A stretch of DNA of 47,283 nucleotides from assembly GCA_017470525.1 (NCBI GenBank), contig JAFUYM010000058.1:1-47283 (forward strand), written 5' to 3'. Made by a program: the position numbers and the translations under genes. Source of the stretch: Bacteroidaceae bacterium. GTDB taxonomy: Bacteria > Bacteroidota > Bacteroidia > Bacteroidales > Bacteroidaceae. Each line of letters starts with the position of its first letter. The stretch's first letter is position 1. Shown here piece after piece: positions 1 through 47,283 of the stretch. Below the pieces are notes generated by a model. It saw only the letters and a program-made list of their open reading frames with translations, had not been told where the DNA came from and searched no databases.

Positions 1-67
1 ATATTAGAGTTTTGCTTGTTTTCTTTTTGCAACACTAAGATAAGTGAAAATTCTGACATGGCAAAAT

Positions 68-92
68 CCTGGGCAACTTTTTGTTGCTCAGG
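68..92. terminator. Stem-loop downstream of the exported protein gene
   Basis: A 10-bp stem (68-77 with 83-92, one G-T wobble) closes a five-T loop. It lies 3' of the minus-strand gene ending at 136 and could end that transcript. The U-tract after it is poor on both strands, so a role in termination is an inference. Confidence 0.4.
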
Positions 93-135
93 AACTTATA
101 AATAAAGTTAAATTATAGTGTTGCGGAATTAAGGA

Positions 136-609
136 TTATATTTTTTTCTTGAACATTCTCCTTAGGTCTTGTAGTGACACTTTGCCTTCCAGACAGACAA
201 GCGTGATGTTATAGGTGCCGTGCGTACCCTCACTGCATTGGTAGCAGATGTAGCGGCGGTCGAAGGGGGTGTCGGGCTTCACTTCGATGATGGCATAGTA
301 GAGGTGACCACCTTGGTTTTCCATCTCGCTGTTCAACGTTCCCTTGTCTTTCTTGATGTCATTCTGCGTCATGTCGGCATAGAAAGCCTTTTCCGCCAAG
401 TCACGTTCCTTCTCGGAGGCGGTGAACTTGATGCTATGGAAGGCGGTGAGGTGATACGCCTCCAGTTGCTCGCCCCTGACGAGGGTTTCGGTGAGACGGC
501 TCTTGTCAATCACTTTCCCCTCGAAAAGGGCGTTGATGTTCAGCCCCCTTTGGGCTTGGATGCTTGTCATGGAGACGGTGCAGAGAATCAGTAGAATCAG
601 TCGTTTCAT
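136..609 (-). CDS. Exported hypothetical protein, third gene of sigma cassette 1
   Basis: This 157-residue protein starts with a clear signal peptide (lysine/arginine, then a leucine-isoleucine stretch, cleavage near SIQAQ at about residue 20), so it is exported to the periplasm or outer membrane. The mature part is mixed alpha/beta with two cysteines near residues 121-124 (YICYQC) and a basic C-terminus ending KKKI. It resembles small Bacteroidales DUF-type proteins encoded behind ECF sigma genes, but I cannot name the family with certainty. It starts 5 bp after the putative anti-sigma gene, so the three genes from 1564 down to 136 are probably one operon. Its function is unknown; by position it may act in an envelope response controlled by the sigma factor. 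Confidence 0.75.
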   Translation of the reverse strand: MKRLILLILCTVSMTSIQAQRGLNINALFEGKVIDKSRLTETLVRGEQLEAYHLTAFHSIKFTASEKERDLAEKAFYADMTQNDIKKDKGTLNSEMENQGGHLYYAIIEVKPDTPFDRRYICYQCSEGTHGTYNITLVCLEGKVSLQDLRRMFKKKI

Positions 610-614
610 ATCTT

Positions 615-1067
615 CTATTCTGGATTAAAGATTTCATAGAGTTCTTCTTCGGTGTTGCTGTGGGCAAACATGTCGTTCATGGTGCTCTCCATCATTGCCA
701 TCACCTGCTGCTGGTCGCTCACTTTCGTGCCGTTGATGTATGCCACGGCGATATTGCTGTCGTCCGTCTGCGTGTGGAGCATGAAGCCGAGCGCGACGAT
801 AAGGGCGATGGCGGCTGCAATGCCTGAGTATCTCCACAGGGTGCGGTGTTTCCGCTGACGGACGATGCGGTCATATTCTTCAGTGTGGTCGGTGGCGAAA
901 GGGTCTTCGTCATCCATCGTGGGCATGGCGGTCAGCATCAGCAGAAGGGCATCTTCGGTGTCTGTTCTGTTGTCAGGCGGAATGGCTTGCAGCAAGTGTT
1001 GCAGCGTGTGCTCTTCTTGCAAGGAGGTCTCGCCGTTCAGGTATTTGTCAATCAGTGTCTGCTTCAT
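615..1067 (-). CDS. Putative anti-sigma factor, cassette 1
   Basis: This 150-residue protein has a cytoplasmic N-terminal half (opening MKQTLIDKYLNGETS, as in many Bacteroidetes anti-sigma proteins), one hydrophobic segment at about residues 82-98, and a short C-terminal part. That topology suits a membrane-anchored anti-sigma factor that holds the sigma factor until a signal arrives. The start codon overlaps the stop of the sigma gene (ATGA, 1064-1067), which indicates translational coupling. No zinc-binding anti-sigma motif (HxxxCxxC) is visible. The role is inferred from position, topology and the matching gene in the second cassette at 4149. Confidence 0.65.
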   Translation of the reverse strand: MKQTLIDKYLNGETSLQEEHTLQHLLQAIPPDNRTDTEDALLLMLTAMPTMDDEDPFATDHTEEYDRIVRQRKHRTLWRYSGIAAAIALIVALGFMLHTQTDDSNIAVAYINGTKVSDQQQVMAMMESTMNDMFAHSNTEEELYEIFNPE

Positions 1068-1564
1068 TGTTTCAGGAGTTTTAAGAGGTTACGTCTTGCC
1101 GATGCAATCATGGTGCGGACGGAGCGGATGGGAATGCCCGTGAGGGCGGCTATTTCGTCTGATGAGAGGTCGGCTGTCTGTTTCAGCAGGATGAGTCTTT
1201 GTTCCGAGCGTGGCAGATGGCGGATGGCGGTGTCGATTGTGGCTGCCTGTTCTGCCGTCAGCAGGGTTTTGTCGGCTCTCTCGTCGCTTCTGATGTGGAT
1301 GAGGCTGTTGTCAAGAGGTTCGGCTTGCCGCAACTTTTGCTTTCGCCATGTGCTGACACACAGGTTTTTGGTCGCCTTGATTGCCAATGCCGCGAGGTCT
1401 TCCTTGCTGCTTCCTCCTTTTGCTCTTTCCCTCATCCACAGCCGCATCAACACCTCCTGCACCACGTCCTCAGCCTCCTCCTCGTTGTGGAAGAAGTCTT
1501 TTGCCAACCGCATCATCTGGGGTCGCAACATTCGGGCAATATGTTCAAATTCTTGTGGTGCCAT
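1064..1564 (-). CDS. ECF RNA polymerase sigma factor, cassette 1
   Basis: This 166-residue protein has the two ECF sigma domains. Region 2 is at about residues 10-75, with EEEAEDVVQEVLMRLW, which would bind the -10 element and core polymerase. Region 4 is at about 105-160, with LPRSEQRLILLKQ and an HTH in SSDEIAALTGIPIRSVRTM, which would bind the -35 element. It is the first gene of a three-gene minus-strand operon with the putative anti-sigma gene and an exported protein. A similar cassette starts at 3646 on the other strand. Target genes cannot be read from the sequence. Confidence 0.92.
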   Translation of the reverse strand: MAPQEFEHIARMLRPQMMRLAKDFFHNEEEAEDVVQEVLMRLWMRERAKGGSSKEDLAALAIKATKNLCVSTWRKQKLRQAEPLDNSLIHIRSDERADKTLLTAEQAATIDTAIRHLPRSEQRLILLKQTADLSSDEIAALTGIPIRSVRTMIASARRNLLKLLKQ

Positions 1565-1629
1565 CTACTCTATCAACGCATAACTTCCGAAAAGTCAAGT
1601 AAAATTACGAACTTTTTTTGAAAAAACCG

Positions 1630-1637
1630 TAACTTTG
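1630..1637 (+). promoter_or_regulatory. Candidate -7 box for tadA
   Basis: TAACTTTG matches the Bacteroidetes -7 consensus TAnnTTTG and lies 18 bp before the tadA ATG. No good TTTG box is seen about 20 bp upstream, so the promoter is only half supported. Confidence 0.4.
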
Positions 1638-1655
1638 CCGTCAAAATAGGAAACG

Positions 1656-2090
1656 ATGACAACAGATGAACGATATATGAGGCTCGCTTTGGACGAGGCG
1701 AGGGCAGCACTGGCTCTGGACGAGATTCCGATTGGAGCGGTGGTGGTGGCTGATGGCAGGGTCATCGGCAGAGGACATAATCTGACGGAAACGCTGCACG
1801 ATGTGACGGCGCATGCGGAGATGCAGGCGATTACGGCAGCGGCTGAGTATCTGGGCGGGAAGTATCTGGATAAGTGTGCGTTGTATGTGACGGTGGAGCC
1901 ATGTGTGATGTGTGCAGGGGCGATTGGCTGGAGCCAGATGGGGAGGCTGGTGTATGGAGCCAGTGACGAAAAGCGTGGATTTCAGCGGTTTGCGCCACAG
2001 GCATTGCACCCCAAGACGGTGGTGGTGAGTGGAGTGTTGGAAGAGGAGTGTGCCCAACTGATGAAAGATTTTTTTAAGGGGAAAAGATAA
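1656..2090 (+). CDS. tadA: tRNA-specific adenosine deaminase
   Basis: TadA converts adenosine 34 to inosine in tRNA-Arg(ACG), letting one tRNA read several arginine codons. The 144-residue length is typical. The zinc-dependent deaminase signature is complete: HAEMQAI near residues 53-59 (zinc His and catalytic Glu) and PCVMCAGAI near 84-92 (two zinc Cys). It sits between two divergent sigma cassettes, and its stop codon touches a long hairpin (2090-2204) that separates it from the MATE gene. Confidence 0.95.
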   Translation: MTTDERYMRLALDEARAALALDEIPIGAVVVADGRVIGRGHNLTETLHDVTAHAEMQAITAAAEYLGGKYLDKCALYVTVEPCVMCAGAIGWSQMGRLVYGASDEKRGFQRFAPQALHPKTVVVSGVLEEECAQLMKDFFKGKR

Positions 2091-2204
2091 CGCTTCGCGC
2101 CTTTAGAAAAATAAGAAAAACAAAAGAAAATAAAAGAAAACGAGATAAACTATTTTTTCTTATATTTTTTTATTTTCTTTTGTTTTTCTAAAGGCGCGAA
2201 GCGT
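2090..2204. repeat. Long inverted repeat between tadA and the MATE gene
   Basis: The left arm (2090-2135) and right arm (2168-2204) match over 37 bp once a 9-bp bulge in the left arm (2112-2120) is looped out. The outer 22 bp contain a GC-rich block (cttcgcgcc type); the inner part is A/T only. The transcript would fold into a very long hairpin. No strong U-tract follows on the plus strand, so a simple terminator is not a full explanation. Confidence 0.8.
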
Positions 2205-2223
2205 AAAAAAACACAAGAAAGAG

Positions 2224-3564
2224 ATGACGAAGGACATGACGGTGGGAAGACCGTTCCCATTGATTCTGAATTTTGCAATGCCGCTGTTGCTGGGCAATCT
2301 GCTGCAACAGGCATACAGCCTGATTGATGCGGCGATTGTGGGACAGACCTTGGGCATGAATGCACTGGCAGGGGTGGGTGCGAGCAGTAGTGTGCTGTTC
2401 CTCATCTTGGGCTTTTGCAATGGATTGACGGGTGGTTTCGGCATTCCGATTGCACAGGCATTCGGTGCGCAGGACTATATTCAGGTGAGGCGCTACGTGA
2501 AGGTGAGTTACATGTGGGGTGCGTTCTTCTCGTTCGTGTTGGCGTTTGTATGTTCGTTGCTCTGTGCCCACATCTTGCGATGGATGCAGACTCCCGAGGA
2601 AATCTTCGAGGATGCCTACACCTATCTGCTCATCACCTTCATCACTATCCCCTGTAACTTGGTTTACAATCTGTTGGCAAGCATCATCCGTGCCTTGGGC
2701 GACAGCAAGACACCTTTCTACTTCCTCTTGTTGGCGGCAGTGCTGAACATTGTGCTCGACTTCCTGTTCATCCTTGTGTTCGGCATGGGTGTGGGTGGTG
2801 CAGCCTTGGCTACGGCGATTGCGCAGTTGGTGAGTCTGTTGCTGTGCATGGTGTATATGAAGCGGGCGTTCCCGATTCTTAGAAAAGAGGATGGGGCATC
2901 TAAAGAAAAGGTATCATGGCTCGATGCGTGGGTGGTGCTCTGCATGGGTGTGCCGATGGGCTTGCAGTTCTCCATCACTGCCATTGGCTCCATCATGTTG
3001 CAGAGTGCCAACAATGCGCTGGGTACTGAATGTGCCACTGCCTTCACGGCTGCCATGCGCATCAAGATGTTCTTCATCTGTGCCTACGAGAACCTCGGTG
3101 TAGCACTCGCCACCTATTGTGGTCAGAACCTTGGGGCAAAGAAGTACGACCGTATTCGCACGGGATTGAAGGACGGCTTGCTGATGATGCTGGTCTATAG
3201 CATCTTCACATTCCTCATCCTTTGGTTCTTTGCACGTGACATTTCCACATTATTTATATATAAGGACGAAACGCGCATCCTTGACTACAGCGAGCAGTTC
3301 CTTCGCCTTTCCTGCTGTTGCTATGTGTTCTTGGGCACCTTGTGTGTGTTCCGCTATTCGTTGCAGGGTGTGGGCAAGACCAAACTCAGCATGTGGTCGG
3401 GCGTGAGCGAGTTGGTGGCTCGTGCCTTGGTCAGCCTCTTTCTGGTGCCTGTCCTCGGTTTCCTCGGAGTCTGCATTGGCGACCCTGCTGCATGGTTCGC
3501 GGCAGACTGCTTCTTAGTGCCCACGTTTCTCGTTATTTTGAAGCGATTGAAGGAAAAAACGTGA
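2224..3564 (+). CDS. MATE family multidrug/cation antiporter
   Basis: This 446-residue polytopic inner-membrane protein has about 12 hydrophobic segments and the two-fold repeat of MATE transporters. The N-terminus (RPFPLILNFAMPLLLGNLLQQ) and the following segment (YSLIDAAIVGQTLGMNALAG) are typical of the DinF/NorM-like bacterial branch. Such transporters export drugs or metabolites using a sodium or proton gradient; the substrate cannot be read from the sequence. The gene follows tadA after a 133-bp spacer almost filled by a long hairpin, so joint transcription is uncertain. A short A/T-rich hairpin at 3571-3589 follows the stop and may end the transcript. Confidence 0.92.
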   Translation: MTKDMTVGRPFPLILNFAMPLLLGNLLQQAYSLIDAAIVGQTLGMNALAGVGASSSVLFLILGFCNGLTGGFGIPIAQAFGAQDYIQVRRYVKVSYMWGAFFSFVLAFVCSLLCAHILRWMQTPEEIFEDAYTYLLITFITIPCNLVYNLLASIIRALGDSKTPFYFLLLAAVLNIVLDFLFILVFGMGVGGAALATAIAQLVSLLLCMVYMKRAFPILRKEDGASKEKVSWLDAWVVLCMGVPMGLQFSITAIGSIMLQSANNALGTECATAFTAAMRIKMFFICAYENLGVALATYCGQNLGAKKYDRIRTGLKDGLLMMLVYSIFTFLILWFFARDISTLFIYKDETRILDYSEQFLRLSCCCYVFLGTLCVFRYSLQGVGKTKLSMWSGVSELVARALVSLFLVPVLGFLGVCIGDPAAWFAADCFLVPTFLVILKRLKEKT

Positions 3565-3645
3565 AAAATGTGAAAAAGAACGTTTTTCAACTTAAGTTTT
3601 CTTGGTGTTCTGCGTATATAGGGTAGAAAGCCTCACGAAAACAGC

Positions 3646-4152
3646 ATGGACAGAACTACTTTTGAACAGACGGCAGCGCGGTTGCGTCCTCTGATTTTCC
3701 GCATCGGACGGGATTACTTCGGCTCGGCGGACGATGCAGAGGACGTGGCACAGGAGACGCTGGTGCAACTGTGGCAGTATTGCGAGCAGTTGGACGAGAG
3801 TCGGAACGTGGAGGCGCTGGCTGTGAGGGTGGCGAAGAACTGCTGTGTGAACCTGAAGCGACGGCAACACCTGACGCTGGTGAGGGGAGGTGAACATCTG
3901 CAAGCGGACGCTCTGTTGCACCCATCGCCTCATGAGGAGGTGGAACAACGGGAAAGCGTCACAGCATTGGACGAAGCCCTCCAGCAGTTGCAACCCCGAG
4001 AACGGCAACTCTTCGAGATGCGGCAAATGGAAGGGCTCTCGACGGAGGAAATTGCAGAGCAGACAGGCATTCCGAAGGCTTCGGTGCAGAGCATGGTGGC
4101 GATGGCGAGACGAAAATTGTTGAACGAAATGAAAAGGAGAAAGGAACTATGA
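3646..4152 (+). CDS. ECF RNA polymerase sigma factor, cassette 2
   Basis: This 168-residue ECF sigma factor has region 2 at about residues 8-75 (ADDAEDVAQETLVQLWQ) and region 4 at about 110-160 (LQPRERQLFEMRQMEG and an HTH in STEEIAEQTGIPKASVQSM). It resembles the sigma factor at 1064-1564 in length, motifs and gene context but is clearly diverged from it. The stop codon overlaps the next start (ATGA at 4149-4152), so the putative anti-sigma protein is probably translated in a coupled way. An exported protein follows. The regulon is unknown. Confidence 0.92.
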   Translation: MDRTTFEQTAARLRPLIFRIGRDYFGSADDAEDVAQETLVQLWQYCEQLDESRNVEALAVRVAKNCCVNLKRRQHLTLVRGGEHLQADALLHPSPHEEVEQRESVTALDEALQQLQPRERQLFEMRQMEGLSTEEIAEQTGIPKASVQSMVAMARRKLLNEMKRRKEL

Positions 4153-4838
4153 CAGCGAAAGATGTGAACAGGCTTATCGACAAATATCTGGAGGGAAAGA
4201 CCTCTCCAGCGGAGGAGCGTCGTCTGGCATTGGAGGTCAACCGTCCCGATGCTCCTGCGGAGTGGCAAGTCATCGGTGAGATGTTGGGTGACTTGACGTT
4301 GGGTGAAGCCCTCTACGACCAGACGATGGCAACAAGGACACGTACACAAGTGCGTCGCTACATAGGATGGGGCATTGCAGTGGCAGCCTGTTTGACGCTG
4401 TGGTTTTTGTTGGGCAAGTCGGGTTCTCTCGTTCCTGAACAGGAGATGGCACCCCAGATGGCACAACAGCCCACGCAAGTGGCGAAGCCCAAGTTGCCAG
4501 AAGAAAAGAAAGCACCTGCCGCGCTGCCCCCGACATCGCCAGTGATGGAGCAAGTGGCATACACGCCTCCTGTGAAGCATGCGAAACGGAGACTCCGCAA
4601 ACAAATGGTATCAGTCGTGGAAGAGGTGAAACCGACACAGAAAGAGGAGATGCCTCTTGCGGAGACTCTGCCGCAGGTGAGCGAGGAGGAACAGGCAAAG
4701 GTGGAGAGAGGATTCCAGATGTGGCAACTCCGACAGGCAATCTTGGACGAGAAAATCGAACTTGAAATTGCTACGGAGAAGTTGAACAGGAAGTATGAGG
4801 AATATCTCGCTGCTAACAAGGATAACATCGAAATCTGA
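4149..4838 (+). CDS. Putative anti-sigma factor, cassette 2
   Basis: This 229-residue protein has a cytoplasmic N-terminus (LIDKYLEGKTSPAEERRLA) like that of the gene at 615, one membrane segment at about residues 74-93, then a Pro/Ala/Lys-rich stretch and a charged, probably coiled-coil C-terminus (about 175-225) that would lie in the periplasm. The arrangement fits a membrane anti-sigma protein that senses an envelope signal through its periplasmic part. The 4-bp overlap with the sigma gene supports the pairing. No known anti-sigma signature is visible, so the role rests on context and topology. Confidence 0.65.
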   Translation: MTAKDVNRLIDKYLEGKTSPAEERRLALEVNRPDAPAEWQVIGEMLGDLTLGEALYDQTMATRTRTQVRRYIGWGIAVAACLTLWFLLGKSGSLVPEQEMAPQMAQQPTQVAKPKLPEEKKAPAALPPTSPVMEQVAYTPPVKHAKRRLRKQMVSVVEEVKPTQKEEMPLAETLPQVSEEEQAKVERGFQMWQLRQAILDEKIELEIATEKLNRKYEEYLAANKDNIEI

Positions 4839-4898
4839 AGCAACAAATAAAATTCATGAATTGATGACAGAGAAGTGATAATATTAAATGTAAACAAT

Positions 4899-6101
4899 AT
4901 GAAAACAAGAAACATCCGGTTTGCCACGCTGTTGGTGGCGGTGGCATTAAGCCTGAACGTGTCGGCTCAGAAGAATGTGCTGAAGGCATTCGAAAAGTTT
5001 AAGAACTCGAAAGGAGTGACCATCACGAACACGACCCACGAACAGGGACAGGAAGGCGAGAGTGCTGCCCAGTCGTGGCGGTGTAACGTGACAGAGTTTA
5101 AGGTGTGGAAGGGGAGTGGCATGACCTCCAAAATGAAGGCATTGCAGGAGGCGTTTGAGAAGGACAGCCGCGACCAAAACGTGACCTACTACGGGCAGAT
5201 GAAGGGGCTGGACGAGAACGCTACCGAGGAGGAAAAGGCGAAGTACAAGAAGACCTCTGTGCGTTACAACAACACGGATGCCCCCGTCGTGATTGGCTCA
5301 AACACTGCCTATAACGTGCTGGTGCTGCGTTGCAAGTCGAAGCGGGTCAACTACCGTGTGGTGGTGGCGGTGGAATGGAAAATGGACGTGCAGTATGGCT
5401 GTGTCGGCACACTCTACGAGATTGAGGGACGGAATAATCTGGTGAGAGCCAACACGGTGTCTGCCACCGACGTGGAGGCTGTTGGTTCTGGCACCTATTT
5501 GAATGACAACCTGATTGATCGCATGACTTTCTACCGCGATTCCTATGACTATCAGAAGCCTGACACGCCTGAAAACATGGCGCTCTTGATGAACATGCTT
5601 GACTATCTCTCTTCTCATGCCGCTGATGCGACGGAGAACGAGAAGGCGGTGGCGTATGCGGTGATTAAGGACATGGGTGCCAATTCGACCGTTGAGATGC
5701 ACAAGGGCATCTTGGAACACTGCAGGAGGGCGCTGGACAATGCTGACAAAGTGGCGGTTGCCAAAGATGTTCTGAAGCGTTTAGACGACTATTACAACGA
5801 ATTTAGAAGAACGACTTATGTGCCAGAGAGGACAAAAATCATCAAGCGTATGGAAAGTTATCTGCGAGGGCTGCAAGTGCATGAGATGAACCAAGCCACT
5901 TTTGATGCGGTTCGCGAGAAACTTCTCAATTGGAAACAGGACTGCACCTACATTCCTAATAGTGAACTCATCGGCGACGTGCTCAAGTCGTTTGAGAGGG
6001 CTTATGATGGGAAATACAACAAAACGCCACGCGAGACTGTGAAGCCTTGCGTGGCGTTTTTTGTTGGTCTCTTTGGAGAGACTACTTGTAGAACTGCTTG
6101 A
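4899..6101 (+). CDS. Exported hypothetical protein, third gene of sigma cassette 2
   Basis: This is a 400-residue protein when started at the ATG at 4899, which gives a clean signal peptide (KTRNIRF, hydrophobic core, cleavage near VSAQ at about residue 24). The earlier in-frame ATG at 4875 would spoil it. No known domain is recognised. The C-terminal half is helical and charged. The last 30 or so codons run through a rho-independent terminator (6021-6062), and the stop lies inside the 3' end of the convergent aminopeptidase gene. This suggests that an earlier stop codon was lost. By position it is the probable output or sensor partner of the sigma/anti-sigma pair upstream. Confidence 0.75.
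   Translation: MKTRNIRFATLLVAVALSLNVSAQKNVLKAFEKFKNSKGVTITNTTHEQGQEGESAAQSWRCNVTEFKVWKGSGMTSKMKALQEAFEKDSRDQNVTYYGQMKGLDENATEEEKAKYKKTSVRYNNTDAPVVIGSNTAYNVLVLRCKSKRVNYRVVVAVEWKMDVQYGCVGTLYEIEGRNNLVRANTVSATDVEAVGSGTYLNDNLIDRMTFYRDSYDYQKPDTPENMALLMNMLDYLSSHAADATENEKAVAYAVIKDMGANSTVEMHKGILEHCRRALDNADKVAVAKDVLKRLDDYYNEFRRTTYVPERTKIIKRMESYLRGLQVHEMNQATFDAVREKLLNWKQDCTYIPNSELIGDVLKSFERAYDGKYNKTPRETVKPCVAFFVGLFGETTCRTA
6021..6062. terminator. Bidirectional terminator inside the 3' end of a CDS
   Basis: A perfect 12-bp stem (6021-6032 with 6049-6060) ends in a T-run on the plus strand and in an A-run at its start, which serves the minus strand. It lies between convergent genes and can end both transcripts. 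It is also read as codons by the plus-strand gene. Confidence 0.85.
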
Positions 6102-7374
6102 ATGCCTTGATGCAGTACTCATGGTCAATGCAGGCTCCCGTCTCTCGCACACTGTGCATGGCAAGGATGGGGTTGCCCATATCCACGCCTCGGATGGGGA
6201 GAGAAGAGGCGAGGATGTTGCCCAGGGTGCTGCCACCTGCCACGTCGCTGTGGTTGACAAAGCGTTGGCAAGGCACACCTGCCTGTTCGCAGAGTTGCTG
6301 GAACACGGCGGCAGAAACCGCGTCGCTGGCATACTTCTGGGCAGCGTTGAACTTGATGACAGGACCACCGCCGAGCACGGGATGGTTGGTGGGGTCGTAC
6401 TTGTCGGAGTAGTTGGGATGCCATGCGTGGGCATTGTCGGCACTGACCATGAAGGCGCGTTCCACTGCCTGATAGAAACTGTCGGCATCACCGCCTTGTG
6501 CCAGCACCATGCGTTGGATGAGGCTGGCGAGGAAGGGGCTGCCGGCTCCTTGTTTGGTTTGCGAACCTGTCTCCTCGTTGTCGAAGATGGCAAGAATGCG
6601 GGTTGTCTGTGGGGTGTCCTCGCTTTCGAGGAGTGCCGTGAGTCCTGCATGCACCATCGAGAGGTCGTCGAGCCGACCTGCCGACAGGAACTCGTTGTGG
6701 GCACCGAAGGTGCAGGGTGGGGTGGTGTCGTAGAGATAGAGGTCGAAATCGAGGATTTGCGACTGCTCCACGTGCAGTTCATCGGTGATGAGGCGCATGA
6801 GCAGGTTTTCCTTCTCCAGTTCGTCGGTAACGATGCCGAGCAGGGGCTGCATGTCTTTCTGCTTGCTCAGTTTCACGCCGTCGTTCACCTCGCGGTTGAA
6901 GTGGATGGCAAGGTTGGGGATTTGCAGGAGCGGACGGCGGATGTGGAGCAGGCGTGTCGTGGGGCTCATGGCATTGTCGGAACGCAGAATCACCCGACCG
7001 GCAAGGCTCAACGGACGGTCGAACCACGTGGACATGATGGCACCGCCGTACAGTTCGGTGTTGAGTTTCACAATGCCCTTCTCACAAGTGATTTCCGCGT
7101 TCGGCTTGATGCGGAACGTGGGCGAATCGCAGTGGGCACAGATGACGTGGAACCCTGCCTCGGCAAGCGATTGACTGCCGATGTGGAAAGCGTAGATGGA
7201 GGAATCGTTCTTTGTGAAGTAGCACTTCGTGCCTGCCTCGATGCCCTTGATGGGCAGCGAAGCGTCAAGACGGCGATAGCCTTTCGCCTCCAGCAGTTCA
7301 GCCGTGGTTTTCACAGCCAAGAAGTTGACGGGAGAAAGATCCAGAAAGTGAATGAGTTGGTCGATATAGGTCAT
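6082..7374 (-). CDS. M18 family aspartyl/metallo-aminopeptidase
   Basis: This 430-residue M18 aminopeptidase is expected to remove N-terminal residues, often acidic ones, from peptides in the cytoplasm using two metal ions. The visible metal-site motifs are AHCDSPTFRIKP near residues 80-91 (His and Asp ligands), DDLSMVHAGL, FDNEETGSQ (catalytic and ligand Glu), SADNAHAWHPNY, and HSDVAGGSTLGNI near the C-terminus. Length and motif order match the family, and it ends with the usual KQFYK-like tail. It is the last gene of a minus-strand run and starts 9 bp after the AMP-binding enzyme gene, so they are probably co-transcribed. Confidence 0.93.
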   Translation of the reverse strand: MTYIDQLIHFLDLSPVNFLAVKTTAELLEAKGYRRLDASLPIKGIEAGTKCYFTKNDSSIYAFHIGSQSLAEAGFHVICAHCDSPTFRIKPNAEITCEKGIVKLNTELYGGAIMSTWFDRPLSLAGRVILRSDNAMSPTTRLLHIRRPLLQIPNLAIHFNREVNDGVKLSKQKDMQPLLGIVTDELEKENLLMRLITDELHVEQSQILDFDLYLYDTTPPCTFGAHNEFLSAGRLDDLSMVHAGLTALLESEDTPQTTRILAIFDNEETGSQTKQGAGSPFLASLIQRMVLAQGGDADSFYQAVERAFMVSADNAHAWHPNYSDKYDPTNHPVLGGGPVIKFNAAQKYASDAVSAAVFQQLCEQAGVPCQRFVNHSDVAGGSTLGNILASSLPIRGVDMGNPILAMHSVRETGACIDHEYCIKAFKQFYK

Positions 7375-7383
7375 GGGAAACAG

Positions 7384-9009
7384 TTATGTATAAAGGTATC
7401 TTCGGATGCTGCGTTTCGGTGTCTTCTCAAATTCCTTGTCCTGCACCTCGATGGCTGAGATGTTGGCAAAGGCGGGCAGGTAGGAATTGATTTGGCGTTT
7501 GTAGGTGTCGAGTTTCTGGAGGAGGGTGTCGCGGGTGAGTCCATGATGTTCCAGAGCGGGGTCGCTGACATAGACGAGGGCAACGAGTTTTTCGCCTCGC
7601 TGCACCACGACGCTTTCTTCGAAGATGGTGTGGGTCATGATGGCATCTTCAATCTCTTCGGGATAGACGTTCTGTCCGTTGGCACCCAGCAGCATGGTCT
7701 TCTTCCTGCCTCGGATGAAGATGTTGCCACGGCTGTCGATGGTGCCGAGGTCGCCTGTGTGGAGCCAGCCTTCTTCGTCGATGGCTTCGAGGGTTTCTGC
7801 CTCGTTCTTGTAGTAGCCGAGCATGACATTGGCACCCTTGGCAAGAATTTCGCCAGGCTGGTTCTGCGGGTCTTTTGAATCAATCTTCACCTCCATGCGT
7901 GGTGCCACTTTGCCACACGACCCCTTGACAAAGAGGTGCTTGTCTTCGTAGCCAATGATGGGTCCACACTCCGTCATGCCGTAGCCGACGGTGTAGGGGA
8001 AACGAATCTGATGCAGGAAATCTTCCACTTCCTTGTTGAATGCTGCGCCGCCAATGATGCACTCGTAGAAGTTGCCTCCGAGGGCGGAAAAGAGTTTGTT
8101 GCGTATCTGCCGATAAACCACTTCACGCAGGATGGGAATAGCCGTGAGGGCACGGATGTGGCGTGTGCGGAGGATGGGGAAGATTTGCTTCTGTACGATT
8201 TTCTCCAAGATGAGCGGCACAACGATGACCACTACAGGGCGGATGTCGCCAAATGCCTTGATGACCACATGGGGCGAGGGTGTCTTGGTGAGGAAGTGGA
8301 TGTGGCAGCCGATGCAGAAGGCGAAGAAGAAATCGTAGGCAAAACCGTACATGTGTGCCAAAGGCAGGATGGACAGCGTGTTGTCGCCTGGCATGAAGTC
8401 AAGCACTTCGTCGGCGAAGTGGCAGTTTGACCAGATGGAGCGGTAGGGGAGCATCACGCCCTTGCTTCGCCCTGTGGAGCCGCTGGTGTAACTGAGCAGG
8501 GCAAGGTCGTCGGGACGCTCACGGAAATAACTCACCTGGTCGGGCTGGAGGTCGGTGAAGGTGCTCATGTTGATGGCGTAAGGCTCGTCGAACATGGTGA
8601 AGTCGGCGATGTTGAGGATGCGTGCCTTGAGCCCCTTGGCATATTTTTCCCCACAAATGATAAGCGAAGATTCGGAATGTTCGTAGATATTCTGAATCTG
8701 CTCCATGTTGAACTCTGAGAGGATGGGGACGACGACTGCACCATAACTGAAGACGGCAAAGAAGGAAAGTGCCCAATGGGCATTGTTCTTGTCGCAGATG
8801 GCTATCTTGCTGCCTGGCTCGATGCCTAATTGCTGGAAAAGCCTGTGGAGACGGGCAATCATCTTTGCAGCGTCGCCATAGGTATAACTCTCGTCCGTGC
8901 CGTAGTTGGTGATGCAGGGACGGTTCCAATTTTGCCTGAGTGTATTCTCCATCATGCCAATGATGGATGTGTCGGTCGGCTTGAATAGTCTTGTTTTTGC
9001 TTTTGCCAA
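7384..9009 (-). CDS. AMP-binding enzyme, probable long-chain acyl-CoA (or acyl-ACP) synthetase
   Basis: This 541-residue adenylate-forming enzyme would activate a carboxylic acid with ATP and transfer it to CoA or a related thiol. Motifs in order are the P-loop-like YTSGSTGRSKG near residues 193-203, the substrate region up to YGMTECGP near 343, the ATP-binding TGDLG near 420, and GRKKTMLLGANGQNVYP near 432-448 with a C-terminal lysine in KTPKRSIRRY. The hydrophobic middle suits a fatty-acyl substrate. It lies between the mutarotase gene (60-bp spacer carrying three runs of five Gs) and the aminopeptidase. The exact substrate is unknown. Confidence 0.88.
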   Translation of the reverse strand: MAKAKTRLFKPTDTSIIGMMENTLRQNWNRPCITNYGTDESYTYGDAAKMIARLHRLFQQLGIEPGSKIAICDKNNAHWALSFFAVFSYGAVVVPILSEFNMEQIQNIYEHSESSLIICGEKYAKGLKARILNIADFTMFDEPYAINMSTFTDLQPDQVSYFRERPDDLALLSYTSGSTGRSKGVMLPYRSIWSNCHFADEVLDFMPGDNTLSILPLAHMYGFAYDFFFAFCIGCHIHFLTKTPSPHVVIKAFGDIRPVVVIVVPLILEKIVQKQIFPILRTRHIRALTAIPILREVVYRQIRNKLFSALGGNFYECIIGGAAFNKEVEDFLHQIRFPYTVGYGMTECGPIIGYEDKHLFVKGSCGKVAPRMEVKIDSKDPQNQPGEILAKGANVMLGYYKNEAETLEAIDEEGWLHTGDLGTIDSRGNIFIRGRKKTMLLGANGQNVYPEEIEDAIMTHTIFEESVVVQRGEKLVALVYVSDPALEHHGLTRDTLLQKLDTYKRQINSYLPAFANISAIEVQDKEFEKTPKRSIRRYLYT

Positions 9010-9069
9010 AACGCTCTCTGTTTTTAAGGTTGGGGGATAGGGGGATGGGGGTTCACGTGTGGAGATGCT

Positions 9070-9384
9070 TTAGTCCATGTGGAACATCTCTGGCAGCGGA
9101 ATCGAGACTGGGCTGTTGTCGGGGTTGGTCTCCATGATGTCTGCCATGTATGCCCACCACTTCTGGCAAATCTCCGTGCCGCCGAGGTCTTGGCTGCCGC
9201 CTTCACCTTCCAGTTCCTGGTAGGCGAAGAGGGTGTTGGTGTCTTCGTCGAGGTAGATGCTATAGTTGCGTACGCCGCTCTCGCTAAGCAAGGCTTTGAG
9301 TTCGGGGAACAGGTTGGCGTGGCGACGTTTGTACTCTTCTTTCTGTCCTGGCTTCAGGAACATTTTGAATGCTTCTCTTTTCAT
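9070..9384 (-). CDS. rhaM: L-rhamnose mutarotase
   Basis: RhaM interconverts the alpha and beta anomers of L-rhamnose, and this 104-residue protein has the usual length. It shows the family pattern: the catalytic His in EYKRRHANLFPEL near residue 22, NYSIYLDEDTN near 40-50, the tryptophan pair in CQKWWAYMADIM, and the C-terminal PDNSPVSIPLPEMFHMD. No rhamnose kinase, isomerase, aldolase or transporter gene is nearby, so it is separated from the usual rhamnose operon. It follows the DUF2027-like gene by 27 bp and is probably in the same transcript. Confidence 0.93.
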   Translation of the reverse strand: MKREAFKMFLKPGQKEEYKRRHANLFPELKALLSESGVRNYSIYLDEDTNTLFAYQELEGEGGSQDLGGTEICQKWWAYMADIMETNPDNSPVSIPLPEMFHMD

Positions 9385-9411
9385 AAGGTTAGGTGTTTGA
9401 TGGTTGTGAAG

Positions 9412-9921
9412 TTATAGTATTTCCAGTTTCCCGAGGTCTTCGGCAGGAGCGGCAGGCTTGGCTGGTTTCTTGGGGCGCGCCATCATCTTTTCGTTCTTCC
9501 TCAGATTGTTTTCGGCTTCGAGACGGGCTATGCGGGACTCGAGTTGCTGGATGGTTGCTTCAAGTTTCTGGATGGTCATGTCGAGCCGCACCACGCGGGC
9601 TTCGAGAATCTCGTCGATTTCGTCTTCCTCATCGGCAGGAGCAACTGTTTTGGATTGGAGGTATTCCTTGCCGTTGAGGCTTTCTTCCTTCTTCTCAGCC
9701 TCTTTCTCCTTGATGGGCTTGGCGCCATACACCACTTTGGGTGCGGCTTTCTTCTTTTCCACTTTAGGTGCGGAGGACTCAATGACGACGACTTCATCTT
9801 GGGGAACGGGGACGTCGAAGCCGTCTTCGTCTTCGACCAGCACGATGCCACCGGGGCGGAATGCTGTGATTCTTCCTCCGCCAATGTCGTTCAGAAATCT
9901 TACTTTATCACCGATGTTCAT
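9412..9921 (-). CDS. DUF2027-like N-terminal domain protein with coiled coil
   Basis: Starting at the ATG at 9921 gives a 169-residue protein. Residues 1-45 (MNIGDKVRFLNDIGGGRI, VLVEDEDGFDVPVP) match the first domain of Bacteroidetes DUF2027 proteins. Those are usually about twice as long with a C-terminal Smr-type part, which is missing here. It is replaced by a Lys/Glu/Pro-rich linker and a coiled coil at about 115-150 (LDMTIQKLEATIQQLESR). The function is unknown. It is the first gene of the minus-strand run DUF2027-like, rhaM, AMP-binding enzyme, M18 peptidase. The ATG nine codons upstream (9948) is less likely because the domain starts at MNIGDKV. Confidence 0.75.
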   Translation of the reverse strand: MNIGDKVRFLNDIGGGRITAFRPGGIVLVEDEDGFDVPVPQDEVVVIESSAPKVEKKKAAPKVVYGAKPIKEKEAEKKEESLNGKEYLQSKTVAPADEEDEIDEILEARVVRLDMTIQKLEATIQQLESRIARLEAENNLRKNEKMMARPKKPAKPAAPAEDLGKLEIL

Positions 9922-9997
9922 TGCAAATGATGTGTTTTTATGATGCAAATTTACATAAAAAATCTTGATTTATAAGCCCACCTCCATAAAAAACATC

Positions 9998-10154
9998 AAT
10001 TATCGGAACAAATTATCGTTAATTATTGGTGATTATCGTTTATCTTGCGCCGCAGCGCAAGAGGCTACCCATGAAGATTTTTTGCTCCTTCGCCGCCAAG
10101 GCGACTTGGAAAAACGAAAATTGCCGATAATTAACGATAATTTGTTCCGATAAT
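9998..10154. repeat. Nested inverted-repeat (cruciform-like) element
   Basis: The outer arms (9998-10041 and 10111-10154) match perfectly over the first 29 bp and with four mismatches over the next 15. Between them lie two further hairpins: 10044-10061 (7-bp stem, 4-nt loop) and 10090-10104 (5-bp stem, 5-nt loop). The whole would fold as a four-armed structure. It fills most of the spacer between two divergent genes. A short open frame across it is probably not a gene. Confidence 0.8.
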
Positions 10155-10184
10155 TTTTTGTTTTATAGAGGAAAGATTGCGAAA

Positions 10185-10218
10185 TTGTGGGAAGAATGAA
10201 AAAAATATGATAACTTTG
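10185..10218 (+). promoter_or_regulatory. Candidate promoter of the small membrane protein gene
   Basis: TAACTTTG at 10211-10218 matches the -7 consensus. A TTG at 10185-10187 is 23 bp upstream, slightly farther than usual. Confidence 0.5.
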
Positions 10219-10304
10219 CAGCGTTTTTTGTGGGGAAGATTGTTTTAGGGGGCGATTTTGACTTCTTACGTGTCTATATATATAATATATATATAATAAT
10301 GTGT

Positions 10305-10847
10305 ATGAAGAGAAACTATTACATCATTGCCATCGAGCGGTATTTCAGTACGCCAGTGCCTTACTTTCTGTTGGGAACGGTGCCGTTGATGCTGTACGGC
10401 TATTACGAAAGTGACACGTGGTTCTGGGTGGGAATGCTGCTGACGGTGGCGGTGTTGGGTATCAATCATTTTCTGATGCATTCGCTGACCAGCACGTTTG
10501 GCTTGTATGCGACGAAGAAGCAGGTGGATTATGTGAGCAACTTCATGGTTGGCAAGAATGAAGTGTTCTCGGAGCAGGAGAGCATGGCGCTGATGGAGAT
10601 GATTGCTGACCAATCGGGCAATGCACACATCAACATTGACGATTACATCAATTACATCAATCACAGGTTGGAGGAGAAGTCGGACAAGGGCAATGCGGAG
10701 GCTACTTACTGGCTGGGCATCTATCACCGCATTTTGGGTGAGGCAGACAACCACAACCTGATTGCACGTGAACTGATTGAAAAATCGGCGAATATGGGAT
10801 TTGAACGTGCCAAAAAGTTGCAAGAAAGGGCAAAGAAATGGGTTTAA
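10305..10847 (+). CDS. Small membrane protein with Sel1-like C-terminus, function unknown
   Basis: From the ATG at 10305 this is a 180-residue protein (an ATG two codons earlier, at 10299, is possible). Two hydrophobic segments at about residues 18-34 and 39-56 form a hairpin in the inner membrane. A linker follows, then a helical C-terminal part at about 120-178 (GNAEATYWLGIYHRILGEA, ELIEKSANMGFERAKKL) that resembles one or two Sel1-type repeats and may bind partner proteins. I do not recognise a family. It stands alone between an inverted-repeat element and rpsU. Confidence 0.72.
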   Translation: MKRNYYIIAIERYFSTPVPYFLLGTVPLMLYGYYESDTWFWVGMLLTVAVLGINHFLMHSLTSTFGLYATKKQVDYVSNFMVGKNEVFSEQESMALMEMIADQSGNAHINIDDYINYINHRLEEKSDKGNAEATYWLGIYHRILGEADNHNLIARELIEKSANMGFERAKKLQERAKKWV

Positions 10848-10880
10848 ATGCCTGTTTTTGTGAAAAAAGTGCTGTAAAGT

Positions 10881-10911
10881 TTTGTGTTTAAATAAATTTG
10901 CCGTAATTTTG
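10881..10911 (+). promoter_or_regulatory. Promoter of rpsU
   Basis: TTTG at 10881-10884, a 19-bp spacer and TAATTTTG at 10904-10911 form a complete Bacteroidetes housekeeping promoter, about 68 bp before the rpsU ATG. Confidence 0.75.
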
Positions 10912-10915
10912 CCGA

Positions 10916-10941
10916 CCGTTGGGAAAATCCCAGCGGTTTTT
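10916..10941 (+). promoter_or_regulatory. 5'-terminal stem-loop in the rpsU leader
   Basis: A 9-bp stem (10916-10924 with 10928-10936, one wobble), a 3-nt loop and five Ts make a terminator-like hairpin that would begin at or next to the transcription start. It could be an attenuator or a protective 5' hairpin. Confidence 0.6.
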
Positions 10942-10978
10942 AACATTCATTTATCAATATTTTCTAAAAAGAATTGTA

Positions 10979-11170
10979 ATGATTATTGTACCTGTAAAAG
11001 AAGGTGAGAACATTGAGAGGGCTCTCAAGAAGTTCAAAAGAAAGGCCGAGAAGACTGGCATCATCAAGGAAGTGCGTAGCCGCAAGCAGTTCAACAAACC
11101 ATCCGTTGTGAAGCGCATCAAGATGCAGCACGCCATCTACGTGAACAAACTCCATCAGGAGGAAGAATAA
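10979..11170 (+). CDS. rpsU: 30S ribosomal protein S21
   Basis: S21 is a small basic protein of the 30S platform near the 3' end of 16S rRNA, involved in translation initiation. The 63-residue protein starts MIIVPVKEGENIERALKKFK and continues with the typical basic helix region (EVRSRKQFNKPSVVKRIK). Twenty in-frame codons upstream are leader, so the ATG at 10979 is the correct start. A good promoter and a leader hairpin precede it. The gene order rpsU, xerC, hpf, tRNA, tuf is the usual Bacteroidales arrangement. Confidence 0.97.
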   Translation: MIIVPVKEGENIERALKKFKRKAEKTGIIKEVRSRKQFNKPSVVKRIKMQHAIYVNKLHQEEE

Positions 11171-11242
11171 GTCTTTTTGACGGCACAAATCCCGAGAAAA
11201 ACGGGAAAAAAAGGAAGATTAACAAAGTTTTCAGTCGAAAAT

Positions 11243-11273
11243 TTTGTCGTTTGGCGAAAATGTCATAAATTAG
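11243..11273 (+). promoter_or_regulatory. Candidate promoter of the tyrosine recombinase gene
   Basis: TTTG at 11243-11246, a 19-bp spacer and TAAATTAG at 11266-11273, which is one base off the TAnnTTTG consensus, about 20 bp before the start codon. Confidence 0.5.
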
Positions 11274-11292
11274 TCGCAGAAAACGATGAAAC

Positions 11293-12186
11293 ATGGAATT
11301 GTGGACTGATTCTTTCCTGGAATATCTGAAGTCGGAACGCAACGATTCTCCGGCAACCATCGAGTCTTATGCGAAAGACTTGTCGCTATTTCGGGAATTC
11401 CTCGAGGGGCAGAACCCAGACGCTTCGTGGACAGCCGTCCAGGCTGACGATGTGAGAGAATGGGTGATATATCTGTTGGATGAACAGAAACTCACTGCTT
11501 CCTCGGTCAATCGGAAATTGAGTGCCTTGCGCACCTACTACAAATATCTGCGTAGGGTGGGCTGGGTGAACATCAATCCGATGGAAAAAGTGGTCGCTCC
11601 GAAGAAGAAACGTGCTTTGCCATACGTGGTGAGGGAGTCGGAAATGGACAGGCTGCTTGAACTGACCGCAGAGGACCGAACTTTCGTTGGCATCAGGAAT
11701 CGGCTGATTCTGATGATGTTCTATGAAACGGGAGTCAGACGCGCAGAACTGCTTGGCATGACAGATGCAAGTGTGGATTTGACGGCGAAGCAGGTGAAAG
11801 TGACAGGTAAGCGTAACAAGCAACGCATTGTTCCGTTTGGCGAGGAACTGGAAAACGAAATCAAGGCATACAAGATGGCTCGTGAAGAGGCATTGGGGCT
11901 GAGAGAGTTTCCGGCATTGTTCGTGACCGAGAAGGGGGCGGCAATGAATGAATCGCAGGTGACAAAACTCGTGAGGGACTATCTTTCGATGGTCACGACG
12001 ATAAAGAAAAGAAGCCCGCATGTGCTCCGCCATTCGTTCGCAACGGTGATGTTGAATCACAAAGCCGACCTGACATCCATACAGAAGTTGCTTGGGCATG
12101 AGAGTGTCGCGACAACGGAAATCTATACCCATGTTTCGTTCGAAGAATTGAAGAATGAATACAAAAATGCGCATCCGCGCAAATGA
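11293..12186 (+). CDS. XerC/XerD-type tyrosine recombinase
   Basis: Xer recombinases resolve chromosome dimers at dif during cell division. The 297-residue length is typical, with a SAM-like N-terminal DNA-binding domain (residues 1-90) and a catalytic domain (105-297). Catalytic residues are visible: Arg149 in TGVRRAEL, Lys173 in TGKRNKQR, His243 and Arg246 in PHVLRHSFA, His269 in LLGHESV and the nucleophile Tyr278 in TTEIYTHVS. The position between rpsU and hpf is a conserved chromosomal one, so this is a housekeeping recombinase and not a phage integrase. XerC and XerD cannot be told apart here. Confidence 0.93.
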   Translation: MELWTDSFLEYLKSERNDSPATIESYAKDLSLFREFLEGQNPDASWTAVQADDVREWVIYLLDEQKLTASSVNRKLSALRTYYKYLRRVGWVNINPMEKVVAPKKKRALPYVVRESEMDRLLELTAEDRTFVGIRNRLILMMFYETGVRRAELLGMTDASVDLTAKQVKVTGKRNKQRIVPFGEELENEIKAYKMAREEALGLREFPALFVTEKGAAMNESQVTKLVRDYLSMVTTIKKRSPHVLRHSFATVMLNHKADLTSIQKLLGHESVATTEIYTHVSFEELKNEYKNAHPRK

Positions 12187-12222
12187 AATAAATTTATTGT
12201 TCAACTTTAAAAACCAGTGACT

Positions 12223-12522
12223 ATGGACATTAACATTAAAACGATTAAATTCGACGCAACAGAGAAGTTGCAAGAGTTCATCCAAAAGAAAGTTGGAAAA
12301 CTGGACAAGTATTGCAACGATATAAGAAAGGTAGAGGTGTCATTGAAGGTCGTGAAACCTGAAACGGCAAAAAACAAGGAGGCAAGCATTACTGTCGTGC
12401 TGCCAAAAACGGAATTGTTCGCCGAAAAGATTTGCGACACATTTGAAGAAGCAATCATGGAATCGCTGGCTGCAATTGAAAAACAGGTCGGCAAATATAA
12501 GGAAAAACAGACCAATATCTAA
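12223..12522 (+). CDS. hpf: Ribosome hibernation promoting factor, short form
   Basis: Short HPF binds the 30S decoding region in stationary phase and supports ribosome dimerisation or protection. The protein is 99 residues from the ATG at 12223; a GTG two codons earlier is less likely. It shows the S30AE fold pattern: DINIKTIKFDATEKLQEFIQ near the start, DIRKVEVSLKVV in the middle and the helix EEAIMESLAAIEKQV near the end. It lacks the long-form C-terminal dimerisation domain. It follows xerC by 36 bp and may share its transcript. Confidence 0.93.
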   Translation: MDINIKTIKFDATEKLQEFIQKKVGKLDKYCNDIRKVEVSLKVVKPETAKNKEASITVVLPKTELFAEKICDTFEEAIMESLAAIEKQVGKYKEKQTNI

Positions 12523-12539
12523 AAAAAGTCTGTAAAAAG

Positions 12540-12570
12540 TTTGGTGTTTGAAAAATAATGCCTAAATTTG
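12540..12570 (+). promoter_or_regulatory. Promoter of the tRNA-Thr/tuf unit
   Basis: TTTG at 12540-12543, a 19-bp spacer and TAAATTTG at 12563-12570 match the consensus. The surrounding bases resemble the rpsU promoter region. Confidence 0.72.
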
Positions 12571-12573
12571 CAC

Positions 12574-12608
12574 CCGTTTCGCACGGATTGCTCTGTGCGA
12601 ACGGTTTT
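12574..12608 (+). promoter_or_regulatory. 5'-terminal stem-loop before tRNA-Thr
   Basis: A 10-bp stem with one bulged T (12574-12584 with 12595-12604), followed by TTTTA, begins about where transcription should start. It resembles the rpsU leader hairpin in form but not in sequence. Confidence 0.55.
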
Positions 12609-12612
12609 ATAA

Positions 12613-12686
12613 GCCTCTTTAGCTCAGTTGGCCAGAGCACGTGATTTGTAATCTCGGGGTCGTTGGTTCGAATCCGACAAGAGGCT
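12613..12686 (+). tRNA. tRNA-Thr (anticodon TGT)
   Basis: The 74-nt cloverleaf has a perfect 7-bp acceptor stem (12613-12619 with 12679-12685) and discriminator T. The D-arm is GCTCAGTTGGCCAGAGC, the anticodon loop TTTGTAA reads UGU for threonine ACA codons, and the T-loop TTCGAAT is standard. One T-T mismatch lies in the anticodon stem. CCA is not encoded. Confidence 0.93.
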
Positions 12687-12739
12687 CGAAAAGAGAAAAT
12701 TGGCGGTTCGGCGCAAGCCACTCCGACAAGAGGCTCGAA
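12673..12739 (+). repeat. Duplicated 3' end of tRNA-Thr
   Basis: The 18 bp covering the last 14 bases of tRNA-Thr(TGT) plus four flanking bases (12673-12690) recur exactly at 12722-12739, 49 bp downstream. The spacer is short and carries no gene. Confidence 0.8.
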
Positions 12740-12802
12740 GAAGAAAGAGGCACTGCCCCATACACATATATATATATTATAGAAAATAGGGCGTGTGAAA
12801 AG

Positions 12803-12874
<72 letters not shown>

Positions 12875-12936
12875 CTCTTCGAACTGGGAGAATCAAACAA
12901 ACAAAATTAATAACTCTAAAGAAAAAGTTTTTAGCT

Positions 12937-14124
12937 ATGGCAAAAGAACAGTTCGTGCGTACCAAACCACACGTAAACATCGGTACAATCGGTCACGTTG
13001 ACCACGGTAAGACTACTCTTACTGCTGCGATTTCTAAGGTTCTTCATGAGAAGGGCTTCGGTTCTGAGGAAGCTAAGTCTTTCGACCAGATTGACAATGC
13101 TCCAGAAGAGAAGGAGCGTGGTATCACTATCAACACTGCTCACATCGAGTATGAGACTGCAAAGCGTCACTATGCTCACGTGGACTGCCCTGGACACGCC
13201 GACTATGTGAAGAACATGGTAACTGGTGCTGCTCAGATGGACGGTGCTATCATCGTGGTTGCTGCAACTGACGGTCCTATGCCTCAGACTCGTGAGCACA
13301 TCCTTCTCGCTCGTCAGGTGAACGTGCCTCGTCTTGTTGTGTTCATGAACAAGTGCGACATGGTGGACGATGAGGAAATGCTTGAACTCGTTGAGATGGA
13401 CATGCAGGATCTTCTCGCTCAGTATGACTTCGAGCCTGAGACTCCTATCATTCGTGGTTCTGCACTTGGTGCCCTCAATGGCGTTCCAGAGTGGGAGGCT
13501 AAGGTGATGGAACTGATGGATGCTTGCGACACTTGGATTCAGGAGCCTGTTCGCGACATCGATAAGCCTTTCTTGATGCCTGTTGAGGACGTGTTCTCAA
13601 TCACGGGTCGTGGTACAGTGGCTACTGGTCGTATCGAGACTGGTGTTGTGAAGGTTGGTGACGAAGTTCAACTCCTTGGTCTTGGTGAGGACAAGAAGTC
13701 AGTGGTTACTGGCGTCGAGATGTTCCGCAAGATTCTTGACCAGGGTCAGGCTGGTGATAACGTAGGTCTCCTCCTCCGTGGTATCGATAAGAAGGAAGTG
13801 AAGCGTGGTATGGTAATCACTCACCCGGGTGTTATCACTCCTCACAAGGGCTTCAAGGCTTCTATCTACGTGCTGAAGAAGGAAGAGGGTGGTCGTCACA
13901 CTCCATTCAAGAACCACTATCGTCCACAGTTCTACCTCCGTACAATGGACTGTACTGGTGAAATCACTCTTCCAGACGGAATCGAGATGGTGATGCCAGG
14001 TGACAACGTGGAAATCAAGGTTGAACTCATCTACCCAGTTGCTATCAACGTAGGTCTGCGTTTCGCTATCCGCGAGGGTGGTCGCACCGTTGGTTCTGGT
14101 CAGATTACTGAGGTTTACGATTAA
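12937..14124 (+). CDS. tuf: Elongation factor Tu
   Basis: EF-Tu carries aminoacyl-tRNA to the ribosomal A site as a GTP complex. The protein is 395 residues from the ATG at 12937; the in-frame codons upstream overlap the tRNA and are not used. GTPase motifs are GHVDHGKTT (P-loop, residues 19-27), RGITINTAH (switch I), [12 protein letters not shown] (G3) and NKCD (G4). Domains 2 and 3 follow to the end (GQITEVYD). Codons favour CGT and CTC/CTT, as expected for a very highly expressed gene. It lies between tRNA-Thr and tRNA-Trp, the usual Bacteroidales order. Confidence 0.98.
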
Positions 14125-14153
14125 TCTGTAAGATAAACATCGATTAACAATAT

Positions 14154-14183
14154 GGTGTCAGGCGACATTTGTCGCTTGACACC
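14154..14183 (+). other. Stem-loop between tuf and tRNA-Trp
   Basis: A 13-bp stem (14154-14166 with 14171-14183, one wobble) has a 4-nt loop and no U-tract. It is more likely an RNA processing or stability element than a terminator. Confidence 0.6.
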
Positions 14184-14189
14184 TAATCT

Positions 14190-14262
14190 ACGGGAATAGC
14201 TCAGTTGGCAGAGCACTGGTCTCCAAAACCAGGTGTCGGGAGTTCGAGCCTCTCTTCCCGTG
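14190..14262 (+). tRNA. tRNA-Trp (anticodon CCA)
   Basis: The 73-nt cloverleaf has acceptor stem ACGGGAA with TTCCCGT, discriminator G, the D-arm GCTCAGTTGGCAGAGC, the anticodon loop CTCCAAA (CCA) and the T-loop TTCGAGC. It lies 17 bp before secE, in the conserved tuf, trnW, secE order. Confidence 0.96.
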
Positions 14263-14279
14263 CTAAAACGTGTAAGAAT

Positions 14280-14474
14280 ATGAATAGTATTATCACATAT
14301 TGCAAAGAATCCTACGATGAACTTGTTCACAAGGTAACTTGGCCAACGAACAAAGAGTTGACCGCACAGGCGATACTTGTTTTATCTGCTTCCATCATTA
14401 TCGCTCTGGTGGTCGGTGCAATGGATCTTGTCTTCGAAGAGTTTATGAAACTCGTTTATTCACTCTTTAACTAA
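14280..14474 (+). CDS. secE: Preprotein translocase subunit SecE
   Basis: SecE is the small clamp subunit of the SecYEG channel in the inner membrane. The 64-residue, single-span form is usual for this phylum: an amphipathic helix with [14 protein letters not shown] (the conserved KVxWP motif) and one membrane helix at about residues 32-53. The ATG at 14280 is chosen because the in-frame sequence upstream is tRNA-Trp. It is followed 14 bp later by nusG, the standard pairing. Confidence 0.95.
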
Positions 14475-14488
14475 TCATTAGGAGGAAT

Positions 14489-15106
14489 ATGGCAGAAGAC
14501 GTTAGAATTGATGAGAAAACAGGCCTTAAGGTTTGGGCGAAAAAATCTAAGGAAGCACCTGTTCTGAGATGGTATGTTCTCAAGGCAATCAGTGGCAAAG
14601 AAGCCTCTGTCAAGGAATATATTGAACTTGACATGAGGAACCACGGCTATGAGGACAGGGTGTCTCAGGTTCTCATCCCTCAAGAGAACATCATTAAGGT
14701 GGGCGCTAATAACAAGCGTGTGCCAGCCAAGAGGAATCTTCTTCCTGGTTATGTTCTTGTGGAGGCTGCCCTCGATGGCGAAATTACGCACATGCTTCGT
14801 AACACCCCCAATGTACTCGGATTCCTTGGCGGCACTGACAAACCTTCTCCTGTTCGTCAGGCAGAGGTGAACAGAATGCTCGGTCTTGGCGTCGAAGAGG
14901 AAACGGAGGTTGCAGAGGCTATTGCCAGTGTTGACTATCTAGTAGGTGAGTCTGTCAAAGTGAATGACGGACCGTTTACTGGTTTCGATGGCATCATCGA
15001 AGAGGTCAATGCGGACAAGCAGAAACTCAAAGTGTCGGTCAAGATTTTCGGAAGGGTCACTCCTCTCGAATTAAGCTTTACGCAAGTTTCAAAGGAACTC
15101 GCCTGA
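14489..15106 (+). CDS. nusG: Transcription termination/antitermination factor NusG
   Basis: NusG binds RNA polymerase and couples it to Rho or the ribosome. The 205-residue protein has the NGN domain at about residues 27-135 ([19 protein letters not shown], then [10 protein letters not shown]) and the KOW domain at about 150-205 ([21 protein letters not shown]). An AGGAGG stretch lies just before the ATG, unusually good for this phylum. It begins the conserved nusG, rplK, rplA, rplJ, rplL run. Confidence 0.97.
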
Positions 15107-15159
15107 TGTTACGCTGGCGAATCCTTTTTATCGTTCAATTATTAAATACAGATTAAAAA

Positions 15160-15600
15160 ATGGCTAAAGAAGTTGCTGGATTAATCAAATTACAGATTAA
15201 GGGCGGTGCAGCAAATCCATCTCCTCCAGTAGGTCCCGCATTGGGTTCTAAGGGAATCAACATCATGGATTTCTGTAAAGCATTCAACGCCAGAACTCAG
15301 GATAAGGCAGGTAAAGTTCTTCCTGTCGTTATCACTTACTATGCTGATAAGTCATACGATTTCGTTGTCAAGACTCCACCTGCTGCTATCCAGTTGATGG
15401 AGGCTGCCAAGGTGAAGAAGGGTTCTGCTGAACCTAACCGTAAGAAGGTTGCCGAGGTGACATGGGATCAGATTCGTACTATCGCAGAGGATAAGATGCC
15501 TGATTTGAATTGCTTTACAATTGAGTCTGCAATGTCTATGATTGCAGGTACAGCAAGAAGTATGGGTATTAAAGTTAAAGGAGAATTCCCTGGTAAATAA
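15160..15600 (+). CDS. rplK: 50S ribosomal protein L11
   Basis: L11 forms the base of the GTPase-associated stalk on 23S rRNA and is needed for factor-dependent steps. The 146-residue protein shows [20 protein letters not shown] near the start, the conserved proline-rich signature, and the RNA-binding C-terminal domain with a conserved [11 protein letters not shown] motif. It is followed 16 bp later by rplA. Confidence 0.98.
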
Positions 15601-15616
15601 TTAAAAATTCAATCAA

Positions 15617-16309
15617 ATGAGTAAACTAACAAAAAATCAGAAAGCAGTTGCTGACAAGGTTGAAGCAGGGAAGGAATACACACTTGCCGAGGCATCACAA
15701 CTGGTGAAGGACATCACTTTCACTAAGTTTGACGCTTCGCTTGACATTGATATCCGTCTTGGTGTTGACCCTCGTAAGGCAAACCAGATGGTTCGTGGTG
15801 TTGTGTCTCTCCCTAACGGTACGGGCAAGGAAGTTCGTGTTCTTGCGCTCGTTACTTCTGACCAAGTTGCTGCTGCCACAGAAGCGGGTGCTGACTACGT
15901 AGGTCTTGAAGAGTATATCGACAAGATTAAGGGTGGTTGGACTGACATTGATGTCATCATCACCATGCCTTCTTGCATGGGTAAGATTGGTGCGCTCGGT
16001 CGTGTTCTCGGTCCTCGCGGACTGATGCCAAACCCCAAGAGTGGTACAGTTACAATGGATGTTGCTAAGGCAATTCGCGAAGTGAAGCAGGGTAAGATTG
16101 ACTTTAAGGTTGACAAGACTGGTATCGTTCACGCATCTATTGGCAAGGTTTCGTTCTCTGCCGAGAAGATTGCTCAGAACGCTCAGGAGTTCATCAACAC
16201 AATCATCAAACTCAAGCCTGCTACTGCTAAGGGTACTTACATCAAGAGCATTTATCTTTCAAGTACTATGAGTAAGGGCGTCAAGGTTGACCCCAAGTCT
16301 GTTGAATAA
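15617..16309 (+). CDS. rplA: 50S ribosomal protein L1
   Basis: L1 binds the mobile L1 stalk of 23S rRNA and helps release tRNA from the E site; in other bacteria it also represses its own operon. The 230-residue protein has [18 protein letters not shown] near 35-52, [20 protein letters not shown] near 120-139 and the signature [11 protein letters not shown]. It follows rplK by 16 bp and is followed by rplJ. Confidence 0.98.
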
Positions 16310-16327
16310 TAAATAAGATTCAGAATC

Positions 16328-16852
16328 ATGAAGAAAGAAGATAAAGCTTTGGTTATTGATAGTCTTGTTGAACAACTTAACAACTATCCACATTTCTACG
16401 TAGTAGATGTAACTGCTCTTAACTCTCAGACTACAAGCGACCTTCGTCGTGCATGTTTCAAGAATGAAATCAAGCTTCAGGTTGTAAAGAACACTCTTTT
16501 CATCAAAGCGCTTGAGAAGGTGGGTAAAGAGGATTTTGAGGCACTCAAACCGATCCTCAAGAATACCACTGGTATCATGTTCTGTCAGGTTGCCAATCAG
16601 CCTGCAAAACTGATTAAGTCATTCGGCAAGACTCATGGCGACATGCCTGCACTTAAGGGTGCATATGCTGAAGAAAGCGTTTACATTGGCGCAAATCAAC
16701 TCGAAGCACTCGCATCTATCAAGAGTAAGAACGAACTCATCGCTGATGTTATTTCTATGCTCGAAGGTCCTGTTAACAGTGTACTTTCAGCACTTGACGG
16801 AGGTGCAACTATCCATGGTTTGCTTGATGCAATCGAGAAGAAGGGTGAATAA
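16328..16852 (+). CDS. rplJ: 50S ribosomal protein L10
   Basis: L10 anchors the L7/L12 dimers to the ribosome. The 174-residue protein starts MKKEDKALVIDSLVEQL, with LRRACFKNEIKLQVVKNTL in the RNA-binding domain and a C-terminal helix for L12 binding. The 114-bp gap to rplL has an imperfect stem-loop (about 16879-16918) and an A-rich stretch, and may help set the higher yield of L12. Confidence 0.97.
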   Translation: MKKEDKALVIDSLVEQLNNYPHFYVVDVTALNSQTTSDLRRACFKNEIKLQVVKNTLFIKALEKVGKEDFEALKPILKNTTGIMFCQVANQPAKLIKSFGKTHGDMPALKGAYAEESVYIGANQLEALASIKSKNELIADVISMLEGPVNSVLSALDGGATIHGLLDAIEKKGE

Positions 16853-16966
16853 CCCTTATCCTGTCGAAAGCCTGTAAACAATAAACTTTCATCAAATCTT
16901 GCAGGTTTCCTTCAGAATAAAAATAAAAACAAAAATAATAATAACACATAAAAAACATTTAAGAAA

Positions 16967-17344
16967 ATGGCAGATGTTAAAGCTATCGCTGAAGAGTTGG
17001 TTAACTTGACAGTGAAAGAAGTAAGTGAACTTAAGACTATCCTCAAGGATGAGTACGGAATTGAGCCTGCTGCTGCAGCCGTTGCTGTTGCTGCTGGTCC
17101 TGCAGCCGAAGGTGCTGCTGCTGCTGAAGAGAAGACTTCATTCGACGTTGTTCTCAAGAGCGCAGGTGCTGCTAAGCTTCAGGTAGTTAAGGCTGCTAAG
17201 GAGGCTCTCGGCCTCGGTCTTAAGGAGGCTAAGGATCTTGTTGATGCTGCTCCAACTAACGTTAAGGAAGGCGTTGACAAGGCTACTGCTGAGGCAGTTA
17301 AGGCAGCCCTCGAGGCAGCCGGTGCTGAGGTAGAGATTAAGTAA
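16967..17344 (+). CDS. rplL: 50S ribosomal protein L7/L12
   Basis: L7/L12 is the multi-copy stalk protein that recruits elongation factors. The 125-residue protein has an N-terminal L10-binding helix pair (residues 1-32), an Ala-rich hinge (about 36-53) and the C-terminal domain starting [20 protein letters not shown] with the conserved [14 protein letters not shown]. It is followed by a strong hairpin with a U-tract that probably reduces transcription into rpoB. Confidence 0.98.
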
Positions 17345-17365
17345 TTGATTACCTTAGATAACGAT

Positions 17366-17403
17366 GGTTAAGAATCCTCAGGTTGAGGGTTCTTAACCTT
17401 TTT
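17366..17403 (+). terminator. Attenuator-type terminator between rplL and rpoB
   Basis: A 15-bp stem (17366-17380 with 17384-17398, one wobble) closes a 3-nt loop and is followed by TTTTT. It is the strongest intrinsic terminator in the operon. Since rpoB follows in the same direction, partial read-through is expected. Confidence 0.8.
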
Positions 17404-17437
17404 GTGTCTTTTAGGGCGGTGCCCATTCCTTTTTAAA

Positions 17438-17478
17438 GATTCTATGGGATGATAGATTTCACAGGTCTCCATAGAATC
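17438..17478 (+). promoter_or_regulatory. Second hairpin in the rpoB leader
   Basis: A perfect 10-bp stem (17438-17447 with 17469-17478) encloses a 21-nt loop 88 bp before the rpoB start. It may be a processing or regulatory site for the rpoBC message. Confidence 0.5.
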
Positions 17479-17565
17479 GAAAAGATTTTGTAGGCGTTCC
17501 AGTTTCTTGGATTGACTATATTTCTACCCAATAACTCTGAATTCTAATTCAAACAAATATACAAG

Positions 17566-20500
17566 ATGTCTCAAATCATCAACAACCGAGTAAACTTTGC
17601 CACCGTAAAGAACCCGATGCCTTATCCTGACTTCTTGGACGTGCAACTCAAGTCGTTCAGGGATTTTCTTCAGTTGGACACTCCACCTGAGAAACGTAAG
17701 AAGGATGGTCTTTATAAGGTTTTTGCAGAGAATTTCCCCATCGCAGATACTCGCAATAATTTTGTGCTTGAGTTCTTGGACTACTATATTGATGCTCCAC
17801 GTTATTCCATCGAGGAGTGTCTGGAACGTGGTCTTACCTATAGTGTTCCATTGAAGGCTAAACTCAAGTTGTATTGCTCAGACCCAGACCATGAGGATTT
17901 CGACACCGTCATTCAAGATGTATTCTTGGGTTCGATTCCTTATATGACAGACAACGGAACGTTCGTCATCAATGGTGCCGAACGTGTCGTCGTGTCTCAG
18001 TTGCACCGTTCACCTGGCGTGTTCTTTGGTTCAAGCGTACATGCTAACGGTACACCCCTTTTCTCTGCTCGTATCATCCCATTCAAGGGTTCATGGATAG
18101 AGTTTGCCACTGACATCAACAATGTGATGTACGCATACATCGACCGTAAGAAGAAGTTGCCTGTAACGACGCTGCTTCGTGCTATTGGATTTGAGAATGA
18201 CAAGGATATTCTTGACATCTTTAATTTGTCTGATGAGATTAAGGTGACCGAGGCAAATCTGAAGAAGGCAAAAGGTCGTAAACTTGCTGCTCGTATTCTC
18301 CAGTCTTGGAATGAGGACTTTGTGGATGAAGATACTGGTGAAGTTGTTTCTATTGAGCGTAACGAAATTGTGGTTGACCGTGATAGTGTTATCACTGATG
18401 ATGTGATAGAGAAGATTGTTGATTCTGAAGTGGAGACGATTCTTGTGCAGCGTGAGGATGCCAATACCGCAGATTTCTCTATCATTTTCAACACTCTCCA
18501 GAAAGACCCAAGTAACTCGGAGAAGGAGGCCATCACATACGTTTATCGTCAGTTGCGTAATGCCGACCCTGCTGATGATGCTTCTGCCCGTGAAGTTATC
18601 AATGGTTTGTTCTTCTCAGACAAACGTTATGACCTTGGTGATGTAGGTCGCTATCGTATCAATAGAAAGTTGAACCTTTCGATTGACCCGGAGACTCGTG
18701 TTTTGACAAAGGAAGACATCATCGAGATTATCAAGTATCTTGTTGAGTTGGCAAACTCAAAAGCAGTGGTGGATGATATTGACCACCTCTCTAACCGTCG
18801 TGTGCGCACAGTGGGCGAACAACTTTCTAATCAGTTTGCCAGCGGTCTTGCTCGTATGAGCCGCACCATCCGTGAGCGCATGAATGTGCGTGACAATGAG
18901 GTGTTCTCTCCAACAGACCTGATTAACGCAAAGACGATTTCCAGCGTTATCAACTCTTTCTTTGGAACCAACCCTCTGTCTCAGTTCATGGACCAGACCA
19001 ACCCACTTGCCGAGGTGACTCACAAGCGTCGTCTTTCAGCCTTGGGTCCTGGCGGTCTTTCTCGTGAACGTGCAGGTTTCGAGGTTCGTGACGTACACTA
19101 TACTCACTACGGTCGTCTGTGTCCTATCGAATCTCCTGAAGGTCCTAACATCGGTCTGATTTCTTCTCTTTGTGTCTATGCAAAGATTAATAACCTCGGC
19201 TTCATCGAAACGCCTTACCGTAAGGTGATTGATGGTGTTGCCGACATCAATAATGACCACATCGTATATCTCTCTGCCGAAGAGGAAGAGAACAAGATCA
19301 TCGGTCAGGGTAATGCACCTCTGAAAGATGATGGTCACTTCATCCGCAAGGTCGTGAAGTGTCGTCAGGATGCCGACTATCCGGTTGTTCCCCCATCTGA
19401 GGTGGACTACATGGACGTGGCTCCACAGCAGATTGCATCTATCGCCGCAGCACTCATCCCATTCTTGGAGCACGACGATGCTCACCGTGCCCTCATGGGT
19501 TCGAACATGATGCGTCAGGCAGTTCCATTGATTCGTACTGAGGCTCCTATCGTAGGTACTGGTATTGAGAAGCAGGTGTGTGAGGATTCACGTACCATGA
19601 TTGTTGCTGAAGGTGATGGTGTAGTTGAATATGTGGATGCAACAACCATTCGTATTCTTTATAACCGCACGGAGGAAGAAGAGTTTGTTAGTTTCGAACC
19701 TGCACTTAAAGAGTACAAGATTCCGAAGTTCCGTCGTACCAACCAGAACATGACCATCGACCTTCGTCCGATTTGCGACCGTGGTCAGCATGTGAAGAAA
19801 GGTGACATTCTCACCGAAGGTTATGCTACAGAAGCAGGAGAATTGGCTCTTGGTCGTAACCTTCTTGTGGCATACATGCCTTGGAAGGGTTACAACTATG
19901 AGGATGCTATTGTGCTGAATGAACGTGTTGTTCGTGAAGACCTTCTCACTTCTGTGCATGTGGACGAATATTCACTTGAGGTCCGTGAAACCAAACGTGG
20001 TGTGGAGGAACTCACTGCCGATATTCCAAATGTCAGTGAAGATGCAACCAAAGACCTTGACGAGAACGGTATTGTTCGTGTCGGTGCCCGTATCGAACCT
20101 GGTGACATCCTCATTGGTAAGATTACCCCTAAGGGTGAGTCTGACCCAACCCCAGAAGAGAAGTTGCTTCGTGCCATCTTCGGTGATAAGGCTGGAGATG
20201 TGAAGGATGCTTCTCTCAAGGCTACTCCATCCCTTGCAGGTGTTGTGATTGACAAGAAACTCTTCTCTAAAGCCATCAAGACTCGTGCTTCGAAGGCTGA
20301 GGACAAAAAGATTCTGCCAAAGTATGATCAGGAGTATCAGGATAAGATGGATGGTCTCAAGGAAATCCTTATTGACAAGATTCTTGAATTGACTGATGGC
20401 AAGAAGTCTAAGGGCGTGAAAGATTATATGGGTGCTGATATCATCCCTGTTGGTGCTAAGTTCATTGCAGGCGCCCTCCATAATATTGACTATACAGCAG

Positions 20501-21375
20501 TTCAGTTGACTGGTTGGACAAAGGATGAACACACCAATGAACTCATCCGTCAGTTGGTCATCAACTACCTCAAGCAGTACAAGATATTGGCTGCAGAACT
20601 GCATCGCAAGAAGTTCGCTCTCACGATTGGTGACGAACTCCCGTCAGGTATTATTCAGATGGCGAAGGTTTACATTGCTAAGAAGCGTAAGATCGGTGTA
20701 GGTGATAAGATGGCAGGTCGCCACGGAAACAAGGGTATTGTTTCTAAGGTGGTTCGTCAGGAGGATATGCCATTCCTTGAGGACGGTACACCTGTTGATA
20801 TCGTGCTCAACCCGCTGGGTGTGCCTTCACGAATGAACATCGGTCAGATTTTCGAGACTGTGCTTGGCGCTGCTGGAAAGAAACTCGGCGTGAAGTTTGC
20901 TACCCCGATTTTCGATGGTGCCCGTCTGGAAGACCTCTGTGAATGGACAGACAAGGCAGGACTTCCTCGCTATGGTCGTACTTACCTCTACAATGGTGAA
21001 ACAGGTCTCCGCTTCGACCAGCCAGCCACTGTGGGTGTGACTTACATGCTCAAACTTGGTCACATGGTTGAAGACAAGATGCATGCCCGTTCCATTGGTC
21101 CGTACTCTCTCATCACGCAGCAGCCACTTGGTGGTAAGGCACAGTTCGGTGGTCAGCGTTTCGGAGAAATGGAGGTTTGGGCACTCGAGGCATTCGGTGC
21201 ATCCCATGTTCTTCAGGAGATTCTTACGATTAAGTCAGATGATGTCAATGGCCGCAGCAAGGCATACGAAGCCATCGTCAAGGGTGACCCAATGCCAACT
21301 CCAGGCATTCCAGAGTCTCTCAACGTGCTGCTCCACGAACTTCGTGGTCTCGGTCTTAGCATCTCATTGGATTAA
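17566..21375 (+). CDS. rpoB: RNA polymerase beta subunit
   Basis: The beta subunit forms one side of the polymerase cleft and contains the rifampicin pocket. At 1269 residues it has the usual Bacteroidetes length. Visible signatures are [17 protein letters not shown] and [14 protein letters not shown] in the rifampicin region (about residues 465-505), [17 protein letters not shown] near 1045-1061, and the C-terminal [20 protein letters not shown]. In the rifampicin region the common sensitive-type residues (DQ, H, R, S) appear intact. It is followed by rpoC after a spacer with two 16-bp tandem repeats. Confidence 0.99.
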
Positions 21376-21413
21376 TATAAGGTTAGGAGGTTATTAGGGT
21401 TTAAGGTTGAAAA

Positions 21414-21445
21414 GACCTCAGAACCTCAAGACCTCAGAACCTCAA
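21414..21445 (+). repeat. Two 16-bp tandem repeats in the rpoB-rpoC spacer
   Basis: The units at 21414-21429 and 21430-21445 (GACCTCAGAACCTCAA) are identical. AGGTT-type sequence just upstream (about 21380-21408) could pair with them. Confidence 0.7.
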
Positions 21446-21460
21446 AAACACCTATATAAC

Positions 21461-24400
21461 ATGGCTTTTAAGAAAGAAACAAAGGTTAAAAATAATTTCA
21501 CCAAAATCACCATCAGTCTTGCTTCTCCTGAGGAAATTCTTGAGAACAGTTGTGGTGAGGTATTGAAGCCTGAAACCATCAACTATCGCACATACAAGCC
21601 AGAGCGTGATGGTCTCTTCTGCGAACGTATCTTTGGTCCTACCAAGGACTACGAGTGCCATTGCGGCAAGTACAAGCGCATTCGCTACAAGGGTATTGTC
21701 TGCGACCGATGCGGTGTTGAGGTGACAGAGAAGAAAGTGCGCCGTGAGCGTACTGGTCACATTGCTCTTGTTGTGCCTGTTGCCCACATTTGGTACTTCC
21801 GTTCATTGCCCAACAAGATTGGCTATCTGTTGGGACTTCCCACCAAAAAGTTGGATGCAGTCATCTATTATGAGCGTTACATCATCATTCAGGCAGGTGC
21901 TGCCGAGGATGAGGAGAGGAACATCATCAATGGTGAGTTGCTTTCTGAGGAAGAGTATTATGACGTGGTTGATAATCTCGACCCCAACAACGAACTTCTT
22001 CCCGATGATGACCCCAACAAGTTCATCGCCATGATGGGTGCGGAGGCTGTTGAGTATATGCTCAAGAAACTTGACCTCGACCACCTTGCCAACGAACTTC
22101 GTGCTGCTGCCGATAAGGATGGTTCCGTTCAGCGCAAGACCGAGGCGCTCAAGCGTCTGCAAGTGGTGGAGTCCTTCCGTGCCAGCAAAGGCAAGAGCCG
22201 TCCCGAGTGGATGATTATGCACAACATCCCCGTGACTCCTCCAGACCTCCGTCCGCTCGTTCCGCTGGATGGTGGACGTTTCGCTACATCTGACTTGAAT
22301 GACCTCTATCGTCGTGTCATCATCCGCAATAACCGTCTGAAGCGACTCATCGAAATCAAGGCTCCCGATGTGATTCTCCGTAACGAGAAGCGCATGCTTC
22401 AGGAAGCCGTTGACTCCCTCTTCGACAACTCTCGTAAGAGCAGTGCTGTGAAGAGCGAGAGCAACCGCCCCTTGAAGTCTCTCTCCGATGCCCTCAAGGG
22501 TAAGCAGGGACGTTTCCGTCAGAACCTCCTCGGTAAGCGTGTTGACTATTCTGCACGTTCCGTGATTGTCGTGGGTCCTGAACTCAATATGGGTGAGTGC
22601 GGTCTGCCCAAACTCATGGCTGCCGAACTTTACAAACCATTCGTGATTCGTAAACTCATTGAGCGCGGTATCGTCAAGACCGTCAAGTCTGCCAAGAAGA
22701 TCGTTGACCGTCGTGACCCCGTCGTTTGGGACATCCTCGAATACGTGATGAAGGGTCACCCCGTGCTTCTCAACCGTGCGCCTACACTGCACCGTCTGGG
22801 TATTCAGGCATTCCAGCCACGCATGATTGAAGGTAAGGCAATCCAACTCCACCCGCTCGCATGTACAGCGTTCAACGCCGACTTCGACGGTGACCAGATG
22901 GCAGTCCACCTTCCACTTTCCAATGAGGCAATCCTCGAGGCTCAACTCCTCATGCTTCAGTCTCACAACATCCTTTCACCAGCCAGTGGTGAGCCTATCA
23001 CGGTTCCTTCTCAGGATATGGTGCTCGGTCTCTACTATATCTCAAAGATTCGTCCAGGTGCCAAGGGTGAAGGCTTGACCTTCTATGGTCCAGAAGAAGC
23101 CATCATCGCCTACAACGAAGGTAAGGTGGATGTTCATGCACAAATCAAGTGCCTCGTGAAGGACATTGACGCAGAGGGCAACCCGATCAAGCATATCGTG
23201 GAGACCACCGTCGGTCGTATCATCATTAACGATGTGGTGCCAGAAGAGATTGGCTTCGTTAACGAAGTCATCGGTAAGAAGGCACTCAAGAAGGTCATCA
23301 CCCGTGTGATTAAGGGCGTGGGTATGGCACGTGCTTGTGAGTTCCTCGATGGTATCAAGAACCTCGGTTACCGCAAGGCATACGAGGGTGGTCTTTCTTT
23401 CGTGCTCGACGATATCATCATCCCAGCCGAGAAAGAGCAGATTGTACAGGATGGTCACGATGCCGTTGACCAAATCACGATGAACTACCAGATGGGTCTT
23501 ATCACCGACAAGGACCGCTACCAGCAGGTGGTGGAGACTTGGACCAAGGTGAATGACTCCCTCAAGAAGACCCTTATGAAGCAGATGACTGAGGCTGACC
23601 AAGGTTTCAACGCTGTCTTCATGATGCTCGACTCTGGAGCCCGTGGTTCTGCCGACCAGATTTCACAGTTGGCAGGTATGCGTGGTCTGATGGCTAAGCC
23701 TCAGAAGGCAGGTGCTTCCGACAATAATATCATCGAGAACCCAATCCTTTCTAACTTCAAGGAAGGTATGTCAGTGCTCGAATACTTCATCTCTACCCAC
23801 GGTGCCCGTAAGGGTCTTGCCGACACCGCCCTCAAAACTGCCGATGCAGGTTACTTGACCCGTCGTCTTGTCGATGTATCTCACGACGTGATTGTCAACG
23901 AGGAAGACTGCGGCACACTCCGTGGCTTGATTTGCACCGCCCTCAAGGATGGCGACCGTGTGGTTGCTTCTTTGGCAGAGCGCATCTTGGGTCGTGTGTC
24001 TGTTCACGACATCGTCAATCCACAAACCAACGAACTCATCGTTGCCAGCGGTGAAGAAATCACCGACCGTTTGGCTGCTGAAATCGAGGCATGTGGCATT
24101 GAGAGTGTCGAGATTCGCTCTGTCCTCACTTGCGAGAGCAAGAAGGGTGTCTGCATGAAGTGTTACGGACGTAACCTCGCCACCCAGCGCATGGTGCAGA
24201 AGGGTGAGGCTGTCGGTGTCATTGCTGCACAAGCCATTGGTGAGCCAGGTACACAGTTGACCCTTCGTACATTCCACGCTGGTGGTGTGGCAGGTAACGC
24301 TGCCGCCAATGCACAAATCAAGGCTAAGAATAAGTCTAAGATAGAAATCGACGAACTCCGTACCGTCGCACGTCCTACAGCAGAACATCCCGAGGGACAG

Positions 24401-25765
24401 GTTGTCGTAGGTCGTTTGGCAGAACTTCGTTTCGTCGATATCAATACAGGCATCATCCTTTCCACTGTGCCCGTTCCTTACGGTGCCAACCTCTATGCCA
24501 AGTCGGGCGACACCGTTGAGGCTGGTCAGGTTATCGCTGACTGGGACCCATTCAACTCTGTCATCGTCACCGAATTCGATGGTGTGGCTCAGTTCGAAGG
24601 TGTGAAAGAAGGTCTTACCTACCGCGTTGATGTCGATGAAACTACAGGACTTCGCGACCTCATCGTTACCGAAGCAAAAGACCGTGCTGCAGTGCCTTAC
24701 TGCCACATCCTCAATGCTCCTGACGGTGACCTGCTCCGTACCTATTCCTTCCCTATCAATGGTCACATCGTGGTGGAAGACGGGCAGAAACTCAAGGCTG
24801 GTGACATCCTCGTGAAGATTCCACGTTCTGTTGCCAAGGCTGGTGACATCACGGGTGGTCTTCCACGTGTGACCGAACTCTTTGAGGCACGTAACCCATC
24901 CAACCCTGCTGTTGTGGCAGAAATCGATGGTGAAGTGACGATGGGCAAGGTGAAGCGTGGTAACCGCGAAATCATTCTTACTTCTAAGGTGGGTGACGTG
25001 CGCAAGTACCTTGTGCCACTGTCGAAGCAAATCCTTGTGCAGGAGAACGACTATGTACGTGCCGGCACACCGCTTTCCGACGGTGCTATCACACCAGCCG
25101 ACATCCTCGCCATCAAGGGTCCTACCGCTGTGCAGGAGTACATCGTTAATCAAGTGCAGGACGTTTACCGTATGCAGGGTGTGTCTATCAACGACAAGCA
25201 TTTCGAAATTATCGTTCGTCAGATGATGCGCAAGGTGCGTATCGAAGACGCTGGCGACACCCGATTCCTCGAAGAAGGCATCGTTGATAAACTCGATTTC
25301 CTTGAGGAGAACGACCGCATTTGGGGCAAGAAGTTTGTCATCGATGCAGGTGACTCCGAGACCCTCGAACCTGGTATGATCATCACCGCCCGCAAACTCC
25401 GCGATGAGAACTCGATGTTGAAGCGTCGTGACCTCAAACTCGTGCAGACACGTGATGCTATCCCTGCCACCTCCGTGCAGATTCTGCAAGGTATCACCCG
25501 TGCAGGTCTCGGTTCCAAGAGTTTCATGTCTTCTGCATCATTCCAGGAGACCACGAAGGTGCTCAACGAGGCAGCCATCTGCGGCAAGAGCGACTCGCTC
25601 GAAGGCATGAAGGAGAACGTGATTTCTGGTCACCTCATCCCAGCCGGTACAGGTATGCGCGACTTCGAGAAGATTATCGTCGGCGCCAAGGAAGACTTCC
25701 AAACCGTCGAGCGTCGTCCATTCGATGCCGACATGGTATTCTCCTCGTTCGACAACGACTTCTAA
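21461..25765 (+). CDS. rpoC: RNA polymerase beta' subunit
   Basis: The beta' subunit carries the catalytic magnesium site of RNA polymerase. The protein is 1434 residues from the ATG at 21461; the 18 in-frame codons before it are the repeat spacer. Key motifs are the N-terminal zinc site [34 protein letters not shown], the catalytic [14 protein letters not shown], the bridge/trigger region with MRGLMAKPQ, and the second zinc cluster [13 protein letters not shown]. Near the C-terminus [16 protein letters not shown] is typical. It is followed 29 bp later by a strong terminator. Confidence 0.99.
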
Positions 25766-25794
25766 ACGCTCAATTTACATAGTGATAAACGATT

Positions 25795-25831
25795 GGGGCA
25801 GGCTCATCATCTGTTGAGCCTGCCCCTTTTT
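25795..25831 (+). terminator. rho-independent terminator of rpoBC
   Basis: A perfect 12-bp GC-rich stem (25795-25806 with 25815-25826), an 8-nt loop and a T-run end the rpoB-rpoC transcript. Confidence 0.93.
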
Positions 25832-25873
25832 ATATAACTGTCCCCCAAACGTAAGACAATATAATATATAACG

Positions 25874-25904
25874 AGGGCTGACTTCTGTTGCGGAGGTCAG
25901 CCCT
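25874..25904. terminator. Stem-loop at the rpoC / ATPase junction
   Basis: A 12-bp stem (25874-25885 with 25893-25904, one wobble) and a 7-nt loop lie 3' of the convergent ATPase gene. The U-tract is weak on both strands. It marks the boundary between the core operon and accessory DNA. Confidence 0.6.
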
Positions 25905-25954
25905 TGTTGTAACCATTCAAAGAAAACGACGATGGAACCTAAAGGAGAACACCC

Positions 25955-27076
25955 TCACATCCTCCGCAACCATATAGCCATGAACTTATCGTAGAGTTCA
26001 TAGATGCCTTGATAGTGAGTGATCATTTGCTTATTCAGAAGAATGGATGCCGACTTCTGCACACTGCTGGCAGAAGGCAGGTGATGGCGTTTCAAGAATG
26101 GAGAGCCCGTAATCTGGCTTGCCTTTCCTTCTTTACTGATAGCAATGAAGAGGTCACGCTGCTTGACGGTGAGTTGGAAAAGAGTGTCCTTGTATGCCTC
26201 CTCGTTCTGATTGACAATTTGGGTTTCAGCCTTGTCGATGTCAGCAAGTGAAACGACATGCCCTTGAGGAGTGATGGCGAAGAGTTGGTTGAGCATTTTC
26301 TGGATGTACCATGTAGTACCATCAAAACGTTCATAAATAGCACGAACCACACCATCCTCTATGTCTTTCCCATAGTTCTGAAAGTGTTCCTTGGCAAAAA
26401 CCTCATATTTGTCAACTGCCACAGGTTTCAGAAACATCAACGACACACTCTGGTAGAACGGACGGGCAGGAGAAGAAAACATCTCGCTCATCATGCTTTG
26501 CTGCGAACCAGAAAAGACAAAGACCGCATTGCGGCATTGCTGCACGTATGTACGGAGCATCGCCTCCACATTTACCTCGGGATATTGCGAAATGGTTTGG
26601 AATTCATCAATTGCCACGATACACGTTTTTTCAGCCGACTGAAGATAGTTGAAAATCTCATCTAACGTAAATGTTGGGGATTTGATGTCACCGATACTGA
26701 TATTCCAACTTGCGTTGCCTTGTCCATCAAAAGAAATGCCCGTGCGCAGGGAGGTAACCACCTGCAAGAACCTGTCAACAGCAGCCTGTCCTTTAGGTTT
26801 CAGTTTTCTCACGATGCCATGTCCCAATTGATACACCATATCCTGTAAAGACTTTGTGGCATAGATGTCAATTAGAAACGTGTAATAATGCTCACTCAAC
26901 CGAGGATTGGCAAAACAATGGTGAATCAGCCCCGTCTTTCCCATACGGCGAGGAGAAATCAGTGCCGTATGATTCCCATTCACAAGCAAAGACATCAGTT
27001 GCTCTGTTTCCGTTTCACGGTCACAGAAGTATTTTGGAGCCTCATACCCATAGGTGATAAATGGATTTTCTAACAT
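25955..27076 (-). CDS. AAA family ATPase of the archaeal-type ATPase_2 class
   Basis: This is a 373-residue STAND-like P-loop ATPase from the ATG at 27076; an upstream ATG at 27091 is also possible. The N-terminus reads NPFITYGYEAPKYFCDRETE, typical of the class. Walker A is SPRRMGKTGL (about residues 41-50), Walker B is IVAIDEFQTI (about 153-162), and FSGSQQSMM is a sensor-1-like motif. The last 100 residues look like a winged helix (LTVKQRDLFIAISKEG, SSVQKSASILLNK). Such proteins are common in Bacteroidetes and their job is mostly unknown; defence or regulatory roles have been suggested for relatives. It has its own good promoter. It is next to a restriction system, but nothing in the sequence ties them together. 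Confidence 0.85.
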   Translation of the reverse strand: MLENPFITYGYEAPKYFCDRETETEQLMSLLVNGNHTALISPRRMGKTGLIHHCFANPRLSEHYYTFLIDIYATKSLQDMVYQLGHGIVRKLKPKGQAAVDRFLQVVTSLRTGISFDGQGNASWNISIGDIKSPTFTLDEIFNYLQSAEKTCIVAIDEFQTISQYPEVNVEAMLRTYVQQCRNAVFVFSGSQQSMMSEMFSSPARPFYQSVSLMFLKPVAVDKYEVFAKEHFQNYGKDIEDGVVRAIYERFDGTTWYIQKMLNQLFAITPQGHVVSLADIDKAETQIVNQNEEAYKDTLFQLTVKQRDLFIAISKEGKASQITGSPFLKRHHLPSASSVQKSASILLNKQMITHYQGIYELYDKFMAIWLRRM

Positions 27077-27106
27077 GATTTCAGCGTTCAAACGTTATTT
27101 TCGCCA

Positions 27107-27138
27107 CAAAAGTACCGCTTTTTCCACAATCCAACAAA
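27107..27138 (-). promoter_or_regulatory. Promoter of the AAA ATPase gene
   Basis: On the minus strand TTTG (27135-27138), a 20-bp spacer and TACTTTTG (27107-27114) form a complete Bacteroidetes promoter about 30 bp before the start codon. Confidence 0.75.
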
Positions 27139-27182
27139 CTTTTATCTAAAAAAGATAATCCTTTTAGGATGATTTGTTAGAT

Positions 27183-27202
27183 GTAGGCAAAACAATGCCT
27201 AC
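27183..27202. other. Small stem-loop in the ATPase/TRD spacer
   Basis: A 7-bp stem (27183-27189 with 27196-27202) with a 6-nt loop lies in an A/T-rich spacer beside two shorter palindromes (about 27148-27173). Confidence 0.5.
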
Positions 27203-27264
27203 GAACCACACTGATAATGAAGCATCAGGGAGTAGATGAAGGCACGTTCAGCAAAGTAATGATA

Positions 27265-27298
27265 AATGTTCCCCAAGTGGTATAACTTGGGGAACATT
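27265..27298. terminator. Terminator-like hairpin after the target-recognition gene
   Basis: A perfect 14-bp stem (27265-27278 with 27285-27298) with a 6-nt loop lies 10 bp after the end of the minus-strand restriction operon. The U-tract is weak on the minus strand and better on the plus strand. Confidence 0.75.
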
Positions 27299-27308
27299 GT
27301 TTGTATTT

Positions 27309-28685
27309 TTAGTCAAATCTCAAGTGTGGGAGGGAGTTGACAATGTCCACGGTTTGGGTGCTGACATTGATGACGGAGAGGAGGAGGTCGAGAATGTAGC
27401 GGGGTTTGCCGTGTTCGCGTCCCCAGTCGTTGGCATCGTTCTTGATGAGGGATTTCTTGTCAATGGAGATGCAGTAGCGTTCCAGAATCCACTCGATGGC
27501 ACTTTTGCCATTCACGATGTAGTCGTAGGCTTTTAGGGGGATGTTTTCAAGACGGATGTTGGCGTTGTAGAGGATGGCGCTCTTGTCGTCTTTGCTGCGG
27601 AACTTCATCTTGGGGTCCACACGGAAGTAGGCGTAGTCGCCTTGGTCGGCACGTTGAGCAGAGGTGATGTGTACCACCACTTCGGGATGTGGTGGCACGT
27701 TCTCGTAGTTCAGGTGGAGGTCAGCCAGTTGCTTGCCAGCCTTGTAGAATGCCATAAAGTCCTCAATGCGTTCTACGATGGGGATTCGGGGGAGTGACTT
27801 CTTCAAGTCGGCAGCGAAACGCTCACGGTAGTCCTTCGAGTGCAGCAACCCATAAACATAGTAGAAAATCATTTCCTTCGTGATGTTCTTCGCCCCACCA
27901 TAGCGGTTCCGCACCTCCTTCAATATCCAATCGGTAATGCCATCTCTGCGAATGTAGTCATCATCGGGGGTGTCATCAAAGAGCGTCTTCTGTTTGCGGG
28001 TATTCTCCTCGTAGTAGTAAAGAGGGAAGCATTGACATGCAGCATTAAATCCTAAGTCAACAATCCTATTTGCTATAAGTACAGAGTATTCTTTCGTGGC
28101 ACCCAACCCTTGAACACATATTATAATATTATCTTGTTCTTTAGTTGGATACAACTTTGGCATTTGATACATCATTTCGTTCAAAGGTCTATAGTAAAAC
28201 AGACATTGTCGGAAAAATGGGCGGTATAAGGATTCCATAACCACCCCATCTTGGTAACAATAAACTTTTTTTCGTCGGAAATCGTTCAAACAGGCTCTCG
28301 TCCAACTAAACTTCATGTCATTATATTCTATATTATCTTCAGATTCAACATTGTGAATTTGAGAATTATAGAAATCTATTGTCCGCTGCATATTGCTTTT
28401 CAGAGAAGTTTGCGAAGAATTGTAGCACCAAGCATCTCTTTGTGTTTTCAGTCCATTGCTGTAATATGGAACAAAGAAGGTCTTTTTATTGTTCTTATCA
28501 TCTTTATCTCCCAGCAATATCATCAAGTCGAAAATTCCATCCCTCACATTTATCCAATCCTTTTTCTCATTCGGTTCAATCTCCGTCCATTCCATTCTGT
28601 TGACAGAACGGAAATCGTGTATCATTTTCAGTTTTTGTTCGCGAGTCAAATAGTCGCCAATATCGTGATAATAAATTGTTGCCAT
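27309..28685 (-). CDS. Separate target-recognition (specificity) polypeptide of a Type ISP-like restriction system
   Basis: This 458-residue protein starts MATIYYHDIGDYLTREQKL. That is the segment which, in one-chain Type ISP enzymes (LlaBIII/LlaGI class), directly follows the methyltransferase domain and begins the target-recognition domain. The rest (aromatic-rich, with YRPFFRQCLFYYRPLNEM near residues 135-152 and a C-terminal helical part from about 290) matches the expected TRD layout. Together with the 1203-residue protein upstream the total is about 1660 residues, close to the family's single-chain length. It is separated from that gene by a 92-bp spacer made of A/T-rich repeats. It probably binds the other polypeptide to make the working enzyme. 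It could instead be a broken-off remnant. Confidence 0.8.
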   Translation of the reverse strand: MATIYYHDIGDYLTREQKLKMIHDFRSVNRMEWTEIEPNEKKDWINVRDGIFDLMILLGDKDDKNNKKTFFVPYYSNGLKTQRDAWCYNSSQTSLKSNMQRTIDFYNSQIHNVESEDNIEYNDMKFSWTRACLNDFRRKKVYCYQDGVVMESLYRPFFRQCLFYYRPLNEMMYQMPKLYPTKEQDNIIICVQGLGATKEYSVLIANRIVDLGFNAACQCFPLYYYEENTRKQKTLFDDTPDDDYIRRDGITDWILKEVRNRYGGAKNITKEMIFYYVYGLLHSKDYRERFAADLKKSLPRIPIVERIEDFMAFYKAGKQLADLHLNYENVPPHPEVVVHITSAQRADQGDYAYFRVDPKMKFRSKDDKSAILYNANIRLENIPLKAYDYIVNGKSAIEWILERYCISIDKKSLIKNDANDWGREHGKPRYILDLLLSVINVSTQTVDIVNSLPHLRFD

Positions 28686-28696
28686 AACATTAATTA

Positions 28697-28784
28697 TTTA
28701 TGATTAATTCGTGGATAATTTGTGATAATTTATGTTGAAGAAAAAACACGAATTGCCATGAATTAACCACGAATTTCTCATAAA
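28697..28784. repeat. Inverted cluster of 10-11 bp repeats splitting the restriction gene
   Basis: The 18-bp arms (28697-28714 and 28767-28784) pair with two mismatches. Each side is made of about three tandem 10-11 bp units built on AATTCGTGG or its complement. The right arm supplies the stop codon of the upstream gene (28778-28780), and the start of the next gene lies 11 bp beyond the left arm. Confidence 0.75.
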
Positions 28785-31700
28785 TTATTTTTTGCTTTTT
28801 TGACCAAGATGGTAATGGCAATGGGTGTACGAGAGCCAGAGCCAAAAATTTTGCCACCTTCTTTGCGAGACAGTTCGCCGCTGGTGCGTTGATTACCTCG
28901 CAAGTTGAAAACATAGATTTTGTCAAACTCTTTTTCGAAGCATTGACGCATACCATCTTGTGCGTTGCCATCAATCCATGCACCATTGCTGATGAATGCC
29001 ACAATACCACCATCAGGACATTGGGCAATGCGGTCGCTTGCCCAACGGAAAGCCTTAATGTAACTGTCGTATAGAGAGTTTTTGTTGGTTGCGTTGGTAT
29101 GAGCAGCATACGTGTCCGCTACACGCTTGTCAAGATGGGCATATTTTAAGTTTTGTGCATTGTCGTTTGCCGAGTTCTGTCCTACCGAGTACGGCGGATT
29201 CCCGATGATGACCCTCACAGGTGCTTTCTTCTGCTTAATCACACGCTCCGAGTTTTCGGGCAGGAGTTGGGAGAAGATGTCGTTGTCTCCATGTTCGTTG
29301 AGTTGGAAGGTATCGGTCAGGCAGATGCCGTCGTAAGGCAGATAGTCGGGTTGGTCGCTACCCATGATGTCGTGATAGACGCTCTCGATGTTGATGTCGG
29401 CAATGTAATATGCCAAGAGGACGATTTCGTTGCAATGAATCTCGTTCTTGTACTTGCGTCGCAAGTCTTCCTTCCTGATGAGACCGCTCTGCATCAGGCG
29501 AGTGATGAACGTGCCTGTCCCCACGAAGGGGTCGAGGATGTGAACATTCTCTTCTGTCAACGACGTGTTAAATTCGTCACGCAAGATGTCTTCAACTGAA
29601 TGAATGATGAAATCGACGCACTCCACAGGCGTATAGACAATGCCCAGTTTCTCTACAGTCAAAGGAAACGCACCCTTGAAGAACTTCTCGTAAAGATTCT
29701 TGATGACCGTCTGTTTGCCCTCCAGATTGTCGATGTCGCCCACGTTGACCCGTACCGACTGATAGAACTTATCCAGCACTTGCGTGTCCATCTCGAAACC
29801 TTCCGTTTCGAGAAACTCCAGCATGAACTGCATCGACTTGCTCACGGCGTTGTTATTCACAAACTGATAGTCGCTGAACAGGGCATCGAACACGGGACGC
29901 ATAATCATGTGCTGTGCCAACATTTCGATGGCTTGTCCCTCGTCCACGCTGGGGTTGATGTTGCGTTGCAAACCTGCCACAAACTCTTGGAAATGCTCTC
30001 GTGCTGAAGGGTTCTCCTTCACCAATCGAGTGATGCGCTCAATGAACTTGCGGGCAATCTCACCCACCGACTTCGCCCAATTCTCCCAGTAGAGTTTGTC
30101 GCCCACCTTCTCCACCAGTTTGGCATAGATGCCATCCTGCAAAGCACCGAAACGCAGTTCCAACTGCTGTGCCACTTGGGCAGAGTCAAGCATAATGGCA
30201 TCACCCTCGTCGCCCACTTCGGCGGCATGAGTCGAGTACACATCCTCCGCCATCGAATAACTGCCACTCGGCACACCGCCCGCAATGATTTTGTCGGGGC
30301 GCTTTTTGTTCAGATTGATTTGGTTGACATGGGCATTGAATGCCTCGTCGTGACTGCGAAGAGCATTGAGAATGGTCCATACCACCTTGAACCGCTCGTT
30401 GTCGGCAAGTGCCTGTTCGGGGGTGATGTCACTTGGCACGATGACAGGAATGATGATGTAGCCATACTTCTTTTCCTTGTCGGTGTTCTTTCCGAAGGTA
30501 CGCATCACACGCCCCACACTCTGCACCACCTCCACCTCGCTGTTGCGTGGCGAGAGGAAGATGACGGCATCGAGGGCTGGCACATCCACACCCTCGCTCA
30601 GACACCGCACATTGCAGAGCACACGACACTCATTCGGGTCGTCCGCCTCGGCTTTCACCCATGCCAATCTCTCGTTGCGTGTGGCAGCATCCATCGAGCC
30701 GTCGATGTGCTGCGCCCGAATATTCACCACCCTGTCCGCCTCTTGTTCCGAGAGGTCTTTCTTGTAGTCGCTGCTCACCTGCGAAAAGTAGCGGGCAATC
30801 TGTGTGGAAGAGAAGTTGGGATTGCTCTTGGTGGGGTTGATGGTTTGGCAAAACGCCACCGCACGACGCATCAGCACAGGGTCTTGCTCACGGGTGATGC
30901 CGTGGTCGCCTTTGATGCGTTTGGAGAGTCCGTTGATGCACCCAATCAGTTTGGTGGCATCGTCAAACTGCAACTCCTTCGGTTTTTCGCTCTCGGGGGC
31001 AGCATTGTATTGTGCCTTGATGTTGTCTGCCATGCTCTTGGGGATGTCTTCTTCGCTCACGGTGAGCACCAGTACCTTGTAGTCGCACAGAAGCCCTTGG
31101 CTGACGGCATCGTTGAAGGTGAGGCGGTGGAACTCCTTGCCGTAGATGGTTTCATCGTCCATCGAACAGAGCACATCGTCGTTTTCGGCAGCCTTCACCT
31201 TGACCGACTCTCGGTAGAGTCGAGGGGTGGCTGTCATGTAGAGTCGCCGACGGGCAGGAATGCGCCCGTTGTCATGCACTTTGGTGAAGTTCGACTCATC
31301 ACGGTCTTTCAGTTTCACACCAGTGGTGCGGTGTGCCTCGTCACAGATGCAGAGGTCCACCTCTCTGCCATATTCGTGGAGGGCATCGCTCACCACATCA
31401 ATGCTCTGATAGGTGGAGAAGATGACGATACGCACAGGCTCCTTCTCATAGCGGTGCAACTGTCGAAGCACGGACTTCACGTTGGTGGTGGCAGGCACAG
31501 CCAGTTCCTGTATGCTGGCATCCTCGCTGTCGTTGTCCTGCATCTTGCGGCTCACTTTGGCATCGGAGCAGATACAGATGGCACGCATCTCGTCGGTGCG
31601 GTCGCTCATCCATGCGTTGAGGGTCTGCCCCAACAGGGCGATACTCGGCACAAGGAAGAGGACAAAGCCGTCCTTCTCGGTGAGTTGTTCCGCTATTTTC

Positions 31701-32389
31701 AGCGAGGTGTAAGTTTTGCCTGTGCCACACGCCATGATGAGTTTGCCTCGTTCGTTGCCCTCTTCTACAAAGTGGCGATACGTGTCCGCCATGGCACGGA
31801 GTTGGTGTGCACGAGGTTGTTTGCCAGAGAGTTGTGCCTTCTTGCCATACAAGCCTTGATGGAGTTTCTGCCAATCGACAGACGAACTTTCCAACTCGAA
31901 GAGGTTAATTTTGTTGAACGGCAGCGTGAGGTTGGTGATGGCTTTCTGGGCGTTGATGCCCCACGGGCAACGAGTGGTTTCCACCCAAACAAGGTTGCTG
32001 AAACCGCGTGTCTGGAAAGTCTCATCTTCGGTGAAGGTGCGGATGGAATTGGCGAGAAAACTATCCACCATGCCTTTCTCGATGGTGGTGTCCTCGTCAT
32101 AGCATTTGCACTGAATCGCCCAATAATCGCCCGTGTCGGTACGAGCCACGAGGTCGATGCCGAGGTCGGTGCCTCCAAAGTCTTTTCGGCCAGGAAACTC
32201 TTCCCACAACCACACCCGCTCGAGGTTGGCATAGCGTGGGTCGGTGAGGAACCAGAGTTTCATCAGCCGTTCGAAATCCTGCCCCTTCTCACGTTCGGTG
32301 AGAGATTTCTGACGGATTTCGGACAGAATATCAAGAATGCCATACGTTGGTGCAGGGGCATGGCTCGCCTGTGATAGATTCTCTTGCAT
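28778..32389 (-). CDS. Type ISP-like restriction enzyme: nuclease, SF2 helicase and adenine methyltransferase
   Basis: This 1203-residue protein joins three activities. Residues 60-110 hold an Mrr-like PD-(D/E)xK nuclease (GGTDLGIDLVAR, then AIQCKC at 91-96). Residues 190-700 hold a superfamily 2 ATPase, with Walker A ACGTGKT near 220-226, DEAH at 350-353, TATPRLYRES and the arginine motif QSVGRVMRTFG. Residues about 850-1200 hold an N6-adenine methyltransferase with motif I DPFVGTGTF near 953-961 and motif IV NPPY near 1064-1067. The order matches single-chain Type ISP enzymes that translocate along DNA, cut unmodified phage DNA and methylate the host site. The chain stops where the recognition domain should follow; that part is encoded by the next gene. 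Expression probably depends on the structured leader at 32393-32606. Confidence 0.88.
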   Translation of the reverse strand: MQENLSQASHAPAPTYGILDILSEIRQKSLTEREKGQDFERLMKLWFLTDPRYANLERVWLWEEFPGRKDFGGTDLGIDLVARTDTGDYWAIQCKCYDEDTTIEKGMVDSFLANSIRTFTEDETFQTRGFSNLVWVETTRCPWGINAQKAITNLTLPFNKINLFELESSSVDWQKLHQGLYGKKAQLSGKQPRAHQLRAMADTYRHFVEEGNERGKLIMACGTGKTYTSLKIAEQLTEKDGFVLFLVPSIALLGQTLNAWMSDRTDEMRAICICSDAKVSRKMQDNDSEDASIQELAVPATTNVKSVLRQLHRYEKEPVRIVIFSTYQSIDVVSDALHEYGREVDLCICDEAHRTTGVKLKDRDESNFTKVHDNGRIPARRRLYMTATPRLYRESVKVKAAENDDVLCSMDDETIYGKEFHRLTFNDAVSQGLLCDYKVLVLTVSEEDIPKSMADNIKAQYNAAPESEKPKELQFDDATKLIGCINGLSKRIKGDHGITREQDPVLMRRAVAFCQTINPTKSNPNFSSTQIARYFSQVSSDYKKDLSEQEADRVVNIRAQHIDGSMDAATRNERLAWVKAEADDPNECRVLCNVRCLSEGVDVPALDAVIFLSPRNSEVEVVQSVGRVMRTFGKNTDKEKKYGYIIIPVIVPSDITPEQALADNERFKVVWTILNALRSHDEAFNAHVNQINLNKKRPDKIIAGGVPSGSYSMAEDVYSTHAAEVGDEGDAIMLDSAQVAQQLELRFGALQDGIYAKLVEKVGDKLYWENWAKSVGEIARKFIERITRLVKENPSAREHFQEFVAGLQRNINPSVDEGQAIEMLAQHMIMRPVFDALFSDYQFVNNNAVSKSMQFMLEFLETEGFEMDTQVLDKFYQSVRVNVGDIDNLEGKQTVIKNLYEKFFKGAFPLTVEKLGIVYTPVECVDFIIHSVEDILRDEFNTSLTEENVHILDPFVGTGTFITRLMQSGLIRKEDLRRKYKNEIHCNEIVLLAYYIADINIESVYHDIMGSDQPDYLPYDGICLTDTFQLNEHGDNDIFSQLLPENSERVIKQKKAPVRVIIGNPPYSVGQNSANDNAQNLKYAHLDKRVADTYAAHTNATNKNSLYDSYIKAFRWASDRIAQCPDGGIVAFISNGAWIDGNAQDGMRQCFEKEFDKIYVFNLRGNQRTSGELSRKEGGKIFGSGSRTPIAITILVKKAKNNL

Positions 32390-32392
32390 GGT

Positions 32393-32606
32393 TGGTCGGA
32401 CGCTTTACAAATCTAAATCGATGGTTAGGTTAGTATGTCAGAGACACTGACGGACACAAAGAAAGCGTACCACTTTCCGTGTTTCATTCCTAAGTTCAGG
32501 GTTGCGTCCGACCAAAGATTTAACCTTTGCAATGAAATGAAAGGAAAGGGTACGCCTAAACATAGGCGTATCCCATTCCTCCGGTTCATTGCATGTCTGG
32601 TCGGAC
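32393..32606 (-). promoter_or_regulatory. Structured leader with competing inverted repeats before the restriction gene
   Basis: Three related arms are present: 32393-32403, 32504-32514 and 32598-32606. The middle arm is complementary to both others (11 bp and 9 bp). The middle and outer arms also bracket a rod of further stems: 32528-32536 with 32585-32593, 32542-32550 with 32572-32580 (one mismatch), and 32551-32558 with 32563-32570. The first arm lies 3 nt upstream of the ATG, so pairing it with the middle arm would cover the ribosome site. The switching role is inferred; the pairings are seen. Confidence 0.6.
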
Positions 32607-32615
32607 TATTTTGAA

Positions 32616-32765
32616 CTTAGAACCTTCAGAATTGAATACGTTGATTCAATGTGCCACAATGTCTGCTTGCGTGGGCACGAAGTGGGTGCCGAACGCTTGC
32701 AAGGGCAAATGTACGGAAAAAAAGGAAAAGGGGAAAAGAAAGGGGTGAGTTTTTGTGAAAAAAGA
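32616..32765 (-). repeat. Duplicated promoter/leader sequence, copy 1
   Basis: About 150 bp nearly identical to 33651-33800 in the same orientation, with weaker similarity continuing to about 32833. On the minus strand it has a -7-like TACATTTG (32706-32713) and a hairpin-forming stretch, so it probably supplies the promoter and early leader of the restriction operon. Confidence 0.75.
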
Positions 32766-32839
32766 GGGTTTATGAATGGAAAATGGAGGTGTTTTGACGT
32801 GAAGAGGGAGAAAAAGGGGGCAGAGGAGTGGGGTATGTC

Positions 32840-33640
32840 CTATTTCAACAGTTTTCTTTCTCCATCTCCTTCCAGCACCTTCATTTGCTGAATGGCTATA
32901 TGGTTGAGTTTCAGGAGCCGTTCACGTTGGGCATTCCTTCGTTGATAAGCACAGCATTGATGTTCTCCATGTTCGAGAGGCAGATGAGTTCGTTGATAGT
33001 GGCGTAGTCGCGAATGTTGCCTTGGAGTGTGGGGTTGGCATCGCGCCATTGCTTGGCAGTCATGCCAAACATTGCCACATTGAGCACATCGGCTTCCTCC
33101 GCATAGATGATGCTGGCTTGCAAAGGGGTGACCTCATCCGGTACCAGATGGCGTTTTTATGGCATCCGTATGAATGCGGTAGTTGATTTTGGAGAGTTCC
33201 CGTTTGGCTGTCCACCCCAACAGTTTTTGTTCTTCAGCCTTCAGCCGTTGGTATTCTTTGACGAGCAACAGTTGAAACTTCGGACTTATCCACATTCCGA
33301 AATGATAGGCGATATCACGATGAGCATACGTTCCGCCATAACGTCCTGCCTTAGACACAATACCTATCGCCTTTGTCTTTTCTATCCAATTCTTCACGGA
33401 AAGCACAAAGTTGTTGCTACCTGCCATATTTTTAATTGTACCGAATTCGGTACAATTAAAAATAGGATTATACAGCATCTCCCATTCTCCGAGGTATTCT
33501 ATTGTACTCTTCAAACTAAGCCAACGAAATATGATGTGCTCTTGCATCTGGCTACGAGCCATGTCGGTCAAAGAAATATAGTCCTCATCATGATTCGAAA
33601 TGACCGTTATTTCCGTGTCTTGTACTGTGATTTTTGCCAT
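32840..33640 (-). pseudogene. KilA-N domain protein gene broken by two frameshifts
   Basis: Reading from the ATG at 33640 (MAKITVQDTEITVISNHDED) gives a KilA-N DNA-binding domain (SLTDMARSQ, WLSLKSTIEYLGEWE, FGMWISPKFQLLLVKEYQR), a family common in phages and mobile elements. The frame breaks near 33149-33153, where one extra base is present. It continues in the next frame (VPDEVTPLQASIIYAEEADV and so on) and breaks again near 32928-32931, where one base is missing. The original frame is then restored to the stop at 32840. The two changes cancel. A full product would be about 266 residues. Loss of function is likely unless the changes are read errors. A 38-bp perfect palindrome lies inside. 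Confidence 0.8.
33427..33464. repeat. 38-bp perfect palindrome inside the KilA-N pseudogene
   Basis: The sequence is self-complementary with no loop from 33427 to 33464, centred on CCGAATTCGG. It encodes the peptide NPIFNCTEFGTIKNM region in the original frame. Confidence 0.9.
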
Positions 33641-33650
33641 ATTCTTTATG

Positions 33651-33800
33651 CTTAGAACCTTCAGAATTGAATACGTTGATTCAATGTGCCACAATGTCTG
33701 CTTGCGTGGGCACGGGGGTGGGTGCCGAACGCTTGCAAGGGCAAATGTACGGAAAAAATGGGAATGGGGGAAGGGTTGGGATGAGTTTTTGTGAAAAAAG
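33651..33800 (-). repeat. Duplicated promoter/leader sequence, copy 2
   Basis: Direct repeat of 32616-32765, ending 10 bp before the KilA-N ATG. It has the -7-like TACATTTG at 33742-33749 (minus strand); no clear TTTG box is seen 20 bp further upstream. It looks like the promoter and about 100 nt of leader for the KilA-N gene. Confidence 0.75.
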
Positions 33801-33891
33801 GGGTGTTCTTCGTTTGTGGGAGTTCGTTTTTGAGGTTTTGGAGGGAGAAAAATGAAATGAGGAGGGAGGATTGTGCGTTTTTTCGTTTTTC

Positions 33892-33924
33892 TTTTGCTAA
33901 CGTCCGAAAGAATGTATATCTTTG
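33892..33924 (+). promoter_or_regulatory. Promoter of the HU-like gene
   Basis: TTTTG at 33892-33896, a 20-bp spacer and TATCTTTG at 33917-33924 form a complete Bacteroidetes promoter. Transcription would start near 33930, giving a leader of about 120 nt. Confidence 0.78.
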
Positions 33925-33955
33925 TGACGGAAAATGGTGGGGCTCACAGCCTCAA

Positions 33956-34025
33956 GAGGGGAGTGACTCTTACCCTTCCAGGGGAGAGAGTCTTACCCTT
34001 TGAGGGGTGAGAGTCTCTCCCCTTT
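33956..34025 (+). repeat. Three tandem hairpin-prone repeats in the HU-like gene leader
   Basis: Three similar units of about 22-24 bp run in tandem, each starting near AGGGG, passing through GAGxxxCTCTTAC or a close variant, and ending in CCCTT or CCCCTTT. Each can fold on itself; the third (34003-34023) forms the best stem. They lie in the 5' untranslated region. Confidence 0.7.
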
Positions 34026-34050
34026 GGAGGTTCTTAAACAAGGTAAATGT

Positions 34051-34455
34051 ATGTTAGTAGTAAGGAAAGCCAAGAAGACAATCGTGCGGCCTGATGGGGC
34101 GCATGAGGCATGGGTGTATCAGTCGCCCGCTTTGCCTCTCATCACGTTTAAGGAGGTCATTAAGGAGTGTGCGGAGTCGTGTGGTGAGCACCCCAGCAAG
34201 ACGATGGGTGTGGTGACTGCGCTGATGGACCGCATTTCGCATTATCTGAAGATTGGGCGGTCGGTGCGCATTGACGGCATCGGCACGCTCAAGCCGGTCA
34301 TCAATTCGGTGGCGGTGGCGGAGAAGGCGGAACTGACGGAGCCTTCTGATGCCATCAAGGGGGTGAAGGTGCGCTTCTATCCTCATGGTCCGCTGCTGGA
34401 GGCGATTGCGGAGAACGGGTATGAATACCAGCCCGAACTGGATGATGAACCATAA
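34051..34455 (+). CDS. HU-family DNA-binding protein
   Basis: This 134-residue protein has the HU/IHF fold: an N-terminal helical part (PLITFKEVIKECAESCGEHP, then VVTALMDRISHYLKIGRSV) and the sheet region RIDGIGTLKPVINSV with a longer C-terminal tail. It belongs to the Bacteroidetes HU-like branch that carries extra N-terminal residues. It should bind and bend DNA and may shape the nucleoid or local regulation. The start at 34051 is preferred to an upstream in-frame ATG at 34000, which lies within the repeat leader. It is followed 10 bp later by a large membrane-anchored protein gene, so the two are probably co-transcribed. Confidence 0.85.
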   Translation: MLVVRKAKKTIVRPDGAHEAWVYQSPALPLITFKEVIKECAESCGEHPSKTMGVVTALMDRISHYLKIGRSVRIDGIGTLKPVINSVAVAEKAELTEPSDAIKGVKVRFYPHGPLLEAIAENGYEYQPELDDEP

Positions 34456-34465
34456 GGAGCCGACC

Positions 34466-36661
34466 ATGAAAAAATTGAGCATTTGGGCATTGGTGACGGT
34501 GGCGGTGCTGGGCATCGCTGGCGTTCTTGTGTGGCATTTCTGGCCGGTGGAGACCATCGACCTGGAGGAGTACACGCCTTCGGAGGAGTTTGAACCGGCG
34601 TATGAGGCGATGCAGGCGAAGACGCCTGAGTATGACCTTGAGGAGACGGTGCGGGCGATGAATGCGCTGGAGGTGGCTCAGTGTCAGTCGGAGGACTTCA
34701 TGTCGTATCTGGAGTATGTGGCGAAGCAGGATTTCAGCCGTGTGGCACCCGAGGTGCTGGAGCAGAAGCGGAAGTTGTTCCCGATTCTGCAGCGGCTGTA
34801 TGAGTTGCAGAAGGAGCATCAGGAGTTGGACGATGTGTGGATGCTGATGCGGAGTGCCACGAGCGGGGCAACCACGTTTGCGTCGGAGGTGAATCCTGTG
34901 GGAGTTATCGGCTCGATGCTGACGGGCGATGCCACGTTGGGCACGGTGTCGGTTGTCGGCGGCTTTAATAAGGCGAAGACGGCTGCCTTTGACGAGTATG
35001 AGAAGCAGAAGGAACTGAAGCGGACGCTGGAACGGGAGATGGAGGCGGTGAGGATGAGTTACATTGAATACTTGGAGGATTATGCGCCTGTTTATTATCA
35101 GTACATGCAGGAGTGGAACACCTTGTGTTTGAAGAAGGATAAGGCGTACATCGACTTGTATGGCGGACGTTCGATAGATGCTTACAACAAGACGCAGGAG
35201 ATTCTGGCGGAGTACCCGACGAACCGCGAGGCGTTGCTGCTGAAGGGTTTGGCATTGATTGAGATGGCAAGCCCACGTGCTGAGCAATTCTCGTCGGAAA
35301 ACGTTCAACACGCAACCATCACCGATACTTCTCAACCTGACACGCTTACTGGTGGACTGAATGGAGAAGTTGGTCAACCTGATGAGCGAATGGAGTTGCT
35401 GCTGGAGGCGGAGGGGGTGTTGGACAACTATATATCCCTCTATCCTTCCCGTTCAGCACCGGCATTGGTGCTGAAGGGGCTGCTCTATCGGGAGCAGGGC
35501 GAGAGCGCAAAGGCGATTTCCTATTTCGACCAGGCGTCGATGGAATATCCTCGGCAGGCGGCTGATTTGACCGACCTGCTCGACAGTTACAAGGCGCGCA
35601 CCTACCTGAACAAATCGGCTGAAGGGAAGTACCTGCTGCGGCTGTACCGCTCCACGATGGAGGGCTTCGGCATCTTCAGCCCTAACCTGCTGAAGGCGCA
35701 CTATTATGCCCAGCATGGCGACACGGAGAAGAGCAAGGAGGAGATTTTCAACCACTTCTATCGTCGTGGCAATCAGGGGGTGTATGACTGCCTGCTGAGC
35801 GATATGCAGTATTGCGAGGAGAATATGTACAGCAGTTTCAAGCAGATACTGATGGAACAGTCGTTCCTCGATGTGGCGGTGGAACCTACGATGAACTGGA
35901 CGCTTTCCAACAAGGATGATGAAATCAAGGTGACCATCAACAACCGTTCGGACATCGACCTGGAGAACGTGCGCATCTTCCTCTGTCTGCACTACACGGA
36001 CATGTACAAGGATGAGTATGATGTGCAGAAACTGCCTTCGGTGAACATCATCAAGCACAACGATAAGACTGAGATTGGAGTGGTGAAACTCAACTATGAG
36101 GACAAGAAGTACAACGACATCACCCGCATCCGTGCCATCGCCATGACCGACGACAAGATTTGCTGGATTGACAACGTCGATTACAAGTACATGAAGGCTG
36201 CTCAGGCAGCAGGGACCACCTCGCCATCCAGCAAGTCCGTGATGCCCGCCAAGCAGCAACTGCTGGAGGACTTCAATGTCGATAATGGCAAACTGCAATC
36301 CATCATAGAGCGAGGCATGAAAGTGTATGGCACCGTGAGCGATGGCAACCTGTGGAACGACGTGAAGCGCGATGTGAAGAACCTCGTCACGGGCAAGGAC
36401 AAGAAACTGCGCATCGAACTGCCTCGCATCCTCTCCATCATCGACCCCGTCTTCTCGCTCCATCAAATCAACGACAAGGACAAGGCGATTCGACCTTCCG
36501 AGAACTATCTATCGGGGTCTAACATCCGTCTGAAATTCGACTATGAGCCGAAGCAGAATGAGACCATCCCCCTGTATATCTACAGCGACTTTGCCAATTT
36601 CAAGGTCACCGTCAAGTTTGAAGATGGAAAACCAGTGGTGAAGAAGGTGGAAATGCTCTGA
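34466..36661 (+). CDS. Large membrane-anchored repeat protein, function unknown
   Basis: From the ATG at 34466 this is a 731-residue protein. It begins with a short cytoplasmic tip and one membrane segment at about residues 5-26, so most of it lies in the periplasm. The first half is mainly helical and charged, with TPR-like stretches such as NREALLLKGLALIEMAS (about 255-271) and SAPALVLKGLLYREQGESAK (about 330-350). The second half (about 470-560) looks beta-rich (INNRSDIDLENVRIFLCLHY), and a basic helical region follows. I do not recognise the family. The HU-like gene directly upstream suggests shared expression, but no function can be inferred. Confidence 0.75.
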   Translation: MKKLSIWALVTVAVLGIAGVLVWHFWPVETIDLEEYTPSEEFEPAYEAMQAKTPEYDLEETVRAMNALEVAQCQSEDFMSYLEYVAKQDFSRVAPEVLEQKRKLFPILQRLYELQKEHQELDDVWMLMRSATSGATTFASEVNPVGVIGSMLTGDATLGTVSVVGGFNKAKTAAFDEYEKQKELKRTLEREMEAVRMSYIEYLEDYAPVYYQYMQEWNTLCLKKDKAYIDLYGGRSIDAYNKTQEILAEYPTNREALLLKGLALIEMASPRAEQFSSENVQHATITDTSQPDTLTGGLNGEVGQPDERMELLLEAEGVLDNYISLYPSRSAPALVLKGLLYREQGESAKAISYFDQASMEYPRQAADLTDLLDSYKARTYLNKSAEGKYLLRLYRSTMEGFGIFSPNLLKAHYYAQHGDTEKSKEEIFNHFYRRGNQGVYDCLLSDMQYCEENMYSSFKQILMEQSFLDVAVEPTMNWTLSNKDDEIKVTINNRSDIDLENVRIFLCLHYTDMYKDEYDVQKLPSVNIIKHNDKTEIGVVKLNYEDKKYNDITRIRAIAMTDDKICWIDNVDYKYMKAAQAAGTTSPSSKSVMPAKQQLLEDFNVDNGKLQSIIERGMKVYGTVSDGNLWNDVKRDVKNLVTGKDKKLRIELPRILSIIDPVFSLHQINDKDKAIRPSENYLSGSNIRLKFDYEPKQNETIPLYIYSDFANFKVTVKFEDGKPVVKKVEML

Positions 36662-36716
36662 CCCAATCAAAATGTGGCAGAGAGATTTGCCATGAAACCA
36701 GAGACGGACAAAAAAT

Positions 36717-36749
36717 GAGAGGGCAAGAACTCACGTTCAGCCCTCTCTT
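36717..36749 (+). terminator. Terminator after the repeat protein gene
   Basis: An 8-bp stem (36717-36724 with 36740-36747), a 15-nt loop and a short T-rich tail lie 56 bp after the stop codon. Confidence 0.55.
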
Positions 36750-37030
36750 CGTTTGGCTTTCGCCTTACTCCTCCTCGCTTGGCATAACCCAAACGGGTTT
36801 GGGGTTCTGCACTCACTCGTGCGTCGTTTTCACCTATTACATATTACTATCTAATCAAATCTCCAGAAAATAAGCCTTTGGGTCAGTAAAATCATTAATA
36901 GGCTAATCTAACAAATTCTATCTTTATCTAACTAATCTAAACTTATCGAATCAATTGAAACCTGCGTTGCAGGAAACTGTTGCAAAGTAACGGCTTTTTT
37001 GCCACATGGTGTAACACGAAAGTCTAAATG

Positions 37031-37109
37031 AATGGAAAAATCGTACAAATGTGGTGCCAGATGCAAGGTTTCGGACTATTTTCTTGTTGAGTTGTACGAT
37101 TTTTTCATT
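37031..37109. promoter_or_regulatory. Inverted repeat, probable operator of the propeller-AraC regulator
   Basis: The arms at 37031-37048 and 37092-37109 are complementary at 17 of 18 positions and are separated by 43 bp. The right arm lies between the -33 and -7 boxes of the promoter at 37087-37116, so a protein bound there would affect initiation. Autoregulation is inferred. Confidence 0.6.
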
Positions 37110-37116
37110 ACCTTTG
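37087..37116 (+). promoter_or_regulatory. Promoter of the propeller-AraC regulator
   Basis: TTG at 37087-37089, a 19-bp spacer and TACCTTTG at 37109-37116, about 41 bp before the start codon. Confidence 0.6.
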
Positions 37117-37157
37117 GCTTCGCAAATCATCTTTTTCTGACTTTAATCATACTTTTT

Positions 37158-40070
37158 ATGCATAGTTTTCGCCGTTATATCCTTCTCCTTTTCTCCTTGC
37201 TGGCTGGTGTGGTCAGTAGGGCACAAGAGGAAAATCCTTTGAATACTTCGGTCGCTTTCTCGTATCTGACGATAGAAGATGGGCTTTCTTCCAACACGGT
37301 ACGCGCCTTGATGCAGGACCGGTTGGGGTTTGTGTGGATTGGAACCAGTCGTGGATTGAACCGCTATGACGGTCACAGGATTGTGCCGTTGCACAAGACA
37401 CGTTCCCTTTCGGTCACCTCCATGGCAGAAGACGGCGACAGCATTTGGGTGGGCACCGACAATGGACTTTTTTTGTATCTGCAACGCACGGATAGCGTCA
37501 GAAAATACATAGTAAATTCAAAAAAAGAGTCCATTGCGAACGTGAATGTGGCGGACCTTCGGATGGATGCCAAAGGAAATCTGTGGCTGGCGACGATGGG
37601 ACAGGGCATGATGCGCATCGACACCAGGAACGGGCAGATGAGCACGGTGCCGACTCCTGATGGGGGAGCGTCCTACGGATGTCTGTATATCAGCAGGAAC
37701 GGCACGGTGTGGGCATCAGGCAATTGGGCAAAGGAAAACCTGATTCGCTATGATGAACAGAAGAATTGCTTTGTGGGAATGACGTTGCAGTTTGCCAATC
37801 CATCTCATCCTGTAGTGGGCGGAATTGCCATGACTGAAGATGATAAGGGAAAGATGTGGCTGGGCACCTGGAGCGGGGCACTCATCCGCTTTGATGGCTT
37901 GACGGGGCAGGCAGAGGAGGTCTTGTCGTCGTCGGAATCGCAGATGCAGCACATACATAGCCTCATGGAACTGAAGAAAAATTGCCTTTTGGTGGGCAGC
38001 GACAAGGGATTGGCTGTGGTGGATGTCAAGACGAAAGCCACTCGATTGCACAATCGTGGCAGTTTCCTTTCCAGTGCGCTCAGCGACAACTTTGTCTATC
38101 CGCTGATGGTGGACCGCGAAGGCGGCACCTGGGTGGGCACTTATTATGGCGGTGTGAACTACACCCATCCCGTGTCGGGCAATTTCACTTCATACGTGCA
38201 TTCTGAATACGGCAACTCCGTGTCGGGCAATGTGGTCAACCATTTTTGTGAAGACCTCCAGAATCGACTTTGGATAGCCAGCGACGACGGTGGGCTTTGC
38301 TACTACCATCCCGGCAACGGCACATTCACCAAGGTGCGCTTGGCTGCCGAGGGAGCGGAGCACAATGTCCATGCCCTTGCGATGGACGGCGACCAACTTT
38401 ATGTGGGCACTTACACCCAAGGCATTGACATCGTGGATGTCAACACCATGCAGGTGTCTCAAGTGCCTGTATTTCTGGATGAAAAGGGACAGATGTTTGA
38501 TGCCAGTTCCTATGCCATCTGTTGTGACCGCCAGCACCGCATTTGGGTGGGCACTTTCGACGAGGTGGCAATCTTCCATCCGGACACCCGCACTTTCAGC
38601 GATGTGAAGAAAGTCGAGGTCCCTGTGCTGGACATTCTGCAAGACCTGTCTGACTGCCTTTGGGTGGCAACTGACGGCAATGGTGTGTGGGCATACAATA
38701 AGCAGGGTGAATGGAAACACTACCTTGATTTCCACCGTGAGGAGATGGCAGAAGGGGCTTTGGTGTCTGCCTATAGCCTTTTCCAAGACGGACAAGGCAC
38801 CCTTTGGGTAGGCATGGCAAACGGGCTTTTCCGTTATGACCGTGAGGGTGACCGATTTGAGAAAGAGCCCCTTCCTATTGACGGGGTGAGTGTGTTGGGC
38901 ATCACGGCGGTCGAAGGACGCCTCTGGCTTGCCACTTCGGCTGGAGTTCTCTGCTATTCGTTGGTGGAACGGAAACTGGTGCAGATATATAAAGGTGGTG
39001 GCAACATTGCCAGCATCGACTTCCTGCCCGATGCCGTCTATCGTGGTTACGACGGCAGGGTTTATCTGGGCACGACCAATGGTTTTGTGGCATTCAAGCC
39101 TCAGTTCATGAACCGCAATGGGGTGCAGCCGAAAGTTGTGTTCACGGGACTCGACATCTTCAACCGTCCTGTTCCTGTGGGTGGCGACATCCTGCCCCAG
39201 CGATTGCCTTATCTCGAGCAGTTGCGTCTCAGTTACCGTGAAAGCGTTTTCCGCATCACCTTCTCTGCCATGAGTTACTTGAATCCGTCCGACATCCACT
39301 ACAGTTACTATCTGGAGGGCTTCGATGAGGATTGGATTGATGCCGGGAGTCAGCAAAGCGTCACTTACACCAACCTTTCGCCTGGCACCTATACGCTGCA
39401 TGTACGTGCCACCACTAACGACGGCTTGCAGTCAGACGATGCCACTTTGTCTATCGTCATCACGCCTCCGTTCTATTGGAACACGCCTGCCAAGTTGCTT
39501 TACCTCTTGCTGATTGTGCTTGCCATCTTCTTTTATGTCCGTTATCTGCTCAAGAAAAACGAGAAACGGCATGTGGCAGAGATTCAGGAAATCAACACCC
39601 AGAAAGAACAGGAAATCCAGGAAATCAACACTCAGAAGGAACAGGAAATCCAAGAAATCAACATTCAGAAAGAGCAGGACATTCAGGAAATCAATATTCA
39701 AAAGGAACAAGAGGTTCACGATGCCCGCATCAAGTTTATGACCATCAACGACAAAGACCAGGCTTTCCTCGACAAGATGGAGACGGTCATCGAACAAAAC
39801 TTCTCCAATCCTGACCTGACAGTTGATTACTTGGCATCTGAGTTGAGTGTGTCGCGTTCAGGACTTTTTGCCAAAATCAAGACGTTGGCAGATGTGACCC
39901 CCAACGAGATGATTCAGGTCATTCGCCTCAAGCATGCTGCTTCCCTGCTTGTGTCGGGCAACTACCGTGTCAATGAGGTTTGTTACATGGTCGGTTTCTC
40001 CAGCCCTTCTTATTTTGCCAAGTGCTTCCAGAAGCAATACGGATGCACCCCTGCCAAATACAAGGGGTAA
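37158..40070 (+). CDS. Propeller/Y_Y_Y sensor with direct AraC-type DNA-binding domain
   Basis: This 970-residue protein starts at the ATG at 37158, which gives a signal peptide (RYILLLFSLLAGVVSRAQ); an earlier ATG adds a less likely extension. Repeated blades such as DRLGFVWIGTSRGLNRYDG mark a two-component-regulator-type propeller in the periplasm (about residues 30-680). A Y_Y_Y-like domain follows (about 690-765, with YLEGFDEDWIDAGSQ) and one membrane helix (about 778-798). The cytoplasmic part is four copies of an 11-residue coiled coil (about 808-851) and an AraC HTH (about 871-970, ending GCTPAKYKG). Unlike hybrid two-component systems, no kinase or receiver domain is present, so signalling should be direct. 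It probably senses a glycan or cell-surface ligand; the ligand is unknown. Confidence 0.9.
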   Translation: MHSFRRYILLLFSLLAGVVSRAQEENPLNTSVAFSYLTIEDGLSSNTVRALMQDRLGFVWIGTSRGLNRYDGHRIVPLHKTRSLSVTSMAEDGDSIWVGTDNGLFLYLQRTDSVRKYIVNSKKESIANVNVADLRMDAKGNLWLATMGQGMMRIDTRNGQMSTVPTPDGGASYGCLYISRNGTVWASGNWAKENLIRYDEQKNCFVGMTLQFANPSHPVVGGIAMTEDDKGKMWLGTWSGALIRFDGLTGQAEEVLSSSESQMQHIHSLMELKKNCLLVGSDKGLAVVDVKTKATRLHNRGSFLSSALSDNFVYPLMVDREGGTWVGTYYGGVNYTHPVSGNFTSYVHSEYGNSVSGNVVNHFCEDLQNRLWIASDDGGLCYYHPGNGTFTKVRLAAEGAEHNVHALAMDGDQLYVGTYTQGIDIVDVNTMQVSQVPVFLDEKGQMFDASSYAICCDRQHRIWVGTFDEVAIFHPDTRTFSDVKKVEVPVLDILQDLSDCLWVATDGNGVWAYNKQGEWKHYLDFHREEMAEGALVSAYSLFQDGQGTLWVGMANGLFRYDREGDRFEKEPLPIDGVSVLGITAVEGRLWLATSAGVLCYSLVERKLVQIYKGGGNIASIDFLPDAVYRGYDGRVYLGTTNGFVAFKPQFMNRNGVQPKVVFTGLDIFNRPVPVGGDILPQRLPYLEQLRLSYRESVFRITFSAMSYLNPSDIHYSYYLEGFDEDWIDAGSQQSVTYTNLSPGTYTLHVRATTNDGLQSDDATLSIVITPPFYWNTPAKLLYLLLIVLAIFFYVRYLLKKNEKRHVAEIQEINTQKEQEIQEINTQKEQEIQEINIQKEQDIQEINIQKEQEVHDARIKFMTINDKDQAFLDKMETVIEQNFSNPDLTVDYLASELSVSRSGLFAKIKTLADVTPNEMIQVIRLKHAASLLVSGNYRVNEVCYMVGFSSPSYFAKCFQKQYGCTPAKYKG
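39579..39710 (+). repeat. Four in-frame 33-bp repeats coding a coiled-coil linker
   Basis: Four 33-bp units code for EIQEINTQKEQ or close variants (an 11-residue period) between the membrane helix and the HTH domain. Base changes between the copies are mostly silent, so the repeat is kept at the protein level. Confidence 0.9.
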
Positions 40071-40117
40071 AATGGGAAACCTGTGTGTTGAAGCGGCATT
40101 TTCTGTGCTGAAAGAAC

Positions 40118-43100
40118 TTATGATTTCTTCTTGGGCTGTTTGTTCAGTCGGTAGATGGCATGGATGATGCCATACGACGGGATGACATTGCGGAAAGTCT
40201 CGGTGCGACCTTGTGCATTGACGGTTCGCTGCACGTTGGAGAGGTTGCCCAAGAGGTCGAAGCCATCGAACATGATGGTCAGTTTTCCCTTCATCAGCCG
40301 CTTTGCCAATCGTGCGTTCCACACGAGTTCGTTGGTGTTCATGGAAGGTTCGCTGTAACCTCGGCGGCTGTACATGGTGATGTCGCTGGAGAACTGTATA
40401 TTCCATGGCAGTTCCAACTTGGCGCTCAAGCCATAATGGAAAGTGAACACATTGAGCGTGATGAAGCCCTCACGCTCACTGCCAGAATGCTGATAGTTCA
40501 GGCTGCCGTCAATGGTGAAATCCATCTTACTGGAGGGCTGCCAGCGCAATGCCAGATTTTCATTCACATTGTCTGACTTCACCACCGATTTGGTGGCAAA
40601 GAGGCTCTCGTTGGTGCCGCTCAAATCGACACTATTGTTGTGGGTGTATCCCACTCGCTGTGAAACGCGCCATTTGTCATCTTTATCCAATGCGACAGAG
40701 ATGGATGCGTTGGTCATGATGTTCCAGTTGCCGTTCACGTTGTCGGGAGTGACTGTGCGCACACCTGTTTCTTTATTATAAATGTAGCCAGATGCCACCG
40801 CATTCTCTGTGATGTTGACACCCAACGATGAGTTGAAGAAAATCTTGTGCCACTTGTCGCGATAGGAAGTGCTGAAATTATGATGGCGTGTTTTCTTCAG
40901 ATGAGGATTGCCCAGGGTGATGTAGAGCGGGTTGCTGTCGTCGCGGATATTGAGCAGGCTCGTCATCGAGGGTGCCGAGGTGCTCATGGAATAGTTCATA
41001 TTGAATCCTTGATTGCGCTTGTAGTTATCTCTGCTGAAGTTGATGCTGGGATTGAACAAGAACGTATTACGGCTCATCAAGGTGTCCACTTGTGTGCCAC
41101 GAAGATAGTCAAGCGTTTCATGGGTGATGGGAGCATCAAACTGGAGAGAAATATTGGTATAGTAGTCGTTTTTGTCGGCACTGTAGGAATAACCTAACTG
41201 AGGGTGATGACTGTGGGTGGTGGTTTTGGAATGTGAACTGTTCTCGGCATCCAAGGTGGTCAACATTTCATCGACGGAGGGAAGTGTACCTAGAGGATGC
41301 ACACCCTCTTGATTCATGGGGGTGTTCCACTCACTGAGTTTGTTCAGCAGATAGAGGGACTGGTTCGTGTTGTTGTGGGAATATTGAAAGTCGTAGCCCA
41401 ATTCGACACGATGTCGCTGCTCTTTGTCGAGACACACACCAAATCCTGTGCTGACATGGGCACTTTGTGAACGGTCTTTCGTGGGGTTGTAGCGATTGCG
41501 GAAATCAGTACCCGATTGAGCGTTGAGGTTAGAGTTAGCATTAGGATAATCCAGCAGATAGTGTTCAAAATTGTCTGTCTGGTTATCAGAGAAATGGTAG
41601 CCATAACTCAACGTGATATTGACATAATCGTTGTGTGCCGGCAGACAGGAGAGAAAGCCCTCGAAGTCGGCATTGGCACGGTGTCCCCTACCCTTGCTGG
41701 TAGTCATGGTGCGGTTGATGGCATAGCGGCGCAAGAGGTCACCCGCATTGGGTGCCATGATGCTGTCCATCCACGCCTTGCCTAATTGCGATGCCACATC
41801 CTCAGAGAGGGTGACGCTGGCATTGTTGCCACGATTGTTCCATTTGTTATAACTGAAGTTGGGACGAAATACCCAGAAGACATAACGGATGGTTTCCCAC
41901 AGAGGTTCGTGGTGTTCCAAGCGGAGGTCATGGTCGGTTCTGAAATCCCAAGAGTAGTTTCGGCTGTTCTGGAAACTCCGTCCGTAGGTGTCGCCCCCTT
42001 CGAGGAAGGTGGCATTGCTGGTGTTGGAGGCATTGTCAGTATCCGTGTAACTTCCATGCACACTGGCTTGATAGGCATATTTGTCTTCTTTGTCGTGCAT
42101 GTAATTGCCACCTACACTATAGGTGGTGGTCAGTCCTCCTGATTGCCGTAAATTTCCCCATTCGCCCTCATAGCCAGGTTCATCCTTTTCATTCACGTTG
42201 TTGACATTCGCAAACAGAGTGATTCTCGAGTTATCGGAGAAGCGCAGCCCAAACAACCTGCCCAAGAATTTCGTGTCGAGTCGTCCTTGGGCATTACGAA
42301 AGAAAGTGGCTCCTGCTCCCCCTTCGGCATTGGCTATCCACCCTGTCTGATATTCCTTCTTCAGTTTCACATTCATCACCAGTTCCTTCTTGGCATTCTT
42401 CTCCTGTGGGGTGCCTTTGATGTGTTCCGGCACCCGCTCAAAGGACTGGATGTGCTTCACCATATATGAAGGCATGTTCTCCAGCAACAATTCGCGATCA
42501 CTGTCGAAGAAGTTCTTTCCATTCAGCAGCAGGGCATCCACTTGCTTACCGTTCACCTTGATGACACCGCCTTTTTCCATTTCCACCCCTGGCAACTTCC
42601 GAATCAGTTCGTTCAGCATCGAGCCTTCCGCCATGTTGAACGCATCGGCATCATACACGAGGGTGTCACCGTTCATGTAGAACTTCAGTTTGGTAGCCAC
42701 CACCACCACCTCGTCCAGTTCGCGGTCCAACTTCTTAGGGATAGTGCGCAGATAGACAGGCTTCATATATCGGTAGTTCTCACGCTTGTAGAGTTTCTTC
42801 ACCTCTACGGGCACATACTTGGTCACATATCCTTCTGCATCTACCTTCAACAGATAGTTTCCTGCCTTTGTGACAGGAAAGTCCACGCTGGAATTCTTGT
42901 AGAAATCCTCATCGCGATACTCCCAATGCACCGTATCGGCAAACGAACTGTCTGCCGCCCACAGCAACTGCGCCTTGACATCCTTGACTGGGTCATGTGT
43001 CAGGTGGTCTTTCACTTCCATATACACCTGCATCCCTCGCACAGCCGTCTTAGTGGTGTCGGTATCATTCTTTTGTGCCCAAATCAATACTCCTGCCCAT

Positions 43101-43135
43101 ACGAATAGGCAAGTAAGGAACCATCTCTGTTTCAT
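40118..43135 (-). CDS. TonB-dependent receptor-like outer-membrane beta-barrel protein
   Basis: This 1005-residue exported protein has a signal peptide (WFLTCLFVWAGVLIWAQ). It continues with a carboxypeptidase-regulatory-like domain at about residues 35-125, a plug-like region (ELDEVVVVATKLKFYMNGDT, ending near residue 240) and a long beta-barrel region to the C-terminus. This is the architecture of Bacteroidetes outer-membrane barrel proteins related to SusC/TonB receptors but lacking a SusD partner. The C-terminus does not end in the usual aromatic residue. It is encoded 66 bp downstream of the sensor kinase gene in the same direction, with two 18-bp tandem repeats between, and converges on the propeller-AraC regulator. 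Confidence 0.87.
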   Translation of the reverse strand: MKQRWFLTCLFVWAGVLIWAQKNDTDTTKTAVRGMQVYMEVKDHLTHDPVKDVKAQLLWAADSSFADTVHWEYRDEDFYKNSSVDFPVTKAGNYLLKVDAEGYVTKYVPVEVKKLYKRENYRYMKPVYLRTIPKKLDRELDEVVVVATKLKFYMNGDTLVYDADAFNMAEGSMLNELIRKLPGVEMEKGGVIKVNGKQVDALLLNGKNFFDSDRELLLENMPSYMVKHIQSFERVPEHIKGTPQEKNAKKELVMNVKLKKEYQTGWIANAEGGAGATFFRNAQGRLDTKFLGRLFGLRFSDNSRITLFANVNNVNEKDEPGYEGEWGNLRQSGGLTTTYSVGGNYMHDKEDKYAYQASVHGSYTDTDNASNTSNATFLEGGDTYGRSFQNSRNYSWDFRTDHDLRLEHHEPLWETIRYVFWVFRPNFSYNKWNNRGNNASVTLSEDVASQLGKAWMDSIMAPNAGDLLRRYAINRTMTTSKGRGHRANADFEGFLSCLPAHNDYVNITLSYGYHFSDNQTDNFEHYLLDYPNANSNLNAQSGTDFRNRYNPTKDRSQSAHVSTGFGVCLDKEQRHRVELGYDFQYSHNNTNQSLYLLNKLSEWNTPMNQEGVHPLGTLPSVDEMLTTLDAENSSHSKTTTHSHHPQLGYSYSADKNDYYTNISLQFDAPITHETLDYLRGTQVDTLMSRNTFLFNPSINFSRDNYKRNQGFNMNYSMSTSAPSMTSLLNIRDDSNPLYITLGNPHLKKTRHHNFSTSYRDKWHKIFFNSSLGVNITENAVASGYIYNKETGVRTVTPDNVNGNWNIMTNASISVALDKDDKWRVSQRVGYTHNNSVDLSGTNESLFATKSVVKSDNVNENLALRWQPSSKMDFTIDGSLNYQHSGSEREGFITLNVFTFHYGLSAKLELPWNIQFSSDITMYSRRGYSEPSMNTNELVWNARLAKRLMKGKLTIMFDGFDLLGNLSNVQRTVNAQGRTETFRNVIPSYGIIHAIYRLNKQPKKKS

Positions 43136-43160
43136 AGATATAATATGCCCGATATATATA

Positions 43161-43196
43161 AATGTACGTAAATAATGTAATGTACGTAAATAATGT
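43161..43196 (-). repeat. Two 18-bp tandem repeats before the outer-membrane protein gene
   Basis: The units at 43161-43178 and 43179-43196 are identical (plus strand AATGTACGTAAATAATGT). They sit 25-61 bp before the start codon on the minus strand, overlapping a weak -7-like TACATTTA. Direct repeats of this size are typical of AraC-type binding sites. Confidence 0.8.
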
Positions 43197-43201
43197 CTTT
43201 G

Positions 43202-45991
43202 TTATTCCGTCACAATCGCTGCTTCTTTTATTGGCACATTCTGGGTGAGCCTTCGTTCGCAAGGCAGCCATAGCCAGAACGTGGAACCCTTGCCAAGTCC
43301 TTCGCTTTCCACGCCTATTTTCCCGCCCATGCGTTCGGCAAGTCCCTTGCAAATGTTGAGACCCATGCCTGTGCCTTGGATGAACTCATCGAGTTTGATG
43401 AAGCGTTCGAAGATGACTTCCTGTTTATCCTTCGGAATGCCAGCACCCGTGTCTTCGCAATAGACGTAGAGTCCGTGACGTTCGTAGCGATAACCTAATT
43501 TGACGTGACCCTGCTGTGTGAACTTGACAGCGTTGGTGACGAAGTTGGTGATGATTTGCTGTACTCGTCCGATGTCCAACGTGGTGAAGAAATGCTCGTA
43601 TGGATTCTCTTTCTTCAGTTCCAATCCTGCTTGGGTGATGCGCTGTTGGAGCGTGAAGCAGATGTTGTCGAAAGCACGAACAAAATCGACTTCTTCAGGC
43701 TTGATGTTCAGTGCAGAGTCTGAAGTGATGGCAGAGGCTTCAAGAATGTCGTTGATGAGACGCTGAAGCATGTCACAACTGTTGTTGATGATATCGATGA
43801 GTTCCTGGCGGTCTTTCGGGTCATCAGTTGCTTTCAGCACGGTGGCAAAGCCGACGATGGCATTGAGCGGTGTGCGCAATTCGTGTGTCATCGATGCCAG
43901 GAACACGCTCTTCAATCGGATGCTGTCGTTGGCAATCTCCGTTGTCTCCCTCAGTTGTTGTTGGGTGGTGATAAGGTTGGTGATTTCGATGGCAATGCCT
44001 GTGAAGCCCGTGTGGTTGCCCTGTTCGTTATATTTCTTTCTTCCGACGTAGCAAATCCATTGTGGGTCAGGGCTGGCAAACGTGTATTTGAAGTGGCGCA
44101 CAAAGGTGACCAGATTGTCGTAATTCTTGAGTTGTTGCACTGCATCCTCGCGTTCTTCATCATCTACCATGGCAAGGTATTCATCAATGCTGATGGAATA
44201 ATCCACATGACTCAGCGAATATGAGAATGTCATCGTTTTTGTGGCAAAGTCAATGTCGTAGATGTAAATATGGCTATCCTTCAGCAGGTGATGCAACCGT
44301 TGTTCATGCCATGCGATGTTCTGCTCCGTCTCCTTCAGCCGATGTGTCAGAGTTGCCATGTCGGCGTAGATGCTGTGCTCCTTGTTCAGGTCTTGGGCCG
44401 TGTCGATATATTGTGTGATTTCTCCCTTCTCGTTGCGGATGGGCGACACGTGGAACTCGATGTAGTTCTTGATGCCCATTTCTGGGTAATCCATCACCTG
44501 ACACACCTGCAAGTCGTGCTGGCTGTTCGGGGGATAGGCATCGCGGAAGAGCGGAATGTCATACATGTTCATCGTTTTCCAGAAACGCTCGTTGTCGGGA
44601 TTTTCAAATCCACACAAAGCCTTCATCCGTTCGTTCAGCATGATGAGCCATCCATCGCGGTTGTAGAACGAAATGGCAGTGCCCGACATGTTGAAGAGGC
44701 TGTCGAACCGATGCTGCAAGTTGTTGCTTGCCTTTTCTTCTTCAACATTGTGGGTGATGTTGTGGATGGCATTGATGACATACTGCGGCTTTCCTTCATG
44801 ATCCACTTCCACGATGGCATGCCCGTGGAACCTCATCCATTTGGGATTCTGCTCAGTGCCGGCATTCCAGCGCTTTTCCAGTTCAAACCTGCGCTCCCTG
44901 CCACCCAGCAACAATTGCATCTTTTGGTGAAATTCCTCCTGCTCATCGGGATGGATGCGCTGGGCAAATTCTTCCAGCGTTATGCCTCTTTCGGGCAGAA
45001 TGCTGCCATATCGGTTCGTCACCATGTTGGTAGCAATGTCATACTGCATCACGTGGAAATCTCCCATCTGCAAAGCCTTCCCCATCATTTGGTTGATGTC
45101 CGTGGAGTTTCTAATGATGCGCTGCACATGAGCCTTTGCCAACCGTACAAACAAGTAGATGATGAGGGCGAGAATCAGGATGCCCACCGTAATGAAGATG
45201 GCGATGGGGGAAGTGTCGTCATGGCGGTTCTCAGGATGGAACCACTTGTCGTGCATCTGTTCCACCTTTCCGCTTTGCTTCAGTCGCGAGAAGTGGTCGT
45301 CTATTGTTTCAATCAATGCCTTGTCCCTGCCGATGATGTGAATATCTCCCACAGGGATGCTCACCTCATGCAGGGTGATGAAATCCTCCAGGTTCAGGTC
45401 CTTGATTTTCCATTGCAGGGCAGCCTCGTTCCACACAAAATACTTGTATTTCCCCTTCACAATGCCAGTCAACGCCTCTTTCGGAGCCTGATAGTTCAGT
45501 TCCTCGTGGTCGGGAAACTCGTGCTTGAAGAACTCAGCCGCATAGCCACCATGATAGAACACTGTCTCGTCGGGGTCAGTCAAAGCCTTCAAGGGCACGA
45601 TGCCGACAATGTCGTTCCTTGTTGCCACACTCACTCGGTAGTAACTGACGATGTTGCTGGTGTGGACATACTCTGCCGATTTGTATTTCCGCACATTGTC
45701 GAAAATGAGGTCAGCCTTCCTCGCCTCAAACAATTCCATCGCCTTGCTTGCCTCCATCATCTGGAACTTATACGGAATCTTCATCTCGTCCAGAATGGTG
45801 GTGAGCACATCAATGTAGAAACCGGCGGGCACTCCTTGGTCGTTGTAGAACTCGTATGGCGGTTTGTCCCAATCACCTGTGATGATAATGGGGTGCTGCG
45901 TGGTGTAGTTCTGCTGAGCATGCAGTGCCATCGGGAACAGCAACAGCAGCCAGCAGGTGATTGCTCCGGATATGTTTCTTATCTTGTTCAT
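43202..45991 (-). CDS. Sensor histidine kinase with periplasmic solute-binding and PAS domains
   Basis: This 929-residue membrane kinase has a signal-anchor N-terminus. A periplasmic solute-binding domain of the SBP_bac_3 type covers about residues 35-255 (QQNYTTQHPIIITGDWDKPP, YKYFVWNEAALQWKI). One membrane helix lies at about 262-288, and about three PAS domains span 305-690. The HisKA domain has His703 in SMTHELRTPLNA, and the ATPase domain has N-box NAVKF, DTGAGIP and GTGMGLNI. There is no receiver domain, and no response regulator gene is in the window. It probably phosphorylates a separate regulator in response to a small molecule. It follows the smaller kinase-like gene by 52 bp. Confidence 0.92.
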   Translation of the reverse strand: MNKIRNISGAITCWLLLLFPMALHAQQNYTTQHPIIITGDWDKPPYEFYNDQGVPAGFYIDVLTTILDEMKIPYKFQMMEASKAMELFEARKADLIFDNVRKYKSAEYVHTSNIVSYYRVSVATRNDIVGIVPLKALTDPDETVFYHGGYAAEFFKHEFPDHEELNYQAPKEALTGIVKGKYKYFVWNEAALQWKIKDLNLEDFITLHEVSIPVGDIHIIGRDKALIETIDDHFSRLKQSGKVEQMHDKWFHPENRHDDTSPIAIFITVGILILALIIYLFVRLAKAHVQRIIRNSTDINQMMGKALQMGDFHVMQYDIATNMVTNRYGSILPERGITLEEFAQRIHPDEQEEFHQKMQLLLGGRERRFELEKRWNAGTEQNPKWMRFHGHAIVEVDHEGKPQYVINAIHNITHNVEEEKASNNLQHRFDSLFNMSGTAISFYNRDGWLIMLNERMKALCGFENPDNERFWKTMNMYDIPLFRDAYPPNSQHDLQVCQVMDYPEMGIKNYIEFHVSPIRNEKGEITQYIDTAQDLNKEHSIYADMATLTHRLKETEQNIAWHEQRLHHLLKDSHIYIYDIDFATKTMTFSYSLSHVDYSISIDEYLAMVDDEEREDAVQQLKNYDNLVTFVRHFKYTFASPDPQWICYVGRKKYNEQGNHTGFTGIAIEITNLITTQQQLRETTEIANDSIRLKSVFLASMTHELRTPLNAIVGFATVLKATDDPKDRQELIDIINNSCDMLQRLINDILEASAITSDSALNIKPEEVDFVRAFDNICFTLQQRITQAGLELKKENPYEHFFTTLDIGRVQQIITNFVTNAVKFTQQGHVKLGYRYERHGLYVYCEDTGAGIPKDKQEVIFERFIKLDEFIQGTGMGLNICKGLAERMGGKIGVESEGLGKGSTFWLWLPCERRLTQNVPIKEAAIVTE

Positions 45992-46043
45992 GCGTGTCTT
46001 TATATTGGGTTAGGAGTTTGGGATTGAGGAGTTAGAAGTTGTC

Positions 46044-47174
46044 TCACACCATCTTCTTTCTCTTTATCGTTGTGGCTTGGCAGGGTAAGGTAATCCAGAC
46101 GGTGGTGCCGAGCCCCTCTTCCGAGTTGATTTCCATGTGGCCACCCATCTGTGCCAGCAGTTCCTTGCAGATGGGGATGCCCAGTCCACGGCTCGTTCGC
46201 GCGTCGTTCGCTGTCTGTGCGTTCAGTTGCTCCAGTTCCTCTTTGGGGATGCCGTCGCCTGTGTCCTCGATGGAAATCATCAGCCTTCTGCCAATGTAGT
46301 CGTAACGTGCGCGGATGAAGCCGTGGTGTGTATGCTGGATAGCGTTCTCCACCACGCGTTCGATGACATTGCCCACCTTCTGTGCATCAATCTCAAGGAT
46401 GAGTTGGTCATAAGGGCTTTCGGTGGTGAAGGTGACGGAATCGTTGTTGAGGCGACCTGCCACACAGTAGGTGGTGAAGGTGTCAACAAAGTCACAAGGT
46501 TTCTTCACCACTTCTATCATGTGTGCTTCAAGTCTCGACAGATAGAGGATATTGTCGATGAGGTGAAGCAGATAGGTGGAGTGTTTGAGAATGACATCGC
46601 AGTGGGTGCAGTTCTTGTCAGCGTCGAGCCGTGGGCACAGTTGTTCTGCCGCCTCCACGATGGCATCCATAGGTGTGCGAATCTCCTGTACCATGTTGTT
46701 GATGAAACTCGTCTTTGTGTTTTCCACTTCCTGCACTTTCTTCGCTTCCTGCAGCAACTGATAGTCCGTGGTTTTCTGATCGGTGATGTCTTGACACAAT
46801 CCGAAATATTCCACCACTCGTCGATGGTCTGCTGTCCGTTGCCCGTTGTCCGCTGCCTGTTGTTCCCTCTCGTGAATCGGGATGAAACTGAACATGAAGT
46901 GCAGCGGATAATTGCCGTGCAGGGCAAGGCTGCTTCGGATGTCAAACCGCATTTCCTTGTCCACCCTTTCGTCCATGTCGTTCAGGATGTGCATCGCCTT
47001 GTTCTGCGAGTATTCATCCACCAGCGTCATGCACCGCGTCTGGGTCAGCGAGTGCTGCACGTGGTCAATGGTTTTGAAGATGCTCAGCGTGTGTGAGTCG
47101 GGCGAGTAGGTTGCCATTCTGATGTTGCCATCCTGCAAGATGGTCCTAAAATCCGCAACTATCATCCAATACAC
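46044..47174 (-). CDS. Kinase-like protein with PAS domain and substituted phospho-acceptor
   Basis: This 376-residue protein runs from a GTG at 47174 (an ATG three codons later is possible); an in-frame stop at 47199-47201 sets the upstream limit. Residues 1-135 look like a PAS domain, 150-215 the HisKA dimerisation helices and 245-365 an ATPase domain (VVENAIQHT, EDTGDGIP, SRGLGIPICKELLAQMGG). The residue at the phospho-acceptor position is Gln163 (MVQEIRTPM, codon at 46686-46688) where the family has His. No membrane segment or sensor domain is present. It could be a kinase-like partner that modulates the kinase encoded next, or a truncated relic. Confidence 0.82.
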   Translation of the reverse strand: MYWMIVADFRTILQDGNIRMATYSPDSHTLSIFKTIDHVQHSLTQTRCMTLVDEYSQNKAMHILNDMDERVDKEMRFDIRSSLALHGNYPLHFMFSFIPIHEREQQAADNGQRTADHRRVVEYFGLCQDITDQKTTDYQLLQEAKKVQEVENTKTSFINNMVQEIRTPMDAIVEAAEQLCPRLDADKNCTHCDVILKHSTYLLHLIDNILYLSRLEAHMIEVVKKPCDFVDTFTTYCVAGRLNNDSVTFTTESPYDQLILEIDAQKVGNVIERVVENAIQHTHHGFIRARYDYIGRRLMISIEDTGDGIPKEELEQLNAQTANDARTSRGLGIPICKELLAQMGGHMEINSEEGLGTTVWITLPCQATTIKRKKMV

Positions 47175-47283
47175 GATTAAGGGTAGATTTATGAGTCGTT
47201 AGTAGCAGCTTTCAGTAAAAAGCAACAGCACAACATCAATATGTAGCCACCATCCCCTTACCCCACGATGCGACTTGAGGTAA

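Follow-up and report, generated by a model that had tools for sequence, protein, structure and literature searches.

The closest solved relatives of the two proteins described here, P1 and P2, are LlaBIII (4xqk), LlaGI (5ffj), and DrdV (7lo5). LlaGI and LlaBIII have the same domains in the same order as the locus analyzed here and are each a single polypeptide (PMC4872093), whereas in our locus the chain is interrupted within the methyltransferase. DrdV is a fused relative that has the methyltransferase-recognition part in common with P1 and P2, but this chain of 1029 residues aligns from P1 residue 796 onward and leaves the motor part unmatched. In H. pylori, HP0667-HP0669 is a Type ISP gene cluster that, like our locus, is divided into several ORFs; two frameshifts are responsible there, and HP0669, with methyltransferase and specificity domain together, is an active methyltransferase alone (PMC3936762). 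It differs from our locus both in the nature of its breaks and in keeping those two functions unseparated.

Two further groups of enzymes offer partial parallels. M.AquI and M.EcoHK31I are methyltransferases of the cytosine-5 class that are not known to carry a nuclease or motor. They consist of two polypeptides cut inside the fold (PMC3404938). They thus resemble the enzyme described here as natural two-chain methyltransferases cut within the fold, and differ from it in class and in break points. A separate recognition chain beside a catalytic chain, as in our locus, is found in the Type I HsdM/HsdS and the Type IIB BcgI/BsaXI (RM + S) systems; the methyltransferase fold of these is complete within the M or RM chain, whereas our recognition chain bears a methyltransferase strand and has one Type_ISP_C domain. 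When HsdM of EcoKI is fused to HsdS, full in vivo activity is retained (PMC6158711). Giving restriction enzymes new specificity is described as an unaccomplished challenge (PMC4872093). Among the papers listed from open-licence PMC text, no title or beginning of an abstract described a two-chain Type ISP enzyme.

The locus lies in a contig of 47,283 nucleotides from a Bacteroidaceae bacterium (JAFUYM010000058.1), hereafter the window, and its features are listed in Table 1. The complete Type ISP domain set is present and in order, comprising an Mrr nuclease, SF2 helicase, coupler, N6 methyltransferase, and Type_ISP_C domain, and it is distributed over two ORFs. P1 has 1203 residues and runs from ATG to TGA, and Pfam reports Mrr_cat_2, ResIII/Helicase_C, ISP_coupler, and N6_Mtase/Eco57I on it; P2 has 458 residues, its own ATG, and a single Type_ISP_C domain (PF18135, E 3.5e-106). 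They are in different frames, with a stop, a repeat, and a new start in between. The single polypeptide that gives the SP of ISP its name is thus lacking, the two-ORF layout being common to three species, and the locus is not a Type I (M + S + R) system either, which would have two recognition domains in HsdS and a separate HsdR, since it has one Type_ISP_C domain in P2 and has nuclease and motor both on P1. P2 lies downstream of a hairpin of about -30 kcal/mol; a sigma-70-type scan of positions 28500-29000 gave no promoter match ahead of P2, Bacteroidota promoters falling outside that scan, and the same interval yielded no terminator in the gap by scan. Upstream, the enzyme adjoins a KilA-N gene (33134-33694, labeled PDC-S22 by PADLOC) around which there is a direct repeat of ~150 nt (32616-32767 and 33651-33803; 64 nt at 100% and 86 nt at 88% identity) that overlaps the 5′ end of the gene. 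The KilA-N segment between the direct repeats looks as if it had been inserted or duplicated.

Table 1. Features of the two-ORF locus and adjoining DNA, in window coordinates.
Feature	Position	Strand	Basis
P1, large subunit with nuclease, helicase, coupler, and the larger part of the methyltransferase	28778..32389	-	ORF and Pfam
Mrr-family nuclease domain, P1 residues 49-179	31853..32245	-	PF13156, E 3.2e-37
SF2 helicase-like translocase, P1 residues 191-630	30500..31819	-	PF04851, PF00271
ISP coupler, P1 residues 767-890	29720..30091	-	PF22240, E 2.3e-46
N6-adenine methyltransferase minus the strand after the loop, P1 residues 891-1203	28781..29719	-	PF02384/PF07669; strand map of fused relative
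Palindromic dispersed repeat in the gap	28692..28789	-	Fold energy, genome copies, copy alignment
P2, predicted free recognition subunit, starting at its own ATG	27309..28685	-	PF18135; model mean pLDDT 85.7
P2 residues 1-50, strand and next helix, assigned to the methyltransferase domain	28536..28685	-	LlaBIII alignment, model of fused relative
P2 residues ~41-220, block exchanged in L033	28026..28565	-	Block identities
Upstream DNA common to split loci (L117 to 32723, L118 to 32820)	32390..32820	-	Comparison

The position of the break can be placed by comparison with LlaBIII, to which P1 residues 20-1199 align over residues 17-1149 (E 6.8e-256) and P2 residues 3-455 over residues 1156-1574 (E 3.9e-74). 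LlaBIII enters its recognition domain at residue 1205 (PMC4872093), which corresponds in the alignment to P2 residue ~50. For L061, a fused relative from Prevotella ruminicola KHT3, the AlphaFold model (mean pLDDT 73.3, pTM 0.57) is structurally closest to LlaGI and LlaBIII and has a strand (331-338, ITITMLVK), a loop (339-346, NPSKHENA), and a second strand (347-352, TIYYYD), with pLDDT of 91 and 85 for blocks 331-340 and 341-350, and the break in the window maps onto this loop. From the DSSP labels, the closeness of the strands, and the fold of the family, we read the two as a predicted hairpin in the methyltransferase sheet. When P2 is modeled alone it is confident from about residue 50 onward, while its first 50 residues are low (block means 48-66) with the strand unformed; P1-P2 binding is beyond the reach of such single-chain models. 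By the alignment and the models, then, the methyltransferase domain is itself divided, some 50 residues ahead of the recognition domain, such that P1 would comprise the methyltransferase up to the first strand and P2 the second strand together with the recognition domain, P2 carrying a methyltransferase strand because the cut sits in the loop between two of them. The earlier note on this DNA correctly described two ORFs with separate starts and stops, as the coordinates and Pfam domains agree, but its placement of the break exactly at the domain border has to be revised, and it overlooked the palindromic repeat occupying the gap. In the window, as in the related loci L059, L033, and L039, the P2 start codon stands at a position that is Lys in 21 of the 27 fused relatives checked, out of 35 fused loci with eight left out of this tally.

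The split is not confined to the window, as a search of contigs from genomes with P2 gave 41 loci, and at the junction 35 of these are fused, three are split (L059, L033, and L039), one is at a contig edge (L034), and two are fragments (L067 and L069). Some loci with a fused junction are interrupted elsewhere, including L049, L056, L062, L065, and L066, and in L065 (positions 7230-8800) the recognition domain is interrupted by ~1.3 kb with an ORF on the opposite strand. The earlier note had suggested looking for the same split in other genomes, and it is found in the closest two of the 41 loci, those of UBA4359 (L059, G014) and RUG13499 (L033, G025), so that the window is not a lone broken copy among single-chain homologues. 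The repeat, the TGA, and the ATG are the same in all three species. In a survey of the genus, four of 45 genomes have a match at E ≤1e-30, three of them split and one (G032) fused. The settings differ, since none of the window neighbor genes tested occurs in the 19 kb that make up each of the split loci L117 and L118, and the enzyme is the only unit common to these two; with the flanks of all three differing, P1 and P2 have therefore been kept together in three genomic settings.

Where no block was exchanged, both ORFs have low dN/dS. Between the window and L059, P1 has dN 0.036 and dS 0.84 (dN/dS 0.042) and P2 has dN 0.063 and dS 0.97 (dN/dS 0.065). The corresponding values between the window and L033 are 0.039, 0.86, and 0.046 for P1 and 0.20, 1.04, and 0.19 for P2, and between L059 and L033 they are dN 0.016 and dS 0.34 for P1 and dN 0.20, dS 0.70, and dN/dS 0.28 for P2. 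The high P2 ratios with L033 (0.19-0.28) are due to an exchanged recognition block. Taken separately, the nuclease, helicase, coupler, and methyltransferase of P1 each give dN/dS ratios of 0.023-0.050 in comparisons with the window and of 0.023-0.089 when L059 is compared with L033. A neutrally evolving P1 at the divergence of the window from L059 would be expected to have acquired ~46 stops (minimum 27 in 200 simulations), and the number observed is 0; neither stops nor frameshifts occur in P1 or P2 across the three species.

The exchanged block is evident from the comparison of L059 with L033, in which P1 is 97% identical; the 20-residue blocks of P2 are 89-100% identical, except those within residues ~41-220, where identity falls to 15-60%. 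Among 38 aligned sequences, residues 60-210 of the L033 P2 come closest to those of L030, a fused enzyme, with 52% identity. Hence, as judged from these identities, nearly one and the same P1 occurs with two different recognition blocks. This lends partial support to the idea, put forward in the earlier note, that a free subunit permits the exchange of specificity. The changed block in L033 agrees with it, but L056 is a comparable mosaic (39% and then 84%) with a fused junction, its gene being broken 92 residues further on, and specificity exchange is therefore not peculiar to the split form. Also contrary to that idea, recognition genes are single, with no second one in G000, G014, or G025 at E 1e-3 (one match each, at completeness of 83, 83, and 92%).

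The gap of 92 nt from the TGA of P1 to the ATG of P2 is nearly all palindrome. This element of ~98 nt (-30.6 kcal/mol, z -5.2, with 0 of 200 shuffles equally stable) contains the P1 stop codon and ends just ahead of the P2 start codon. A 111-nt query gave 35 matches at ~23 places in the window genome by hand count, the window copy included and some partial. Among the other copies, 21 were examined, of which 18 lie clear of any ORF of ≥80 residues and three overlap one. With many similar palindromic copies that are mostly intergenic, the insert resembles REP- or MITE-type elements. No Rfam family matches it at the gathering threshold. The window genome has one Y1_Tnp match (26.2 bits, cut-off 23), on contig C72, for which no palindrome copy is listed. 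The family is present in G014, G025, G003, and G017 and was not found in G026, G032, G058, or G118. Because most copies are intergenic, the repeat may be later than the split. A stretch of 63 nt comprising the loop and right arm (28691-28753) is identical in the three species, at a gene dS of ~0.85 against the window, and the one orthologous control copy of the palindrome has differences all along its length. The identity of this stretch may reflect constraint or gene conversion.

Free recognition domains cut at the same loop also occur elsewhere. We examined PF18135 domains in 395 genomes drawn from the class and 395 drawn from the phylum, the two draws partly overlapping, and counted by hand ~33 near-complete domains in the former and ~94 in the latter. 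Besides the window, the free domains that lie inside a contig and are cut at the loop are those of G538 in the class draw and of G883, G865, and G911 in the phylum draw; G296, from the class draw, is also free and loop-cut, its domain being interrupted by DUF559. With so few in both draws, the split form is therefore rare. The locus of G538 (L124) has an ISP large subunit, then a 23S_rRNA_IVP (S23) gene, a RhuM gene, and a recognition gene of 485 residues whose ATG overlaps the RhuM stop. Pfam gives the nuclease, motor, and coupler of this large subunit and leaves the methyltransferase unreported, and the motifs DPFTGTGTF and NPPY are seen in the translation beside repeat-like and masked stretches. 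Copies of a short peptide (SLNRQ...) form an in-frame array within this methyltransferase. In G296 (L127) a methyltransferase is followed by a YhcG nuclease gene and a recognition gene that overlaps it, and in G883 (L134) a methyltransferase is followed by DUF559 and the recognition gene. Pfam reports neither nuclease nor motor on the methyltransferase ORF of L127 or L134, and these are therefore relatives rather than Type ISP enzymes. The DUF559 domain of L127 (5001-6794) is in frame within the recognition protein, and the split site of L134 holds another DUF559 gene.

The locus of G865 (L135) has a frameshifted methyltransferase, a Bro-N gene (25.7 bits against a cut-off of 25.6), and a recognition gene one base later, and that of G911 (L136) has Bro-N and a recognition gene with the methyltransferase reduced to a tail of 35 residues; with these two damaged, some splits evidently do decay. 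At the loop cuts of L124, L127, and L135 the genes overlap or have gaps of ≤18 nt. In L039 the recognition gene has its ATG at the same residue as in the window, an IS200-like transposase ORF lies ahead of it, and the contig begins there, so that any large subunit would lie beyond its edge. When 61 recognition domains are placed on a tree, the nine split rows need five state changes, of which at least four are forced by the starred branches, the tree being made by a quick method with some long branches and the changes being either gains or losses. Taken together, the sequences suggest that the loop tolerates interruption and that related enzymes have been opened there on more than one occasion, frequently with a small accessory gene lodged between the two parts.

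Several candidates were set aside in arriving at this tally. The short recognition frames of L111-L115 are at contig ends and those of G540, G293, G754 (twice), G599, and G755 at contig starts, while in G821 (L137) the methyltransferase is broken elsewhere, as it is in G465 (L125) as far as the ORF list shows. The tally also excludes L123, L126, L128, L129, L138, L143, L144, and most short matches to part of the profile. Plasmids gave 254 matching records, and among the 40 listed six have no annotated gene; the four of these that were examined (L193-L196) are fused at the loop, with the frames of L193 and L196 stopping later, within the recognition domain. Three phage records matched. A second split point, within the recognition domain at profile position ~182 and with overlapping ORFs, occurs in three loci of one genus (L139, L140, and L141, from G917, G804, and G711). 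In L120, L121, and L122 (G003, G026, and G017) the enzyme is replaced by an ORF of 542 residues, which is sulfatase/EptA-like by Pfam (scanned in L120) and is flanked by a match to the upstream region of the enzyme and by a short 3′ tail of P2 of ~23-32 codons. An HU gene lies beside it in all three loci and an ATPase gene in L120 and L121, and this site seems to have exchanged its content.

We consider the window locus to be a functional two-chain Type ISP restriction-modification enzyme with a probability of roughly 0.74, and the two-subunit form suggested by the earlier note is well supported by the shared split and the low dN/dS. Points that weigh against it are the position of P2 behind the hairpin with no sigma-70-type match ahead of it, the raised P2 dN/dS in comparisons with L033, and the decay of L135 and L136. 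The competing explanation that retains most weight, although we regard it as very unlikely, is a decaying pseudogene, in which insertion of the repeat disrupted the gene and its parts are being lost. Repeat insertion typically breaks genes, fragments of this family exist (L067, L069, and L116), L136 has lost its partner gene, and L135 has a frameshift. However, the break is common to three species at dS of 0.84-1.04 in comparisons with the window, both ORFs are open, and dN/dS is 0.042-0.046 for P1 and 0.065 for P2 in the pair without the exchanged block; on the split in sister species and these low values we reject a lone pseudogene, and they largely refute decay. Ranked next, and improbable to a similar degree, is that the two products have separate activities, P1 being kept for another use without sequence-specific function and P2 acting in some other role. 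L136, a free recognition gene with no nearby methyltransferase, offers a precedent but no direct support, while every domain of P1 is conserved, the methyltransferase included, P2 retains a methyltransferase strand, and the two genes stay adjacent in each of their genomic settings.

A strong hairpin around the stop, together with the 63 nt that are invariant in three species, could suggest that ribosomes bypass or shift frame across the gap and make one chain with no free subunit. This would require a skip of 92 nt plus a change of frame, whole genes occupy the gap in other splits, and an in-frame ATG opens P2 in each of the three species, with L039 having one at the corresponding position; given this conserved ATG, programmed frameshifting or bypass is unlikely, and we place it below both of the previous explanations. 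An assembly artefact is the least probable of all. L059, L033, and L039 come from metagenome assemblies and the window genome is a draft of 83 contigs, which might raise that concern for the first two of these and for the window, but one junction recurs in three species with ordinary divergence around it and with different flanks.

For the functional two-chain enzyme, we propose that P1 and P2 are made from one shared message, with P2 translated from its own ATG. P2 would bind P1 by supplying the missing methyltransferase strand, a form of fragment complementation, and this assembly would rebuild the methyltransferase-recognition clamp around DNA. The complex would then methylate its target and, on unmodified DNA, would translocate and cleave like LlaGI and LlaBIII. 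Type ISP systems are characterized by ATP-driven translocation, cleavage, and long-range communication, and by the methylation of a single asymmetric site. The repeat would either have created the split or have settled in an existing gap.

More broadly, the loop before the last methyltransferase strand might be where Type ISP and related methyltransferase-recognition enzymes are repeatedly opened, and might be filled by mobile or accessory DNA, for which the candidates are the palindromic repeat, S23 with RhuM, YhcG, DUF559, Bro-N, and possibly the IS200-like element. Such openings would yield catalytic and free recognition subunits that reassemble by strand complementation, and would represent an evolutionary route to a Type I-like M plus S arrangement taken in several separate lineages, a proposal for which we judge the odds to be even. 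Type ISP enzymes are defined by their single chain, and a natural break with a separate recognition chain, if true, would be a place for specificity swaps. Repeated splits at one loop would provide a testable path from single-chain to Type I-like enzymes.
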